64,000 nucleotides of DNA, taken from assembly GCF_030503435.1 (NCBI RefSeq), contig NZ_JAUKPO010000021.1, positions 62,001 to 126,000 on the forward strand, written 5' to 3'. The position numbers and the translations under genes were made by a program. Positions 1 through 64,000 of this stretch are shown piece after piece (the stretch's first letter is position 1; each line of letters starts with the position of its first letter). A model generated the notes under the pieces. That model made no database searches. It was not told where the DNA came from and worked only from the letters and a program-made list of their open reading frames with translations. Origin of the DNA: Rhodocytophaga aerolata. Lineage in GTDB: Bacteria > Bacteroidota > Bacteroidia > Cytophagales > 172606-1.

Positions 1-177
1 GAGCTGTCCAGACCTGTTACTAAAGCAATATCAGATCCATACTTGGAGTATTAACATAGGTTGAAGTGCTAAAGACTATGAATGCAAAACATAGACTGCC
101 AATGCCTGTTTCCAAGTTGCTAATGTTGGAAGAAGTGAAATACATAGGTCATTCAAACAGCGTCTTAGAACCATTAT
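1..177. other. window edge, no gene seen
   Basis: AT-rich sequence downstream of the minus-strand lipoprotein gene that ends at 178. I see no convincing coding frame, RNA or hairpin terminator here. Confidence 0.4.
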
Positions 178-768
178 TTACTCTAGATTAATTATCCCTG
201 TTTCACTTCTGACAAGACTGCCATCCGATTTTCTAATTTCAATAATGAAGCTCAGTTGATTGGTAAGCGTGGATGGAGGAGGAAGATATATATGTATACC
301 TCGTGTCATAAGATAGCTATTGTTTTTCTTTACATAATCAATAAAGGCTTGAACACTGTATTTTTTGTTAGGATCATGAGGTAACCCAAACAAGGCGCTA
401 TCAGTTAACTTTTCCCTGTCTGTACTTGCTGTAAAATAGCCTTCTTTACTATAGATGTCAATGGCTTCAATAGGATACTTAAAACCCTCATCACCTTCAG
501 GCGAACATTTGGCATAAGCTGAAGGAAAAAATAAATATACCGGCTGAGCTTGATGGATGGCCGTGTGAATGCCCCTATACGTAAGTTTTAGACGTATGCT
601 ATCATTCTTTGAGAAGCTAGTCACTTCTATCCCCCTTGAGTTGATGGCATCTATATCCACTTGTCTAAAGTCAAAGTAGGGAAGTATAGATGCACAATTA
701 TCACAGGTGGTAAAAACCAATAACTCAGCTAAGGGGAGGAGAAGTAATAGTAGAAGCTTTCGTTTCAT
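178..768 (-). CDS. putative lipoprotein, function unknown
   Basis: The 196-residue product starts with a short basic stretch and a leucine-rich segment ending in a cysteine near residue 22 (FTTC), which looks like a lipobox, so it should be a lipid-anchored envelope protein. The rest is soluble and beta-rich, with no motif I can assign; a stretch mentioning linear strand-turn patterns (LTYRGIH, IEIRKSDGS) would suit an immunoglobulin-like or jelly-roll fold, but that is a guess. The start is an ATG at 768. It is a single gene with no close co-directional partner. Small Cys-anchored proteins like this are common and poorly characterised in Bacteroidota; I do not recognise the family with confidence. 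Confidence 0.7.
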   Translation of the reverse strand: MKRKLLLLLLLPLAELLVFTTCDNCASILPYFDFRQVDIDAINSRGIEVTSFSKNDSIRLKLTYRGIHTAIHQAQPVYLFFPSAYAKCSPEGDEGFKYPIEAIDIYSKEGYFTASTDREKLTDSALFGLPHDPNKKYSVQAFIDYVKKNNSYLMTRGIHIYLPPPSTLTNQLSFIIEIRKSDGSLVRSETGIINLE

Positions 769-1317
769 GACTAAGAAATAGATGGTTAATAGAGTAAGTT
801 GTCTGAGTTTATATTAGCGCTGATTAACTTTCCTTTCATGTTAACCACATAGCTAAGTAACCTGAAGAAGATTCCTATAGCTATTACTTGTTTGTGAGCA
901 AACGAAATTGGGCAAAATGTCTAGAAACATGCAAGGGATAAATACAATCAAAGTAACTGTTTGCTCCCCTTTCCTGATCCTTCAATTGAAGTTCTAAACA
1001 AGCTTATTATTGATACTTATTATCCTGTCCACTATGTTATAGCAAGTCCAACCCCTAACTTTCAAAGTTCATTGGAGCCTTTTCATAGTTTAAATTTTGG
1101 CAGAAATAAAAAGTGGCTGTCTGAAAAATATACTTATGAGCAGCCGCCTTTTATATCAGCAGCTCACCTAACAACCCTTCGTCGGCGGACTATTTGCAGC
1201 CCATTCTTTACGCTTTACCAAGGTCTTTATGCCTGCTTTAAGTTCAAGCCTTACTTAAGCTTTAAAATAGGTCCTGCATCAATGGCATGGCTATACCCGA
1301 GCGCTACATCTAATGGT
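769..1317. other. intergenic region, nothing assigned
   Basis: About 550 bases between two minus-strand lipoprotein genes. A plus-strand open frame crosses it but begins at a non-ATG codon, has no family signature and runs into the opposite strand of the next lipoprotein gene, so I regard it as spurious. A weak GGCTG/CAGCC hairpin near 1114-1148 is followed by a few T residues but is too short to call a terminator. Confidence 0.4.
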
Positions 1318-2031
1318 TTATTTATTTGGCAATTTTTCCAAATATTCGATATCCTCCTTCTCCAGCCCATCTTTATCAGTAATGTTCCAGATTATTTCCT
1401 GAATCTCGCGCGTAATTTCCCCGTAACTAAAAGCTGTGGGCTCAGAACCATCAAAAGCAGAATAAGCCAGTTTTTTCTTTTCAACTAATTTTAAAAAGTT
1501 TCTAATCTGGGGCGCGTTAGAGATATTGCCAAATTTGTAAACCATCTCAGGATCAGAAAATTCTTTACTTTTATTGATACAGTATGCAAGTAACTTAATG
1601 TTACATCCACCACTACCAGAAGGTGTTGGTGGAACTTTAACAACAATTTTTTCAATAATGATTCCTCCTTGGTAGAGGTGAGCAGTAGACACTAATACAT
1701 CACCTATTGGCCAGATGATCGTACCAGCCGGAATCGTTAAAAGCTTTTCTTCATCTTCGGTATTTCGAAACTTTACGTTCAGTACCATCCACTCACCTGT
1801 GCCATCAAAAATGCATGAATTGGCTTCAGGTTCGGCAAGACTCGAACCCCTGATTTCTTCAATCTGAAACCATGGGGGCACAACAAACGGAGGACCTTCG
1901 GGCTCACCGGGCTGCTTCCCCATGCCTTTGATTTTGCCGGAAAGCTCAGCCATTTTTTCTCCTTCATCCTCGTTTGAACAGGATGAAAAGATGACAATCA
2001 TAAAAAGTAGCATGAAAGACTTGTTTAGCAT
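1318..2031 (-). CDS. putative lipoprotein, function unknown
   Basis: The 237-residue product has a classical lipoprotein signal: MLNK, a hydrophobic core, then SSCSN with the lipid-carrying cysteine near residue 18, followed by an acidic linker. The mature part contains a segment reading LTIPAGTIIWP and several later tryptophan and glycine-rich strands, with two to three further cysteines (GGCN, AYCIN) that could form a disulphide. I do not recognise the family. The PAGT-type strand resembles short beta-sandwich repeats seen in secreted Bacteroidota proteins, which is only a weak resemblance. ATG start at 2031. No operon partner is evident. Confidence 0.7.
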   Translation of the reverse strand: MLNKSFMLLFMIVIFSSCSNEDEGEKMAELSGKIKGMGKQPGEPEGPPFVVPPWFQIEEIRGSSLAEPEANSCIFDGTGEWMVLNVKFRNTEDEEKLLTIPAGTIIWPIGDVLVSTAHLYQGGIIIEKIVVKVPPTPSGSGGCNIKLLAYCINKSKEFSDPEMVYKFGNISNAPQIRNFLKLVEKKKLAYSAFDGSEPTAFSYGEITREIQEIIWNITDKDGLEKEDIEYLEKLPNK

Positions 2032-2263
2032 AACCTTACAATATTTGTTTTATAAATTGATGAACAGTTGGAGGATACAATGATTAGGAATGGAGATAAT
2101 CTGTCTTTCTTCACAAAGCTTCCCTATGGCATTCGAGTGCCTTTACAAGATCAAAAGCGGGCGTTTTAGTGACCGTCAATAACTTTTGGGTATACTATCC
2201 ACCTCTTAATTTTGAGTGCTTACCTTTTCCTGTTAACTGCCTTATTATTCTATTGCTAATCCT

Positions 2264-2416
2264 ATGGAAAATACTTGGTCGTTTATTGACAAATGGGAAA
2301 TTGACAGATTAAAACTCCGCCCTTTACCTGCAAGAATTGCCCGGCTGATATTTCCCTTACATGTCGCACGGTGGTTTCCTATACTCTTAGCCGGTGTTTT
2401 TTTTAGCTCAATTTAA
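2264..2416 (+). CDS. small ORF, possible membrane peptide or gene remnant
   Basis: An ATG-initiated 50-codon frame encodes a basic amphipathic N-terminus (two WxxxD-type turns followed by LRPLPARIARL) and a hydrophobic C-terminal stretch that could span a membrane. It sits alone between the lipoprotein gene and the molybdenum hydroxylase genes, both on the other strand. It has no recognisable domain. It could be a truncated remnant of a longer membrane protein or a genuine small protein; the hydrophobic tail is the only property that argues for translation. Confidence 0.25.
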   Translation: MENTWSFIDKWEIDRLKLRPLPARIARLIFPLHVARWFPILLAGVFFSSI

Positions 2417-2443
2417 GTATAGGTCCTTGCCTTTTTATGATTT

Positions 2444-4651
2444 CTACAGGTTTCCCTCCCTATGAATAGGTAGCTTTCGTATCCGTTTGCCGGTTGCCTG
2501 GAAATAGGCATTTACTATGGCTGGCACCGCTGCCGGTGGCGAGAGTTCACCCACACCGTAAGGCCCTTCATCAGACTCTACAAAATATACTTCTATCTGT
2601 GGACACTCGGCATGACGCATAATTTTGTTCTGATGAAAATTCGTTTGCAACACTCTTCCTTTCTTTATTTCCACACCTCCATAGAGTAGTGCCGACACGC
2701 CCCAGAGTATACCGCCTTCTATCTGGCTCTTTACCAGATCAGGGTTGATTAATTTGCCACAATCTACGGCACAGATGATTCTTTCTATGGCTAAGTTTCC
2801 TTTGGTTACGATTACTTCTGCCACTATAGCACAGTAACTATTGCCATGCATGTAGGGATAAACAGATAACCCTCTGCCTTTCCCCTTCTGCTTCTGCGCC
2901 CTCCAGTCGGTTTTGCTTACAGCCAGGTCCATTACCTGCCGCAGCCGTTTGGTACTTATCTTGTAAGAATGGCCAATATCGGTTTCCTTATCTTCCTCCA
3001 GCAATTCTTTTCTGAACTCATAGGGGTCTTTTTTGAGATTATACGCCACTTCATCCAGGAAACACTCCTGCCCGAAAGCCCAGCCATTGGCCAGTACGGC
3101 CCGCCATGCGCAAGACTGCAACAGGCTTTCTGCTTCTATGTGTTTAAAATCAAACCGGATATTAGGAATACTATACCCGATCCAGGGAAGCTCAGGCCGG
3201 TATGGAAAAGTAGCTCCCCAGGTATAGGTTCTCATTTCTTTGATATACCAGGCAGCTACTTGCTTTGCATCGTTTATCCCAGCCTGGTAACGGGTAAAGG
3301 AATAGGGATGCACCATATTCTGGCCAAAATCCTGCTCGCGGGTGTACATCAGCTTTACAGGAACACCACCCGCTTCTTTAGATAAATAGATGGCCTCTAT
3401 GGCTACGTCCGGGTAGTATCTTCTGCCAAAACCACCGCCCGAGGGAAGCAGGTGTATGGTAATATTTTCTCTGGGAATGCCTAACAGCTTATTTACCTCC
3501 CCGGCAATGTAATTGGGGCTCTGGGTCCCCAGCCATATCTCGCAGGCATTGTTTGTATAGCAGGCTGTACAGTTAAGCGTTTCCATAGGTGCATGCAACT
3601 GGTAGGGGTAAACATACTCGGCACTGATTATGTAATTAATGTCTGCTACATTGGCAAAGGCATCAGGATTACCGATATAGCCTGTCGGCTGACTTTCCTG
3701 TAAGCTTTCCTGATGCATGTGTGCTTCCAGGTCTTCTATGGATTGTTTGGCGTTCTGGCCCTCCTCCCATTCTACTATCAGTTGATCGGCTCCTTTTTTT
3801 GCGGCCCAGAAGGAATTAGCCAGTACAGCTACACCTTCGCGTATGTGGTAAGGCATGCCCCCACTTATGCCGCCAATTTTTGCCGTAGACAGCACTTTTT
3901 TCACGCCTCTTACAGCCATGGTTTTGGAAGCATCATACTTTTTTAGTTTTCCCCTAAACACCGGACACCTAACGATTAAGGCATACAGCATTCCCGGCAC
4001 TTCTACATCCATTCCATACTGGTAAGTGCCCTTTACTACATCCGGAATAATCTTGTTCATTAATGGATTGCCAACAATGCGGTAAAGGGCACTGGCTTTA
4101 GGGGCTAAGTTTTCCGGTGCTTTGTATCTGCTTGCTTTATGAGCAATCTCTCCGTAGGTTAGCCGGGCGCCATCTTTCTTATTAATCAATTCTCCCTTAT
4201 CGGTATTTATCTCTTTAAAATCAACCTGCCAGTGCTGGGCAGCGGTTTGCATGAGCATGTTTCGGGTAGCAGCTCCCATTTGCTGCAGAATAGGCCACAT
4301 ATCTTTTATGGTGGTACTTCCTCCGGTGCCATGGCCACCTTTGGATTGGTAGGTTTGCAGGTCGGCATCGGCAAACTCCAGGTTTACTTTCTGCCAGTCC
4401 ACATCTAGTTCTTCGGCAAGGATCATGGCCAGGCCGGTGGCTACGCCCTGGCCCATTTCGTGCTTGGTAACCCGGAAATACACCTCGTTCTGGGGATTAA
4501 TCTTCAAAAAAGCATTTACCGGAACACCCTTTGGCACATCATCTGCTAATGGTTTTGCCCCCTTAGTAGCACTAGCCGAAAAACCGTTAAAATGCAACAA
4601 CAAACCTCCACCCACCAGAGCAGAAGCTTTCATAAAATTTCTTCTCTTCAT
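2444..4651 (-). CDS. molybdopterin-binding subunit of an isoquinoline 1-oxidoreductase-type hydroxylase
   Basis: This 735-residue protein is the large (beta) subunit of a two-subunit molybdenum hydroxylase of the xanthine dehydrogenase family, IorB-like branch, which hydroxylates N-heterocycles or aldehydes. It begins with a twin-arginine signal (MKRRNFMKASALVGGG), so the folded cofactor-loaded enzyme is probably exported to the periplasm. Visible family motifs include HEMGQGVATGLA near residue 64, the GGGFGRRYYPD segment near 408 and a C-terminal GVGELSPPAAVPAIVNA, which carries the expected catalytic glutamate. The 2Fe-2S subunit gene lies three bases upstream, so the pair is co-transcribed and presumably co-exported. 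No FAD subunit is present, as expected for this type. Substrate cannot be read from the sequence. The AraC gene behind it may regulate it. Confidence 0.9.
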   Translation of the reverse strand: MKRRNFMKASALVGGGLLLHFNGFSASATKGAKPLADDVPKGVPVNAFLKINPQNEVYFRVTKHEMGQGVATGLAMILAEELDVDWQKVNLEFADADLQTYQSKGGHGTGGSTTIKDMWPILQQMGAATRNMLMQTAAQHWQVDFKEINTDKGELINKKDGARLTYGEIAHKASRYKAPENLAPKASALYRIVGNPLMNKIIPDVVKGTYQYGMDVEVPGMLYALIVRCPVFRGKLKKYDASKTMAVRGVKKVLSTAKIGGISGGMPYHIREGVAVLANSFWAAKKGADQLIVEWEEGQNAKQSIEDLEAHMHQESLQESQPTGYIGNPDAFANVADINYIISAEYVYPYQLHAPMETLNCTACYTNNACEIWLGTQSPNYIAGEVNKLLGIPRENITIHLLPSGGGFGRRYYPDVAIEAIYLSKEAGGVPVKLMYTREQDFGQNMVHPYSFTRYQAGINDAKQVAAWYIKEMRTYTWGATFPYRPELPWIGYSIPNIRFDFKHIEAESLLQSCAWRAVLANGWAFGQECFLDEVAYNLKKDPYEFRKELLEEDKETDIGHSYKISTKRLRQVMDLAVSKTDWRAQKQKGKGRGLSVYPYMHGNSYCAIVAEVIVTKGNLAIERIICAVDCGKLINPDLVKSQIEGGILWGVSALLYGGVEIKKGRVLQTNFHQNKIMRHAECPQIEVYFVESDEGPYGVGELSPPAAVPAIVNAYFQATGKRIRKLPIHREGNL

Positions 4652-4654
4652 GGC

Positions 4655-5119
4655 TTAATTGGACTTGGATTCAGCAGATTGCGCAGCCTGCAATACGGCC
4701 TTGCGGATTCTTAAATACGTGCCGCAGCGGCACAGATTGCCATTCATGGCTTCCTTTACCTCTTCTTCCGATGGGCTTGGGTTCGTTTTTAATAAAGCGG
4801 CTGCCGTCATGATCTGGCCGGCCTGGCAGAAGCCACACTGGGGTACATTGCAGGATTGCCAGGATTGCTGCAGGGGATGTTTGCCATCAGTACTCAACCC
4901 TTCAATGGTGGTTATTTCTTTCTGCCCGACAGCAGACAAAGGAATTGTGCAGGAACGTACTGCCTTCCCATTCATGTGAACCGTACAGGCTCCGCATTGC
5001 CCCAACCCACAACCGTATTTAGTGCCTTTTAATTTTACATAATCCCGTATTGCCCAGAGCAGCGGCATTTGCGGATCTGCTTCTATATGGTATGCTTTGC
5101 CATTTACTGATATAATCAT
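4655..5119 (-). CDS. 2Fe-2S subunit of the molybdenum hydroxylase
   Basis: The 154-residue small (alpha) subunit passes electrons from the molybdenum site through two 2Fe-2S clusters. The plant-ferredoxin-type cluster is marked by [12 protein letters not shown] (near residues 37-48) and the all-helical second cluster by CGFCQAGQ and CRCGT (near residues 96-133), the complete eight-cysteine set. Length is normal for IorA/CoxS-type subunits. It has no signal peptide of its own, which fits export by riding on the Tat signal of its partner, whose gene begins three bases after this stop. The terminal electron acceptor is not evident; a periplasmic cytochrome is the usual partner in this family. 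Confidence 0.92.
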
Positions 5120-5272
5120 TGGTAATTAAAGTGAGGAAATACATGTTAACAGCCGGATTTGTTCCAGTGACCTCACAAAGGAAAGCAGAAGCGAAAAGAG
5201 TGTATTGTAAATTTTCGGCAGAGGGAGACTTTTCATGCTGAAAGAGCAAAAATTGAAATATTTTTGGAGGGC

Positions 5273-6106
5273 TTATAGGGTTGCCTTTTCCAGCCCTTTT
5301 CTCAATATGGCATCTGACATGGCCCCTCCCCCTAGCTGGTAGGCAGTTGGGGTGTTGCCCATAAAATATTTAAATTCTTTAATATAATGGCTCTGGTCAT
5401 AATAGCCCCAGTCCAGAAAGTAAGCTTTGTCTTTTGCTTGATTATTACGGAAGGCTTTATATACATTTTTGAAACGGATGACTCTGGCAAACTCTTTTGG
5501 GGTAAGGCCCACGGTTGTCTTAAACCTGCGTTCCAGGGTACGGTAATCAATGCCCAAGGTGTTCTTCAGCTCATCCATGCGGGCCAATCCGTTGCGGGCA
5601 GTAATATATTGTATGGAATATCCGGTAATAGCATCAGTTGCTAGAGGGCTTTTTAATTTGTGATGAAAATAGGCATCTAACCATTGCTTTTGCTCATGCT
5701 CCGTTGCGGCAGCAAACAACTTATCGGCCAGGTGGGTGAAACTAGCATCAGAGAGGTCAGTTGTATGAATCAAACGGTTTGAGAGATGAGTGGCAGGAAG
5801 ATTAAGCAGACAGTGCATAGCCTGAGGCTTTATTTTTATACCTATTTGATACAGATATGAAGGAAGCTTTACACTAACTGATGCATCCCGCTGGCCTACA
5901 ATATGTGTGTCTTTGATTATAGATGCGCTCTGATAGTTGGTAGATTTCCAGCTATAAGCCGTACCTAGATTAAGAATGATTTCAGCATATCCATCGGGAA
6001 TAATAATCTCCTCGCCAGATGTAGGGGTAGCATCCGTTTTTAATATCCAGTAGCAGCCAATATAGGAACGTAAATCCGGATGGGGTGTCAATACTTTATA
6101 ATACAT
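5273..6106 (-). CDS. AraC-family transcriptional regulator
   Basis: The protein has an N-terminal sensing region of the type that begins with the YYKVLTPHPDLRSYIGCYW pattern (aromatic-rich, about 100 residues) and a C-terminal AraC double helix-turn-helix ending in LDWGYYDQSHYIKEFKYFMGNTPTAY-like sequence. I start it at the ATG at 6106 rather than at a TTG five codons upstream, because the family begins with the YYK motif. It lies on the same strand as the molybdenum hydroxylase pair, about 150 bases upstream, and is the best candidate for their regulator, though a separate promoter between them is likely. The inducer is unknown. Confidence 0.88.
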   Translation of the reverse strand: MYYKVLTPHPDLRSYIGCYWILKTDATPTSGEEIIIPDGYAEIILNLGTAYSWKSTNYQSASIIKDTHIVGQRDASVSVKLPSYLYQIGIKIKPQAMHCLLNLPATHLSNRLIHTTDLSDASFTHLADKLFAAATEHEQKQWLDAYFHHKLKSPLATDAITGYSIQYITARNGLARMDELKNTLGIDYRTLERRFKTTVGLTPKEFARVIRFKNVYKAFRNNQAKDKAYFLDWGYYDQSHYIKEFKYFMGNTPTAYQLGGGAMSDAILRKGLEKATL

Positions 6107-6488
6107 GGCCAATGAAAGCAAAGAAAGCCGAAACTAGAAAGAATTTGCTCAAGAATGAATACTTTCGGGATGAATGGTTGTCCTACTATCCTTGACAGGT
6201 AAAACCTATAAACTAAAAATAAATAGATAGTATCTCCTAACAAGAGCTGTTTATTTTCTAAACTACCCATAATGGGCCATCAAAAAAGATAGTATACCCT
6301 CCTGATGGAAAGGTTCAATTTAACTGCCTTTTGGGTAACTACAGGTATTGGCTTTTGTACCCTTTACTCAATGCTACCAAATAAAAGGTACTTTGATTTT
6401 GGGTACAAGTTTACGCTACTTACTTTATTGCTATTATTCACAAAAAGGTACTTAACAGGGCATGTATCCTAATTGGGACGTTTGTTTG

Positions 6489-6590
6489 CACCTATAACTG
6501 GTCACGCTAAACGACGGTGTGCCCTCATGCTTGAGTTTCAGCGTTGGCGGGCCACTGGTCGTTTTATACTTGATGTGCTTGTTGCACAAC
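6489..6590 (+). repeat. imperfect ~100-bp repeat, copy A, ending in GTTGCACAAC
   Basis: This stretch contains the blocks GCGTTGGCGGGCCACTGGTC and GTGCTTGTTGCACAAC. A second, diverged copy at 9241-9343 keeps the order GTTGG/ATTGG, GGCCCGCTG, GTGCTGGTTGCACAAC, and a weak third is visible near 8690-8775. The 10-base end is itself an inverted repeat (GTTG-CA-CAAC). Size, internal symmetry and a position beside a small unknown gene are reminiscent of integron attC sites, although the canonical GTTRRRY core is not met. Confidence 0.4.
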
Positions 6591-8262
6591 TCTCTAATAA
6601 TACAAAAAAGTAGGCAATAGTAAATCAAGGACAGGCAAAACAGTAGTATCTTAGTGAGACAAATTTGCTTATACATGCAAGGCCGGAAACGATTCTTAGA
6701 AAAGACTCGCCTGAGCTTTAAGCTATCCGAGCGAGTTCCCCCTCACAACTTCTACCGAAAGCTTAAAGATCTACTTGATCTGGATTTTCTATATGGTCTA
6801 ACGGCTGCTTACTATGGCAAGTGTGGACAGAAAAGTATAGATCCTGTGGTCTTCTTCAAGTTTATGCTGGTAGCGCATTTGGAAAATATTTCTTCTGACC
6901 GGAAACTGTTGGAGCACTGTTCCATGCGATTGGATATTCTCTACTTCCTAGGCTATGATTTGGACGAACCTCTTCCTTACCACAGTACTTTATCCCGCAC
7001 TAGGCAGCTATTAGGTAAAGAAGTCTTCGAACAACTCTTTGATAAGGTATTTGCTCTTTGTGTAGAAAAAGGAATGGTGGGTGGAAGAAAGCAATGTATT
7101 GATTCTGCTTTTGTCAAAGCCAATACTTCTCTAGATAGCTTGCTTGTCAAGCAAGAAATGGCAGATCATCCATCTATAGCCTTGCAAACTCCTTATCGGA
7201 AAAGCAAAGCAGACAGAAGCCGACTAGAACAGCGAGCTTTGGAAGCAAACCAATACAAATTAGTTGAGTTGAACGCTCGCCATACTAACTGGCGGGAAAA
7301 ACAAAAGAGAAGGCCTGGAGCTATAGAGCGATCTCGCTACTTAAGTAATCTTACCCACTATTCACCCACAGACCCGGATGCAAAAATAGCCGTAAAAGTG
7401 GGCAAACCTCGACAGCTTTGTTATTTAGCTAGTCTGTGTGTAGATGCAGCTAAGGGTGTTATTACACATATACAGGCAGATTTAGCTGATAAAAAAGATA
7501 GCCGTTACTTACAAGATATCGTCAAGCAAACCAAAGCTCGTCTGCAAACACAAAGCCTTAACATGCATTACGTCATAGCTGACACTGGCTATAGTTCTGG
7601 AGAAAATTATGCTTTTCTAGAGCGGCAAGATCTTATCGGTTATATTCCTGTACATGGTCTGTTTCAAATGGAAAGAGAAGGATTCAGCTATAATCAAGGG
7701 CATGACTGTTACATTTGTCCACAAGGCAAGCTTTTACCTCTCAGCCGTATTTATGCAGATAGAGAAGGATATTGGAAAAAATCCTATAGAGCTTCCCGTA
7801 AGGATTGTAAAGTGTGCCCTCTTAAGCAAACTTGTTTAGGAAAATCCAGAGAGAAAAAATTTGATATAACCTATTATCAAGCTCACTATCAACGCGCTTA
7901 CTTTAGACAGCTTTCTTCTAAAGGTCAATATATGAAAAAGCTCAGGCAGAGCAAGGTTGAACCGGTTCTTGGAACCCTACTTAATTTTTTAGGTATGAGA
8001 AAAGTGAATACTCGCGGCCAAAAGGGTGCCCATAAATGTATGCTGATGGCCGCCATTGCTTTCAACCTTAAAAAATATATCCGCTTCACAGCCAGATACA
8101 CCATGAATATTGCTAAGGCCGCCATTTCTCCCCTACAGCCCTTTATTTTTTTACTAAATAGGCTTTGTCTAAGTTTACTATCTATCCAAGATGGGAGCGA
8201 ATTAAGCGGACTAGCAGCCTTAAACTCCAAAACATTAAATTACTGAGCCTGAGTTGTGCAAC
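6581..8262 (+). mobile_element. insertion sequence, IS1182 family, apparently complete
   Basis: A full-length transposase gene is bracketed by a perfect 12-base inverted repeat: GTTGCACAACTC at 6581-6592 and GAGTTGTGCAAC at 8251-8262, giving about 1.68 kb, a normal size for the family. The right end lies only 5 bases after the stop codon. I could not find a convincing target duplication at the flanks (TGATGTGCTT on the left, AGTTACCGGT on the right). The left boundary overlaps the repeat ending in GTTGCACAAC, so the exact edge is uncertain. Confidence 0.65.
6675..8246 (+). CDS. IS1182-family transposase
   Basis: The DDE transposase moves the surrounding element by cut-and-paste. The N-terminus (MQGRKRFLEKTRLSFKLSE...) and the block around LYFLGYDLDEPLPYHSTLSRTRQ form the DUF772-type domain typical of this family. 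The catalytic region follows with CIDSAFVKANTS (first D near residue 150), VIADTGYSSGENY (second D) and a C-terminal part with four cysteines (YICPQGK, CKVCPLKQTC) resembling a zinc ribbon. I use the ATG at 6675, which matches the family start; a GTG lies 21 bases upstream. The frame is uninterrupted over 523 codons, so the transposase may still be active. Confidence 0.92.
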   Translation: MQGRKRFLEKTRLSFKLSERVPPHNFYRKLKDLLDLDFLYGLTAAYYGKCGQKSIDPVVFFKFMLVAHLENISSDRKLLEHCSMRLDILYFLGYDLDEPLPYHSTLSRTRQLLGKEVFEQLFDKVFALCVEKGMVGGRKQCIDSAFVKANTSLDSLLVKQEMADHPSIALQTPYRKSKADRSRLEQRALEANQYKLVELNARHTNWREKQKRRPGAIERSRYLSNLTHYSPTDPDAKIAVKVGKPRQLCYLASLCVDAAKGVITHIQADLADKKDSRYLQDIVKQTKARLQTQSLNMHYVIADTGYSSGENYAFLERQDLIGYIPVHGLFQMEREGFSYNQGHDCYICPQGKLLPLSRIYADREGYWKKSYRASRKDCKVCPLKQTCLGKSREKKFDITYYQAHYQRAYFRQLSSKGQYMKKLRQSKVEPVLGTLLNFLGMRKVNTRGQKGAHKCMLMAAIAFNLKKYIRFTARYTMNIAKAAISPLQPFIFLLNRLCLSLLSIQDGSELSGLAALNSKTLNY

Positions 8263-8864
8263 AGTTACCGGTGTTAGTTGCCTGTTGTTTTCCTTCTTGT
8301 TCCAGCCCTGGCCTTTCGGTGAGTAAGCCCTGTGTGTGAGCCTACCGGTGCGCAGGGCTTGTTGTCGATTCAATCTCCCATTGACGCAGCAAGCCCCAAA
8401 AAGCAGGAAAAGTAAAGTCTTTGGCTCCTTCTTCCTTTCAATCCCCTGCCAAAGACGGCCGGAGAAAAAAACAGCGGCCACCAAGCCAGGCTACACAATA
8501 AATACCAATCTTTATTCGTTTTAGAGCCAATCTGCTTTCCTTGAAAGCTTAGTCAGCCTGAGTTTGCCTTCAGCTTGCAAAAGCCGTTTTGCGCTTCGGC
8601 CTACTCATCTGACCGACTACGCTGCGCTAGTCGTTTGGCTCTAAATCAATAAAAGCCTTTTCCCTTTTTTCTCCGGTTAATGGCAATTAACGGATCAACT
8701 GCAACTGTATACCGTTGGCTTGTGGTAAGGTAATGCGTTGGTATGCCACGGTTATCATTTGCAGGGTGTTAGCTGCTGTTCTTCATTTTTCCTTTTGAAT
8801 CAAACTGATATTGCTTCAATTGTATCGGTTTAATAATTTTTACCTCTCCTCCTTCGTCATCAGC
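8263..8864. other. non-coding accessory stretch with inverted-repeat element
   Basis: About 600 bases between the insertion sequence and the next gene. It holds an 11-base inverted repeat (TTTAGAGCCAA at 8520-8530 and TTGGCTCTAAA at 8635-8645) around about 100 bases, and a weak third copy of the GCGTTGG-type repeat near 8690-8775. Short open frames here overlap each other on both strands and carry no recognisable domain. Confidence 0.45.
8520..8645. repeat. 126-bp element with 11-bp terminal inverted repeats
   Basis: The ends TTTAGAGCCAA and TTGGCTCTAAA are exact inverted copies. The interior is non-coding and contains a more GC-rich part (CGACTACGCTGCGCTAGTCG near 8613-8633, itself inverted). 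The form is that of a small MITE-like element or a large hairpin; I saw no second copy in the window. Confidence 0.4.
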
Positions 8865-9227
8865 CTACAGAGTTAGGTTATCGTTAGCCAAGTAACTTCG
8901 GTCTTTGTCAAAAATTACACAGTGGTAAGGGTAAGTTGAATCCTCTTCTTGGTATGGTACAATGGTTCGGCAAGCTAATCGAATAGAAAGTTGCTTTGCA
9001 ATGTATTGCTCCCGTTCTCCTACATCTTCCTTTGGAAACCCGTACAGGTCAAGCTTTATTGGAAATTCGCTTTTGTTATGCAGTAACGTAAATAAAACAG
9101 CTTCTCCAAGCACTGTCTTGTCCTTCTCCATCTCCCAATAGTAGAAATTCAGGCTCGGAAACAACTCTGTTAAGACTTGATTCAATCTATCTTGAGTAAT
9201 CTCACAACCTATGCCAAGATTCTCCAT
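8865..9227 (-). CDS. small acidic protein, function unknown
   Basis: A 120-residue soluble protein without signal peptide or membrane segment, starting at an ATG at 9227. It contains an N-terminal helix-like part, a FYYWEMEKD segment and alternating strands, with a C-terminal YPYHCVIFDKD. Its size and acidic composition resemble the single-domain proteins found in cassette arrays and beside toxins as immunity proteins, but I do not recognise a family and there is no toxin gene nearby. It lies between two copies of the attC-like repeat (near 8690-8775 and 9241-9343), which makes acquisition as a cassette a reasonable inference. Confidence 0.6.
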   Translation of the reverse strand: MENLGIGCEITQDRLNQVLTELFPSLNFYYWEMEKDKTVLGEAVLFTLLHNKSEFPIKLDLYGFPKEDVGEREQYIAKQLSIRLACRTIVPYQEEDSTYPYHCVIFDKDRSYLANDNLTL

Positions 9228-9240
9228 TGTCTTTCTCTTA

Positions 9241-9343
9241 GTAGCAACTAATGAACATGACTATACGGCGGCGAGGCTCGAAGCATCAGCCTTTAGCATT
9301 GGTGGCCCGCTGACCGGAATAGTTAGTGTGCTGGTTGCACAAC
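9241..9343 (+). repeat. imperfect ~100-bp repeat, copy B
   Basis: Homologous to 6489-6590, sharing the ATTGGTGGCCCGCTG block, the GTGCTGGTTGCACAAC end and the spacing between them. Similarity continues for about 50 bases past the end (CTACTAATACTAAAAAGTTG compared with the left end of the insertion sequence), so this may also be the remnant of a related insertion-sequence end. The two readings, cassette recombination site and solo IS end, are not separable from one window. Confidence 0.4.
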
Positions 9344-9556
9344 ACTACTAATACTAAAAAGTTGCTAATGGTAAATACACAAGAGATTAAAAGGATAGGA
9401 ACTTCAGATAAATAAGTTGTGTCGATAATGCTTTTGAAGAAGAAATGACCGTTTTTAAAAGTTAATAGCCAAACGGGCAAAAACACCCCTTTTCGATTAA
9501 AAAAAACATCCTCCAAAAAGCTCAGTTTATTGGATACAGCAAAATTTAGAAAACAG

Positions 9557-9589
9557 AAAACCGCCAAATTTGCGAAATTAAGCGGTTTT
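9557..9589 (-). terminator. rho-independent terminator, minus strand
   Basis: Arms AAAACCGC (9557-9564) and GCGGTTTT (9582-9589) are perfectly complementary and run into T-rich sequence when read on the minus strand. It lies directly behind the tRNA-Arg-like segment, in the place expected for the end of a minus-strand RNA. The same hairpin is kept in the second repeat copy. Confidence 0.7.
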
Positions 9590-9594
9590 GAGAG

Positions 9595-9642
9595 TGATTC
9601 CGTTTGGATTCGAACCAAAGACCTACTGCTTAGAAGGCAGTC
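9595..9642 (-). pseudogene. tRNA-Arg(TCT) 3'-half remnant, copy 1
   Basis: Read on the minus strand, this has an anticodon arm (ACTGC, loop CTTCTAA with anticodon TCT, GCAGT), a five-base variable loop, a T arm (TTTGG, TTCGAAT, CCAAA) and the acceptor 3' strand CGGAATC with discriminator A. The expected 5' acceptor strand GATTCCG and a normal D arm are absent upstream, so it cannot fold as a complete tRNA. Such 3' halves are classic leftovers of site-specific integration at a tRNA gene, or parts of a degenerate tRNA copy. Confidence 0.7.
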
Positions 9643-10112
9643 GACAGTACACTGTCAGTCAATGAGTTATATACCACAGGTCTGAAATAGGTCCGAAAAA
9701 ATAATTTTTAAAACACTCTTTTTATTCCGTTTCGCTAGGAAAATAATTCACTTATGCTAAGCTCAGGATGCATTTTGCACAAGTAGTGCCTGTTGAAAAT
9801 TAGCTCCCTCTCCCCTGCTGATTTTTGCTTTCACTTGTCCAATTCTATCTGACTACGTACACCAGGCGAAAGAAGCGTTTTGCACGAGCAATGCCCCTTG
9901 AAAGTTATTCCCTTCCCTTCTATTTTTTTCCATTAATTAAAAGTAGCAAGTTCCAATGTACCAGAAAGGTTTAGCTCTAAATCCTACTTGTGAATGAGTG
10001 ACTGCCTTTTATGTAACTCAACCATTTTTTATGAATATGCACTCTCTACAAAACAAACAATATTGGCAGGTGTTACACAAAGTGTTTAAAAATCAAAGTT
10101 TATTTAGCTCAT

Positions 10113-10472
10113 CTATAATTGGTATATCTTTATTATAAATTCCCCTTAGGTTAATCAAATGCTTTAAATGGCTCAGAAAGTGAAGTGTAATTTTATAACT
10201 TGTCTGAAAAGAAAAAGCTTAACACTTTTATAGTGCAACTGTAGAAGATATATCATGGGCCTGACACAGTTACCAAGTTTGGAGGAAATATTGTAAATCT
10301 ATCTACCTTCTGTTTGGATGCATAAAGCTGATATAATTTGTACCCCTTAGTTGCTAGAGACATATCGATTTCCGAATAATTTTACAATCAGCAGTTTAAT
10401 CACTGTATTCAGAAAATAATTAGTGATATTTCGCTTAATTATTGATACTACCATTTAATTTTCTTATAAAAT
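10113..10472. other. leader region of the GAF/sigma-54 activator gene
   Basis: AT-rich 360-base region between the long repeat and the start of the next gene. No open frame, no clear -24/-12 sigma-54 element (GG and GC ten bases apart in a TGGCAC/TTGC context) and no palindrome stood out. Confidence 0.35.
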
Positions 10473-13400
10473 ATGGCTACTAAGAGTCAGCCTAAATCAA
10501 AAAATGCCTTTGAGAAAAAAGAAAAGGAGCAGGATACTTTATTACTGCTAAGTGCTGAAATCGCACAGGTAAGGCATAAAAATGATTTGTTAGGTATAGT
10601 ACAGAACAAATTAAAAGAGTTTTTTACGTTTGATGATATTGTTATTGTTCTTTTCCATGAGACGAAAATGACCTTCACCATTTTATTATCAGTAGTTGGT
10701 GAGGGAAGAGGCAAGCATAAATTATTTGATGAAATTCTTACGATTGAATACCCTGTAGAAGATGGTATACATGATGCTGCTTTAAAGTCGGAACATGCTG
10801 TTGTTCTGCATATTGATGAACTGATGAAAAATCCGGATAAGCATCTTGGAATTCAATTTATTTATGATACTGGTATTAAAGAAATCGCCGCAATAAAATT
10901 ACGCTACAAGAATAATGTGATCGGTTTTCTGACATTGCTTTCAGAGCAAATGAAAGCATTTGAAAAGGCTAATCTAAATTTTCTCCAACCTGTATCTAAT
11001 CTTTTATCCATTGCCGTAGCGAATATCTTAGCCAACGAGGCAATTGAGCAGCGGGAAAAAGAAAAAGAAATATTATTTTCTATGGGCCAGGCTTTGGCAA
11101 ATGTACGTGGAAGAGAAGATTTGCTGGAGACGATTAATACAAAATTTAGAGAGTTATTTTATTTTAGTCATGCAGGCGCTGGGTTAATTAACGAAGACAA
11201 ACAAACATATAGTGCTTTTTTAAGTGACCCTGCATCAATCATTATCACCCATGATGAATATGACAATCTAGTAACAGACCGGCATCTAATAGCTGACGGC
11301 ATTTTTGATGTAGTTCTTCTTAGAGAACAGCCACTAGTAGTAAATATAGATCAAGTCGTTGCATCAGGCAATGCACCGCTTTATATAAAAATCACTCACA
11401 CTGCAGGATTTAAGGAAGCTGCTTTTATAAGACTCCGCCATAGAGAAGAAAATATGGGTATGATGGTGTTTTATGCTGATAAAACACATTGCTTTAGTCC
11501 CTATACATTGCGTATTATTCAAAGTTTGTCCAACCAAGTATCAACGGCTATAGCCAATATCCTAGCAAATGAAGCGATACAAAAAAGGGAATTGGAAAGA
11601 GAAATTTTGCTAGAGCTCAGTGATCAAATGGTGAGTGTGAGGGATAAAAAGGATTTATTAGTAGGTGTAATTAGTAGTAAGCTCAAAAAGCTGCTTTACT
11701 TCACTCACTGCGCTATTTGTGTCATAAATAAGAACAGTAATACCTTTGACGTGTTTTTGCTAGATACAGGCTCGGCAAGCAAAAATCATCCTAAGTATCA
11801 GGATTTGGTAGCTAAGCCACAACCGGTACAGGATGGCGTGTTTAATATAATCCTTCAATCAAAGTACCCATTAGTTTATGACCTAGATACACTAATAGAA
11901 GGAAAGAATGCACCGTTTTATGTGCAGATCAATCATGAGAGTGGAATCAGAGAAATGGCTACTGTTCCCCTATATGAAAAGCAGATAGCTATAGGCATAT
12001 TGTTCGTGTTTTCCAACCGAAAAAAGAGTTTTACTCCTAAAGCGTTGGATTTAATACAAGGTATATCACTGCAACTTTCTACAGCGGTAGCCAATATTAT
12101 TGCTAACGAAGAAATCAAACGGCGAGAAGAAGAAAAGTCGATACTATTATCTCTTAGTAATGATATGTCGCTTGTGCGCAATAAAGAAGATCTTGCAAGG
12201 ATCATCAATCAAAAATTAAAGAAGCTGTTCTTTATAAAAGATTTTACCATTGTAGCCATTCATGGGCATGAAATGACCTACGGCCCTTACTTATTTGATC
12301 AGGAAGATACACCTTACAAAAAAAAATATGACTATCTGCATACATTGTATACAAATTTTGAATTTGAAAAAGGACTCTACGATGTAGTCCTCAAGTCTGA
12401 CAGACCTGTGGTTTTTGATATAGAAGAAATGGTATCCAGAAAGGATGTGCCCGGACATGCCATTTTTTTTCATTCCATTGGCATTGATTTTATAATTGGT
12501 GCGGCCCTACGTATTGGTAATGAAAATTTCGGGGTTCTCTGGATACAGCCAGAAACAGTAAGCAGTTTTAACACAGTTAATACTACTGTTTTTACAGGAG
12601 TCTGCTCACAAATATCTATTGCTCTGGCAAACATCATCGCCAATGAAGCCTTGGAAAAAAGAGACCGGGAAAAAGCAACCTTGCTTTCTCTAAGCAATGC
12701 CCTTGCTTCCATCCGGGGCAGAGAAGATTTATTGAATGTAATTAAGTATGAGTTAAAGAAATTGTTTAATTACAATGATGCATCCATAATTATTCTGGAT
12801 GAGTCAAAAACTACCTATCGTGCATTTGTGCTTGATATGGAAGAACGCAGAACGAGTCATGTCGATTGTGCGCCTAATGCAGAAGGTGTTTACCCGGTTG
12901 CAGATGGTGTGATGGATGCCATTTTGAAGGCAGAAATACCCATAGTACTAGATTATGAAACTGTAATAACTCACCCAGCCGCCCCATCGTGGGCAGTGTT
13001 TCTTTACCAGACAGGTATCCGAGAAATGGTAAGCGTTGTATTGCGGGATAGTAACGAAGTTCTGGGCGCTTTTTTCTTGCATTCAGAATCAAAGCAATAC
13101 TTTCAACCCTATCAGCTAAGTCTTATTCAAGGCATCTCCTATCAACTGTCTACTGCATTAGCAAATGTCTTAGCCAACGAGAAAATAGCTAACCAGCTTC
13201 AACAAATTAACCATTACAAGAGCCAGCTGGAAGAAGAGAATCTCTATTTACAGGCAGAAATTGGAACAGCTTATAATTATGGCGAGATCATTGGCACAAG
13301 TGATGCAATGCAGAAAGTATTTCATTTGCTGTCACAGGTAGCCTTCACCAATAGTACTGTATTGATCCTGGGAGAAACCGGCACTGGAAAAGAACTAATT

Positions 13401-14240
13401 GCCAGAGCTATCCACAATACCTCTCCGCGCAAAGATAAGTTGATGGTGAAAGTGAACTGTGCAGCATTACCAGCAAATCTGATCGAGTCAGAACTTTTTG
13501 GCCATGAACGTGGAAGCTTCACTGGTGCGACAGAACGCCGTATAGGTAAGTTTGAGCTGGCTAATCATGGCACTTTGTTCTTAGACGAAATAGGTGAAAT
13601 GCCCTTGGATCTGCAGGTAAAACTATTAAGAGCCTTACAGGAAAAAGAAATCGAACGTATTGGTGGTAAATCTACCATTAAAGTGAATGTACGCATTATT
13701 GCTGCAACCAACCGTAATTTGCAAAAAGAAGTGCAGGAAGGCAGATTCAGAAGTGATCTCTTCTATCGCCTCAATGTGTTCCCTATCACAATGCCTCCTT
13801 TACGGGACCACAAAGAAGATATTCCTTTGCTAGCTTCTTATTTTATAGACAGATTCGCAAGAAATGCAGGAAGGAAAATTACTAACATCTCTCATATGGT
13901 TTTGCAGCAGCTAACAACCTATGAGTGGCCTGGAAATGTGAGAGAACTCGAGCACCTGATAGAAAGAAGTATTTTATTAGCTAAAGGCAGTACTATTAAG
14001 GAGATACACCTGCCATTCAAGGAAAATAAAGTACATATGCTACCTTCGGAAGATGTATATTTAAAAACCTTAGAGGAAAACGAACGGGACCATATACTGG
14101 CAGTATTGAGGAATTGTCATGGAAAGGTATTTGGACCAGGTGGGGCTGCCGAAATATTAAATATTCATGTATCTACCCTCAATTCCAGAATAAAAAAATT
14201 GGGCATAAAAAAAGAACATATATTCATGCAAAAAAAATGA
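10473..14240 (+). CDS. sigma-54-dependent activator with five tandem GAF domains
   Basis: This 1255-residue cytoplasmic regulator activates RNA polymerase with sigma-54 in response to small molecules or a redox cue. Five GAF units of about 178 residues follow each other (roughly 20-192, 192-370, 371-550, 550-727, 727-906), each opened by a helix such as [11 protein letters not shown] or [13 protein letters not shown] short coiled coil leads to the AAA+ domain (about 940-1175) with Walker A GETGTGKE near 967, the sigma-54 contact loop as GSFTGA near 1014 instead of the usual GAFTGA, and Walker [13 protein letters not shown] Fis-type helix-turn-helix ends the protein ([23 protein letters not shown]). 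It has no receiver or kinase domain. Its AAA+ and Fis parts are closely related to the response regulator at 17124-18524. Confidence 0.93.
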
Positions 14241-14796
14241 CTATAAGTCAATTATAGATAGTTATCTAGTACTTCCTGCCCTGCATCACCAAGATAAATC
14301 CAACAATTATTTCCTACAGTCTTCCTTCAACTCTTGCCCAATTAGCTAAATTTTTGCAAATTGTAGTAACCTACAAATACAGTTTTTGTCTCTGACAAAA
14401 ATATACAGACTTGATTAGTAACTAATAAGGTTACGATTCCTTAGAAGGAATGATGCAATATTTACTACTGGTTAGTTGGTTCATTGGTATACTTTCCTTT
14501 GCACCTGCATAGCACAGCACAAAGCCCAGTCAAATCATCCTGTTGCTGAAAGAGATGATAACAGTATTGATTTAGTTAATAATTACAAATATTATAAAAT
14601 GGATGTGCCTGTTCATAAGACTTTGCAATAAATACAAAAATCCATAGGTCTATAGATGAGATTTTAGCTTTAAAGACAGTAAACTCAATTGCTACCCAAG
14701 CAATATCATATGATAGTCGTAGAGGTTGGGGTTTATTCAAAGATAAACAGTATAGTAAGTAACCGTATGTCTATACAATAAAATGCAAAACCACTT
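14241..14796. other. intergenic region upstream of the kinase operon
   Basis: About 556 AT-rich bases. The promoter of the kinase operon should lie here. A TTGGTATACTTTCCTTTGCA stretch near 14483 superficially resembles a sigma-54 site, but its GG and GC are 13 bases apart rather than 10. No RNA or open frame is evident. Confidence 0.35.
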
Positions 14797-17127
14797 ATGA
14801 TTTTGAATACCATATTTATTCGTGTATTCTTTTCTCCAACAAATAGGAGAAAGAGAGAATACCTGATACTTATTTTCCTCCTGTTGCTGAATGCACTACC
14901 TATATCCGGACAAAACATTACCCGGAAAATGGCAACCCAGCTGTTAGGACAATTACAAGAAAGCAAAGCAGACGAAAACAGGGTTAAATTGCTGTTGGAG
15001 CTGGGTAAATTTCATGTATATAAAGCCGGAGAAGTGCGGGCAGATCTGGACAGTGGCCAAACCTACCTGCAAGAGGCCAGTCAACTAAGTGATTCACTTC
15101 AATTACACAAATGGAAAAGAGATGCCGAAAGTATGCTGGTTATTGTATATATGGAGAGAGACGATACTTTATTAGGACAAACCCGTTTTTTGCAATTGAT
15201 AAAAAATTGCCGGAAAGCAAAAGATAAAGAAACAGAAGCACTCGCCAGGTTCAGATACGGCACCTGCCTGCGGGTAACCACTCACAATATTCCGGAAGTA
15301 TTCAGCAATTATGCCCAGGCAGCAGATCTTTACCGGGAAATAAATAATGTAGAGCAGGAATTAGTAGTCCGGAAAGAAATAGCCAGCCTTCATTCCAATA
15401 TGGGTAAATTATATCTGGCGGAATCCCAGCTTGAAGAAATCCTGCTGCAGTATCAAGCCATTAAATTTCCGAAATTACATTATACCTATAATTTATTGGC
15501 CAATGTCAGCCGGCTAAAAGGGGATTATAAAAAAGCACTCTCCTATACCCTGCAATGCATCGAAAGCATGAACAAGTCACAAGATACCCTGTCAGCGGCT
15601 TCTTTCTATGGAAATCTGGCAAGGTTGTATATGGACCTGGGAAAACATGAGCAAAGCATAGCATGGTATAAGAAATCACTTCAAAAATGGCGGCAGGAAA
15701 AACTACCTAATTTTGCCTTGTACATGGCTGCCAGCTTTATTACCCTTGACCTACTGGAAAAACAACAACCACACGAAGCGCTCCAATTTATAGAAAACCT
15801 GGTAAAAGAAATTCCAACCAATACAAATATTCAGCGGGGTTGCGTAGCTCAAACTATGGCCTATTGCTATGAAGCTTTACAAGATTTTCGGTTGGCAGAA
15901 AAGTATTATCTGGAATCTGTAGCCTGGTATGCAACAGCGGGTACTGATTTTGAGATGTCGCAGAAAGTACATCAAGACATTGGGAAGTTCTACCTGGATA
16001 GGAAAGAATATAAGAAAGCAGGAGAGTATTTACGGAAAACTCTGGCGTATGCCCCACAGAAAAACTCACTGCTCACCATTAAGGATATTCATTTTATGCT
16101 TTATAAGGTAGACTCTGCATCCGGAAACTATCTCTCAGCGCTTGATCATTTCACGATACACAAAATTTTAAATGATTCTATTTTTAACAGTACAAAAAGC
16201 AAGCAGATAGAGGAACTGCAAATACAATACGAAACTGCACAAAAAGACCAGAATATTCAATTATTAACCCGCCAGGGAGAATTGCAGCAAGCCAAATTAC
16301 AACAAGCCCGGTCTGACAGAAACATGACTTTAGGTGGTATTACCCTACTACTTGTGATTATAGGTTTACTATACAATCAGTACCGGGTGAAGCAACGGAA
16401 TAATGAACAGCTTCAGCAACAACAGAACGAAATCAACCAGAAGAATCTTTATTTACAGCAGCTGGTAAGTGAAAAAGAATGGTTACTGAAAGAGGTGCAT
16501 CACCGGGTGAAGAATAACCTGCACACAGTTACCAGTTTACTGGAATCCCAATCTGCCTATTTAGAAGATAATGCCTTAGCGGCCATCCGCGACAGCCAGC
16601 ACCGGGTGTTTGCCATGTCACTCATTCATCAGAAACTCTATCAGTCCGACAACTTGACCAGTATCAATATGGCTGTGTATGTACAGGAGCTGGTTCAGTA
16701 TCTTCAGGATAGCTTTGATACCAGGCAGCAAATCCGTTTTCAGCTGCATCTGGAGCCTATGGAATTAGATGTTTCACAGGCTGTACCCATTGGCTTAATT
16801 CTAAATGAGGCGATAACCAACGCCGTGAAATATGCTTTTCCTCATGGAATTACCGGAACCATTGCTATCTCTATCACCAGATCTGCCGACGATTGGCTGA
16901 TGCTTTCGGTAGCAGATAACGGCATTGGGTTACCCCCAGATTTTTCTATAAAAACAGTAAATTCTCTGGGCATGAAATTGATGCGAGGACTGAGTGAAGA
17001 TTTAGGAGCCCGCTTCAGCATTGAGAGTAGCCAGGGCACCAAAATAACTATGAACTTCCCTATTGACAGAGTATTACAACATTTACGACTAAGCTCCTCT
17101 TCTGTTAAAATGGAATACCAACTATGA
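14797..17127 (+). CDS. TPR-containing sensor histidine kinase
   Basis: This 776-residue membrane kinase starts with a hydrophobic signal or anchor segment (about residues 22-38, ending ISGQN), continues with tetratricopeptide-type helical repeats that would face the periplasm (to about 460), a transmembrane helix ([20 protein letters not shown] near 510), a coiled coil, and a kinase core of the LytS-like HisKA_2 group. The phosphoacceptor lies in [11 protein letters not shown] near residue 566, and the ATPase domain shows [20 protein letters not shown] and the GTKITMNF end. The gene overlaps the next start by four bases (ATGA), so the response regulator that follows is its obvious partner. 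About 150 residues of its kinase core are nearly the same as in the kinase at 19054-20883. Confidence 0.92.
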
Positions 17128-18524
17128 AAAATAAGATTCTGATTGTAGAAGACCAGTTTGTAGAAGCCAATAATCTGCAAATGATCCTGGAAAGAGCCGG
17201 ATATGAGGTATGCACCATTGCCCGTTCGGTGCCGACAGCGCTGGAAATCATTGAAGAAGAAAAACCAGAACTTGTATTACTAGATATTTTTCTAAAAGGT
17301 AAACTTACTGGGATTGACCTGGCCAAAATTTTACGCGAACAACAGATTGCTTTTGTTTATCTATCAGCCAATTCGAATAAAGAAATATTAGATGCAGCAA
17401 AAGCTACCAAACCTTATGGCTTTCTGGTAAAACCTTTCCGGGAAAAAGATGTGCTGGTAACCTTAGATATTGCCCGCTATTTGCACGAACACAACCTGCA
17501 ATCTGCCATCCGCAAAGAGTTCCAGCAGCCTGCATCCGTATCTTTGCAGAATGCTAATTTTAAAGGCATTATTGGAAAAAGTCAGGCTTTATCTACTGTC
17601 TTAAACCATGTACTGATTGTAGCCCCTACCGATACGTCAGTTCTGTTGCTGGGCGAAAGCGGAACAGGAAAAGAGCGCATAGCCGATGCCATTCATATGC
17701 ATTCTTTTAGAAAGTCAAAACCTCTGATCAAGGTAAATTGTGCTGCCCTGCCTGTTAACCTGGTAGAATCCGAATTATTCGGCCACGAGAAAGGTGCCTT
17801 TACCGGCGCTACCGATAGGCGGATTGGTAAGTTTGAACAAGCTGAGGGTGGTACCATTTTTCTGGATGAAATCGGAGAAATGCCTCTGGATTTGCAGGTA
17901 AAGCTGTTGAGAGTATTGCAGGAAAAGGAAATTGAACGCATTGGCGGAAGAACGGCTCTCAAAGTAGATGTACGCATTATTGCTGCTACCAATCGTAATC
18001 TGGAAAAGGAAGTAGCTGAAGGACGTTTCCGCATGGACTTGTACTACCGGCTCAATGTTTTTCCCTTGATTGTTCCTCCGCTTAGGGAACGCAAAGAAGA
18101 TATACCATTGCTGGCTCAGCATTTTGTAGAAATCTATGCCAGAAAGACAGGCAAACAGATATCAGGGCTATCAGATAAAGTGTTGGAAACATTCAAGCAG
18201 TACAACTGGCCGGGAAATATCCGGGAGTTAGAACATTTGATTGAGCGCAGTGTATTGCTCACCAGTACCAATATGATTCAGCATGTAACCATGCCTACAG
18301 ATACGCCAAAGGAAGAAGTTCTTATAAAGAACCAGCAAGCCATTAAATCGATGGAAGAAATAGAGCGGGAGCATATATTGCTGGTACTGGAAAAATGTAA
18401 GGGTAAAGTATTTGGCCCGGGAGGAGCTGCTGAATTATTAAAGGTGCCCGTTTCCACCCTGAACTCCAGAATGAAAAAGCTGGGCATTGAAAAAGAGCAT
18501 ATCTTTTCTTTGAACAAACCTTAA
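17124..18524 (+). CDS. response regulator with sigma-54 activator domain
   Basis: An NtrC-type regulator of 466 residues. The receiver domain occupies about 1-120, with acidic pair E9/D10, phosphoacceptor D54 (VLLDIF) and lysine K103 (LVKPF). The AAA+ domain (about 145-385) has Walker A GESGTGKE near 177, a canonical GAFTGA loop, Walker [12 protein letters not shown] and the R-finger region [12 protein letters not shown] Fis-type helix-turn-helix closes it ([23 protein letters not shown]). It overlaps the upstream kinase gene by four bases and is followed 23 bases later by a lipoprotein gene, placing it in a four-gene operon that contains two kinases and one regulator. Confidence 0.94.
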
Positions 18525-18547
18525 ACTCTCCTATTACACTACTCAAC

Positions 18548-20883
<2,336 letters not shown>

Positions 20884-21033
20884 AAAGTAATCGTAGAATA
20901 TAATACTGTGGATATACTAGATTGAGGCTTAACCTGGAATATTGTTTAAGGAACAGTTTTTAAGGTAAATATCTATTAATTCATCTTATTCCATTCAGAC
21001 AGATAGTCTTCTTTAACTAAAGATAAAATAGTA

Positions 21034-22407
21034 TTAGAACGTAAGCTGTGCGGTGAAGGCAGTGAACAAAATATCTTTTCCAGCGCCTGCCTGAGTTAAA
21101 AACTGGCCGGTATGAAACCAGGTAAATTCAGTCCGGAAGTATAAAAAATCAGTGGGTGTATATTCCAGATCTGTGGAAAGCTGTTGACCTATAAATGTAC
21201 TGTTGATGTTTTTACCAGAATAAAGCAAAGTCATGTTTACAGCGTATAATCCATCATTGCGGCTATACCGCCAGAATACATCATAATCTATATCCCAGGA
21301 GAGTTTTTTGTGGAGTTCCAGTTTAAGATAAGGATGCAGATCAAAGAGGTTAGCCGGACCAATTAAGGCGGCCAGACCAAAATAGGCACCCTTGGGAAAC
21401 AATGGATTGAAAGTGTTTAACTTTTCATCTTCATAGGCTTTGTCTCCGCTGATCAGCTCGGTTTTAAGTCCTATCTCAGGCTTATATCTAATTTTATCGA
21501 CTTTGTAATTAGTATTCAGGGAAGCAGTCCAGGCGGAGATAGGATGACTGTTAAAGTCACCAAACTGGTAAACCCCTTCTGCATCATAGGTCCAGTTGCC
21601 ACGATTGCCCCACAGCCTCCCTCCTACTGAATGCCTTAGTTCCTGGCCTTGCCCCTCATCAAAAGTTGCTTCTTTTTTCCAGAGTCCCAGGTAGTACAGG
21701 TCTATCTGTGGTAAAAAGCCGGTATTGTTCTTAACTATATATGCACCCCAAAGCTTTGTATCTGGATTAAATCGGTCATCTAGTATACCTTTTTTTGCGG
21801 CTACATAATGGCTATAGAAAATATCCAGTTTTGCCTGTTTGTGGGTATAGATGGCTTTTAACCCATCAAAAGCCTGCCTGTTATTGGGGCCTTCCCTCAC
21901 AGAAATAAGCCGCTGAGAGCCATAGGATAATTCTTGCCTGCCCAGGCGAAATATGAGCTTATCTTTTTGAGTAGGATACAAGTTAACATCAATAAATGCC
22001 TGGTGAAGATCTAAGGGATTCTCGTCTACCGGACTGGTACTTACTTTGCCATTGGCAAGGCTGCTTTGGAGCTGAAGAAAAGTTCTGATATGTTTACCCG
22101 CATGAATATCCATATGCGCCAGATACCTTGTTAGTACATAGCCATCAGTATCAGTAGGTGATTCACCCCAGTCTTCGTTTCTCACATAGAAATACTGGTA
22201 GCGTACTTCGCCACCCAGGCTCAGGTAGGTACTTTTGCTTGTAGAGAGTGCCGTATACTTAATAGTTTCCAGCCATCTTTTACTGGTATCATCTTTAAGG
22301 AACGAGTAGTCTTCGTCGTACCTGAGCGGCTTGAAAGTTAGTGTAGTTTGTGCATAACTACCTGTAAAGTGGCTCAGCAGCACCAGCAAGATCAGAAGCT
22401 TCTTCAC
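21034..22407 (-). CDS. outer-membrane beta-barrel porin, alginate-export (AlgE) family
   Basis: The 457-residue protein has a cleavable signal peptide (LLILLVLLSHFTGSYAQ) and then the strand-rich pattern of the AlgE-type family: SLGGEVRYQYFYVRNEDWG near the start, FRLGRQELSYGSQRL, DIFYSHYVAAKKG, and a terminal strand rich in aromatic residues ending in TF, which is the signal for insertion by BAM. In Bacteroidota such porins are usually general solute channels rather than alginate exporters. The start codon is GTG at 22407, three bases after the stop of the DUF606 transporter gene, so it is at the end of a three-gene unit with the amidohydrolase. Uptake or release of the amidohydrolase substrate is a reasonable inference. 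Confidence 0.85.
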   Translation of the reverse strand: MKKLLILLVLLSHFTGSYAQTTLTFKPLRYDEDYSFLKDDTSKRWLETIKYTALSTSKSTYLSLGGEVRYQYFYVRNEDWGESPTDTDGYVLTRYLAHMDIHAGKHIRTFLQLQSSLANGKVSTSPVDENPLDLHQAFIDVNLYPTQKDKLIFRLGRQELSYGSQRLISVREGPNNRQAFDGLKAIYTHKQAKLDIFYSHYVAAKKGILDDRFNPDTKLWGAYIVKNNTGFLPQIDLYYLGLWKKEATFDEGQGQELRHSVGGRLWGNRGNWTYDAEGVYQFGDFNSHPISAWTASLNTNYKVDKIRYKPEIGLKTELISGDKAYEDEKLNTFNPLFPKGAYFGLAALIGPANLFDLHPYLKLELHKKLSWDIDYDVFWRYSRNDGLYAVNMTLLYSGKNINSTFIGQQLSTDLEYTPTDFLYFRTEFTWFHTGQFLTQAGAGKDILFTAFTAQLTF

Positions 22408-22410
22408 AGA

Positions 22411-22851
22411 TCAGAATTTTCTGATTAAAATCACGCCAGCTACAATCAATACCACTTCCAGAATGCGCCAGATGGTAATGGTATGCTGCTGCGCCACCAG
22501 AATATTAAAATGGTCCAATAGAATAGCTATCACCATTTGACCAGCCACTACCAGCCCAAAGGTCAATGCCGGACCTATACGTGGAAAGGCAAGGATAATG
22601 GCTGTTACATAAAATGCTCCCAGCACGCCTCCCATCCATACATAACCAGGAGCTTTTTTTACTCCCTCCCATACTACTTCCTGCCTGGTAAGGAGGATAT
22701 ACAGGATGACGGTTATTGCACCAATGATAAAAGAGAGCATAGAAGCATATACCGGGTTATGCAAGGATTTACCCAACCAGGAGTTAAGACCAGCTTGCAC
22801 TGGCAAAAAAGCTCCGGAAAGAAGAGTTATAATGATCCAGAAAAATTTCAT
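22411..22851 (-). CDS. DMT-type membrane protein, DUF606 (YdcZ-like)
   Basis: A 146-residue integral membrane protein with five hydrophobic helices, opening with the family pattern SGAFLPVQAGLNSWLGKSL and closing with a long helix ending in VILIRKF. DUF606 proteins are half-size relatives of drug/metabolite transporters and probably act as dimers; their substrates are largely unknown. The gene is 63 bases behind the amidohydrolase gene and three bases before the porin gene, suggesting an inner-membrane plus outer-membrane transport pair for the same compound. Confidence 0.88.
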   Translation of the reverse strand: MKFFWIIITLLSGAFLPVQAGLNSWLGKSLHNPVYASMLSFIIGAITVILYILLTRQEVVWEGVKKAPGYVWMGGVLGAFYVTAIILAFPRIGPALTFGLVVAGQMVIAILLDHFNILVAQQHTITIWRILEVVLIVAGVILIRKF

Positions 22852-22914
22852 GATGTCTTATATAATTCCAGGTACTACACTTTATAGGCCGGATGGCTAA
22901 TTAATTAAGCCTCT

Positions 22915-24687
22915 CTAATATTGATAGCCGCCATAATAATTTACAGGGCTCCATGAAGGAATAGCTTTTAGTTGAGAAGGAGCTAAATTGGCATATTCCT
23001 CCTCTCCATATACTACCTTTCCATCTACAATGGTCAGTTTTGAAGTAATGGTGGGAATTTGTTCTTCTGCAATGGAGAAATAATCTTTACTTAGAATCAC
23101 CACATCTGCATGATACCCTTTTTTAAGCTTGCCCTTGTTATTATCTTCTTTAATAAGCGAATATCCCCCGGTGGTTAATAGCCTTAATGCGGTAAGCCTA
23201 TCTAGGGTGTTTTCCTTGGCCGTTACTTGTGTGCCTCCTATTGTTTTACCTGTTACTGCCCAATGCAAAGCTATCCAGGCATTATAACTGGCTACCCTGG
23301 TTCCGTCTGTTCCTAAGCCCACTGGTATCCCAAGTTCCAGCATCCGCTTCACCGGGGGAGCCGTTTGTGCTGCTCTTTTGCCATAGCGGCGAATAAAACT
23401 TTCTCCCTGATAAGCCATGCGGTGCTGAATAGCAATACCTCCTCCCAATGCTTTAATGCGCTGCAAATTCTCTTCGCTAATTGTTTCTGCATGGTCTATA
23501 AACCAAACTAAGCCATTCAGTGGGGTATCTTTATTCACTTCTTCAATCACATTCAGGCCACGAGTGATACTTTCGTTATAAGTAGCATGCAGCCGGAAGG
23601 GCCAGCGGTGTTGTACCAGTAGTTGTAGCACTGGTTTTAAATTACTTTCCATACTGGCTGGTAGTTCAGGTCTGGGCAACAAAAAATTTTCAAAATCTGC
23701 TGCATCGGCCACTAAGTTTTCTCCGCCACCAGCTACATGATATTCAGGTGTATTAGCAGAATGCGAATGGGAATGTGAAATATCTACCATACCTGTCCAC
23801 CTGGTAAAATCCTGCCATTCGGTGCCTTTTTTCTGAGCAAACAAGAAGTATGGCAAACGTAGCGTAAGCTTTCCTGCTTTATATAGAGAGTCTGTGATGG
23901 TGTAGTCATCCGGAAAGTTCTGGAATCCACCTCCAGCATCCATCACGGCTGTTACTCCCAGTCGGTTCAACTCCCGCATATACTGCAAGGTGGAGTTAAA
24001 TTTTTCCTCTGTTGTCAGTTCAGGTAATCGGGCCAAAGTAGAATACAGGATAAATGCATTGGGTTCTGCCACTAACAACCCGGTAGGATTTCCGTCATTG
24101 TCTTTCTCGATTAAACCCGCCACCGGATTGGGAGTTTCGCAGTTGATAGCTAACTTTTGCAAACCTGCTTTGTTGAGCCAGGCTTTACCATACAGGTAGA
24201 GTATAAAAGCTGGCACCTCTCCGGTAGCTGCATTAATTTCTTCCAGGGTAGGCAAGCGCTTTTCGTCAAACTGGTATTCATTCCAACCGCCTACAACCCG
24301 AACCCATTGCCCTGGTGGAGTTCGTTGAGCCTGCTCTTGAAGCATCCGGAGAGCCACTTTGAGTGATTTTACACCATCCCACCTGAGCTCAGCATTATAA
24401 AATCTTCCTCCTCTGATCACATGCAAGTGGCTATCGAAAAGGCCGGGAATAACGGTTCTTCCTTTTGCATCAACTAACCTGGTTTTAGCTTTTTTCATAC
24501 GTAGTATCTCCTTATTGCTGCCCAAAGCCATTATTTTATTTCCTGCAACAGCCACAGCTTCTGCTTGTGGGTTGTTCTCATCAAGCGTGGTTACTTTGCC
24601 ATTGTAAATGATCAGATCTGCCGAAGATTGCGCAGACAGAGTGCCCATTAATAGCCAATAAGTTATAAACATCAGGTATACTCGCAT
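22915..24687 (-). CDS. secreted or periplasmic amidohydrolase, YtcJ/amidohydro_3 type
   Basis: The 590-residue metal-dependent hydrolase has a signal peptide (LMFITYWLLMGTLSAQ), an N-terminal beta domain (ADLIIYNGKVTTLDENNPQAEAVAV), and the TIM-barrel metal site beginning FDSHLHVIRGG. The GYSLIKEDNNKGKLKKGYHADVVIL segment near the C-terminus is the typical closing part of the composite beta domain. Members act on amides, formamides or related C-N bonds; the substrate cannot be deduced. It is the first gene of a unit with DUF606 and the porin. The HSHSHS segment near residue 306 is an unusual histidine run that might bind additional metal. Confidence 0.88.
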   Translation of the reverse strand: MRVYLMFITYWLLMGTLSAQSSADLIIYNGKVTTLDENNPQAEAVAVAGNKIMALGSNKEILRMKKAKTRLVDAKGRTVIPGLFDSHLHVIRGGRFYNAELRWDGVKSLKVALRMLQEQAQRTPPGQWVRVVGGWNEYQFDEKRLPTLEEINAATGEVPAFILYLYGKAWLNKAGLQKLAINCETPNPVAGLIEKDNDGNPTGLLVAEPNAFILYSTLARLPELTTEEKFNSTLQYMRELNRLGVTAVMDAGGGFQNFPDDYTITDSLYKAGKLTLRLPYFLFAQKKGTEWQDFTRWTGMVDISHSHSHSANTPEYHVAGGGENLVADAADFENFLLPRPELPASMESNLKPVLQLLVQHRWPFRLHATYNESITRGLNVIEEVNKDTPLNGLVWFIDHAETISEENLQRIKALGGGIAIQHRMAYQGESFIRRYGKRAAQTAPPVKRMLELGIPVGLGTDGTRVASYNAWIALHWAVTGKTIGGTQVTAKENTLDRLTALRLLTTGGYSLIKEDNNKGKLKKGYHADVVILSKDYFSIAEEQIPTITSKLTIVDGKVVYGEEEYANLAPSQLKAIPSWSPVNYYGGYQY

Positions 24688-24847
24688 GGCTGGAGAGAGA
24701 TTTTATAAAAGGGGTTATTTTGATCAAATAAATAGCAAATTGAGCTGGCAACGCAGGGTATTCAAAATATAGGGATTATTGAATGCCTAATAAGGAATTA
24801 TCCATTGTGATAGGGGAAGATTATTCAGCGTTAAATAATCATTTAGA

Positions 24848-25549
24848 TCAATGTTTGAACATATCATGTGCATAGGCAATACCAATACCATAGGCGCCGC
24901 CGTACTTTTTAAATAGTCCGGTTACAGCTGCATAGGTTTCGCTTCTGGCCCAATCCCGCTGTAGTTCCAATACATACTGCGTAGCCGTCATCGGTTTGGC
25001 ACCTGCTTTCAACATCCGCTGTATAGCCATCTCATGCGCTTCTTTACTTACATCTCCGCTGGCATCGGTAATCACATATACATCATATCCATCTGCCAGG
25101 GCAGACAATACCGGCCCTACAATACAGACACTCGTCCATAAGCCGGCTATCACCAGTTTCTTCTTTCCTTTTCCTGTAATTGCTTTGTAGGCATTTGCAT
25201 CTTCCCAGGCATTCATAGTCGTGCGGTCAATATAGCCTGAAGTAGCAGGTGGATAGATTTCGGCTAATTCCGGAAATACTGGGCCACTAAAACTTTTCTC
25301 AGCTACCGTAGTAACTACTGTAGGAATTTTGAATATAACAGAACCGCCAGCAACCAGGGCAGTATTGTTCCGCAACTCATCAATCCCTACATTTTTTACG
25401 GCAAACGCCATCTGGCTTTCATGGTCAACTAGCATCAGGGCATGATTCGTTGGAGTCAATAATTCGGCAGAAGGTTTTTGTGCATACGCTGTATAGGTTA
25501 TCAGGATAGTTAGCATTATAGCAGCAATGGTTTGAATTGTCTTTTTCAT
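24848..25549 (-). CDS. exported isochorismatase-like hydrolase (YcaC type)
   Basis: A 233-residue cysteine hydrolase with an N-terminal signal peptide (IQTIAAIMLTILITYTAYAQ), which is unusual since most family members are cytoplasmic. The catalytic aspartate lies in LMLVDHESQ, the lysine is probably within the GKKKLVIAG region, and the nucleophilic cysteine is in WTSVCIVGPVLSALADGY. The C-terminal part (GDVSKEAHEMAIQRMLKAGAKPMT) matches YcaC-like proteins of unknown substrate. It stands alone between the amidohydrolase unit and the OsmC gene but on the same strand. Confidence 0.88.
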   Translation of the reverse strand: MKKTIQTIAAIMLTILITYTAYAQKPSAELLTPTNHALMLVDHESQMAFAVKNVGIDELRNNTALVAGGSVIFKIPTVVTTVAEKSFSGPVFPELAEIYPPATSGYIDRTTMNAWEDANAYKAITGKGKKKLVIAGLWTSVCIVGPVLSALADGYDVYVITDASGDVSKEAHEMAIQRMLKAGAKPMTATQYVLELQRDWARSETYAAVTGLFKKYGGAYGIGIAYAHDMFKH

Positions 25550-25756
25550 GAGTAAACTAGTTTAAATGTAGAACGAGTAAAGGATTTGATTGAAAAATGG
25601 CATAGTTATTCACCCCCGGAATTTTACATATCTGGACAAGAAATGTATATTTTAGTTGTGCTTATAATAAAGTAATGGATCAGCAACGAAATCACACAAG
25701 CAGCATAGAAATACCTTATCTGCTTTTGCCCGTAAGTCTCCCGAATAATTAACTAC

Positions 25757-26170
25757 TTATTTTTCCAGGCTTGCTTCTATAAGAATTCTGACATTTAACA
25801 TCCGGCTGACAGGTCCATATAGCTCTGTTTCTTTAATACAGGCATTAAAAGTTTCCTGTGAAATCCCGGCGACTTTGGCTTTTACTATCAGGTGTGACTC
25901 TGTAATTACTGCATTTTCAAAGGTGATGTAACAGGTAGATTCCAAGGACGCTGCTGTAAAGCCTGCTTCATTTAACACAAAGCTAAGTTTCATGGTAAAA
26001 CAACTGGCATGTGCTGCTGCCACCAGTTCCTCAGGATTTGTGCCAGCTACATCGGAAAATCGGCTGTTAAATGTAAAAGAGACTTGTTCTAAAGTTCTGC
26101 TTTGGGTACTGATATGGCCATACCCATCTTTGCCTGAGCCACTCCATGTGGCGGTAGCATGGCGTTTCAT
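25757..26170 (-). CDS. OsmC-family protein lacking the resolving cysteine
   Basis: A 137-residue protein matching OsmC-type thiol peroxidases, which reduce organic hydroperoxides: KDGYGHISTQS, the FNSRF segment, NPEELVAAAHASCFTMKLS with the peroxidatic cysteine, and a terminal pairing strand. In OsmC the second redox cysteine lies in a CPVS motif near the C-terminus; here the corresponding place reads LYGPVSRML, so the cysteine is replaced by glycine. A cysteine elsewhere (ACIKE, STCYITF) might substitute. The protein may therefore work by a one-cysteine mechanism or bind rather than reduce. The gene lies 65 bases behind an alpha/beta hydrolase gene. Confidence 0.88.
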   Translation of the reverse strand: MKRHATATWSGSGKDGYGHISTQSRTLEQVSFTFNSRFSDVAGTNPEELVAAAHASCFTMKLSFVLNEAGFTAASLESTCYITFENAVITESHLIVKAKVAGISQETFNACIKETELYGPVSRMLNVRILIEASLEK

Positions 26171-26235
26171 GAATAATAAGAATGTAGTGGTAGAAGCAGC
26201 AAAAACGGATTTACCTTCATTAATAATGAGCTTAA

Positions 26236-27060
26236 TCAGTTATACCTTATATACTCTTTCAGGGGTTGATCTATACTTAGCTTTGCGATCCAATCCAGAA
26301 TATAATTGGCCTGAGTTTTCCAGGTAGGAAGACCCAATACATAATGGTTAATGCCTGGATATTCTTTGTATTCGATAACAGATCCATTCTGTTTGTTATA
26401 CCGGTTGAAAATGCGGCGGCTCAAATGAGCAGGCATAATGTGGTCAGCACTGCCGGCAATGATCAAGAGGGGGGCATGTGGTTTATCAAAATCAACATAG
26501 GCTGCATTAGTCAATCCATCCCTGGCCACCATTTTTGATTCCGGCACTGTAATTTTTTCGTAGGACGCTTTTTGGTCAGCCAGTGACATGCCATTGGTAA
26601 AGGCATATTGCCAGTCAGCTAAAGACATAAGATACGTTTTTTTGGTGGATGTAAACAAACCCAATGCTTTCCATCCCGCTTTCAAAAATGAAAACTCGTA
26701 AGGAAATACCCCTTGTGGAGGAACCGGGTGTAGCACCGCCCCAGCTGCACCTAAGTCGCGGTTTATTAAAATCTGAGTGATCAATCCACCTAAGGAATGC
26801 CCGATAATAATTGGTTTTTCAGGCAACATCTTGGCAAATTTGGCATAGTGGTCCACGAGTTGTTTTAACCGCAGAGTAGCAAGCGGTCCGTTGGGATGCC
26901 GTCTTCTGAGCTCAGCAGCTGGCGCATCTTTATATGGCCAGGGTGGTGCATAGGTAGTGTAGCCTTTACTTTCGAAGTAAGGTTTCCATTCGTCCCAGCA
27001 ATTATTGCTTACAAAAGCACCGGTAACAAACAGGATGGTTTTTGATTGTATGGTTTGCAT
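26236..27060 (-). CDS. alpha/beta hydrolase
   Basis: A 274-residue cytoplasmic hydrolase. The nucleophile elbow is IGHSLGGLITQ (Ser near residue 107), the acid lies in LLIIAGSADHIMPAHLS, and the histidine in YPGINHYVLG. The first strand VTGAFVSNNCWDEWKPYFESKGY and the absence of a signal peptide match the general esterase/lipase group; substrate is unknown. It precedes the OsmC gene on the same strand with 65 bases between, so the two may be co-transcribed. Confidence 0.85.
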   Translation of the reverse strand: MQTIQSKTILFVTGAFVSNNCWDEWKPYFESKGYTTYAPPWPYKDAPAAELRRRHPNGPLATLRLKQLVDHYAKFAKMLPEKPIIIGHSLGGLITQILINRDLGAAGAVLHPVPPQGVFPYEFSFLKAGWKALGLFTSTKKTYLMSLADWQYAFTNGMSLADQKASYEKITVPESKMVARDGLTNAAYVDFDKPHAPLLIIAGSADHIMPAHLSRRIFNRYNKQNGSVIEYKEYPGINHYVLGLPTWKTQANYILDWIAKLSIDQPLKEYIRYN

Positions 27061-27274
27061 AACAAAGTGATTAGAAGGTTAGTGGATACGCATTTATGTG
27101 CAGTAGCATTTGGTAAACAGTATGCTTGTTAGCTGAAACAAATCTAATTTTTTTTACCCCCAGGTTCAATAGATAAACAGCACTTACACTTGTACATATT
27201 ATCACATATTGTTTAATTCCATAAATTGTAGGATAGCATCTTTTGGGTTTTGACTGATTCACGTAGATATGGAT

Positions 27275-28060
27275 TTACCAAAGCCGCGTCTGGATTCCGG
27301 ATTTTAGAAACAGGGTTTTACTGCGTAGCTGTTCATTGCCGGCAATCACTTGTTTGAGTTTGTTTTCTGTTTCCTTAAAATGTGTCCAGCCTTTGTGGTG
27401 AATAGGAATAATGCTGTTTAAATTGAGCACTTTTACAGCTTTCAGCAGATCATGGCTATCCATGGTATACTGCCCGAACCCGGTAAGGTAGCGGAACTGC
27501 ACCGACCCCATATGAAAAATGCCAATATCAATTTTATAACGTTCTCCTACTTCTTCAATACCCTTAAAATACACTGTGTCACCGGAAATATAAATCACCC
27601 CTTTTTGCTGTTCTTCAAAGGATAGTATAAAGCCGATTACTTTTCCGGCAAGAAATTCCGGAACCCACCAGGGGTGATGCTGAGCAGGTGTTGCGGTAAT
27701 GGTCAAATTTGTCACTGCTTGCGTGTGGATGGTATAACTTTCCCAATTGTCAAGTCCAATAACACCTGGTATGGCCTTAGCGGCTGGCTTAGTAGAAATT
27801 ACTATTGGTACAGTTTTAGTAAATTCCTGGCCTCTATGATCAAAGTTATCTTTATGCTGATGATGGCTTAACAAAACCAGATCAATGGTAGGGAGTTGTT
27901 CCAATGGTAGAGCCGGATTTTCTGTCTTTCTGGAAAAAGTACCCGATCCATGGTAATATAGCTTCCCGGCAGTATCCAAGGTTGGATCAGTTAAGATTCT
28001 AAATCCGTTAATATCTAACAGCACACAAGCCGTGTCAATATGCGTGATGGTAATGTTCAT
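27275..28060 (-). CDS. metallo-beta-lactamase-fold hydrolase (UlaG-like)
   Basis: A 261-residue protein of the MBL-fold group that includes UlaG and many uncharacterised Zn hydrolases: ITHIDTACVLLDINGFRILTDP as first strands, then LLSHHQHKDNFD. The canonical motif is HxHxDH, and here HHQHKDNFD keeps most ligands but places an asparagine where the second histidine is expected. Further ligands appear as QHHPWW, YISGDTVYF and the late IPIHHKGWTHF. No signal peptide. It lies in the minus-strand catabolic run with 150-200-base gaps on both sides, so it may have its own promoter. Confidence 0.85.
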   Translation of the reverse strand: MNITITHIDTACVLLDINGFRILTDPTLDTAGKLYYHGSGTFSRKTENPALPLEQLPTIDLVLLSHHQHKDNFDHRGQEFTKTVPIVISTKPAAKAIPGVIGLDNWESYTIHTQAVTNLTITATPAQHHPWWVPEFLAGKVIGFILSFEEQQKGVIYISGDTVYFKGIEEVGERYKIDIGIFHMGSVQFRYLTGFGQYTMDSHDLLKAVKVLNLNSIIPIHHKGWTHFKETENKLKQVIAGNEQLRSKTLFLKSGIQTRLW

Positions 28061-28210
28061 TTAATACAGCTTTTACGAATAAATGAATGCAGATTTTATA
28101 TACAGTCCGATATACGGCATGTGCTTTTTCCTTAGCTACTAGCAGATAGTATTAATTGATTTGATGTATGTAGGTAATTTACTATTTGTAGGCCCTTTTA
28201 GTATGTAATC

Positions 28211-29080
28211 TCATTTTGTATGCTTGATAAAGTTAGCGATATACCTTGCAGTAAGTTTGGGATATTGATGGTGAGCACCATGCCCGGCCTGTGGTAAAAC
28301 TATTAGTTGGGCAGTAGGAAGATACCTTGTTAATGCATACCAGTTTTGTGGCGGAAAGCAAATTTCATGGTCAGCAGTAATTATTAATATTGGAATCTGG
28401 GTAGTACTCAGCTTTTCTCTCGCCTGATAAATGTCTTCTATATATTCTTTTACGCCTTTGCTATAATTATTCCAGAGGTTTTCTTCTATGCGTACATCAA
28501 CGTCTACTGTTCTTTTGGCCATTCTTTTATGACTTCTTTTGGCCGCTTCTCTACTCATTTGAGAGGCCGGCTCAAAAAACAACACTATTTCATCTTCCAG
28601 ATCATTAAAGGGCTTCCATGCCGTTTCATAGAATATCTCTTCCATAGGATAGGCATTTTTTCCAGGAGGATTAGTACAAATCAGTATCGCATGAGAAACC
28701 AGATCCGGAAACTGAGTGATGACTGTCTGTGCGACCATCCCACCAAAAGACCATCCTATGATACTTACTTTTTTTAAATGTAAAGCTTCCATGAGATCTT
28801 TTACATCCGTAGCAAACTCTAGCATTGTGGTTGGTGGCACTCCTGTTGAAGAACCAAATCCAGTCCAGTCGAAAATAATTACCTTATACTTTTTGGCCAG
28901 AGCATCCAGAAAGCCAGGGTCCCATGAATCTAAGTTTCCCCGGAAGCGGTTACAAAGAATCAGGGGTTTTCCTTCGCCAATAGAACGGTACGCCATTTTT
29001 CTGTTTTTGGATTCAATGTATTGTGTTCTTGCCATAATGGCATCAACAACAGGCTCTTGTGTAAAGGTGTGCGATTTCAT
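28211..29080 (-). CDS. alpha/beta hydrolase
   Basis: A 289-residue cytoplasmic hydrolase with a nucleophile elbow IIGWSFGGMVAQ, an oxyanion region near LCNRFRGNLDSWDPGFLDAL, an acid in IITADHEICFPPQNW, and the catalytic histidine in QAGHGAHHQYP. The layout resembles haloperoxidase-like and meta-cleavage-product-type hydrolases. Because the ring-cleaving dioxygenase gene lies about 100 bases upstream on the same strand, it may process the ring-opened product, which is inference from neighbourhood only. Confidence 0.86.
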   Translation of the reverse strand: MKSHTFTQEPVVDAIMARTQYIESKNRKMAYRSIGEGKPLILCNRFRGNLDSWDPGFLDALAKKYKVIIFDWTGFGSSTGVPPTTMLEFATDVKDLMEALHLKKVSIIGWSFGGMVAQTVITQFPDLVSHAILICTNPPGKNAYPMEEIFYETAWKPFNDLEDEIVLFFEPASQMSREAAKRSHKRMAKRTVDVDVRIEENLWNNYSKGVKEYIEDIYQAREKLSTTQIPILIITADHEICFPPQNWYALTRYLPTAQLIVLPQAGHGAHHQYPKLTARYIANFIKHTK

Positions 29081-29178
29081 GACCTATTTAAATTTTTATG
29101 AATACTGTAAGAGTGCCTTTTTTTCAGGAGAAGAAAGAATCAGAAGGCTAATACCTATGAGGGAAAGTACCGTACTAT

Positions 29179-30108
29179 TTATAGTGTTGGCAGATGACTT
29201 TCAATTTCCATTCTTCTTGCTTCGTACTGAGCAGGTAACTTTAGATTTTTTCCTAAATCTTCCAGAGATTCATCCACCATGAAACCAGGATTGTCTGTAG
29301 CTATTTCAAATAACACACCGCCAGGTTCACGGAAATACAAAGAGTGAAAATAATTACGGTCTATTTGCGAAGTAATCTGAATTCCTTTCTCTACAATTAG
29401 GTGCCTGAAATGCATTTGAGTAGCATCGTCTTTCACCCGGAAAGCTACATGATGAACAGTTCCTCCGGCACCCATCCCATTCTTCTCTGCAGGCAATTCT
29501 ACTAAATCTACAATGGCTGCATTTTCAATAGCTTGCGTGGCGAAGCGGTACCGGTTTGCCTGTTGCTCTATTTGTTTATATCCAAAGATATCTGTAAGGA
29601 TGTCAGCTGTAGGCTTTACGTTTTTAAGCGTTAAGGTTATGTTATGAAAGCCTTTGGTAGCTACGTCAGCTTTCACCTCTGCTGTTTCCCAAGGTGCGCG
29701 TCTGTCTGGTACTTTGGATACAATCAGCTCTAGTTTTAATCCATCAGGATCAAAAAACGTTAAATATGACTCATTAAACTTTTCGGATGGTTTTAAATAA
29801 ACCACTTTATAATGCTCAAATCGTTTCAACCAGAAATCAAAACTCCCTTCAGGAACCGAATAGCCAATCTCAGTTGCCATCCCTGCACCTCTCCTCCCAG
29901 CTGTGACGCCTTCCCAAGGGAAAAAAGTAAGAATAGTGCCTGCTGAGCCTACTTCATCTCCAAAATAAAAATGATACGTATAGGGATCATCAAAATTGAC
30001 CGTTTTCTTAATAAAACGTAAACCCAACACGTTTGTGTAGAAATCAAAGTTGCGCTTGGCATTCCCTGCAATCGCTGTGATGTGGTGAATACCTAATATT
30101 TTATTCAT
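29179..30108 (-). CDS. VOC-superfamily ring-cleaving dioxygenase (MhqO/LinE-like)
   Basis: A 309-residue extradiol-type dioxygenase of the vicinal oxygen chelate fold with two repeated modules. The metal ligands expected for this group are visible as HHITAIAG near residue 8, VHHVAFRVKD near 214 and the glutamate in EPGGVLFEIATD near 268. Bacillus MhqO and related proteins cleave hydroquinones and protect against quinone stress. Here the neighbours (alpha/beta hydrolases, OsmC-like protein, WrbA further on) suit a quinone-detoxification role. The gene is about 50 bases behind lpdA. Confidence 0.9.
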   Translation of the reverse strand: MNKILGIHHITAIAGNAKRNFDFYTNVLGLRFIKKTVNFDDPYTYHFYFGDEVGSAGTILTFFPWEGVTAGRRGAGMATEIGYSVPEGSFDFWLKRFEHYKVVYLKPSEKFNESYLTFFDPDGLKLELIVSKVPDRRAPWETAEVKADVATKGFHNITLTLKNVKPTADILTDIFGYKQIEQQANRYRFATQAIENAAIVDLVELPAEKNGMGAGGTVHHVAFRVKDDATQMHFRHLIVEKGIQITSQIDRNYFHSLYFREPGGVLFEIATDNPGFMVDESLEDLGKNLKLPAQYEARRMEIESHLPTL

Positions 30109-30157
30109 AGGGGTATTGAAATGCTAGGTGGTTAATAAACTAACTAGAATAGATGCA

Positions 30158-31564
30158 TTATATATTTATGGAGCCCTGTCCGGATGCTATCAGACAAGCT
30201 TCTTTAATTGCTTCTGCATACGTGGGGTGCGCATAAGACATCCGGAACATATCTTCATCTGTAATTTCATAATGCATGCCGGTTACTGGCTGTGCGATCA
30301 AATCAGCAGCCCTGGGACCTATGATGTGAACTCCCAGCAACTCTCCGTATTTTGGTTCTGAAAGTACTTTTACAAAGCCCTCAGTATCCATAGCAGCCCT
30401 TGCCCTGCCACTTGCCTGAAAAGGAAATTTTCCGACCCTATAAGCTATATTGTCCTTTTTTAATTCTTCTTCCGTGTAGCCTACAGAAGCTACTTCCGGC
30501 CAGGTATACACTACATTAGGAACAAGCAAATAATTGAGGTGTGGTTTTTGTCCGTTTATCGTTTCAGCCACAAAAACAGCATCTTCTTCTGCCTTGTGTG
30601 CCAGCATTGGCCCGTTAATTACATCACCTATGGCATAAATATTTTCCTCTGCCGTACGTAGTTGTTTGTCTGTTTTGATTCTGCCTTTCTCATCCAGTTC
30701 AATCTGCGTATTCTCTAATCCTAGTCCTTTCGTATACGGATTCCTGCCTACGGCTACCAAACAATAATCAGCTCTGGTTTCATAAGGTGTATCTGTTGTA
30801 TCCAGATAGTTCACAACGACATGGTTGCCATTATTTACTACCGATTGCACTTTATGAGTTAGAAGAATAGTAACACCAGTTTTAGCTAGTATCTTCTTTA
30901 ATTCTTTTCCCAGCTCTCTGTCCATGGAAGGAATGAGACTATCCATGTATTCGATGATTGTTACGGCTACACCGATACGGGCGTAAATAGAGGCCATTTC
31001 CACGCCTATCACCCCACCTCCAATAATGATTATACTATCTGGTTTTGTTTTTAGAGAAAGTGCTTCTGTAGAAGAAATAATTCTTTTTTTGTCTAAGGCA
31101 ACCCCTCTGATAGTAGCTGGTTTAGAGCCGGTAGCAATAATGAAGTATTTACTTGATAAAGTTGTTTCCGAATTATTCTCTCCAGTTACTTTAACTTGTT
31201 TATTGCTTTGAAAGGAAGCCACTCCCCTTACCACCTGGATATTATTCTTTTTCATCAGGTAATCTAAACCGGATGTATTTTGCTTTACTACTTGCTCCTT
31301 GCGATTGATTAGTTGAGTAAAATTTATATGCAGCTCACTCAATTGAATACCATGTAACTGGAACTTAGATAATGCCTGATGATAATGCTCGGTGCTGTCG
31401 AGTAAGGCTTTTGCAGGAATACAGCCAACATTGGTGCAGGTTCCTCCAAGCGTATGGTATTTCTCAATAATAGCTGTTTTATATCCTAATTGGGCAGCTC
31501 GGATGGCTGCTGTATAACCTCCAGGTCCTGAACCAATTACTACAATATCAAAATCTGTTTCCAT
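30158..31564 (-). CDS. lpdA: dihydrolipoyl dehydrogenase
   Basis: A 468-residue FAD- and NAD-dependent disulphide oxidoreductase of the pyruvate/2-oxoacid dehydrogenase E3 type. It shows the FAD Rossmann start VVIGSGPGGYTAAIRAAQLGY, the redox disulphide GGTCTNVGCIPAKALL, the NAD site IIGGGVIGVEMASI, ADYCLVAVGRNP, the second FAD motif IYAIGDVI and the C-terminal HxxxxE dyad in AHPTYAEAIKEA. Length is normal. No E1 or E2 gene accompanies it, so it is an additional E3 in a catabolic run; it may feed a lipoate-dependent peroxidase or another disulphide system. It is the first gene of the minus-strand run and is divergent from the AraC gene at 32177. Confidence 0.93.
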   Translation of the reverse strand: METDFDIVVIGSGPGGYTAAIRAAQLGYKTAIIEKYHTLGGTCTNVGCIPAKALLDSTEHYHQALSKFQLHGIQLSELHINFTQLINRKEQVVKQNTSGLDYLMKKNNIQVVRGVASFQSNKQVKVTGENNSETTLSSKYFIIATGSKPATIRGVALDKKRIISSTEALSLKTKPDSIIIIGGGVIGVEMASIYARIGVAVTIIEYMDSLIPSMDRELGKELKKILAKTGVTILLTHKVQSVVNNGNHVVVNYLDTTDTPYETRADYCLVAVGRNPYTKGLGLENTQIELDEKGRIKTDKQLRTAEENIYAIGDVINGPMLAHKAEEDAVFVAETINGQKPHLNYLLVPNVVYTWPEVASVGYTEEELKKDNIAYRVGKFPFQASGRARAAMDTEGFVKVLSEPKYGELLGVHIIGPRAADLIAQPVTGMHYEITDEDMFRMSYAHPTYAEAIKEACLIASGQGSINI

Positions 31565-32176
31565 AATTAGCTATAAAACATTCATACTAATTAATCGCAA
31601 TTAACAATAGGACTGACTTTGCTGAGATTACTATGTTTAGTAAGAAGGGAATTTGTCTACCTTTTTTTAAATCAAAACTATCGCTTTAGCAGAGGAAAGA
31701 CAATGGTGAAATGATGACAAATATTGTATATATCAAATCCAGAAACATATCATAGTATTTTGAAAGCTTATAGTTTTCTTTCAGCTATTTTCTGTCTATA
31801 AAAATACTTTACTATGAAGCTTGTTAGCTAGAGCTACTGCAGGCTCTTAGCAAAATTAAATGAGAAAGATAACTAGTTAAATCCCACTAATACTTTCGCT
31901 AATTGTTGAAATATCAACAATTTATATTTGAATTAAAAAACATAAATTGTTGATTATCAAAATATTATCTAATGGTACGGCAATTGCAAATCACAATATA
32001 AACATTCAGTTGCCTAAGTTCACTGAGCATTCCAGTTTTCTTCAATAGAAAGTACTACTTCTACTTACAGAATGGCAAGTAATTGCTAAAAATCAATATA
32101 AGTCAATTTTTCTGTTCGATAGATGAACCTTGTAATCAAATCTTATGAAAACAACCACCTTTAACCATCTTTCCCT
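31565..32176. other. divergent intergenic region with nested palindromes
   Basis: This 612-base region separates lpdA (minus) from an AraC gene (plus), so it should hold both promoters. The notable structure is the palindrome at 31901-31922 with a third half-site at about 31943-31956. Confidence 0.5.
31901..31956. promoter_or_regulatory. three alternating TTGTTGA/TCAACAA half-sites
   Basis: A 9-4-9 palindrome (AATTGTTGA at 31901-31909, TCAACAATT at 31914-31922) is followed by a further copy AAATTGTTGA near 31944-31953. The middle arm can pair with either neighbour, giving two mutually exclusive hairpins, or the three arms could be protein-binding half-sites. It lies about 220 bases before the AraC start and 340 bases from lpdA. 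Function is inferred from symmetry only. Confidence 0.4.
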
Positions 32177-33079
32177 ATGACACCAGATGTTCAACACGCT
32201 AACACGAATGAATTAGCTAGTTATGATGCGCGGATGACAAAAAGAAATCCCCAAACAGGTAATCAGATAGAAATTCACACACTGCAATGGATCGAGCAAA
32301 ACCAAGCTCCCCAATTCTATAACCCTGCCCGTAGTACTTGTTTTGAAATAATTTGGGTAATGAAAGGCATAGGTAAATTAGAAGTTGATTGTCAGGAATA
32401 TGTGGTTGGGAACAACACCATTCTTTTCCTTTGTCCAGGCCAATTGCGTCAGTTCTCAACTACTGGTAAGTTGGAAGGGTACTATATTTCCATAGTAGCA
32501 GAGTTTGTATACCTGGCAGAAAATAAACATGATTTTTCATTATTAACTCTGCAAAATAACTTCGGCCAGAAACTACAGATTATTCAGGTTGATAAGGAGA
32601 TACAGTACGAATTAGAAGACATACTGATGAAGATGCTCAAAGAGTTGACTAACTTTTTTATGTTACGGACAGAGATTTTAAAAGGATTGCTGAAAGTATT
32701 TCTCATTTATCTTTCCAGAAAAGCAGAAAAGCGGGCCTATATAAATGTACCAGAGAAAGATAAACAAATTGCCGATAAGTTTATGTCTTTGCTTAAAATG
32801 CATTATACCACCAAACGAATGGTGGCAGACTATGCCAAAGAGTTATGTGTTACGCCCAACTACCTTAACCGGATTGTAAAAAAGATATCGGGATTTCCGG
32901 CAAGTTACCATATACAGCAGCACATCATTTTGGAAGCAAAGCGACAGGCTATGTATTCAGGGTTAAGTATGAAGGAGGTAGCCTATGAGTTAGGATTTTC
33001 GGATTATGCCCATTTTAGTAAGTTCTTCAAAAACAATTCAGGGATGAACTTTACTACCTTCAAAAATGGAAACTATTAA
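32177..33079 (+). CDS. AraC-family transcriptional regulator
   Basis: A 300-residue regulator with an N-terminal cupin-like sensing domain (ICEIIWVMKGIGKLEVDCQEYVVGNN style, about 20-150) and a C-terminal AraC domain with both helix-turn-helix units (MVADYAKELCVTPNYLNRIVKKISGF and MKEVAYELGFSDYAHFSKFFKNNSG). It is divergent from lpdA and the catabolic run, and upstream of the small ORF and GAF-protein gene, so it could control either side. Ligand unknown. Confidence 0.9.
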   Translation: MTPDVQHANTNELASYDARMTKRNPQTGNQIEIHTLQWIEQNQAPQFYNPARSTCFEIIWVMKGIGKLEVDCQEYVVGNNTILFLCPGQLRQFSTTGKLEGYYISIVAEFVYLAENKHDFSLLTLQNNFGQKLQIIQVDKEIQYELEDILMKMLKELTNFFMLRTEILKGLLKVFLIYLSRKAEKRAYINVPEKDKQIADKFMSLLKMHYTTKRMVADYAKELCVTPNYLNRIVKKISGFPASYHIQQHIILEAKRQAMYSGLSMKEVAYELGFSDYAHFSKFFKNNSGMNFTTFKNGNY

Positions 33080-33606
33080 AATGCTTTGTTTTCCTATTAT
33101 GCTTTTTCATTAGATCTGTGATGATTTATACAACAGAACCAGGAATATGGCCATTCTTTTAATCAGGCTAAAGTAAGATATTCGTATAGCTATATATTGA
33201 AGGGGTTCTATTTACCATGCAATCAATCTGAAATAGTTGAGTAAAAAACGTTCCGGCTCGTATGCATTTCATTCTGTATCTCATTACCTCTAACCAGATA
33301 TAGCCTGCAAACAGATGAATGTTTTGATCAGATTTGTCCCAATTTAAGAGCACAACCTCTAGAGTTATTGAACTCATGTCTTTAATTCGGTAAATGACGA
33401 AATTTTACTGTATTCCAGCCATTATCCCATTATGCGCCGAAAAATTCAAGGGAGCATATATCAAAGAAGTAGGTTACATCATTTTCTCTTATGAATACCA
33501 TCTGATGATTGGATTTTAATGGTTTGACTAATCTGTAAGCAGTTGTCTATTAATGGAAGCGTATTACAGACTTTACTAACACTGGAAATAATTTAATCAA
33601 CATGCC
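33080..33606. other. intergenic region, nothing assigned
   Basis: About 527 AT-rich bases. A minus-strand frame of about 69 codons exists here but shows no family feature, has unusual composition rich in methionine and cysteine, and is not adjacent to a partner. Promoter for the small ORF at 33607 is expected near the end of this region. Confidence 0.35.
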
Positions 33607-33819
33607 ATGAAAACGTTAGCTCAGCTTCTCCATGAGGTCCTTAAGAGTATGGAGGAACATCGGAAGCTAAAAACTGAGACTGATAAAAAGCCAGAAAAAC
33701 AAATGGTTTATGCTGCACAAGATAAGTTGAAGAAAGAAAATTCATCAGTAAACTCCACAGAAGACGAGCAGGAAATACTTAATGACTTTTTGAATTATTA
33801 CAAAGATAATAGCCGGTAA
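33607..33819 (+). CDS. small charged protein upstream of the GAF protein
   Basis: A 70-residue, lysine- and glutamate-rich protein with an N-terminal amphipathic helix (LAQLLHEVLKSMEEHRKL), a polar linker and a second short helix (EQEILNDFLNYYKD). It has no signal peptide and no cysteine. ATG at 33607. It lies 57 bases upstream of the GAF protein gene in the same direction and is probably co-transcribed. The two-helix form suggests a protein-binding adaptor, which is an inference. Confidence 0.55.
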   Translation: MKTLAQLLHEVLKSMEEHRKLKTETDKKPEKQMVYAAQDKLKKENSSVNSTEDEQEILNDFLNYYKDNSR

Positions 33820-33876
33820 GAGGAGATGTATAAAGGTTTTAACACAGTCTATTAACCCTTTTAAACTAGCCTATCT

Positions 33877-36255
33877 ATGATAAAACAGTGTACGAAACTT
33901 ACGATAGATTATTTTCCTTTTAAAGCATCTCTGTCTTTATCACCGCTGATTGGCTATTGGAAAGAAAAAATAGATGATACTAATCCTTTGCTGGCAAACC
34001 TGAAAGAGAATCTGTTGTCAAACTTGTCCCAGGTACCGGAGCTGTTGCAGAAAATCAGGAATGAGAAAATACTAGAACTGCATCAGCCTCTTATTGAGAT
34101 GCTGATGAGTGCCTTATTTCCCTGGGCAAGTAGGGATAAAGGAATGGGCGGTGCATTTACACCCTTTGAAAAATCTTGCTTCTATGCAACACCCTTATTT
34201 AGATCCAGCCTTCTGAAAGGAACCAGTCAAATCCATTATCCACCAGAGTTAGACGAAAGTCAGATTTTGTACCATCGGATATTTTACGTCTATGTATTGA
34301 TTCTAAAAAAATTTTATAATAGAGAGGTAAATGAGCCAACTACCTTGCCCTTTGTTCTCAAAGATGAGCAGACAAATTTAAACAGGTATTATAAAATTTA
34401 CCTTAATACAGATTTTGTAGAAGTGAATAAGGTGGATGAACTACCCTTTCTCTCATCTGAAGAGTTGAAGCGTTTGCTTCATAACTTTCATGACCTGGAC
34501 TTATGGATGCAATTTATCCCCCCTAAGCATTTTGAACTGGAAGGATTTATTTTATTAAACCTAGTTGATGTTACGGAAGGAGAAACCTTGTCTGCTTTAA
34601 AATATAGCCTGCTTGATAATGGCTCTCTCACTTCACCACAAAAGTTCAACCTGTTGCAAAATCATCTGCGAACATTGCTGCAACGAGCAGATTTGCTTCT
34701 GGGTATCAGCGCCATGCAGAAAAGTGGTAATACCTATTGGAAGTCTGGGTGTAAAATCACCCGCAGCTTTACCTCACCTCCTACAAAAGGTATGACTTGT
34801 GCCGCTCAAGTAGCTAAATTTTATGAGGAGTTAGTGACCAATGGTGCACCTCTTTTTATAGAAAATGTAGAGGTTTCCACCTTACCTGGAGTTATAATGG
34901 AGGCATTAAAAGAACAAAATGTAGGGAGTATAGTCTGCATACCCCTATATCTTGAAGAGGAGATAATAGGTGTACTGGAACTAGCTTTTCCTCAACCTAC
35001 TGACCTAAGTAATATGGTCTTCAGCAGAATAGAAGAAGTCTTGCCTTTGTTTGCACTGGCTTTACAATGGCATAATGATCAAGAAGAAAATAGGATTGAT
35101 GCAATTATTAAAGAAAAATTCACCGCCATTCATCCATCTGTCGAGTGGCGATTTAAAGAAGCAGCCATTAATTTATTGGATAAGCAGTATAAGGGAGAAG
35201 CATTGGAGATTGAACCAATTGTTTTTACGCAGATATACCCACTGTATGCCGCAGCGGACATCCGAAACTCTTCAATTGAACGCAATCGTGCAATTAGGCA
35301 GGATTTACTTTCTCAGTTACGACTGGCTAATGATGTGATAAATAAAGTTTACCAACTATATCCTTTCCCTATTTACGCCAAGCTCTTACACAAAACACAC
35401 AAATATATTAAAGGTATGGAGAGCGGTCTGCTGTCTGATGCTGAAATTAGTACCAATGACTTCTTCAAAAGAGAAATAGAACCAGTATTCAGACATATAG
35501 CTTCGGTTAATCAAGAGCTAAAGCCTGACCTGCAGATTTACTGGAGTGCTTTGGATGTTGAATTAGGAATGTTATATGATAAGAGAAAGGATTTTGAAGA
35601 AAGCCTTATGCAGATTAACGATGCATTATCAATTTACCTTGAAGACGAAGAACAACGAGCACAACAAATGTTTCCTCATTATTTCGAAAAGTATAAAACA
35701 GATGGCATTGAATATACCATTTATGTGGGTGCTTCCTTAGTACAGAACCAGGAGTATAGCTCGATTTATCTAAAAAACCTCCGCTTGTGGCAGCTGATGA
35801 CCTTATGTGAGATGACTAGAAGAGCAAAAGCCTTACAACCACAATTAAAAATTCCATTGGAAACTACCGGGCTTATATTAGTCCATTCACTTCCTTTATC
35901 TATTCGTTTCCGATTGGATGAGCGGCATTTTGATGTAGATGGGGCCTATAATATCCGCTATGAAATACTGAAAAAACGTATTGATAAGGCTTTAGTTAAA
36001 GATACCAAGGAAAGACTTACACAGCCGGGTAAGATAGTCATTATCTACTCCCAGTTTAAAGAAGCAAGCGAATACTACGAATACATAGAGTATTTGCAGG
36101 AAAATGGGATGTTAGGGGAATCCGTAGAAAATTTAGAGGTAGAAGACCTACAAGGAGTACAGGGCCTAAAAGCGTTGCGCGTAGAGGTGAAACTGAAAGA
36201 TAGTGAGCCTTTGCGAAAGAAGTCTAAGCCAGCAGCAGTTATAGATAAAGTATAG
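33877..36255 (+). CDS. large GAF-domain protein, function unknown
   Basis: A 792-residue soluble protein. A long N-terminal helical region (to about 280) precedes a GAF-like sensing domain around residues 290-390 (ELVTNGAPLFIENVEVSTLPG ... GSIVCIPLYLEEEIIGVLELAFPQ), and the remaining 400 residues are helical with no enzymatic motif. There is no kinase, cyclase or helix-turn-helix domain, so any output must be by protein contact. Proteins with this architecture recur in Bacteroidota under the name GAF domain-containing protein; their role is unknown. It lies between a 70-residue protein and an NTF2-like protein, all co-directional. Confidence 0.8.
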   Translation: MIKQCTKLTIDYFPFKASLSLSPLIGYWKEKIDDTNPLLANLKENLLSNLSQVPELLQKIRNEKILELHQPLIEMLMSALFPWASRDKGMGGAFTPFEKSCFYATPLFRSSLLKGTSQIHYPPELDESQILYHRIFYVYVLILKKFYNREVNEPTTLPFVLKDEQTNLNRYYKIYLNTDFVEVNKVDELPFLSSEELKRLLHNFHDLDLWMQFIPPKHFELEGFILLNLVDVTEGETLSALKYSLLDNGSLTSPQKFNLLQNHLRTLLQRADLLLGISAMQKSGNTYWKSGCKITRSFTSPPTKGMTCAAQVAKFYEELVTNGAPLFIENVEVSTLPGVIMEALKEQNVGSIVCIPLYLEEEIIGVLELAFPQPTDLSNMVFSRIEEVLPLFALALQWHNDQEENRIDAIIKEKFTAIHPSVEWRFKEAAINLLDKQYKGEALEIEPIVFTQIYPLYAAADIRNSSIERNRAIRQDLLSQLRLANDVINKVYQLYPFPIYAKLLHKTHKYIKGMESGLLSDAEISTNDFFKREIEPVFRHIASVNQELKPDLQIYWSALDVELGMLYDKRKDFEESLMQINDALSIYLEDEEQRAQQMFPHYFEKYKTDGIEYTIYVGASLVQNQEYSSIYLKNLRLWQLMTLCEMTRRAKALQPQLKIPLETTGLILVHSLPLSIRFRLDERHFDVDGAYNIRYEILKKRIDKALVKDTKERLTQPGKIVIIYSQFKEASEYYEYIEYLQENGMLGESVENLEVEDLQGVQGLKALRVEVKLKDSEPLRKKSKPAAVIDKV

Positions 36256-36328
36256 ACAGTTTTGGATCTGTTTACTTTCTGATATACCCAAATCTATCTG
36301 CCTGAAAAAATTTTCAACTATTACTTAT

Positions 36329-36736
36329 ATGATTTCTGTTTCCATTTATACTTTCCAGGCTCAATTATATCAGTCTTTAGATCTTCAACAAGTTTTGACT
36401 GATACATACAAAAAGCTAAATGCTTTAGATATAGCAGAATTTACTTCCTATTTGGCAGATGATATAGAATATACGTTAGGGTGTATAGCAAAAGGTAAAT
36501 ATAAACAGAACTTGATTGAGACTTTGAGACAGTTATTTGCACAGGTAACAGCAATTAAGTATGAAATTCTACATAGTTATCAATCAGGAAATAGTGTGGT
36601 CGTAGAAATGGAAGTTACCTATGAGAGAATAGATCAAAGTGATATAATTATCTCAGGAGTTATTTTTCTAAAAATAGAAGATGAATTAGTGAATGTATTG
36701 AAAGTGTATAAAGATTTTACTCCTCTTTTGGGTTAA
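36329..36736 (+). CDS. NTF2-like (SnoaL-type) protein
   Basis: A 135-residue protein of the NTF2-like cone fold: an N-terminal helix (QVLTDTYKKLNALDIAEFTSYL), followed by ADDIEYTLG and a beta sheet with FLKIEDELVNVLKVYKDFTPLL as final strands. Members act as small enzymes, ligand-binding proteins or inert scaffolds, and no active-site residue set is obvious. The gene follows the GAF protein by 73 bases on the same strand, and may belong to its unit, but a separate promoter is possible. Confidence 0.8.
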   Translation: MISVSIYTFQAQLYQSLDLQQVLTDTYKKLNALDIAEFTSYLADDIEYTLGCIAKGKYKQNLIETLRQLFAQVTAIKYEILHSYQSGNSVVVEMEVTYERIDQSDIIISGVIFLKIEDELVNVLKVYKDFTPLLG

Positions 36737-36790
36737 AAATTATCAACTCCTGTAAGGTTAGGAGCGATTCAAATATTTCAATAATTTTAT

Positions 36791-37150
36791 TTACTTCAAA
36801 GTGACAAATACAGATTTTCTGATAGCAGGCAATAGATTTTTTGTCCGATGTCCTTTGCCAGTTGTGTCTTCAACCAAGATAATGTCTCCAGGCATAAAAT
36901 TTCTTTTTTCTCCTTGAGAAGTCTCTATTTCTATTTCACCATCCAGTAAGATTATATATTGCTTGGCTGGGGCCTGGTGAAAATCATAATCATATTCTGG
37001 CAGTACCTTCCGGAAGATAATACTCTCTACCTCTTCTGCTTCTGACACAAAACCAATACTCCCAGCTGAGTGCAGCGGAATAAGTAACCTCTCAAAATGA
37101 CTATGCCTGTTTGTATCTGCGTACAAACGGGTTACTTCAAATGTATCCAT
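36791..37150 (-). CDS. small cupin-domain protein
   Basis: A single-domain cupin of about 119 residues with a beta-barrel core: KQYIILLDGEIEIETSQGEKRNFMPGDIILVEDTTGKGHRT contains the second cupin motif PGD...H, while the first motif is poorly conserved (FHQAPAKQYIILLDGEIE), leaving one or two likely metal ligands. I chose the ATG at 37150; a TTG four codons upstream lacks support. It could bind a metal or small molecule; function unknown. It is about 100 bases downstream of wrbA on the same strand. Confidence 0.8.
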   Translation of the reverse strand: MDTFEVTRLYADTNRHSHFERLLIPLHSAGSIGFVSEAEEVESIIFRKVLPEYDYDFHQAPAKQYIILLDGEIEIETSQGEKRNFMPGDIILVEDTTGKGHRTKNLLPAIRKSVFVTLK

Positions 37151-37247
37151 ATCAAAGAACAAAGAATAAAGAGAAAAACAGGGCTAATTTCATTTAAAAG
37201 TGAGCAATACCCACTACTTATGTAATTTTCTATGGCCTTTATGTACG

Positions 37248-37859
37248 TTAAGCAGATAAGCCTTTTTTTATCCATCCAGCTATCATGACAGTGCGCCTAG
37301 CCTGATGGATAACAGCTTCTTGTACATCGGTTTTCATTCCTTCTCTGTCTACAGAAACGCTTACGCCATATGGATTACCGCCGGCAGCAAAAATTACCGG
37401 ATCAGTATAGCCGGGAGCTGCAATAATGGCACCCCAATGATGCATAGTAGTATATAAGGAAAGTAGCGTAGATTCCTGTCCACCATGCGGATTCTGGGCA
37501 CTAGTCATGGCGCTCACCACTTTATTAGCTAGTTTGCCTTGGAACCACAAGCCTCCTGTAGAATCTAGGAACTGTTTCATCTGGGCAGGAATATTGCCAT
37601 AGCGGGTAGGCATACTAAAAATAATAGCGTCTGCCCATTCCAGATCACTCAGTGCAACTTCAGGAATGTGTCTGGTTTTTTCCACAGTGGCTTGCCAGGC
37701 AGGGTTCGCAGCAATGGCTTCTGCTGAGGCAAGTTCTGATACTTTAAATAGCTGCACCGTGGCTCCTGCTTGTTCGCCTCCCTGGGCGGCCCATTGTGCC
37801 AGTTGATAATTTGTGCCCGTAGTGCTGTAGTAAATAACAGCCAATTTTATTTTATCCAT
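37248..37859 (-). CDS. wrbA: NAD(P)H:quinone oxidoreductase, WrbA type
   Basis: A 203-residue flavodoxin-fold enzyme that reduces quinones by two electrons to hydroquinones, protecting from semiquinone redox cycling. The FMN phosphate loop is YYSTTGTNYQLAQ near residue 10; SMPTRYGNIPAQMKQFLDSTGGLW and the AMTSAQNPHGGQESTLLSLYTTMHHWG stretch are characteristic of WrbA. Length is normal. It lies in a neighbourhood of ring-cleaving dioxygenase, pirin and reductases, in line with quinone stress. Confidence 0.93.
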   Translation of the reverse strand: MDKIKLAVIYYSTTGTNYQLAQWAAQGGEQAGATVQLFKVSELASAEAIAANPAWQATVEKTRHIPEVALSDLEWADAIIFSMPTRYGNIPAQMKQFLDSTGGLWFQGKLANKVVSAMTSAQNPHGGQESTLLSLYTTMHHWGAIIAAPGYTDPVIFAAGGNPYGVSVSVDREGMKTDVQEAVIHQARRTVMIAGWIKKGLSA

Positions 37860-38353
37860 GTTTTATAATAATTAAGTAGAGTGAAGTGTGAGTATGCTAT
37901 CAGAAATGAAGCAAATTGCTTTTAACAAAAGTACTCCTGCATTCCAGGCGGGACAATGGCTAGATCTTCTCAATCCTTGTATATTTTGAAACAAGTTTAA
38001 TTAAGTAGCGGCTAGTGGAAAGGGGTTTAATTTGAAGGTATCTATTTTGTTGTTATAGTCTTTACACATGTAGAAAGGTATCAGGATTGTCTACTGCCAG
38101 GTAGATAGGACGGAAAAGAAACAACTTTTTGTCAAGCTGATATATACAACTCTTGTTCTTATCTGTCCATTGTTTAAGCCTACTCCTACTTATACTTTTG
38201 TCTTACGCTCCAGGCTTTAGTAGCAGGCATAAAACTTCAGAGCTCATATAATTCAAAGCCTTCTATTATATCTACGTAGGTATCGAGGGAATCTATGTCT
38301 TCTGTATATTTTAATACATCCATTTTAATTTATTATGTAATTCTTTCTATCCT
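37860..38353. other. divergent intergenic region between wrbA and the protoglobin gene
   Basis: About 494 bases carrying the promoters for both genes. A 28-codon minus-strand ORF with ATG start lies at 38237-38323, acidic and unsupported. No palindrome comparable to those elsewhere in the window was seen. Confidence 0.35.
38237..38323 (-). CDS. tiny ORF, doubtful
   Basis: An ATG-started 28-codon frame encoding an acidic peptide beginning MDVLKYTEDIDSLDTYVD and ending in EGFELYEL, with an AT-rich sequence directly upstream as seen before many Bacteroidota starts. It might be a real small protein, a leader peptide, or the 5' remnant of a lost gene. No homology is recognised. Confidence 0.15.
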   Translation of the reverse strand: MDVLKYTEDIDSLDTYVDIIEGFELYEL

Positions 38354-38938
38354 ATGCAAACTCAAATAGAGCAAATTCCAGGGTATACTTACGGACAAGT
38401 AGACCCATCGCCAGTTTCTGAAGCCGATTTAGATTTATTAAAACAGACCGTATTGTTCTCTGATGAAGATGTTCAGTATTTACGCCTAGCAGGTATCATA
38501 TTAGAAGATCAAACAGATGCAGTGCTGGATGTTTGGTATGGCTTTGTTGGTGCCCATCCGCATCTAGCAAGGTATTTTGGAAAAAACAACAACTTAGATG
38601 CAAATTATCTGGCTAATGTTAGAAGGCGTTTCGGAAAATGGATTATGGATACCTGTACTCGTGCCTATGATCAGGATTGGCTGAATTACCAGCATGAAAT
38701 TGGCCTCCGGCACTTAGTAAAAAAGAACCAGACGGATGGAGTAGATGCTGAACCTATTATCCATTTCCGCTATTTAGTTGCTTTTATTGTACCTATAACC
38801 GCTACTATAAAACCTTTTCTGGCTAGCAAAGGTCACTCGGCGTCGAAAGTGGAAAAAATGTATGCTGCCTGGTTCAAAGCCACTACCCTTACCGTCACAT
38901 TATGGTGCTATCCTTATACAAAAGCCGGTACTTTTTAA
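38354..38938 (+). CDS. protoglobin-type haem protein
   Basis: A 194-residue single-domain protoglobin, similar to the sensor domains of globin-coupled regulators but without an output module. The globin region includes LRLAGIILEDQTDAVLDVWYGFVGAHPHLARYF near the start, the proximal histidine segment YQHEIGLRH near residue 120 and IIHFRYLVAFIVPITATIKPFL. Protoglobins bind O2, NO or CO, and stand-alone forms are proposed to handle reactive nitrogen species or serve as carbene-type catalysts. It lies divergent from wrbA and upstream of two esterase genes. Confidence 0.9.
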   Translation: MQTQIEQIPGYTYGQVDPSPVSEADLDLLKQTVLFSDEDVQYLRLAGIILEDQTDAVLDVWYGFVGAHPHLARYFGKNNNLDANYLANVRRRFGKWIMDTCTRAYDQDWLNYQHEIGLRHLVKKNQTDGVDAEPIIHFRYLVAFIVPITATIKPFLASKGHSASKVEKMYAAWFKATTLTVTLWCYPYTKAGTF

Positions 38939-39095
38939 AAGGCTGGGTAGTGCTGCTAATGACTAATAGAATGCCGCACATAGACATTGTTGCAGGCAAT
39001 ATTCTCTTCCATCTTTAAATCAGTTCCTCCATTCAGATACGCTTCACAAAAGGTATAATTATTTCTTTTATTCAACCTACACAAACAATCTATTT

Positions 39096-40094
39096 ATGAA
39101 CAGTTCAGCCACTTTAACCCAGCCAGGTGTAGTACACTATGCCGAAGACCCACGTTTAGATCAAGGCACCAAAGCATTCTTAACAATGCTGAATTCTGCT
39201 GGTGGCCCTCCGCTGGAATCTCTTTCTCCGGCAGATGCCCGTATGGTGCTGGTAAATGCGCAAACATCTATGAATGTAGACTTATCAGGTATCGAGGTAT
39301 CAGAAAAAACAATTTCCAGCGATGGATACACGGTGAAACTTTTTATTATCCGTCCGGAAGGAGTGAAAGAGGTGCTGCCGGTATTTATGTTCCTGCATGG
39401 CGGGGGCTGGGTATTAGGCGATTTTCCTACCCACAAGCGAATGGTACGTGACCTGGTAGTATTATCAGGATATTGTGCTGTTTTTGTGGAATATACCCGT
39501 TCACCTGAGGCCAGGTATCCACAAGCGTTACATGAAATTTATGCAGCCACCAAATGGGTAGCCCAAAATGGTGCAGAAATAGGTGTAGATGGTACTACTA
39601 TGGCAGTAGTAGGCAATAGTGCCGGAGGAGATTTAACAGCAGCGACCTGTTTAATGGCCAAAGATAAAGGAGGGCCAGACATTAAGTTGCAAATTTTATT
39701 ATGGCCGGTTACCAATGCTGATTTTGAATTGAACTCGTATGAGGAATTCGGAGAAGACCGTTTTCTGACTACCTCTGTGATGAAATGGATGTGGGACCAA
39801 TATGTACCAGATCTGGAGCAAAGAAAAGAAAAATACGCTTCGCCTTTGCAGGCCACTATAGAGGAGCTAAGAGGTTTACCACCCACACTAATTCAAGTAG
39901 CCCAAAATGATATTCTACGAGATGAAGGAGAAGCCTATGGCCGCAAATTAGATCTGGCAGGCGTACCAGTGACTACGATCCAATACAATGGTATGATTCA
40001 CGATTTTGGCCTCCTGAATGGCTTAGCCCATCTGCCTGCTACCCGTTCTTTATTTGTACATGCAGCGGCTGAATTGAAAAAATACCTTGGTTAA
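39096..40094 (+). CDS. alpha/beta hydrolase, hormone-sensitive-lipase family
   Basis: A 332-residue esterase. The oxyanion motif is FLHGGGWVLGD near residue 99, the nucleophile elbow VVGNSAGGD near 166, the acid lies in NDILRDEG and the histidine in MIHDFGL. These are the four hallmarks of bacterial HSL-type esterases that hydrolyse short-chain esters. There is no signal peptide. It has its own gap of about 160 bases from the protoglobin gene and a hairpin after its stop, so it appears to be a single-gene unit. Confidence 0.9.
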   Translation: MNSSATLTQPGVVHYAEDPRLDQGTKAFLTMLNSAGGPPLESLSPADARMVLVNAQTSMNVDLSGIEVSEKTISSDGYTVKLFIIRPEGVKEVLPVFMFLHGGGWVLGDFPTHKRMVRDLVVLSGYCAVFVEYTRSPEARYPQALHEIYAATKWVAQNGAEIGVDGTTMAVVGNSAGGDLTAATCLMAKDKGGPDIKLQILLWPVTNADFELNSYEEFGEDRFLTTSVMKWMWDQYVPDLEQRKEKYASPLQATIEELRGLPPTLIQVAQNDILRDEGEAYGRKLDLAGVPVTTIQYNGMIHDFGLLNGLAHLPATRSLFVHAAAELKKYLG

Positions 40095-40103
40095 TAAAAC
40101 AGG

Positions 40104-40132
40104 CAGGTAAATACTGAACTTGTATTTACCTG
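40104..40132 (+). terminator. hairpin after the esterase gene
   Basis: Arms CAGGTAAATAC (40104-40114) and GTATTTACCTG (40122-40132) form an 11-base perfect stem ten bases after the stop. It lacks a long T run, so it may be an inefficient terminator or a 3' stabilising hairpin. Confidence 0.55.
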
Positions 40133-40250
40133 TCCCATCTAAATAAGGAGTTAGAAAAAAAATTAATTCCTGTTACCTCTCAATATCCTTCTCCTGCTAG
40201 TGTTCTCTGCTATTTCAGGATAACTCATTCACCCCTCACTTACCACTGTT

Positions 40251-41069
40251 ATGCAAAAATTAATGAACAGTTTGCTGCTCATCGTAGCCGCATTATTTCT
40301 TTCTACTGCCTACATGAAAGACGACGATAATCATGTGCCAGGTTCTGCTAAAACCTTTGTGCTAGTACATGGCTCCTGGCAAGGTGCGTGGATCTGGCAA
40401 AAAGTTAAAGAAGATCTGGAGAAAAAAGGTCACCGGGTGGTGCCTGTAGAATTGCCAGCTCATGGAGATGACCCAACATCACCAGCTAATGTTTCCATGG
40501 AAATGTACCGGGATAAAGTAGCTTCTTTCATTGGAGAGTTGGGTACAAAGGTAATTCTGGTTGGCCATAGCATGGGAGGTTCTGTAATAACTGCTACAGC
40601 AGAGAAAATTCCAGACAAAATAGAAAAACTAGTGTATATAGGTGCCTTTGTTCCTGCAAACGGGGATGACTTACTAAAATTGCAAGGCATGGATCAGGGA
40701 TCTGAGTTAGGCCCTGCACTGGTACCTTCCGAGGATCTGCTCACCATAGGTGTAAAAGCAGATAAATTGGTATATTTGTTCTGTCAGGATGGATCTAAAG
40801 AAACACAAGAATTGCTAGTAGCCAAATACCGGACTGAACCCACCATTCCATTTACCTATACCTTTGCGCTGACTAGTGCAAATTTTGGCAAAGTAGATAA
40901 ATATTATATCCATACAGCCCAGGACCGGGTAATCAGTCCGGATTATCAAAAGAAAATGGCTGACGCAGCAAATATTACTAAACGGTATACATTGAACACA
41001 GGCCATAGCCCTTTTTTATCCAAACCATCCCTGGTATCCAGCACCTTGTTAGATATCATTAAAAAATAA
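40251..41069 (+). CDS. exported alpha/beta hydrolase (methylesterase-like)
   Basis: A 272-residue hydrolase with an N-terminal signal peptide (MNSLLLIVAALFLSTAYM). The core resembles the plant methylesterase/hydroxynitrile lyase group: FVLVHGSWQGAWIWQKVKEDLEKKGH, nucleophile elbow VGHSMGGSVI, acid in the YIHTAQDRVISPDY stretch and histidine in NTGHSPFLSKP. Substrates in that group are small esters or cyanohydrins; nothing defines them here. A strong hairpin terminator follows. Confidence 0.88.
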   Translation: MQKLMNSLLLIVAALFLSTAYMKDDDNHVPGSAKTFVLVHGSWQGAWIWQKVKEDLEKKGHRVVPVELPAHGDDPTSPANVSMEMYRDKVASFIGELGTKVILVGHSMGGSVITATAEKIPDKIEKLVYIGAFVPANGDDLLKLQGMDQGSELGPALVPSEDLLTIGVKADKLVYLFCQDGSKETQELLVAKYRTEPTIPFTYTFALTSANFGKVDKYYIHTAQDRVISPDYQKKMADAANITKRYTLNTGHSPFLSKPSLVSSTLLDIIKK

Positions 41070-41096
41070 CCAGAATGCTTGTCTGGCAGATTTTAA

Positions 41097-41128
41097 CTGA
41101 AAGCTATCAAAGCTTAGCTTTCAGTTTT
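41097..41128 (+). terminator. rho-independent terminator after the exported hydrolase
   Basis: CTGAAAGCTA (41097-41106) pairs perfectly with TAGCTTTCAG (41115-41124) and is followed by TTTT. It lies 28 bases after the stop codon. Confidence 0.75.
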
Positions 41129-41263
41129 GCAATCCAACACAGAGCAGTTTAATTCCATATTTGTCTATATCCGCTTTTCTGTTGTATATATTACTCTAAA
41201 TTTTAGACAATGCCTTCTCCATTGTACCTTTCATAGATAAAAGCTGATTAAAGTACTTATCAT

Positions 41264-43555
41264 ATGAAAAGGCCTGGAATAATTATACTTCTGCTATTTG
41301 TTATTCATTGCTATTGTTATGCACAGGATATAACATTAAAGGAAGCTGAGCAAGCAAAGCTCTTGTTAAAAACAAGCAAACAAGATACAAATCGTATCAC
41401 CTTACTATATAAGGTAGGCCGTTTTTCTATCGAAAAACCAGGGGAAAATAAGACAGATCTTGATAGTGCATTTATTTATATTCAAGAAGCTGAAAGACTT
41501 AGCAAAAAGCTCTCTTTCCAAAAAGGTATTGCCTATGCTTATTTACTCTATGCAATGGCCTACCGGGAAAAAGGCGAGCAACAGGCAGGAAAAGAGTTAG
41601 CAAATAAAGCCATATCCTATTCAAAAAAGCACAATTTAAAGTCAGTGCTGGGTGAATCCCTGCTTGAGTATGCATATTATTTTGATCATTACAATGCTGA
41701 GCAGTCGCTAGAGAAAATCAATCTTACACGTCGAGCTGCAATTAGTTTCCAACAGGATGGAAACATAGAAAAGCAAGCCTATTCACTAAAGCAGCTGGGA
41801 GATTTACTTGCAATAAACGACAGTATTCCACAAGCGATACTAGTTTTGAAAAAATCTCTGTCTCTGTATCAATCCATTAATTACACGCGCTTACATGGAG
41901 TTTACGATCTGATTGGTGTTCTGTACGCCTATATAGGCGATCATCAAACAGGCTTGGAGTATGGATTACTGGCGGAAAAGACTGCCCAACTAGTTAAGGA
42001 CACAACCATTCAGTTGTGTACCATTTATAACAGGATTGGGCTTACGTACTCTGGTCTCAACGATGATAAGCGGGCCTGTCAATACTTTCTGAAAGCCTAT
42101 GCAGTAGCAGAAAAATACAAAGATATCAAAAGTATTTACCTGATTCAAAGTAATATTATCCGATCCTATATAACGCTTGGCAGAACCGATGAAGCGCTTG
42201 ATCTTATCAGGCAAACCATAAATAGGTATCCACAGCCTGAGCATAAACCTATTCAATTGAATATAAATAAATTATACCTGGCCATTTATATGGCAAAGAA
42301 AGATTATATAGAAGCGCAAAAATTTTGCGATAAAACACTAGACCTGGTTAAAGAACCTGGGGTAGATCAGCGTGCCAATCATTCTACCTATGGCAACGCC
42401 ATTGAATTATTTCTAATAACTCAACAGTATAGCAAAGCAGAACATTATTTAAAAGTACACAAGGAATTAATTAAAAAGGATGCTGCCCCATTACCTATGT
42501 CTAGGAATTATCTGCAATGGTTTAAACTCGACTCAGCCAGAGGCAACTACATTTCAGCAATTGACCATTATCAACATTATCGGTTGATTGAGGACTCATT
42601 ATATAATTTGAATAAAACTAAACAAATTGAAGCCCTTACTTTAGAGTATGAGACCGCAAAAAAAGACCAGGATATTAAACTAAAAGAACAAAGCATTGAT
42701 CTGTTAACCAAACGAACTCAGGTTCAGCAGAGTGAAATCCAGCAATCAAAAATCATTCTAACCACTACTTTAGTAAGCATACTTTTGCTTGGTACCATTA
42801 TAGGACTCCTCTACAATCAATACCGGATAAAGCAGAAAACCAATAAGCAGTTGCAACAGTTGCTTTCGGAGAAAGAGCATCTGCTTACAGAAAAAGAATG
42901 GTTATTAAAAGAGGTTCACCACCGGGTAAAGAATAATCTTCAGACTGTTTTAAGTTTGCTGGAATCCCAAGCTCATAATCTGAGTAATGATGCTTTAATA
43001 GCTATCCGGGAAAGCCAGAACCGGGTGTATGCCATGTCTTTAATTCACAAAAAACTCTATCAGGCAACTGATGTAGCTTCTATCAATATAGAAGAATACC
43101 TTAAAGAGTTAATCCAGCATTTGCGCGAAAGTTTTAGCGATGACTACCATATCAGCTTTAACCAAAGCTATGAACCTATCTTACTAGATGTTTCTCAGGC
43201 GGTACCCATTGGACTTATTGTAAACGAAGCAGTCACCAATGCATTCAAGTATGCTTTTTCTAAACAGAAAATCAATAATACTATTTGGGTTGAATGTAAA
43301 ACATCAGAAAATAATGAAGTTATTCTTACCATTGCCGACAATGGCAGAGGCTTGCCTACCGACTTCTATGCTAAAAAAAGTAATGAAGGATTGGGACTGA
43401 AGCTCATTCGGGGATTAACCGACGATCTTGAAGGTAAATTAGAAATAAGATCAGAAAATGGATTGACTATCTGTATAAGCTTCAAAGCCACACCCACACT
43501 GAATGAAGCCGTTGATAAATATGCCATTTTATCTGACAGTGCTATTGCCCTATGA
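41264..43555 (+). CDS. TPR-containing sensor histidine kinase, orphan
   Basis: A 763-residue kinase with the plan of those at 14797 and 19054: signal peptide (IIILLLFVIHCYCYAQ), TPR-like sensor to about 480, a transmembrane helix ([24 protein letters not shown]), coiled coil, [21 protein letters not shown] phosphoacceptor motif near residue 550 and ATPase domain (NEAVTNAFKYAF, ADNGRGLP). It is more diverged from the other two than they are from each other. No response regulator adjoins it, so its partner is elsewhere; the sigma-54 regulator at 17124 is a candidate. The next gene is an aldehyde dehydrogenase. Confidence 0.92.
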   Translation: MKRPGIIILLLFVIHCYCYAQDITLKEAEQAKLLLKTSKQDTNRITLLYKVGRFSIEKPGENKTDLDSAFIYIQEAERLSKKLSFQKGIAYAYLLYAMAYREKGEQQAGKELANKAISYSKKHNLKSVLGESLLEYAYYFDHYNAEQSLEKINLTRRAAISFQQDGNIEKQAYSLKQLGDLLAINDSIPQAILVLKKSLSLYQSINYTRLHGVYDLIGVLYAYIGDHQTGLEYGLLAEKTAQLVKDTTIQLCTIYNRIGLTYSGLNDDKRACQYFLKAYAVAEKYKDIKSIYLIQSNIIRSYITLGRTDEALDLIRQTINRYPQPEHKPIQLNINKLYLAIYMAKKDYIEAQKFCDKTLDLVKEPGVDQRANHSTYGNAIELFLITQQYSKAEHYLKVHKELIKKDAAPLPMSRNYLQWFKLDSARGNYISAIDHYQHYRLIEDSLYNLNKTKQIEALTLEYETAKKDQDIKLKEQSIDLLTKRTQVQQSEIQQSKIILTTTLVSILLLGTIIGLLYNQYRIKQKTNKQLQQLLSEKEHLLTEKEWLLKEVHHRVKNNLQTVLSLLESQAHNLSNDALIAIRESQNRVYAMSLIHKKLYQATDVASINIEEYLKELIQHLRESFSDDYHISFNQSYEPILLDVSQAVPIGLIVNEAVTNAFKYAFSKQKINNTIWVECKTSENNEVILTIADNGRGLPTDFYAKKSNEGLGLKLIRGLTDDLEGKLEIRSENGLTICISFKATPTLNEAVDKYAILSDSAIAL

Positions 43556-43682
43556 GGAAAAAATTCTGATAATTAAAATCTAATTTGTTGAAGCTAACAT
43601 TTGGATTACTTACTCAATTAGAGTTAGCTTTAAATGTTTCTACTCACGATTGTATTTAGCTTACTCCAAATACATTTTAAAA

Positions 43683-45227
43683 ATGGCAAAAATTGTTTCC
43701 CCACACGTAGAGTTTTCCTCCCTCCTTGAGCAGGTAAAAGGGGTAACTCCCGAAATAGTTGATCCAAATGGAAATTACTTGAACCTGATGGAGGGCCGCT
43801 GGCAGCAAGCAGGCTCTCCCAAGGAATTTATATCCCCTATCAATAACGCAGTAATCGGTAGTTTGCCTATGCTGGACCGGGCCAATGCGTTGCGCGCCCT
43901 ACAAGGTGCTCACCGTGAAGCGGCTGACTGGTGCCGTATAGACCTGGATGAGCGGAAGCAACGTGTGCAGAATTGTCTTGATGAGTTGCGTATCCATGTG
44001 GATCTGATCGCAAAACTTTTAATGTGGGAAATTGGGAAAACGTACAAGCTTGGTTTTACCGATATCGACCGCTGTATAGATGGTGTGCAGTGGTACATAG
44101 ACCATATAGAAGAAATGCTTGGACGCCGGGAACCTTTAGGGGTAGTATCAAACATCGCCTCTTGGAACTATCCGATGTCAGTGTTGATGCATGCCGTACT
44201 GGTGCAGGTACTGTGCGGCAATGTGGCCATAGCCAAAACACCTACCGATGGTGGATTTATATCGCTGAGTGTGGCCTTTGCTATCGCCCGCCGCTGCGGT
44301 TTGCCAGTTACGCTGGTGAGTGGTTCTGGTGGGGAACTGAGTGAGGTACTGGTAAAAGATGGGGCCATCGATTGTCTTTCCTTTGTAGGAGGACGTTATA
44401 ATGGCCGCAACATTGCCGATGCCCTGGCTTCTGTTCACAAGCGTTATATGCTGGAAATGGAAGGGGTGAACACCTATGGTATTTGGAATTTTTCTGATTG
44501 GAATAGCCTTGGGGAGCAGCTCAAAAAAGGCTACGACTATGGCAAACAACGTTGTACTGCTTATGTACGCTTTGTAGTTGAGCGCCGTTTATTCCCGCAT
44601 TTTCTGGAAACGTACTGGAATTCCATTCGCAGCCTTAAAATCGGCAACCCCACAATAGTAGACAAACCAGAAGATAAACTACCTGATCTGGCTTTTGGAC
44701 CGGTCATTAACACCCGTCAAGCTCAGGATCTGGATAGACTGTATGCAGATGCTCTCAAAACCGGGGCCACCCCTTTTTATGAAGGTAAGCTGGACGATGC
44801 CTTATTCTTACCTAATCAGGACCGATCCACATATCGAGCACCGCGTGCGCTGGTAAACCTGCCACGCCAAAGTGAACTATACTTTAAAGAACCGTTTGGC
44901 CCGATCGACTCTGTTGTGCTGGTAGACCGTGTAGAAGAACTGGTGGGTGAAATGAATATTTCTAATGGCGCACTAGTTGCGGCCGTTGCCTCAGATGATT
45001 TAAAATGGGCACAGCGTACCGCAAGAGAGGTGCGTGCTTTCAAGGTGGGCATCAACAATCTTCGCTCCCGTGGTGACCGGGAAGAAGTTTTCGGAGGCCT
45101 GGGCGAATCATGGAAAGGAGCTTTTGTCGGGGGTAAGTTACTGGTGGAAGCTGTTACGCAGGGATCACCTTCGGAACTAGTTCTGGGCAACTATGTAGAT
45201 GCAACCCTATTACCTGAGAAAATCTAA
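43683..45227 (+). CDS. aldehyde dehydrogenase family protein
   Basis: A 514-residue NAD(P)-dependent dehydrogenase that oxidises an aldehyde to an acid. The cofactor region reads VVSNIASWNYPMSVLMHAV and the catalytic cysteine lies in YGKQRCTAYVRFVV. The general base region, usually LELGGK, is here LEMEGVNTYGIW, so the glutamate is kept but the flanking glycine motif is atypical. C-terminal KEPFGPIDSVV matches the family EPFGP motif. I use the ATG at 43683, eleven codons inside a longer frame that begins with TTG, because the N-terminus then starts with a normal soluble segment. Substrate unknown. Confidence 0.88.
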   Translation: MAKIVSPHVEFSSLLEQVKGVTPEIVDPNGNYLNLMEGRWQQAGSPKEFISPINNAVIGSLPMLDRANALRALQGAHREAADWCRIDLDERKQRVQNCLDELRIHVDLIAKLLMWEIGKTYKLGFTDIDRCIDGVQWYIDHIEEMLGRREPLGVVSNIASWNYPMSVLMHAVLVQVLCGNVAIAKTPTDGGFISLSVAFAIARRCGLPVTLVSGSGGELSEVLVKDGAIDCLSFVGGRYNGRNIADALASVHKRYMLEMEGVNTYGIWNFSDWNSLGEQLKKGYDYGKQRCTAYVRFVVERRLFPHFLETYWNSIRSLKIGNPTIVDKPEDKLPDLAFGPVINTRQAQDLDRLYADALKTGATPFYEGKLDDALFLPNQDRSTYRAPRALVNLPRQSELYFKEPFGPIDSVVLVDRVEELVGEMNISNGALVAAVASDDLKWAQRTAREVRAFKVGINNLRSRGDREEVFGGLGESWKGAFVGGKLLVEAVTQGSPSELVLGNYVDATLLPEKI

Positions 45228-45624
45228 TAATATCTCCTGTTTAGTTTACTAGACCTGCACTTGTAGCTAAAATCAATAGATATTGATCAGCGGATGGCTG
45301 TATTCAACACTTATATTGTAGAATTAGAAGCCCACAGAACTACTTTGGCTGCTTAGTCTCATAGTTTGGATGTAGAAATGAGGACCGTGTCTTGGAAAGT
45401 GCTGGGTTTTATTTTCATATAAAATACTTCTTATTAAACCAAAGAGGTAGCTAACCAAATATACCTAAAATTAGATATTGACATAATTTACATACTATAT
45501 CAATCTTTACTCACCTTGCAATTCAAAAATCAATCATCTTATATAAACATTTTCATGAATTTTCATAATATTCAGAGCTAACTCAAAATAGTTAAATCTT
45601 TTTATCTATTAAAATAATTACTCT
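45228..45624. other. AT-rich intergenic region
   Basis: About 400 bases between the aldehyde dehydrogenase gene and the receptor remnant, with no open frame, hairpin or motif that I could support. Confidence 0.35.
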
Positions 45625-45886
45625 ATGATGAGTAATTATCTGTACATCTTGTGTAAATATTCAGCAATACAAAAAAGTTGTTGGTATAATAAGAGATTAT
45701 GATTCTAATGCAATCATTGAAAATGCAACTATAACCGTCTTCTCCTTAAAGAAAGAATATATTATTGATTGTCTGGGGTATTTTGCGTTGCCACTAAAAA
45801 ATTTAGAAAAAAAACCATTGTTCCTTCTGCCCGATGAATTTAGAATAGAAATCCTCTTTTCTGGTTGCCGATTGTGCGAGATGTAA
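45625..45886 (+). pseudogene. decayed fragment of a CarboxypepD_reg-type receptor gene
   Basis: In one frame from about 45677 the sequence reads VVGIIRDYDSNAIIENATI, then a strand and a short turn, and ends in GYFALPLKN before a stop at 45884-45886. This is the pattern of the beta-sandwich domain found at the start of SusC-like receptors and other surface proteins. A possible N-terminal hydrophobic segment lies in a different frame from the ATG at 45625, so a frameshift separates the two. Only about 80 codons remain, so it is a remnant of a larger gene. Confidence 0.45.
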
Positions 45887-46070
45887 AAATAAAATAACGG
45901 TTTTGTATCCGGATTTGGCTCTCTACCCTTACAGCACTTAGTTGATGTAGTTAGTAGAAAGATAGATCATTTTTAAAGTTAATAGCGACAAGCCCAAAAA
46001 CACTCCTTTTGGATTAAAAAATCAACCTCAAAATAAGCTCGGCAATTTGGCTACTGCAAGTTTAAAAACA

Positions 46071-46105
46071 AAAAACCGCCAAATTTCGCAAATTTAGCGG
46101 TTTTT
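46071..46105 (-). terminator. rho-independent terminator, minus strand, copy 2
   Basis: AAAAACCGC (46071-46079) pairs with GCGGTTTTT (46097-46105); inner AAATTT arms extend the stem. On the minus strand it ends in a T tract. It stands directly behind the tRNA-Arg-like segment, as in copy 1. Confidence 0.75.
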
Positions 46106-46109
46106 GGAG

Positions 46110-46157
46110 TGATTCCGTTTGGATTCGAACCAAAGACCTACTGCTTAGAAGGCAGTC
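46110..46157 (-). pseudogene. tRNA-Arg(TCT) 3'-half remnant, copy 2
   Basis: The 48 bases are the same as those at 9595-9642: acceptor 3' strand with discriminator A, T arm, variable loop and anticodon arm with TCT. Upstream, the sequence only vaguely resembles a D arm and does not supply GATTCCG for the acceptor stem. Two equal 3' halves in direct orientation are what repeated integration at one tRNA-Arg gene would leave, though the intact gene is not in the window. Confidence 0.7.
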
Positions 46158-46531
46158 CCCTGTATACTCTCTGTCAGACACTTAGGCTATACTGGTCTGA
46201 AATAGGTCCGAAAAAATAATTTTTAAACTACCCTTTTTATCTTGTTTGGCTAGGAAAAATAATTCACTTAAGCTCAGCTTGGGAAGCATTTTGCTCAAGA
46301 ACAGTCCCTTAAAAGCGGGAACCCTCTCCCCTCTTATTCTTTGCTTTCATTTGAACGTAGAATGTTCTTATTTACTAGATTGGATAGACTTTAATTAGGA
46401 TCTTGTATCTGAGTGGCTGCCTTTTCTTTTACTCAACCAACAATTTATAATTAAGTACTCCCTGCAAAATCAGCCATATTGGCAGCAGTTACAAAAAGTG
46501 GTTAAAAAAATCAAAGTTCACTTAGCTAAAT

Positions 46532-46909
46532 TTCATGAGTTTTTGTTACCCTTTTTCTCTTTCTTCTCACAGGCTATTGACTTATTTTAACTATATGTAT
46601 GACTATGCAATTTTCTCCTTGCTTGATGTGTGATCTACATAATTTTTTCTCCTCTTGCCCTTTTTGTTGCATCAAATTAAACCAGTAGCACATCATGTCA
46701 CGGTACAATGTCCATGACAAGCACACCTGCCTTCTTAAATGAATGTCCTTTCCGGTAAATGGCTTTTAATGAATATTTGAAAGATAAGTATTTACGACGA
46801 TACATCGACGTATGGATAAGTATTTAAAATGGCTACAAGAATCACTAATTTAGCTACAAAAGTCAATTAAGATGTTTTGAAATTTGTGTCATAATATAAA
46901 TTCAAAATT
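46532..46909. other. intergenic region, nothing assigned
   Basis: About 380 AT-rich bases between repeat copy 2 and the first SDR gene. It should hold that gene's promoter (a TTTTGAAATTTGTG stretch lies about 30 bases upstream of the start), but I see no operator repeat of the kind found after 49.7 kb. Confidence 0.3.
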
Positions 46910-47674
46910 ATGACAACAAAAAATAAAACTGCAATAGTAACAGGTGGAAGCCGTGGTTTAGGTAGAGATATGGTTATCAATTTGGCTAGAAACGGAAACA
47001 ACATCATTTTCACCTATCGTAATAATAAAGTTGAGGCAGATAAGGTGGTACAGGAAGTAGTATCAATCGGCCAGAAAGCTAGAGCTTTCCAATTGGATGT
47101 GAGTGATATCAAAACCTTTGACACTTTTGTAGTCCAGGTTAGTCAGCATTTACTAGAACAGGAGGGTTCACCTAATTTCGACTTTTTAATAAACAATGCC
47201 GGAGCTGGAGTATATGGTTCTGTGAGCGAAACTACCGAAGAAGCATTTGATACTATGATGAATATTCACTTTAAGGGAGTTTACTTTTTAACCCAAAAAC
47301 TCTTACCATTATTAAATAATGGCGGAAGAATAATTAGTATTTCTTCTGGATTAACCAGGATTTCTTTTCCGAATGTGTCTGCTTATGCGAGCATGAAAGG
47401 GGCTATTGAAACCTACACCAGATGTTTGGCAAAAGAATTGGGCAATAGGCAAATTACCGCAAACACCGTCGCACCGGGTGCTATAGCAACTGATTTTGGT
47501 GGAGGTTCAAACAAATCTGATGAAAATAAAAGGAATGTAATAGCATCAGTTACAGCTTTAGGGCGTGTGGGTGAACCCGGAGATATTGGTGGGATAGTCG
47601 CTTTTTTATGTACGCCGGAAGCCGGCTGGATGAATGGACAGAGAATTGAACTCTCAGGCGGAATGATGGTATAA
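46910..47674 (+). CDS. SDR-family oxidoreductase
   Basis: A 254-residue classical short-chain dehydrogenase/reductase using NAD(P)H. The dinucleotide-binding loop is TGGSRGLGRD near residue 11, the NNAG motif is NNAGAG near 95, and the catalytic tetrad is represented by SISSG (Ser) and YASMK (Tyr and Lys). The PGAIATDF and the WMNGQRIELSGGMMV end fit the group of 3-oxoacyl-ACP reductase-like enzymes of unknown substrate. It is followed 21 bases later by an AraC gene, an arrangement common for regulated detoxifying reductases. Confidence 0.92.
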   Translation: MTTKNKTAIVTGGSRGLGRDMVINLARNGNNIIFTYRNNKVEADKVVQEVVSIGQKARAFQLDVSDIKTFDTFVVQVSQHLLEQEGSPNFDFLINNAGAGVYGSVSETTEEAFDTMMNIHFKGVYFLTQKLLPLLNNGGRIISISSGLTRISFPNVSAYASMKGAIETYTRCLAKELGNRQITANTVAPGAIATDFGGGSNKSDENKRNVIASVTALGRVGEPGDIGGIVAFLCTPEAGWMNGQRIELSGGMMV

Positions 47675-47695
47675 TATTATTTTTAATTTTGAAAC

Positions 47696-48610
47696 ATGAG
47701 CCAACATCAGGTACATAGAGTAAGATCGATTGCTGAGTTTCATAAAATGAAGGGTTTGCCTTCACCTCAGCATCCTTTAATCAGTTTATTTGATTACAGC
47801 AGCTTTGAATGCTCCAAAGAAATAAACAATAAGAATTTTGTATTCGATTTTTATCACATCTCTATCAAACGGAGTGTGGGTGCTAAATTCAAGTATGGCC
47901 AGAATCATTACGATTTCGAGGATGGAGTTATGTTTTTTATAGCACCCAATCAGGTTTTTGGCATTGAAAAAATTGAAGAAATTGCCACAACTAAAAGTGG
48001 CTGGGTATTAATGATACATCCTGATTTTTTATGGAACACTCCCCTGGCAAAAAATATAAACCAATATGAGTTCTTTGGCTATGCAGTAAATGAAGCGTTG
48101 TTTCTTTCCGAAAAGGAAGAAGCAACGCTCAATGCTATAGTTAAAAATATCGAACAGGAATACAATGCTAATTTAGATAAGTTCAGCCAAAATATAATTG
48201 TTTCTCAAATTGAGACCTTACTTAATTACTCCGACCGCTTTTACCAAAGACAATTTCTAACCCATAAAGTTAATAATCATAAAATTTTAGCGCATGTAGA
48301 GAAGATCATCGAAGATTATTTCAATAATGAAAATACAACAGGTTTACCTAGCGTCCAACACATTGCTCATTCGTTGAATATATCTCCCATGTACTTAAGC
48401 AGCTTATTAAAATCTCTAACAGGGCTAACCACACAACAACATATTCATGAAAAATTGATAGAAAAAGCAAAAGAAAAACTATCAACCACTGAATTAACAG
48501 TTTCGGAAATTGCTTTTCAATTAGGCTTTGAGCACAGTCAGAGCTTCTCGAAATTATTTAAAAATAAAACTAGGGTGTCACCCATAGAATTTAGAAGTTC
48601 ATTTAACTGA
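47696..48610 (+). CDS. AraC-family transcriptional regulator
   Basis: A 304-residue regulator with an N-terminal cupin-type sensor (QHPLISLFDYSSFECSK ... DGVMFFIAPNQVFGIEK) and a C-terminal AraC domain (VQHIAHSLNISPMYLSSLLKSLTGL and VSEIAFQLGFEHSQSFSKLFKNKT). It is a clear paralogue of the regulator at 56448-57368, sharing the MGLPxPxHPLIS opening and the HPDFLWNTPLA segment. It follows the SDR gene by 21 bases and is likely co-transcribed with it and autoregulatory. Confidence 0.92.
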   Translation: MSQHQVHRVRSIAEFHKMKGLPSPQHPLISLFDYSSFECSKEINNKNFVFDFYHISIKRSVGAKFKYGQNHYDFEDGVMFFIAPNQVFGIEKIEEIATTKSGWVLMIHPDFLWNTPLAKNINQYEFFGYAVNEALFLSEKEEATLNAIVKNIEQEYNANLDKFSQNIIVSQIETLLNYSDRFYQRQFLTHKVNNHKILAHVEKIIEDYFNNENTTGLPSVQHIAHSLNISPMYLSSLLKSLTGLTTQQHIHEKLIEKAKEKLSTTELTVSEIAFQLGFEHSQSFSKLFKNKTRVSPIEFRSSFN

Positions 48611-48758
48611 CGACAGTATCCGGGGCTTGAAAATGCGCTGATCTATCTAAGCTGGTTAATGGTAGGCCGAATATTTGGAGCACATCTATTGAGAAAAAGA
48701 CATTAACGCTATATAGAAAGTATATTCCCGACAATTAACATCAAATAGTTTAAGTTAC

Positions 48759-49496
48759 ATGAAAAAACAGATCCATAATCCGTTCATTCTTGCCCTTAAA
48801 GCCCGCAACCTCACTGTAGAAATTCATCATCATTCTGCCTATCAAATCGTTTTATCAAACGACACGCCCTTTAATTCAACCATCAGCGGAGTACTCTTTG
48901 AACGTATTCACGGCTTTTTGATCAAACCACATGTCACACATTTTTGCGTTGCCGAAAAAGGAACATTGAATGTTTTAAATATAGAACCCTACTCAACTAT
49001 TGGTTTGGAACTAGCAAGCAGATTTAAAGAAAATCAGGAGTATATTGTTTTCGACTCACCCCCAGAAACGAATGCTTTCTTTCAGACACCAAAAGACAGT
49101 TTAGATGTTAACAATATAGTTGATGCTTTGCTGTCTCAATTACCTGATGCCCACTATGATGAAAGAGTTACAAAAATAGTTGAATACATTAAGGCGAATT
49201 ACTTTCAAACAGAGATAACACCGCAAACATTTGCCGATATAGTTTTCCTTTCGCCATCCCGTTTAGCGTCACTCTTTAAACAACAAACTGGTAGTAGTTT
49301 ATCTAAATATTTACTGTGGACACGGTTACGCCAGGCAATCTATCTCACACTTTCTGACAAGGATAGAAGCCTTACCGATATTGCCTACGATACCGGCTTC
49401 TATGACCTCCCACAATTCAATAAGTATATGTACGAAATGTTTGGAATGCCTCCTAAAGCCCTAAAGTACAATAGTGATTTGATTCAAGTTTATTAG
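48759..49496 (+). CDS. AraC-family regulator whose 3' end matches the operator repeats
   Basis: A 245-residue regulator with a short, non-cupin-like sensing part (to about 130) and a C-terminal AraC domain (TFADIVFLSPSRLASLFKQQTGSSLSKYLLW and LTDIAYDTGFYDLPQFNKYMYEMFG). Its last eight residues are NSDLIQVY, encoded by a sequence that is repeated, one or two bases changed, in front of four genes further downstream (see the regulatory features at 49701, 51566, 52194 and 54051). This makes it the prime candidate regulator of the reductase island, or the source of those repeats. A terminator hairpin follows about 50 bases after the stop. Confidence 0.9.
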   Translation: MKKQIHNPFILALKARNLTVEIHHHSAYQIVLSNDTPFNSTISGVLFERIHGFLIKPHVTHFCVAEKGTLNVLNIEPYSTIGLELASRFKENQEYIVFDSPPETNAFFQTPKDSLDVNNIVDALLSQLPDAHYDERVTKIVEYIKANYFQTEITPQTFADIVFLSPSRLASLFKQQTGSSLSKYLLWTRLRQAIYLTLSDKDRSLTDIAYDTGFYDLPQFNKYMYEMFGMPPKALKYNSDLIQVY

Positions 49497-49516
49497 CCGG
49501 GCTCTACCCCCTTTTG
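49473..49516 (+). promoter_or_regulatory. AraC 3'-end copy of the operator module (probably not a promoter)
   Basis: The block GTGATTTGATTCAAGTTTA at the end of the coding sequence is followed exactly 20 bases later by TTTG, as in the four upstream-of-gene copies, but the CAnY before TTTG is replaced by CCCT and a terminator hairpin follows. This is best read as the coding ancestor of the operator block. Confidence 0.4.
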
Positions 49517-49549
49517 TATTCTCGTTTAACACGGCGGATAGGTTACTAA

Positions 49550-49580
49550 AGGCACCTTCATTTAAAGGTGCCTCTAGCTT
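49550..49580 (+). terminator. rho-independent terminator after the AraC gene
   Basis: AGGCACCTT (49550-49558) pairs perfectly with AAGGTGCCT (49565-49573), then the sequence runs through CTAGCTTTT. It closes the SDR-AraC-AraC stretch and separates it from the next promoter. Confidence 0.7.
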
Positions 49581-49700
49581 TTATAGCTCATCCCATTTTC
49601 AAAAAGGCAAAAGTTATCCTATATACAGATGTTATTTTGATATTTTTACTATACCTATTTTGATTTACTCATAATAAAGTCCTATCACCTTAGGCACAAC

Positions 49701-49744
49701 AGTGATCTGATACAAGTTTGACAAGCTGGTTGTTATCAACTTTG
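49701..49744 (+). promoter_or_regulatory. operator/promoter module 1
   Basis: The block GTGATCTGATACAAGTTT, 20 bases, then TTTG at 49741-49744 preceded by CAAC. TTTG with a CAnY or TAnn in front is the Bacteroidota -7 box pattern; the block overlaps the -33 position. The start of the MDR reductase gene is 33 bases after the box. Confidence 0.65.
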
Positions 49745-49776
49745 TGATATCATTTTAAACAAGTAAAAAAGATATC

Positions 49777-50721
49777 ATGAAAGCAATCGTGTATCAAAAG
49801 TTTGGAAACATAGATGTTTTGCAAACTCTGGAACAACCAAAACCTACTATTCAATCAGATCAGGTACTAATAAAAGTAAAAGCATTTTCTATCAATCCAA
49901 TGGATTGGAAAATCAGAAAAGGTGAAATGACATTAATGTCGGGCTCAAAATTTCCAAAGCATACAGGAACTGATTTCGCTGGCATCGTTGAAGATATCGG
50001 GTCTTCAGTGGTTGGCTTCAAAAAAGGCGATGAAGTTTTTGGAGTGGTAAAAAATATGATGAAAGAAGGTGTTTCAGCCGAATATGTTGCCGTGCCCTCT
50101 TCTTTAGTCTGGAAAAAACCTTCTACTATCAGCTTTCCTCAAGCGGCTTCTATTCCGGTAGTTGGTACTGCGGCACTTACCGCATTACAAAAAATGGGTA
50201 CTATCACTTCACAAACTAGCATTTTGGTTAATGGTGCTACCGGTGGTTTTGGCATGTTTTTACTTCAGTTATTAAAACAACGGGGCGCACACGTAACAGC
50301 CGTTACAAGCACTGCGGGGGCAGCAATTGCAAAAAAATGGGGAGCAAATTCTATCATAGATTATACAAAAGAAAATGTGCTTTCTCAGAAAGCTACCTAC
50401 GACATTGTGATTGACTTATCAGGCAAAATGGGCTACCAAAAGGCCAGACAACTCATGAATGCTAAAGCCCTGTTTCTAAACCCAACACCCAAGCCAATCG
50501 AAATTCCCCTTGCACTTTTCAAAAACTTATTTACTGCCAAAAAGCACATCGTCATACTCTCAAGCCCCTCCACTACCTATACTGATGTGTTGCTAGGTGC
50601 AGTAAAGAATGGGTTACAGATCGAAGTGAGCAAAGTATTTCCATTTGATCAGTACAAAGAGGCCTATCAATATGCCCAGCAGGGCGGTTACATCGGAAAA
50701 GTGGCCATAGAACTTAATTAA
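49777..50721 (+). CDS. NAD(P)-dependent MDR reductase (quinone-oxidoreductase type)
   Basis: A 314-residue medium-chain dehydrogenase/reductase without structural-zinc cysteines, as in quinone oxidoreductases and enoyl reductases that reduce reactive alkenes or quinones with NADPH. The N-terminal domain shows VKVKAFSINPMDWKIRKGEM and GTDFAGIVEDIGSSV, and the cofactor domain VNGATGGFGMFLLQLLKQRGAHVTAV. The gene carries operator module 1 in its leader and is followed by the pirin gene 70 bases later. Confidence 0.9.
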   Translation: MKAIVYQKFGNIDVLQTLEQPKPTIQSDQVLIKVKAFSINPMDWKIRKGEMTLMSGSKFPKHTGTDFAGIVEDIGSSVVGFKKGDEVFGVVKNMMKEGVSAEYVAVPSSLVWKKPSTISFPQAASIPVVGTAALTALQKMGTITSQTSILVNGATGGFGMFLLQLLKQRGAHVTAVTSTAGAAIAKKWGANSIIDYTKENVLSQKATYDIVIDLSGKMGYQKARQLMNAKALFLNPTPKPIEIPLALFKNLFTAKKHIVILSSPSTTYTDVLLGAVKNGLQIEVSKVFPFDQYKEAYQYAQQGGYIGKVAIELN

Positions 50722-50791
50722 AAATAACAAAGCAGATGTTGCCTGACATCTTTTGCGAATTCCATTCACATCATCATTAATAATCACAACA

Positions 50792-51541
50792 ATGCTAACA
50801 AAAATAGACAATGCCATTAAATATGGGAAACAGCATGGCGGCTTTGGCATACAGATTTTATATCCGGGGCTTATCCGGCCCGAGTTACACGATACCGGTT
50901 TTTCCAGCATAGGAAGAATAGACCATGCGCGCATAACTCCAGGAACACTTATTCCCATGCATCCACATAAAGATGATGAGATCCTCACCTATTTGAGAAG
51001 TGGCAAAGTAAAACATCTTGACTCCCAAAAAAACACTGACCTTATCTCAAATCAAAGATTGATGGTGATGAACGCAGGGGCAAACTTTTATCACGAAGAA
51101 AGGGTGTTAGAGGAAGGAGGTGTTTTAGAAGGGCTACAAATATTCATCAGGCCGGAAACAGCTGGTCTTCCCCCTCAAGTTCAATTTTATCAATTGCCTG
51201 AAACGTACAGTATCAACCACTGGCGAAAAATAGCCGGTAAAGGCGATGATTACCCACTGCAAATCAGAAGTAATACCCATTTGATGGATCTGCGCTTAGA
51301 AAAGGGTGAAGAAATTCTCTTACCCGAAACACCGTCTGAAAATTCTGCCTTCCTGTTCTATGTATTTGACGGAAAAATAAATGTCAATGAAACCATAGCT
51401 CTTGTCACAGGGGAGAGTGCATTGATTGAAAAGGAAAGTCCAACATTCCACGCAGTTGAAACAAGTGATATTGTACTGTTCATTACACTAACAAACGGGC
51501 TATACTTTGACGGCGGAATGTATAGTGGCAATCTCCACTGA
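50792..51541 (+). CDS. pirin-family protein
   Basis: A 249-residue bicupin of the pirin family. The metal site of the N-terminal barrel is visible as MHPHKDDEILTYLRSGKVKH, with the second half carrying SALIEKESPTFHAV. Bacterial pirins such as YhhW act as quercetin 2,3-dioxygenases or as metal-dependent redox sensors. I start it at the ATG at 50792 because the frame upstream begins with a TTG and lacks the LTKIDNAIKYG start. It follows the MDR reductase gene by 70 bases, so the two are probably one unit under module 1. Confidence 0.9.
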   Translation: MLTKIDNAIKYGKQHGGFGIQILYPGLIRPELHDTGFSSIGRIDHARITPGTLIPMHPHKDDEILTYLRSGKVKHLDSQKNTDLISNQRLMVMNAGANFYHEERVLEEGGVLEGLQIFIRPETAGLPPQVQFYQLPETYSINHWRKIAGKGDDYPLQIRSNTHLMDLRLEKGEEILLPETPSENSAFLFYVFDGKINVNETIALVTGESALIEKESPTFHAVETSDIVLFITLTNGLYFDGGMYSGNLH

Positions 51542-51565
51542 TTACTTGGCAATCAAAGCAAGAAC

Positions 51566-51609
51566 AGTGATTTGATACAAGTTTATCCCTTTCAATTAAA
51601 GCAATTTTG
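51566..51609 (+). promoter_or_regulatory. operator/promoter module 2
   Basis: The block GTGATTTGATACAAGTTTA, 20 bases, then TTTG at 51606-51609 preceded by CAAT. It starts 24 bases after the pirin stop and its box is 40 bases upstream of the SRPBCC start. The block would encode NSDLIQVY in one frame, as at the end of the AraC gene, but is non-coding here. Confidence 0.65.
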
Positions 51610-51648
51610 TATTGTAATCGAGTAACAACTACTAAATCATCCTGAAAA

Positions 51649-52198
51649 TGACAACTACTAAAGAAACGAAAGATCCCAACAAAAGTCCTGAGATAACCCT
51701 TGCAATGACCATCCATTCTCAAATTGACAGGGCTTTCAATTACATCGCTCCAATCAACTTGATGCACACTTTCGGGGAAACGCCATGATTCCGGCAATCA
51801 TTGATACAAGCGTAAAACAAGGATGGAATAAAGCAGGCCTGCAACGGACAGTTTATTTTAAAGATGGATCAACCTCTCAGGAAACCCTTCTAACAGTACA
51901 TGAGCCCACTTCCTTTTCATACAAGAACGAACATTTTACTTCGAGAGCACTTTCAGCACTCCTTAAAAGACTTGAGGGAGAATGGCTCTTCACTGATTTG
52001 GGAAATAACAAAACAAAAATCGAATGGACTTACCGGGCTGTTCCAACCAATTTTCTCACCAGGTTTATAGTCAAGTCGGTGCTGATGAAAGCTGTGCAAT
52101 CCATGCTTAAAAATGCACTAGATATAATAAAACGTGATTTGGAGAGCGGGCAGTTAGAAAATGGAACTACCTGGAAAGTACCATCTCAAGAACAGTGA
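51649..52198 (+). pseudogene. SRPBCC-family gene with a one-base frameshift
   Basis: From the ATG at 51649 the frame encodes MTTTKETKDPNKSPEITLAM, then HSQIDRAFNYIAPINLMHTFG, and stops at 51788. The following frame, offset by one, continues with NAMIPAIIDTSVKQGWNKAGLQ and the SRPBCC body to a stop at 52198 (SETLL, EGEWLFTDLG, TKIEWTYRAVP). Together they look like one ~180-residue START/polyketide-cyclase-like protein, interrupted near 51768 by the loss of one base in CACACTTTCGGGG. It is either an inactivated gene or a sequence error. It still has a complete operator module in front. Confidence 0.75.
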
Positions 52199-52237
52199 TT
52201 TGATACAAGTTTTACTTTTTTAATCACCACATCTTTA
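52194..52237 (+). promoter_or_regulatory. operator/promoter module 3
   Basis: The block GTGATTTGATACAAGTTTT, 20 bases, then TTTA at 52234-52237 preceded by CATC. It overlaps the stop of the SRPBCC gene (TGA lies inside GTGATTT) and its box is 38 bases upstream of the NmrA-like start. The last base of the box (TTTA for TTTG) is the only deviation among the four. Confidence 0.6.
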
Positions 52238-52274
52238 CATAGTAATTAATCAACAACCATTTAAACATAATAAA

Positions 52275-53171
52275 ATGAAAAAGAAAATAGTCATTCTCGG
52301 AGCTACTGGAACCATTGGCAGCAAAATTTCTGAAAACCTTTTACATGACGGCCATCAGGTAACATTGATCGCAAGGCACACCGAAAAGTTAGAGAAATAC
52401 CGCAGTCTGGGTGCCGAAATCATTTCAGCAGATATCACCGATGTGGAAACGCTGACAAGTGCCTTTAAAAATGCCGATAGTGCATTTGTATTAGTACCTG
52501 ATAATGTAAAAGCCGAAAACACAAGAGCTTATCAAAGACAGGTAACTGGCAGGCTACTTGAAGCCATCGAAAAGTCTACTATCAAATACATTGTCAATAT
52601 GAGCAGTGTGGGCTCTCACATGCATGAAGGCAATGGCATGATGGGGGGAACCGGTGAACAGGAAGTCAGATTAAATCAGCTCGAAGCAGTAAACGTACTG
52701 CACATTCGTTCAGCCTATTTCATGGAAAATTTCTTACGAACAATTGGGTTGGTTAAAAAGATGGGATTCAATGGTACAGTAGCAGATGGCGACCATTCAA
52801 TACCCATGGTAGCCACAAAAGATGTAGCTAAAATAGCAGCTAACCATTTAGCTAATCTTGACTTCAAGGGTAAAAGTGTTCATGCTGTCATGGGACCTAA
52901 AGACTATACGTATAGAGAGTTTACCAGCATTATTGGGAAAGCCATTAACAATCCCGATTTGCCCTATGTGCAAATTCCGGTAGAGCAGGCGACACAAGCC
53001 TTTTTAAGCAACGGTTTTACAGAAGATTTTGCCAATAATTTAATTGAGATGGGGACAGCCATTAAAAGCGGCTTCATGAATTATCAAAAAAGAGATCATT
53101 CCACGACCACTCCCACTACAGCAGAGGACTTCGTAAAGGAGGTGTATTTCCCTGCCTACAATAAACAATAA
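52275..53171 (+). CDS. NmrA-like NAD(P)-binding protein
   Basis: A 298-residue atypical SDR. The N-terminal Rossmann motif is ILGATGTIGSKISENLL near residue 7, the acidic residue at the end of strand 2 is replaced by ARH, which suits NADP, and VNMSSVGSHMHEGNG covers the catalytic-site region. Members reduce or sense NADP status; the substrate is unknown. Operator module 3 lies in its leader. An SDR gene follows 90 bases later and may be co-transcribed. It resembles the minus-strand protein at 57377-58279. Confidence 0.9.
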   Translation: MKKKIVILGATGTIGSKISENLLHDGHQVTLIARHTEKLEKYRSLGAEIISADITDVETLTSAFKNADSAFVLVPDNVKAENTRAYQRQVTGRLLEAIEKSTIKYIVNMSSVGSHMHEGNGMMGGTGEQEVRLNQLEAVNVLHIRSAYFMENFLRTIGLVKKMGFNGTVADGDHSIPMVATKDVAKIAANHLANLDFKGKSVHAVMGPKDYTYREFTSIIGKAINNPDLPYVQIPVEQATQAFLSNGFTEDFANNLIEMGTAIKSGFMNYQKRDHSTTTPTTAEDFVKEVYFPAYNKQ

Positions 53172-53261
53172 GATCAAATACCTATTTGGCTGATGGGAAA
53201 TAGTAATCCGTTCACCATTGGTTAAATAGCCTTCACACCAATCATCATAAAATATACGAAG

Positions 53262-54002
53262 ATGAAATCAGTATTAGTTACAGGAGCCAATAAAGGCATT
53301 GGCCTGGAAACGGCAAAACAACTCTTACAAAAGGGTTTTCATGTTTATCTGGGAAGCCGTGATGTAGAGAATGGATGGGAAGCAGTTGAAAAGTTAAAAG
53401 CAGAAGGACTCACCAGTGTAGAAGCAGTGCAGTTGGATGTAACGGATGAAAATTCAGTTAAAGCTGCCCGTGAAGCAATCGGTAAAAAGACAGATGTTTT
53501 AGATGTTCTCATCAACAATGCAGGAATTAATGGAGGCCCCCCCCCTTATAGTGCCCTTGGGGCAAGTTCAGATGAGCTTACCGCAGCATTTAATACCAAT
53601 GTAATTGGCGTAGCAAGAGTTACGCAGGCTTTTATTGATTTATTGCGAAAATCACCCCAGCCAAGAATTGTGAATGTAAGTACCAGCGTAGGTTCGCTAT
53701 CACTGCAGAGCAATCCTGAATGGCCGGTTTACAACTATGCCAAATTTGCAGTTTATGCTTCTTCAAAAGCTGCTTTGAATATGTACACCATTCACTTAGC
53801 GTACGAGCTGCGGGGTACTCCTTTTAAAGTAAATGCAGTTTGCCCGGGCTATACAAAGACTGATTTTACCGGCCATAATGGAGCTGATGTTGAAGTTGCC
53901 GGAAGACGTATTGTAAAATACGCATTGATTGGCCAGGAGGGACCTACAGGTAAATTTTTCAGTGAAGAAACTAATCCTGAAACTGGCGAAATCCCCTGGT
54001 AA
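53262..54002 (+). CDS. SDR-family oxidoreductase
   Basis: A 246-residue classical SDR: cofactor loop TGANKGIGLETA near residue 7, NNAG motif LINNAGINGG, Ser in VNVSTSVGSL, catalytic Tyr-Lys in YASSKAAL. The GPTGKFFSEETNPETGEIPW end is shared with the SDR at 59233-59973, a close paralogue (identical runs such as LLRKSPQPRIVNVS). Reductases of this type act on quinones or carbonyls. It follows the NmrA-like gene and precedes operator module 4. Confidence 0.92.
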   Translation: MKSVLVTGANKGIGLETAKQLLQKGFHVYLGSRDVENGWEAVEKLKAEGLTSVEAVQLDVTDENSVKAAREAIGKKTDVLDVLINNAGINGGPPPYSALGASSDELTAAFNTNVIGVARVTQAFIDLLRKSPQPRIVNVSTSVGSLSLQSNPEWPVYNYAKFAVYASSKAALNMYTIHLAYELRGTPFKVNAVCPGYTKTDFTGHNGADVEVAGRRIVKYALIGQEGPTGKFFSEETNPETGEIPW

Positions 54003-54050
54003 CAAAAACATAAAGCCATCAGTGAATTCAGTCATCATCACTTTAAAAAC

Positions 54051-54094
54051 AGTGATTTGATACAAGTTTATCCTCTCTTATCCAGACATCTTTG
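54051..54094 (+). promoter_or_regulatory. operator/promoter module 4
   Basis: The block GTGATTTGATACAAGTTTA, 20 bases, then TTTG at 54091-54094 preceded by CATC. The Old Yellow Enzyme start is 35 bases after the box. A longer reading frame that begins inside this block with a non-ATG codon is an artefact of the repeat. Confidence 0.65.
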
Positions 54095-54128
54095 CATCAT
54101 AAATAATATAACAAAAATTATAAATATC

Positions 54129-55211
54129 ATGAAATTATTAGAAAAAACACAGTTAGGAAATTTAAACTTAAAGAACAGAATGGTCATGTCTTCCATGACC
54201 AGAAGCCGGGCAGACATGTACGGTGTAGTAGGTGATATGACAGTTGAATACTATACGCAAAGAGTGAGTGCTGGTCTCCTATTCACAGAGGCGATCAGAA
54301 TAAGTGAACAGGCAACCGGCAGTCCGCTTACACCTGGCATTTACACAAGCGAGCAGATCGAGGCGTGGAAAAAGGTTACCAAATCTGTACACGATCATGG
54401 AGGTCTTATTATCGCCCAACTCTGGCACACAGGCCGTGCAGGTCACTCTACTGACAGGAATGGTAAATTACCCCTTGCGCCATCTCCGCTAGCCATACAA
54501 GGAATGCAACATTTCACTTCCCAAGGTTTAAAGGATTATGAAACGCCCCAGGAAATTACCATTGACCAAATCAGGCAAACAGTAAAGGACTACGGGCAGG
54601 CGGCCAAAAATGCGATAGCAGCCGGTTTTGATGGGGTTGAACTTCATGCTGCCAATGGTTATCTGCCAAATCAGTTTTTAGCAGAGAGTGCCAATCAGAG
54701 GACGGATGACTATGGCGGCAGTATTCCCAATAAAGCCCGTTTTGTGCTAGAAGTAATGCAGGAGTTGATCACTGCTGTGGGCGGAGATAAAGTAGGCATT
54801 AAAATTTCGCCTTTTCATCCGTATGGCAATATGGTTTTGAATAATCCTGTTGGCACATACACTTACCTGATTGAAGAGCTGAACAAATTAGATTTTGCCT
54901 ATGTCGAGTTAATGAAGCGAAGCCCGTACTTCCCTTCGCCTGCGCACTATCCGGCGGATAACGAAATAGAACTGTTTGGCAGAATGATACAGCAAACGGT
55001 TATTGCCAATACGGCTTATGATAAAGCAACCGCTGAAGCAGAACTTAAAAAAGGCATAGCTGGGCTTGTCTCATTTGGAACACTGTTTCTGGCAAATCCC
55101 GATTTACCAAAACGGTTTGAAAAAGATGCCGCACTTAACCAACCAGACCGGGCAACCATGTTTGGCGGCGGAGCACAAGGGTATATCGATTATCCATTTT
55201 TAAATAATTAA
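54129..55211 (+). CDS. nemA: alkene reductase of the Old Yellow Enzyme family
   Basis: A 360-residue FMN-dependent TIM-barrel reductase that uses NAD(P)H to reduce activated C=C bonds in enones, maleimides and nitro compounds. Visible features are the N-terminal barrel strand with NRMVMSSMTRSRA, the flavin and substrate site HTGRAGHSTDRNG, the GVELHAANGYLPNQFL and RTDDYGGSIPNKARF stretches typical for NemA/OYE, and LVSFGTLFLANPDLPKRF near the end. I use the ATG at 54129; the longer frame upstream consists of the operator block and leader. An exported esterase gene follows 46 bases later. Confidence 0.93.
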   Translation: MKLLEKTQLGNLNLKNRMVMSSMTRSRADMYGVVGDMTVEYYTQRVSAGLLFTEAIRISEQATGSPLTPGIYTSEQIEAWKKVTKSVHDHGGLIIAQLWHTGRAGHSTDRNGKLPLAPSPLAIQGMQHFTSQGLKDYETPQEITIDQIRQTVKDYGQAAKNAIAAGFDGVELHAANGYLPNQFLAESANQRTDDYGGSIPNKARFVLEVMQELITAVGGDKVGIKISPFHPYGNMVLNNPVGTYTYLIEELNKLDFAYVELMKRSPYFPSPAHYPADNEIELFGRMIQQTVIANTAYDKATAEAELKKGIAGLVSFGTLFLANPDLPKRFEKDAALNQPDRATMFGGGAQGYIDYPFLNN

Positions 55212-55257
55212 ATGGTAATGCAGTGAATAATTTCAATAAAATTTAAAAGATAAAAAA

Positions 55258-56163
55258 ATGAGCACCATATTCAAATTATACTTTTCATTACCTATATTCC
55301 TTATAGGTATCGCATCCGTAAATGCACAAAACCCTATTTCCGACAGCATAATGACCAAAATAACCCAGGAAAGAGCATTCTATGAAACCTTGGGGAAAAG
55401 CTACCCGGCAGATAATTCTGTTACAGTCAATGAGGTTACAATCGCGGGAGTGAAGAGCTATTGGTTTAACGAAAAGCTTATAAACCAAAAACATATTATC
55501 GTTTATTTACACGGTGGCGTATATGCTTTAGGCAGCATCAATTCATACCGTGCCATGATAAGCCACTTAGCTAAGAACTTAAATTTGCCCATTGTATATG
55601 TGGAGTATTCTCTGGCACCTGAAAAACCTTTTCCAGCAGCAAAAAATGAAATTTTTAGTGTATACAGTGCGCTGAAAAAGAAATATCCTGAGCATACATT
55701 TACAATTATGGGAGACAGCGCAGGCGGAGGTTTAGCAATTACATTGGTGCATGACTGTATTGATTCCAAAATAGCATTACCCAAATCATTAGCCTTACTA
55801 TCTCCATGGATTGACTTGAAAACAAAAAATAATTCTTATGTAACCAAGCAATCAGTAGACCCAATATTAAGCAAAGACATGTTACATTACCATGCGCTTT
55901 TGTATGCGCCAAATAGCTTGAAAGAAGCTGATCCAAGCGAATTGAAGTTTAAACAATTTCCACCGGTATTTTTATTGGTAGGTACAGATGAAGTACTGAA
56001 TGACGATTCAAAAAATTTTTACAACTATATTAAACCTATTCAACCAAAATCAAAGCTAAAAGAATTTAAATACCAAAAACATGTTTGGCTGGTTTCACAT
56101 ATTGATTCTAAAGAGTCAATAGAGGCAATGAATGATATTAAAGCATTTATATCGGCCAACTAA
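55258..56163 (+). CDS. exported alpha/beta hydrolase, HSL-like family
   Basis: A 301-residue esterase with a signal peptide (LYFSLPIFLIGIASVNAQ). The oxyanion motif is YLHGGVYALGS near residue 84 (one glycine of the usual HGGG replaced by valine), the nucleophile elbow GDSAGGGLA, the acid in GTDEVLNDD, and the histidine in KHVWLVSH. Short gap behind the alkene reductase gene suggests they share module 4. A long inverted repeat after its stop could terminate both this and the convergent minus-strand gene. Confidence 0.88.
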   Translation: MSTIFKLYFSLPIFLIGIASVNAQNPISDSIMTKITQERAFYETLGKSYPADNSVTVNEVTIAGVKSYWFNEKLINQKHIIVYLHGGVYALGSINSYRAMISHLAKNLNLPIVYVEYSLAPEKPFPAAKNEIFSVYSALKKKYPEHTFTIMGDSAGGGLAITLVHDCIDSKIALPKSLALLSPWIDLKTKNNSYVTKQSVDPILSKDMLHYHALLYAPNSLKEADPSELKFKQFPPVFLLVGTDEVLNDDSKNFYNYIKPIQPKSKLKEFKYQKHVWLVSHIDSKESIEAMNDIKAFISAN

Positions 56164-56308
56164 TGTACTCTAAAATGCACTACAATGGACCGGAGGGATT
56201 TTAATGACTCTGTTATAAATAACAACCCGAGACATTAGCATGAATAACCAAAATAGAAGTATAACAGATAAGAAGTAAGTGATTATAAATAAAAAAGAAA
56301 GTCTAATA

Positions 56309-56350
56309 TTATTGCGTATTCTGGCTCAGTATCTCCAGAATACGCAATAA
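56309..56350. terminator. bidirectional terminator between convergent genes
   Basis: TTATTGCGTATTCTGG (56309-56324) pairs perfectly with CCAGAATACGCAATAA (56335-56350), a 16-base stem with a 10-base loop. It lies between the plus-strand esterase and the minus-strand AraC gene, the expected place for a two-way terminator. Confidence 0.8.
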
Positions 56351-56447
56351 TAACATAAAATGGCTCGACTTAATCATTACAATTGCTGAAACTGCCCGGT
56401 GTAGGCCCACTTCCAACAATTCTTTCTTGGTGTCGGCAGGGGCTTGT

Positions 56448-57368
56448 TCAAGTAAACAGTTGCCTAAATTCTAATGGCGACTGATTGGTTTTGGTCTTGA
56501 ATAATTTGCTGAATGATTGGGGATGTTCAAAGCCTAATTCGTAAGCAATTTCACTGACCGATAAGTTGGTGGTAGAGAGTTTCTCCTTTGCTTTTTCAAT
56601 AACTTTGTTGTGGATATGCTGCTGCGTGCTTTGGCCGGTCAGTACTTTGAGCAAGCCGCTTAAATAATTGGGCGATACATGTAAGCTATCGGCAATACAT
56701 TGCACAGTAGGCAAGCCATTGTTTTCCACAGCATCGCTGTTAAAGTGTGTAGTTAATATTTCTTCCAGGCGGCTCAGGATTTGGTGATTCGCAATTTTGC
56801 GAGTCAGGAACTGCCGGTGGTAAAACCGTTCAGCATAGATCAGCAAGAGTTCCAGTTGGGCGATCATTACCGGTTGGCTGAAGTTATCCGGGTTACCTAC
56901 ATATTCCTGCCCAATACTTTGCATAAGGGTGATAAGGGTGGATTCTTCTCTGGGCGATAGAAATAAGGCTTCATTTACTGAATAACCGAAATATTCGTAT
57001 TGCCTTATGGTTCTAGCTAAAGGTGTATTCCATAAAAAGTCAGGATGGATGAGTAACATCCAGCCCGACCGTTTGGGTTCTTCCTCTTTATAAGCCTCTA
57101 CGCCATACACTTGATCGGGCGCAATAAAAAACAAAACGCCTTCATTGAAATCATATTCCTGCTGCCCGTATCTAAAGCGTATATTTACGTTCCGCTTCAG
57201 GGCAATCGAATAAAAATCCAGTACATAATTTTGGGGTCCCCGGTCCCTCACCTGTTTTACGTTTTCGAAATTGATGACACTTATCAACGGGTGCTCCGGC
57301 TTGGGAAGCCCCATGTGCAGGTGGTATTGACTGATGGTTTTAAAGCGGAGCAGGGGTAAGTTGGCCAT
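56448..57368 (-). CDS. AraC-family transcriptional regulator
   Basis: A 306-residue paralogue of the regulator at 47696-48610, with the same MGLPKPEHPLISV opening, cupin-type sensor (YDFNEGVLFFIAPDQVYGVEA) and C-terminal helix-turn-helix pair (VQCIADSLHVSPNYLSGLLKVLTGQ, VSEIAYELGFEHPQSFSKLFKTKT). It lies eight bases after the NmrA-like gene on the same strand, so the two are one transcript and probably autoregulated. The likely target is the same NmrA-like gene or the nearby reductases. Confidence 0.92.
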   Translation of the reverse strand: MANLPLLRFKTISQYHLHMGLPKPEHPLISVINFENVKQVRDRGPQNYVLDFYSIALKRNVNIRFRYGQQEYDFNEGVLFFIAPDQVYGVEAYKEEEPKRSGWMLLIHPDFLWNTPLARTIRQYEYFGYSVNEALFLSPREESTLITLMQSIGQEYVGNPDNFSQPVMIAQLELLLIYAERFYHRQFLTRKIANHQILSRLEEILTTHFNSDAVENNGLPTVQCIADSLHVSPNYLSGLLKVLTGQSTQQHIHNKVIEKAKEKLSTTNLSVSEIAYELGFEHPQSFSKLFKTKTNQSPLEFRQLFT

Positions 57369-57376
57369 AGCTCAAT

Positions 57377-58279
57377 TTAACTATTTTGCCCATAAACGGA
57401 GGCAAATTCTTTGGCAAACTCTCTCAGCTTCACCCGGCCTATAACCGTTGGCCGGTTAGCATAATAATCTTGGGCCAATAATCCACTGTGCAAGCCTGCA
57501 TACATCTCCACTAAACCGGCGGCGATTTTAGGGTTCATTCCGGCCGCGATTAGACCACTTTGCATTTGCTCATTGGTAATGATATGCCATGGTAAATCCG
57601 GTTTGCCGATGGCCTGGCCCAAAATTCGGGCCGTCTCCGCGCAGCTTAGTTCTTCACTGGCCACGTAGCGTACTTTTCTACCGGTAAATGGCTTATCCAA
57701 TTCTTGCGCTATGGCATCTGCAATATCTTGCGGGGCAACCCAGGGCACTACGTCTTCAGCCCCATAATTGGCTGCTATCAGGCCTTGGTTTTTGATCATA
57801 TCGGCATAGCCATATAAATTGTAATAAAAAGAAGTGGGCCGCAGGTGGGTAATGGCAATATGAGAAGGAAGCCCATTTAAAATATGTTCTACCTTGTTTG
57901 CCCCTACCAAAATGCCGTTGCCTTTTTCTAAATGGGCTCCAATACTGCTTAGATTTACCACCCGCTTTACGCCCGATTGCCCAATGGCCTGGGCATAGTT
58001 TTGGCCTAGGCGGCAGTAGTAGGCGATTAAATCCAGGCTGTGGTCGAAGTAATTATTAGGTGGCACCATGGTATAGACAGCATCTGCGCCGGTAAAAATG
58101 GCCGTTAGGAAGTTTACATCTTCTAGCGAGCCAATGGCAGCGGTGGCACCTAATTCTTGAATAGGGTTTTGTTTTTCCGGATTGCTGCTGATTACCGTAA
58201 CGGTATGCCCTTTTTGTACGAGTTGCTGGGTTAAGGGTTGGCTAATGTGGCCTAGAGAACCGGTGACTATAATTTTCAT
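57377..58279 (-). CDS. NmrA-like NAD(P)-binding protein
   Basis: A 300-residue atypical SDR with the N-terminal motif VTGSLGHISQPLTQQL, strand 2 VTVISSNP, AVYTMVPPNNYF, the VNLSSIGAHLEKGNG site and the APQDIADAIAQEL region of ylbE-like NmrA proteins. It resembles the protein at 52275-53171 but is clearly diverged. It is the first gene of a two-gene minus-strand unit with an AraC gene and faces the Crp/Fnr gene across a 303-base divergent region. Confidence 0.9.
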   Translation of the reverse strand: MKIIVTGSLGHISQPLTQQLVQKGHTVTVISSNPEKQNPIQELGATAAIGSLEDVNFLTAIFTGADAVYTMVPPNNYFDHSLDLIAYYCRLGQNYAQAIGQSGVKRVVNLSSIGAHLEKGNGILVGANKVEHILNGLPSHIAITHLRPTSFYYNLYGYADMIKNQGLIAANYGAEDVVPWVAPQDIADAIAQELDKPFTGRKVRYVASEELSCAETARILGQAIGKPDLPWHIITNEQMQSGLIAAGMNPKIAAGLVEMYAGLHSGLLAQDYYANRPTVIGRVKLREFAKEFASVYGQNS

Positions 58280-58582
58280 CTGTTTTGCTTTTGGTTTACA
58301 AAGGCAAAGGTGCGCACATCTGAATTTATTTCTGTAGCCGAATCTATGGTTGTTGTAGCCGTTTGTATTGGAATTACTATTTAAAAATAGAGAGTAGATT
58401 TGAAATCTCGTTTTTTAGTTACCGGAAAGGGGAGTTTTTTAGCTTCCCTATTATTGAAGATTTGAAGAGGAAAACAAATTTTTAAATCTTTTCTAAAGGA
58501 ATTTAATCGAATGTGTACATACAGCAGTAAATTTTTGCCAAATGGCAAATTTTGTAAAAATAACTCTGACTAACTTGCCAAT
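58280..58582. promoter_or_regulatory. divergent control region, NmrA-like gene and Crp/Fnr gene
   Basis: About 300 AT-rich bases carrying the promoters of both flanking genes. The only clear element is the palindrome at 58534-58549, 33 bases before the Crp/Fnr start. Confidence 0.5.
58534..58549. promoter_or_regulatory. Crp/Fnr-type operator in front of its own regulator gene
   Basis: TTTGCCA-AA-TGGCAAA is a perfect 7-2-7 inverted repeat. A -7-like box (TAACTTGC) starts 22 bases after its end. Almost the same palindrome, at the same distance to a -7-like box, precedes the SDR gene at 59233. Autoregulation by the following gene product is the natural reading. Confidence 0.6.
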
Positions 58583-59152
58583 ATGAAAGAATTTGTCGAA
58601 TACATATTGCAATTTGGGAATCTAAACAAACAACAGATTGATTTGATTTCAAAGAAAGGTTTTGAATTAATACTTCACAAAGACGACTATTTTTCTCAAG
58701 CAGGAAAAATTGCTCGACAAGTAGGATTTATCCTTGAAGGCATCACTCGGGTTTGCTATTACAATAACAAGGGTGAAGAAATTACTAAATATTTTATTGA
58801 TGAAAACAATCTTGTTGTCGATATAGAGAGCTTTGAGAATGAAATCTGCTCATCAGCTTATGTGCAGGCTGTGACTGATTGTAGACTCATTTGTTTTGAA
58901 AAAAAGGATTGGCAGGAACTCTTAGATACCATCATTGGATGGGACACGATTGTACATAAAATGATAGCAAAAGCTTTAATTCAGAAAGTAGAGCGGAGAA
59001 GTCCCTTGGTTTCAGAAGATGCCACTGAACGCTATATGAAGTTTTTGAAGATCTATCCCAATGTTGCCAATCGTGTTCCCCTCGCCTACATCGCATCCTA
59101 TTTAGGTATTACCCAATCTTCCCTGAGCAGAATCAGAAAAAACATCAGATGA
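58583..59152 (+). CDS. Crp/Fnr-family transcriptional regulator
   Basis: A 189-residue regulator with an N-terminal cyclic-nucleotide-type beta-roll (FELILHKDDYFSQAGKIARQVGFILEGITRVCYYNNKGEEI) and a C-terminal helix-turn-helix (VPLAYIASYLGITQSSLSRIRKNI). The residues that bind cAMP (RxE-type) are not evident, so another ligand or signal is likely. Operator-like palindromes lie before this gene and before the SDR gene that follows 80 bases later, pointing to autoregulation and control of that SDR. Confidence 0.92.
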   Translation: MKEFVEYILQFGNLNKQQIDLISKKGFELILHKDDYFSQAGKIARQVGFILEGITRVCYYNNKGEEITKYFIDENNLVVDIESFENEICSSAYVQAVTDCRLICFEKKDWQELLDTIIGWDTIVHKMIAKALIQKVERRSPLVSEDATERYMKFLKIYPNVANRVPLAYIASYLGITQSSLSRIRKNIR

Positions 59153-59160
59153 TTTCGCTT

Positions 59161-59176
59161 TTTGCCAAATGACAAA
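59161..59176. promoter_or_regulatory. Crp/Fnr-type operator in front of the SDR gene
   Basis: TTTGCCA-AA-TGACAAA matches the perfect palindrome at 58534 in 15 of 16 positions. A -7-like box CATTTTTG starts 22 bases after its end and 28 bases before the start codon. Confidence 0.6.
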
Positions 59177-59232
59177 CGATTTCATTTTTAGATGAAGCAT
59201 TTTTGCATTGTTCACTATAAAACAAGACAACA

Positions 59233-59973
59233 ATGAAATCAGTACTCATTACCGGAGCCAACAAAAGTATTGGCTTTGAATCAGCAAGACAATTATTACA
59301 TAAGGGCTATTACGTTTATTTGGGAAGCCGAAATCTGGAAAATGGAATAGAAGCCGTAAAAAACCTCAAAACCGAGGGGCTTACCCATGTGGAAGCTATA
59401 CAACTGGATGTAACAGACCAGCAGTCTGTCGATGCAGCACGCGCCCAGATAGGCAAAAAGACAAATGTTTTAGATGTGCTTATCAACAATGCAGGTATCA
59501 GCGGAGTTTTACCACAAACGGCTTTAGATGCAGGTATTGATAATTTCAAGAATGTGTTAGAGACAAATCTGTACGGGGTTGTCAGAGTTACCCAGGCTTT
59601 TATGGATTTATTGCGAAAATCACCCCAGCCAAGAATTGTCAACGTTAGTTCAAGTGTGGGTTCTCTTTCGCTTCAAAGCGACCCCAATTGGCAATTTTAC
59701 CACCATGCCAAATACGCAGTTTACTCTTCGTCAAAATCGGCGCTGAATATGTACACCGTTACATTAGCCTACGAATTGCGTGATACGGCTTTCAAAGTCA
59801 ATGCCATTGACCCGGGCTATACCAAAACCGATTTTAATCATCATCAGGGAATAGGAACTGTGGAAGATGCCGCTGCCCGTGTGGTGAAATATGCGTTAGT
59901 TGACAATAACGGACCAACAGGAAAATATTTCAGCGAAGAAACCAATCCTAAGACTGGAGAGATTGCTTGGTAA
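59233..59973 (+). CDS. SDR-family oxidoreductase
   Basis: A 246-residue paralogue of the SDR at 53262-54002 with LINNAGISGVLP, VNVSSSVGSL, catalytic YSSSK and the same C-terminal GPTGKYFSEETNPKTGEIAW. The cofactor loop reads TGANKSIGFESA: serine replaces the middle glycine of the usual TGxxxGxG, a position that normally faces the dinucleotide phosphate, so cofactor binding may be altered. It follows the Crp/Fnr gene and carries the matching operator in its leader. Confidence 0.92.
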   Translation: MKSVLITGANKSIGFESARQLLHKGYYVYLGSRNLENGIEAVKNLKTEGLTHVEAIQLDVTDQQSVDAARAQIGKKTNVLDVLINNAGISGVLPQTALDAGIDNFKNVLETNLYGVVRVTQAFMDLLRKSPQPRIVNVSSSVGSLSLQSDPNWQFYHHAKYAVYSSSKSALNMYTVTLAYELRDTAFKVNAIDPGYTKTDFNHHQGIGTVEDAAARVVKYALVDNNGPTGKYFSEETNPKTGEIAW

Positions 59974-60525
59974 AAAAAGATGCACCTATCAAGGTGTTGC
60001 CATGATAGGCTATAGTTAAAGTAAGCGTTCGAGCTAGACCTTTTGCTAGCAGAAAGGTTGAGTTTATAGCTTTGCGTGATGAAACTCAGCTTGCTATTAC
60101 CTGTTTTTGTTTACAAAAGAGGGTAACCGTCCAATATAGTGTAGGTAGTAGGTTGGACGCTTTTTTTGACACAGGTAGCTGACCTCTGATAGTGTGTTGG
60201 TTCCAATCTGAGTGGTAAATATAAAGCAAGGCGGCTAAAGAAAATATCTTCCACGCTGCTTTACAAGCAAACTATTCCAGAGGCTAAAAAGTGTGGCAGC
60301 CTGATTGTTTCTGATTTTTATACGTATTTTGGTTATAGCAAAGGGGGGTGGCTGATGCAAAACTATTTTCCGGCTTGAACACGCTGCCACATTTGCTGTT
60401 GATTGTTTAAAATGAGCTTGTTTTGATCGTCTTTTTTTACCGATAGAACTCAAAAGATAGGACAGCAGATCACTTGATTTGAGTTGTACAACAGCAAAGG
60501 GGGAGTAAAATTAACCTACTACTAC
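59974..60525. other. intergenic region with terminator, otherwise empty
   Basis: About 550 bases. The only clear structure is the hairpin near 60128-60167. A minus-strand frame of about 72 codons near the end has no family feature and I do not call it. Confidence 0.4.
60128..60167 (+). terminator. rho-independent terminator after the SDR gene
   Basis: CGTCCAA (60128-60134) pairs with TTGGACG (60153-60159) and is followed by C and seven T residues. The loop is long (18 bases) and the distance from the stop about 155 bases, so the assignment to the SDR gene is probable rather than certain. Confidence 0.5.
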
Positions 60526-60945
60526 TTACTTGGTTTCATTGATAAAGGGCAAGATTTTATCTTCACTCACCGGCTTTTCCAGATAATCCTTTACCCCCAA
60601 GGCCCTCATTTTCTCGACCTCGGTTGGATTAGCAGAAGTAGTAAGTATGACCACTTTAGCTCTGATCAGATGGTCTTGTCCAATTAGTTTGAGTGCATGA
60701 ACCACATCAAAGCCATTCATGATAGGCATATTGATATCAAGCAAAATCAAGTCTGGACACTCTACCAAGGCTGCTTGTTCATTTAAGCAATACTGTTTTA
60801 TTCGGTCAAGCCCTTCCTGCCCATTTTTAGCTGTCAGGATTTGCCCGGCGATCTCCATGTCTTCCAAGGTAAGTTTGGTCAGATACACACTCGTATGATC
60901 ATCATCAATGATGAGTACCCGGTTGAAAGCTTTTTTATTTGACAT
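60526..60945 (-). CDS. single-domain response regulator
   Basis: A 139-residue stand-alone receiver (CheY/Spo0F-like) with acidic cluster LIIDDDH near residue 14, phosphoacceptor D70 (LILLDINMPIMNGF), the T/S at VVILTTSANP and lysine in DYLEKPV. It has no DNA-binding domain and must act by protein contact or phosphorelay. No kinase gene adjoins it; its partner is elsewhere. It has large gaps on both sides. Confidence 0.93.
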   Translation of the reverse strand: MSNKKAFNRVLIIDDDHTSVYLTKLTLEDMEIAGQILTAKNGQEGLDRIKQYCLNEQAALVECPDLILLDINMPIMNGFDVVHALKLIGQDHLIRAKVVILTTSANPTEVEKMRALGVKDYLEKPVSEDKILPFINETK

Positions 60946-61474
60946 GGATTCAAGTGGCGAATGCTAAACATACTCTGTGCATACCTAAAATAAAAATTAA
61001 TAGGTGATTTGTTAGGATAAATCCGTATATTCCTTTGGCTGCTGCGGTTTCTACTAATGCAGGCTTCTATGCAGGCCGTATAAATTATCAGTGGAGGTTT
61101 TCCCAAACCTTTGAATTAAATCAGTAAAAAGGTTGCCTCCTGCTTTCCTTAGCTATCGTAGGTGAAATTCTATACAAGCCTTCTAAAAAGGCTACTCAGC
61201 GAGTCACTCGACTTAAAAAAAACACGCCTGATGGAAGGAAATAAAACCTTTGCATACTAATTAAGGTGGCGGGCACCTTGTTTTCGCATAGTTACTTACT
61301 AGAAAAGCTCACTCATTTGATAGTTAGCTTTCATGCTTACTAGTTTCAAGAGTGTAGGAACTGAAATAACTTCCCCTTTACAGAATCTACAACATCTATC
61401 TAAAAAACTAGGGTTTACCAAAATCACCTGAGTTCTTTTTGCTGTCTTTTCGCTCGTTTGATAAATGACTGCTG
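60946..61474. other. intergenic region, nothing assigned
   Basis: About 530 AT-rich bases between two minus-strand genes. No supported frame, hairpin or repeat. Confidence 0.35.
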
Positions 61475-62200
61475 TTACTTTCTCAACAATTTAGCATGTA
61501 CTACTCTTTCAATAACCAACTCTTTAAAATTGCGGCTGAGCGGTACCTGGTGATTTTGTATGATTATTTCACTGTTTTCAATACTCTCTATTTTCGAAAT
61601 GGACACCAGATAGGATTTGTGCACCCGCACAAATAAGTTAGCACTGAGTTGCTCTTCTACTGTTTTTAGCGGTAATAAGGTCATGTATTTGCCTTTGCCG
61701 GTTACAATGATAACATAGTTTTGCAAAGCTTGTACAAATAGTATGTCTTCTATCCATATTTTCTCATACTTATTTTCGCATTTAATAAACAGATAACCAG
61801 GCTCAGTGGGAGCGCTTTGCCTTCCGGCAGGCTGATTTTTAAGTCCGTAATACTCTTTGGCTTTGTTGGTGGCTTTAAAAAAACGGTTGAATGTAATAGG
61901 CTTTAATAAATAATCAATCACATCCAACCCAAAGCTCTCTATGGCATAATCCGGGTAGGCGGTGGTAAGTATAACCATGGGAAGGCCTGTTTTCATTTTC
62001 AAAAATTCTATGCCTGTCATATAGGGCATTTGAATATCTAATAAAATCAGATCAACTACCTTATGCTCAAGTATATTATTAAGCTCAACAGGGTTTTGAG
62101 CCGTAGCAGCCAATGCCAGATAGTCAACTACCTCTACGTATTTTACCAACCCTTCGCTTGCCAGGGGCTCATCATCTACAATTACACAGTTGAGTTTCAT
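61475..62200 (-). CDS. LytTR-family response regulator
   Basis: A 241-residue regulator: receiver domain (1-120; VIVDDEPLASEGL, phosphoacceptor D55 in LILLDIQMPYMTGIEF, lysine in DYLLKPI) followed by a LytTR DNA-binding domain (about 135-241; KCENKYEKIWIEDILFVQALQNYVIIVT and VHKSYLVSISKIESIENSEIII). It overlaps the kinase gene upstream by four bases, so the two form a LytS/LytTR two-component system. Its targets may include the receptor gene that diverges from the kinase. Confidence 0.95.
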   Translation of the reverse strand: MKLNCVIVDDEPLASEGLVKYVEVVDYLALAATAQNPVELNNILEHKVVDLILLDIQMPYMTGIEFLKMKTGLPMVILTTAYPDYAIESFGLDVIDYLLKPITFNRFFKATNKAKEYYGLKNQPAGRQSAPTEPGYLFIKCENKYEKIWIEDILFVQALQNYVIIVTGKGKYMTLLPLKTVEEQLSANLFVRVHKSYLVSISKIESIENSEIIIQNHQVPLSRNFKELVIERVVHAKLLRK

Positions 62201-63264
62201 GTCAGGTCTATGGTTAAGTTTACTTTAAAGATATCTGTGCCGGATTGGGTGTGTAAACAATATTTATCCGGATAAATCAAATTAAGCCGGCGGTGTACAT
62301 TCTGCAGGCCAATACCGGAAGCCGGCACACTGCCTGCCGGATTTTTACTGTTTTCGATGCACATTTCAAGGGTTTTATCCGGTTTAATGTTCAGGCATAG
62401 TTTAATAAAATTTTGCTGCATAGTACCTTTTGATACATGCTTAAACGCATTCTCAACAAATGGCAGCAGCATAAAAGGAGCTATGGTGATTTCTTCCTTA
62501 AAAGCACGGGTTATTTCAAAAGCAAGTTCAGTTTGCCCTTCATGGAGCCGTAAGGTTTCCAGTTCTATAAAGTTTTCTAAAAAATCCAGTTCCTTACAGA
62601 GCGGCACTTGCTGCTCATTGCATTCATAAAGCTGATAGCGGAGCATGGCAGAAAACATAGCCAGCGACTCAGAGGCAAGGTCAGGATTTTTATGAATCAG
62701 CACGAAAATCGAGTTAATGGTATTGAATAAAAAGTGCGGATTAATCTGCGATTTGAGATACTTAAGTTCCGTTTCCAGATGGGCTTTCTCTAACAGCATA
62801 CGTTTTTTCTCCGTACTGAGCCAGTTCTTGGCCAGTTTTACACTCATGGCCAGGGTCATACTGGCGGCTGTGGAGGGCAATGCTATTGTTAACAGGAGTG
62901 ATAAAAACTGGTCAGGACGTCTGTTAAAGAGTTCAAAAAATGTGCGTTCAGACAAGTAAGCCGCCAGGTAATAGCCACAGGCAATCAAGGCTGAACAAGC
63001 CAGAATCGTTAGGAGTAGCAGTGAAGTATAGGTTGTATACTTTCCCCTATACAGAAACTTGGGAATAAGATAATACAGATTAAAATAAGCGCCAGCCGCC
63101 TGAAAAATGATATAGCCAATAAATTTTATAGGAGGCTCTCCTTTAAAAAGATAAGCCATTGCCTCATGTAGATCGCCGGTATGGATCATCATCCAAAGCA
63201 GATGGTAGGCGATCCAGAAAGGAATATGATAAATTTTGTAGGTAAAAAACCAGTGTTGCTTCAT
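62197..63264 (-). CDS. LytS-family sensor histidine kinase
   Basis: A 355-residue membrane kinase with four hydrophobic segments in its first ~150 residues and a His_kinase domain of the LytS group (KSQINPHFLFNTINSIFVLI with the phosphoacceptor histidine) followed by an ATPase domain (MLLPFVENAFKH, GIGLQNVHRRL). There is no large extracytoplasmic sensor loop. It is translationally coupled to the LytTR regulator gene (ATGA overlap) and starts about 200 bases from the divergent receptor gene. Confidence 0.95.
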   Translation of the reverse strand: MKQHWFFTYKIYHIPFWIAYHLLWMMIHTGDLHEAMAYLFKGEPPIKFIGYIIFQAAGAYFNLYYLIPKFLYRGKYTTYTSLLLLTILACSALIACGYYLAAYLSERTFFELFNRRPDQFLSLLLTIALPSTAASMTLAMSVKLAKNWLSTEKKRMLLEKAHLETELKYLKSQINPHFLFNTINSIFVLIHKNPDLASESLAMFSAMLRYQLYECNEQQVPLCKELDFLENFIELETLRLHEGQTELAFEITRAFKEEITIAPFMLLPFVENAFKHVSKGTMQQNFIKLCLNIKPDKTLEMCIENSKNPAGSVPASGIGLQNVHRRLNLIYPDKYCLHTQSGTDIFKVNLTIDLT

Positions 63265-63462
63265 GCCTGCTATAGCATTGTATTTCTGGAAAATAGCAAT
63301 AAATCCTATTGGTTTTGCCCGGAAATTGATGTGAGGTTAAAAAAAATTGACAAAAGGAAATAAATACAGTTTTCTGCCTCTGGTCAATTGCTTCCGGCAT
63401 CTCGTCAAGTTCTCAAATTCCTGAAATGGGCTTCCTCTACCTTGGGTGAAAAAATCCAACAG

Positions 63463-64000
63463 ATGAAGACATTCTGCGCCTTATTAATCCTATTATCAGT
63501 TGCTTACAGCAGCTTCGGGCAGATTACCGGCAAAGTAGCTAACCGCCAGCAAGAGCCTGTTCCTTTTGCCAATGTGGTACTCTATCATACTCAAGACAGC
63601 AGTATTGTCTCAGGCACGGCGACAGACGAAAAGGGTATGTTTTCGATACCAGAGGTAAGTGCCGGCAGGTTTTACCTGAAAGTAAGCAGCATTGGCTATA
63701 CAAGTCTGCAATCAGCGTCTTTTGAAATCACCGCACTCAACCAGCATTTGGAAATTTTCCAACTGATACTTTCGGAGGAAAATACTGCGCTCAATGAAGT
63801 GGTAATTGCGGCTAAAAAGGAAATGCTTCAGCATACCTCTCTTGGTAAGGTAATTAATGTTCAAAGCAGCCTGATTACCAAAGGTAGCAATGCGCTACAA
63901 GTGCTCGAGCGCCTGCCTGGCGTAATTACCGACCGTAGAAACAACCAGTTGAGTCTCAATGGGCAGAGTGGGGTAACAGTTATGCTCAATGGCAGGCGCT
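63463..64000 (+). CDS. outer-membrane TonB-receptor-like protein, 5' part only
   Basis: The frame is open from the ATG at 63463 to the end of the window (179 codons). It has a signal peptide (LLILLSVAYSSFGQ), then a CarboxypepD_reg-like beta-sandwich domain (ITGKVANRQQEPVPFANVVLY ... TDEKGMFSIPEVSAG) and the start of a plug domain (LGKVINVQSSLITKGSNALQVLERLPGV). This is the usual start of the outer-membrane beta-barrel family related to TonB-dependent receptors in Bacteroidota. The gene continues beyond the window; it is divergent from the LytS kinase gene and might be regulated by it. Confidence 0.85.
   Translation, partial: MKTFCALLILLSVAYSSFGQITGKVANRQQEPVPFANVVLYHTQDSSIVSGTATDEKGMFSIPEVSAGRFYLKVSSIGYTSLQSASFEITALNQHLEIFQLILSEENTALNEVVIAAKKEMLQHTSLGKVINVQSSLITKGSNALQVLERLPGVITDRRNNQLSLNGQSGVTVMLNGRR

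Follow-up and report, generated by a model that had tools for sequence, protein, structure and literature searches.

Why should one short block of DNA recur ahead of several enzyme genes and also form the end of a nearby regulator gene, and could it be the operator of that regulator in both settings? In the window (the whole 64-kb stretch of DNA that was analysed), a pattern search for GTGATYTGATACAAGTTT returned five copies, all on the + strand, against a shuffled expectation of 0.15 at ≤3 mismatches, in agreement with the original prediction of four gene-proximal copies and a fifth in the araC end. Three blocks match perfectly (starts at 51567, 52195 and 54052) and two with one mismatch each (49474 and 49702), one base higher than the coordinates first assigned. 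The conserved block is thus real, but conservation extends beyond 18 bp, to a 24-bp word from position -6 to 18 of the block. Four copies stand ahead of genes, each followed by a -7 box at a constant distance, and from these boxes to the ATGs at 49777, 51648, 52275 and 54129 the spacing is 32, 38, 37 and 34 nt, respectively. The features of the locus are as follows:

48759..49496, + strand: AraC-type regulator of 245 aa with C-terminal NSDLIQVY, presumed activator of the regulon (HTH_18, block-adjoining homologues)
49468..49491, + strand: predicted in-gene operator, lying in the last araC codons (18-mer with 1 mismatch)
49509..49516, + strand: -7 box remnant CCCTTTTG downstream of the in-gene operator at the standard distance (from sequence)
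49550..49573, + strand: terminator-like hairpin downstream of araC, ahead of the separate operator
49696..49719, + strand: predicted operator of the MDR reductase gene
49737..49744, + strand: -7 box CAACTTTG of the MDR reductase promoter
49777..50721, + strand: MDR family quinone/alkene-type reductase (ADH_N, ADH_zinc_N_2; TIGR02824 below cut-off)
50792..51541, + strand: pirin family protein (Pirin 9.7e-14 on the longer ORF 50753-51541; ATG at 50792)
51561..51584, + strand: predicted operator of the SRPBCC gene
51602..51609, + strand: -7 box CAATTTTG of the SRPBCC promoter
51648..52198, + strand: SRPBCC gene with broken frame (pieces 51648-51788 and 51785-52198; Polyketide_cyc2 1.9e-07 on the second piece)
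52189..52212, + strand: predicted operator of the NmrA gene
52230..52237, + strand: -7 box CATCTTTA of the NmrA promoter
52275..53171, + strand: NmrA-like NAD(P)-binding protein (NmrA 9.2e-20)
53262..54002, + strand: short-chain dehydrogenase (adh_short 1.8e-44)
54046..54069, + strand: predicted operator of the alkene reductase gene
54087..54094, + strand: -7 box CATCTTTG of the alkene reductase promoter
54129..55211, + strand: old-yellow-enzyme family alkene reductase (Oxidored_FMN 6.9e-77; NF007899 below cut-off)
55258..56163, + strand: alpha/beta-hydrolase esterase (Abhydrolase_3 1.5e-37)

We infer that the esterase gene probably closes the alkene reductase operon. The 48759-49496 protein matches Pfam HTH_18 above the cut-off (E 2.6e-17) and hence has the C-terminal two-HTH DNA-binding domain; a cupin-like N-terminal sensor domain is a feature of many AraC/XylS members, and residues 1-157 of this protein gave no Pfam match. 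H23, H25, H61 and C63 are invariant in all regulator rows that cover them. A structure model built from 15 rows was poor (pLDDT 55) and uninformative on the tail, and the regulator had no match at 1e-20 in the plasmid collection. General scans of the window region returned sigma-70 style promoters (15 found, 15.4 expected) and terminator-like sites (5 found, 5.2 expected) at chance level; the window's hairpin gave z -2.6 against a shuffled control, a control run for this hairpin alone among those recorded.

The distance between block and -7 box is kept well beyond the window. Across 37 Bacteroidota loci, TTTG or TTTA stands exactly 21 nt behind the block in 76 of 85 copies (TTTG in 66, TTTA in 10), while no other offset between 0 and 45 has TTTG in more than 3 of the 85, as the proposed constant spacing had implied. 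Among the exceptions are two separate operators, one before an alkene reductase gene in L021 (TTGC at +21) and one before an NmrA gene in L167 (TTTC at +21). A scan gave at least 117 stretches among the matches listed, all screened for the araC gene, which was present in 16 (one a fragment); regulon genes marked four further loci (L011, L016, L036 and L055), and L160 duplicates L105. Left out of the 85-copy count, having neither araC nor a regulon gene, were L038, L041, L045, L052, L065, L067, L073, L075, L089, L092, L093, L094 and L173, and the remaining 85 stretches had the araC screen only.

Such regularity bears on the nature of the block. A recombination or mobile-element site (attC-like or a repeat), left behind when gene units were inserted after araC, would fit the gene units that stand between repeated blocks, the variation in block number and gene content between relatives' loci, and a 45-bp stretch common to the Galbibacter (L020) MDR promoter and the Maribacter (L021) NmrA promoter. 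We nevertheless rejected this reading, to which we give almost no credence, because of the strict promoter spacing (one distance to the -7 box in 76/85 copies) and direction: the gene behind, as identified with the regulon queries, points the same way as the block in 71 of the 77 promoter-type copies, an ORF does so in the other six, and the blocks do not mark unit ends regardless of promoter position. No recombinase was found among the ten window genes scanned.

The same promoters combine a fixed distance and orientation of the block over the -33/-35 region with the lack of a canonical -35/-33 element, the features of class II AraC-type promoters: the -33 TTG is not conserved (of 77 copies, 20 have G at position 19), and the first two bases of the -7 box, in the 76 copies with TTTG or TTTA, read CA 63 times and TA 5 times. 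Together with the co-occurrence with araC described below, the fixed spacing supports a promoter with a putative operator over its -33 region, as had been proposed. An AraC-type repressor sitting on the block and barring RNA polymerase until an inducer frees it would also overlap the region where sigma would bind. However, the missing -33 TTG and the mostly non-consensus -7 box (63/76 with CA, not TA) make these promoters look weak unaided, and a strictly constant distance between site and -7 box typically marks activators in contact with polymerase, so we consider repression unlikely. The transcription start had been placed about 7 nt after TTTG; in Flavobacterium psychrophilum, the excerpt of PMC9723704 locates TAnnTTTG at -12 to -5, and the start is expected about 5 nt after the G instead.

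Distribution links the block to the araC gene. Among 395 genomes of the phylum, the AraC protein (E≤1e-30) occurs in four, the window genome included, and a comparison with the block places it in the same four and in none of the other 391. All 17 protein-found araC genes (16 genomes, window included) have an operator with ≤3 mismatches at the locus, a pairing that holds down to 38% protein identity, and of 33 block copies with ≤1 mismatch counted across 13 genomes, 32 belong to an araC locus; the other, from G005, precedes NmrA and esterase genes on a different contig. These counts uphold the local regulon of MDR reductase/pirin, SRPBCC, NmrA/SDR and alkene reductase/esterase that had been put forward, except that the SRPBCC frame is broken in the window. 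A search of the whole 9.07 Mb own genome with GTGATYTGATWCAAGTTT at ≤2 mismatches recovered the window's five copies and three isolated 2-mismatch matches (one match for the reversed GTGATYTGATWCAAGTTT control); this search and the 13-genome count led us to reject a genome-wide repeat, and a genome-wide spread of blocks lacking TTTG was not encountered in the 13 genomes. Four loose-pattern matches away from araC loci, in G908, G857 and G1247, all lack TTTG at +21. The match in G857 has TTTG one base off and no AAYA before the block.

Another regulator might read the block, for example one of the AraC-type proteins encoded close by in the window at 47696-48610 and 56448-57368, which have relatives at ≥70% identity at L051 and L095 and weaker ones (27-45%) in L104, L108, L167, L168 and L169. 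Yet neither was found in the other loci examined, an absence that is local since these loci measure 4-17 kb, whereas every one of the 17 protein-found cases has the 48759 gene at its locus; we therefore hold a role for another regulator to be very improbable.

How the araC tail relates to the operator emerges from two groups of genes. In group A (11 genes), the last araC codons contain the predicted operator, with no other before the next gene, and would form that gene's promoter; the 19 genes of group B, the window's among them, have a separate operator. A -7 box follows the tail in 11/11 genes of group A and in 2/19 of group B (TTTG or TTTA, in the window and L012). Group A proteins are 35-78% identical and more diverged than those of group B (median pair identity 50% versus 81%), yet their tail synonymous sites are frozen, whereas group B retains S-D-L-I while its synonymous sites drift. 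Leaving out L165 (a near copy of L164) and, for group A, the fragment L108, 85 codon columns of group A are degenerate and conserved in amino acid, of which 5 are uniform, 4 of them in the tail (P 8e-5, kinship ignored; protein-found rows: 93 columns, 7 uniform, 4 in the tail, P 4e-4, kinship ignored); for group B, 2 of 129 such columns are uniform, none in the tail. Synonymous departures at S-D-L-I number 0/40 cells in group A and 26/76 in group B (P 7e-6 for related rows, kinship ignored), or 0/32 and 8/28 among protein-found rows (P 0.0014, kinship ignored). Contigs found by an exact block 16-mer contributed 13 of the 19 rows of group B, including L105 (= G209), which was also protein-found, and 2 of the 11 of group A. 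Synonymous sites are thus constrained where the tail DNA would serve as operator and not where it would not, kinship being ignored. L163 presents a third state, in which the operator is kept (2 mismatches) and araC ends inside it in another frame, so that the protein tail is gone. On sequence grounds, the contrast between group A, group B and L163 indicates that the tail DNA carries two separable constraints, one coding and one for the predicted operator.

Mere common descent of the tail match, with the tail copy nowhere functional as DNA, would account for its decay as DNA in group B, but it is at odds with group A, where the tail supplies the only operator before the next gene, followed by a -7 box in every case, and synonymous sites stay frozen at 35-78% protein identity; we think it most improbable. 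A recent invention of the tail is likewise rejected, as L209 (38% identity) and L170 both carry it in frame. The starred tree branches force just one origin of group B, and in five genomes outside it the sole operator is the in-gene (or at-stop) copy, which suggests that the regulon grew outward from that operator. The proposal that the operators were copied from, or co-evolved with, the araC end gains support and is sharpened by group A, with the direction of copying our interpretation. Deeper outgroups did not reveal whether operator or tail came first: the family of G540 yielded 2/220 genomes, both already known, and that of G857 5/147. In the window, the fifth copy has a TTTG-type box at the same distance and the hairpin at 49550-49573 behind it, as first described; this terminator in place of a gene would be a derived state.

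Anatomy, fixed spacing and co-occurrence are evident in the aligned DNA, and from them we consider it very likely that the block serves the 48759-49496 AraC protein as a 24-bp operator covering the -33 region, through which this protein activates a local detoxification regulon in class II fashion, with an ancestral-looking operator in the araC tail. The block, A-N-AAYAGTGATYTGATACAAGTTT, would be bound by this protein at about -53 to -30, where it would stand in for the -33 element, with a -7 box (mostly CAnYTTTG) at one fixed distance from the operator; once bound, the protein would bring in RNA polymerase in the manner of MarA/SoxS at class II promoters, activating rather than repressing. 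Quinone/alkene-type reductases, pirin, SRPBCC, NmrA/SDR and esterase would thereby be switched on, presumably by electrophile or quinone stress. In the ancestral-looking layout, the araC 3' end would both encode NSDLIQVY and serve the next gene as operator; the lineage of the window would have gained a further operator copy, often after a hairpin, between araC and the first target, releasing the in-gene copy from operator duty while its amino acids were retained. This order of events, with the operator copied outward, is a reconstruction. That copies of a promoter module, about 45 bp long, spread from an ancient coding-end operator to gene after neighbouring gene, the protein tail being an overprinted operator later kept for protein function, is conceivable but rather doubtful; if true, the regulon grew by duplicating part of its regulator's gene. 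The alternatives weighed above are partly compatible with each other.

The locus offers a natural experiment on coding and regulatory constraints in one stretch of DNA, in which some lineages keep both, some the protein only and one the operator only, and a testable example of how a regulon may grow out of one site. It also supplies Bacteroidota genetics with a regulator-promoter pair and points to a candidate regulator of electrophile or quinone detoxification genes in this phylum, for which our literature search found no paper; searches for the block (three lengths) and NSDLIQVY returned nothing related, judged by title.

Bacteria quite generally have promoters and operators that lie within the end of the preceding coding sequence, and here too transcription signals appear to lie inside a coding end. 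In the present case, the coding sequence belongs to the very protein presumed to bind, and the overlap is kept down to 38% identity, with relatives that separate both constraints. As in the Bacteroidota sigma-A promoters of the PMC9723704 excerpt, the -7 box ends in TTTG in 66 of 85 copies, but its first base is mostly C, not T, and the predicted operator takes the place of a conserved -33 TTG. At MarA/SoxS/Rob class II promoters, as outlined in the excerpt of PMC10268841, the AraC-family site overlaps the -35 region in forward orientation and no -35 element is recognisable, and the promoters described here resemble them in having a predicted site over the -33/-35 region and no -35/-33 element. 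They differ from those of enterobacteria in promoter type (a -7 box resembling TAnnTTTG), in a regulon that is local rather than global, in a regulator with an extra N-terminal half and in a predicted operator inside the regulator's own 3' end.

The window carries five + strand copies of the putative operator word GTGATYTGATACAAGTTT, lying between 49474 and 54069, where 0.15 would be expected at ≤3 mismatches, and no further match at ≤1 mismatch was found elsewhere in its own 9.07-Mb genome. Four copies are gene-proximal, and behind each, at an invariant distance, stands one of the -7 boxes CAACTTTG, CAATTTTG, CATCTTTA and CATCTTTG, with the ATGs of MDR reductase, SRPBCC, NmrA-like and old-yellow-enzyme genes 32-38 nt past these boxes. 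The fifth copy, in which ATT replaces ATA, forms the end of the AraC gene, inside the NSDLIQVY codons, and is followed at the same distance by CCCTTTTG and then a hairpin; terminator-like sites in the window region are overall not above chance. The neighbourhood comprises the following features:

48759-49496, + strand, araC gene with the in-gene operator at its end
51648-52198, SRPBCC gene behind the second operator, with a broken frame
47696-48610 and 56448-57368, two more AraC-type genes flanking the regulon
46910 and 57377, an SDR and an NmrA-like gene, respectively, beside the flanking AraC-type genes

The SRPBCC gene is a single open frame of 171-189 aa in relatives (loci L021, L079, L101, L159, L208 and L011), and the break in the window may be either a real mutation or a sequencing error.

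Among 85 block copies (≤3 mismatches) from 37 loci, 66 have a TTTG and 10 a TTTA that starts exactly 21 nt downstream of the block; at other offsets up to 45, TTTG is seen in at most 3 copies. The nine copies with neither box comprise one TTTC (L167), one TTGC (L021) and seven in-gene copies, the latter from lineages possessing a separate operator. The conserved word measures 24 bp and runs from an A at -6 (58/64) through AAYA to the block's last T; no position from -40 to -7 relative to the block exceeds 0.4 bits.

Scanning species genomes with a 16-mer of the block returned at least 117 stretches; among the matches listed, 16 contain this AraC gene, in one case as a fragment only (76-91% identity), and four more hold regulon genes; neither was present in the others inspected. 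These 20 stretches include ones from Pedobacter, Mucilaginibacter, Niastella, Chitinophaga, Dyadobacter, Flavobacterium, Galbibacter, Maribacter, Chryseobacterium and Epilithonimonas. A tandem repeat of 33-bp period in a Bacteroidales MAG (L031 6034-6115) contains GATTTGATACAA and, as far as seen, has no relation to the system.

To avoid selecting genomes by the block, we used protein searches, which found the AraC gene at E≤1e-30 in 4/395 phylum, 4/395 class and 9/291 order genomes (overlapping samples) and, with deeper queries at E≤1e-25, in 2/220 and 5/147 genomes of the G540 and G857 families. Combined, they gave 17 araC genes in 16 genomes, window included, and all 17 carry the operator (≤3 mismatches) in the gene end or behind the gene. 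At ≤1 mismatch the block occurs in the same four phylum genomes as the gene and in none of the remaining 391. Across 13 gene-bearing genomes, 32 of 33 such copies (a count that leaves out 2-mismatch hits, the G540 operator among them) sit at an araC locus; the other, on another contig of G005 ahead of NmrA and esterase genes, is compatible with a protein acting in trans. The genome G966 has two araC copies (L166 and L167), each accompanied by a set of target genes and by four or five separate operators. One of these operators precedes pirin; elsewhere pirin follows the MDR gene without its own operator.

The loci fall into two groups by what follows the gene. In group A (11 genes and a fragment) the gene after araC has no operator before it other than the in-gene one with its -7 box, which would provide its promoter, whereas in group B (19 genes, including the window) a separate operator lies 62-208 nt past the first base of the stop codon, or >1 kb away in L034 and L166. 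In 11/19 group B loci, a hairpin with a folding energy of at best or below -14.6 kcal/mol, computed without a shuffled control, stands between the gene and the separate operator. A -7 box follows the tail in 11/11 A and 2/19 B genes, the window's among the latter. Group A tails read AGT GAT YTG ATA CAA with a single exception (L209, AAA for GAT), and five of the gene's 85 amino-acid-conserved degenerate columns are uniform, four of them in the tail (P 8e-5, or 4e-4 with protein-found rows only; related rows). At S, D, L and I, synonymous departures number 0/40 cells in A versus 26/76 in B, and amino-acid changes one versus none, these counts, like the others here, resting on related rows without phylogeny correction, part of them found via the block itself. 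As group A is the more diverged (median pair identity 50%, versus 81% in B), youth does not explain its synonymous freezing. That all 19 B genes keep the S-D-L-I residues although their codons drift speaks for a protein function of this tail. Conversely, L163 (43% identity) preserves the DNA without the protein tail: the operator is retained with 2 mismatches, and the araC gene terminates within it in a different frame. Thus, the two constraints are seen apart and are separable.

In the protein tree, which is rooted by midpoint only and is in much of its extent without resolution, the B rows split into a 17-member clade (support 98/95) and the pair of G966 copies, both placed among A rows; A/B labels change twice versus 9.8 times in shuffles (bootstrap range 2), and the starred branches alone force only one change. 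The in-gene operator, in one shared frame, is present in every one of the longest-branched rows (L209, L170 and L171), and in five genomes outside B (G1268, G256, G908, G857 and G540) the operator occurs solely at the araC end, G908 and G857 having one more loose match each without TTTG at +21. The simplest story, close to the original prediction that the operators were either copied from the coding end or evolved together with it, is that the operator spread outward from there, although operators outside the araC end may instead have been lost in these genomes. An identical 45-bp stretch (block, spacer and -7 box) shared by the Maribacter NmrA and Galbibacter MDR promoters, and unlike Maribacter's own MDR promoter, suggests from one case that the module can relocate as a whole. 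The araC gene itself may have been transferred between lineages, as suggested by its absence from the window's genus-mate (G004), by the group A forms (76-78% identity) in G005 and G006, members of the same family, and by the finding of the nearest proteins in Galbibacter and Pedobacter (up to 91%).

The genes directly behind 77 promoter-type copies encode MDR reductase (33), NmrA (20), alkene reductase (8), SRPBCC (6), pirin (2), SDR (1) and esterase (1), the other six being cupin, another NmrA-type or muconolactone-isomerase-like genes, a set suggestive of a role in removing quinones, enones or similar electrophiles. Regulon genes seem to be decaying in places, because the Niastella populi pirin gene (L012 2279-2698) matches in three pieces and the Flavobacterium reichenbachii alkene reductase gene (L011 3964-5039) in two. 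No Pfam family covers the N-terminal half of the AraC protein, where HxH and HxC are invariant (H23 and H25 in 30/30, H61 and C63 in 31/31 rows); they resemble a cupin metal or thiol site and could possibly serve in sensing. Taking the box as TAnnTTTG at -12 to -5, as given in PMC9723704, the 24-bp word would occupy roughly -53 to -30 and cover the -33 region, where a TTG is not conserved among the copies. A -35 element is likewise absent from MarA-type class II promoters (PMC10268841), and this likeness, together with the placement of the word and the missing TTG, suggests that the AraC protein would activate the block promoters.
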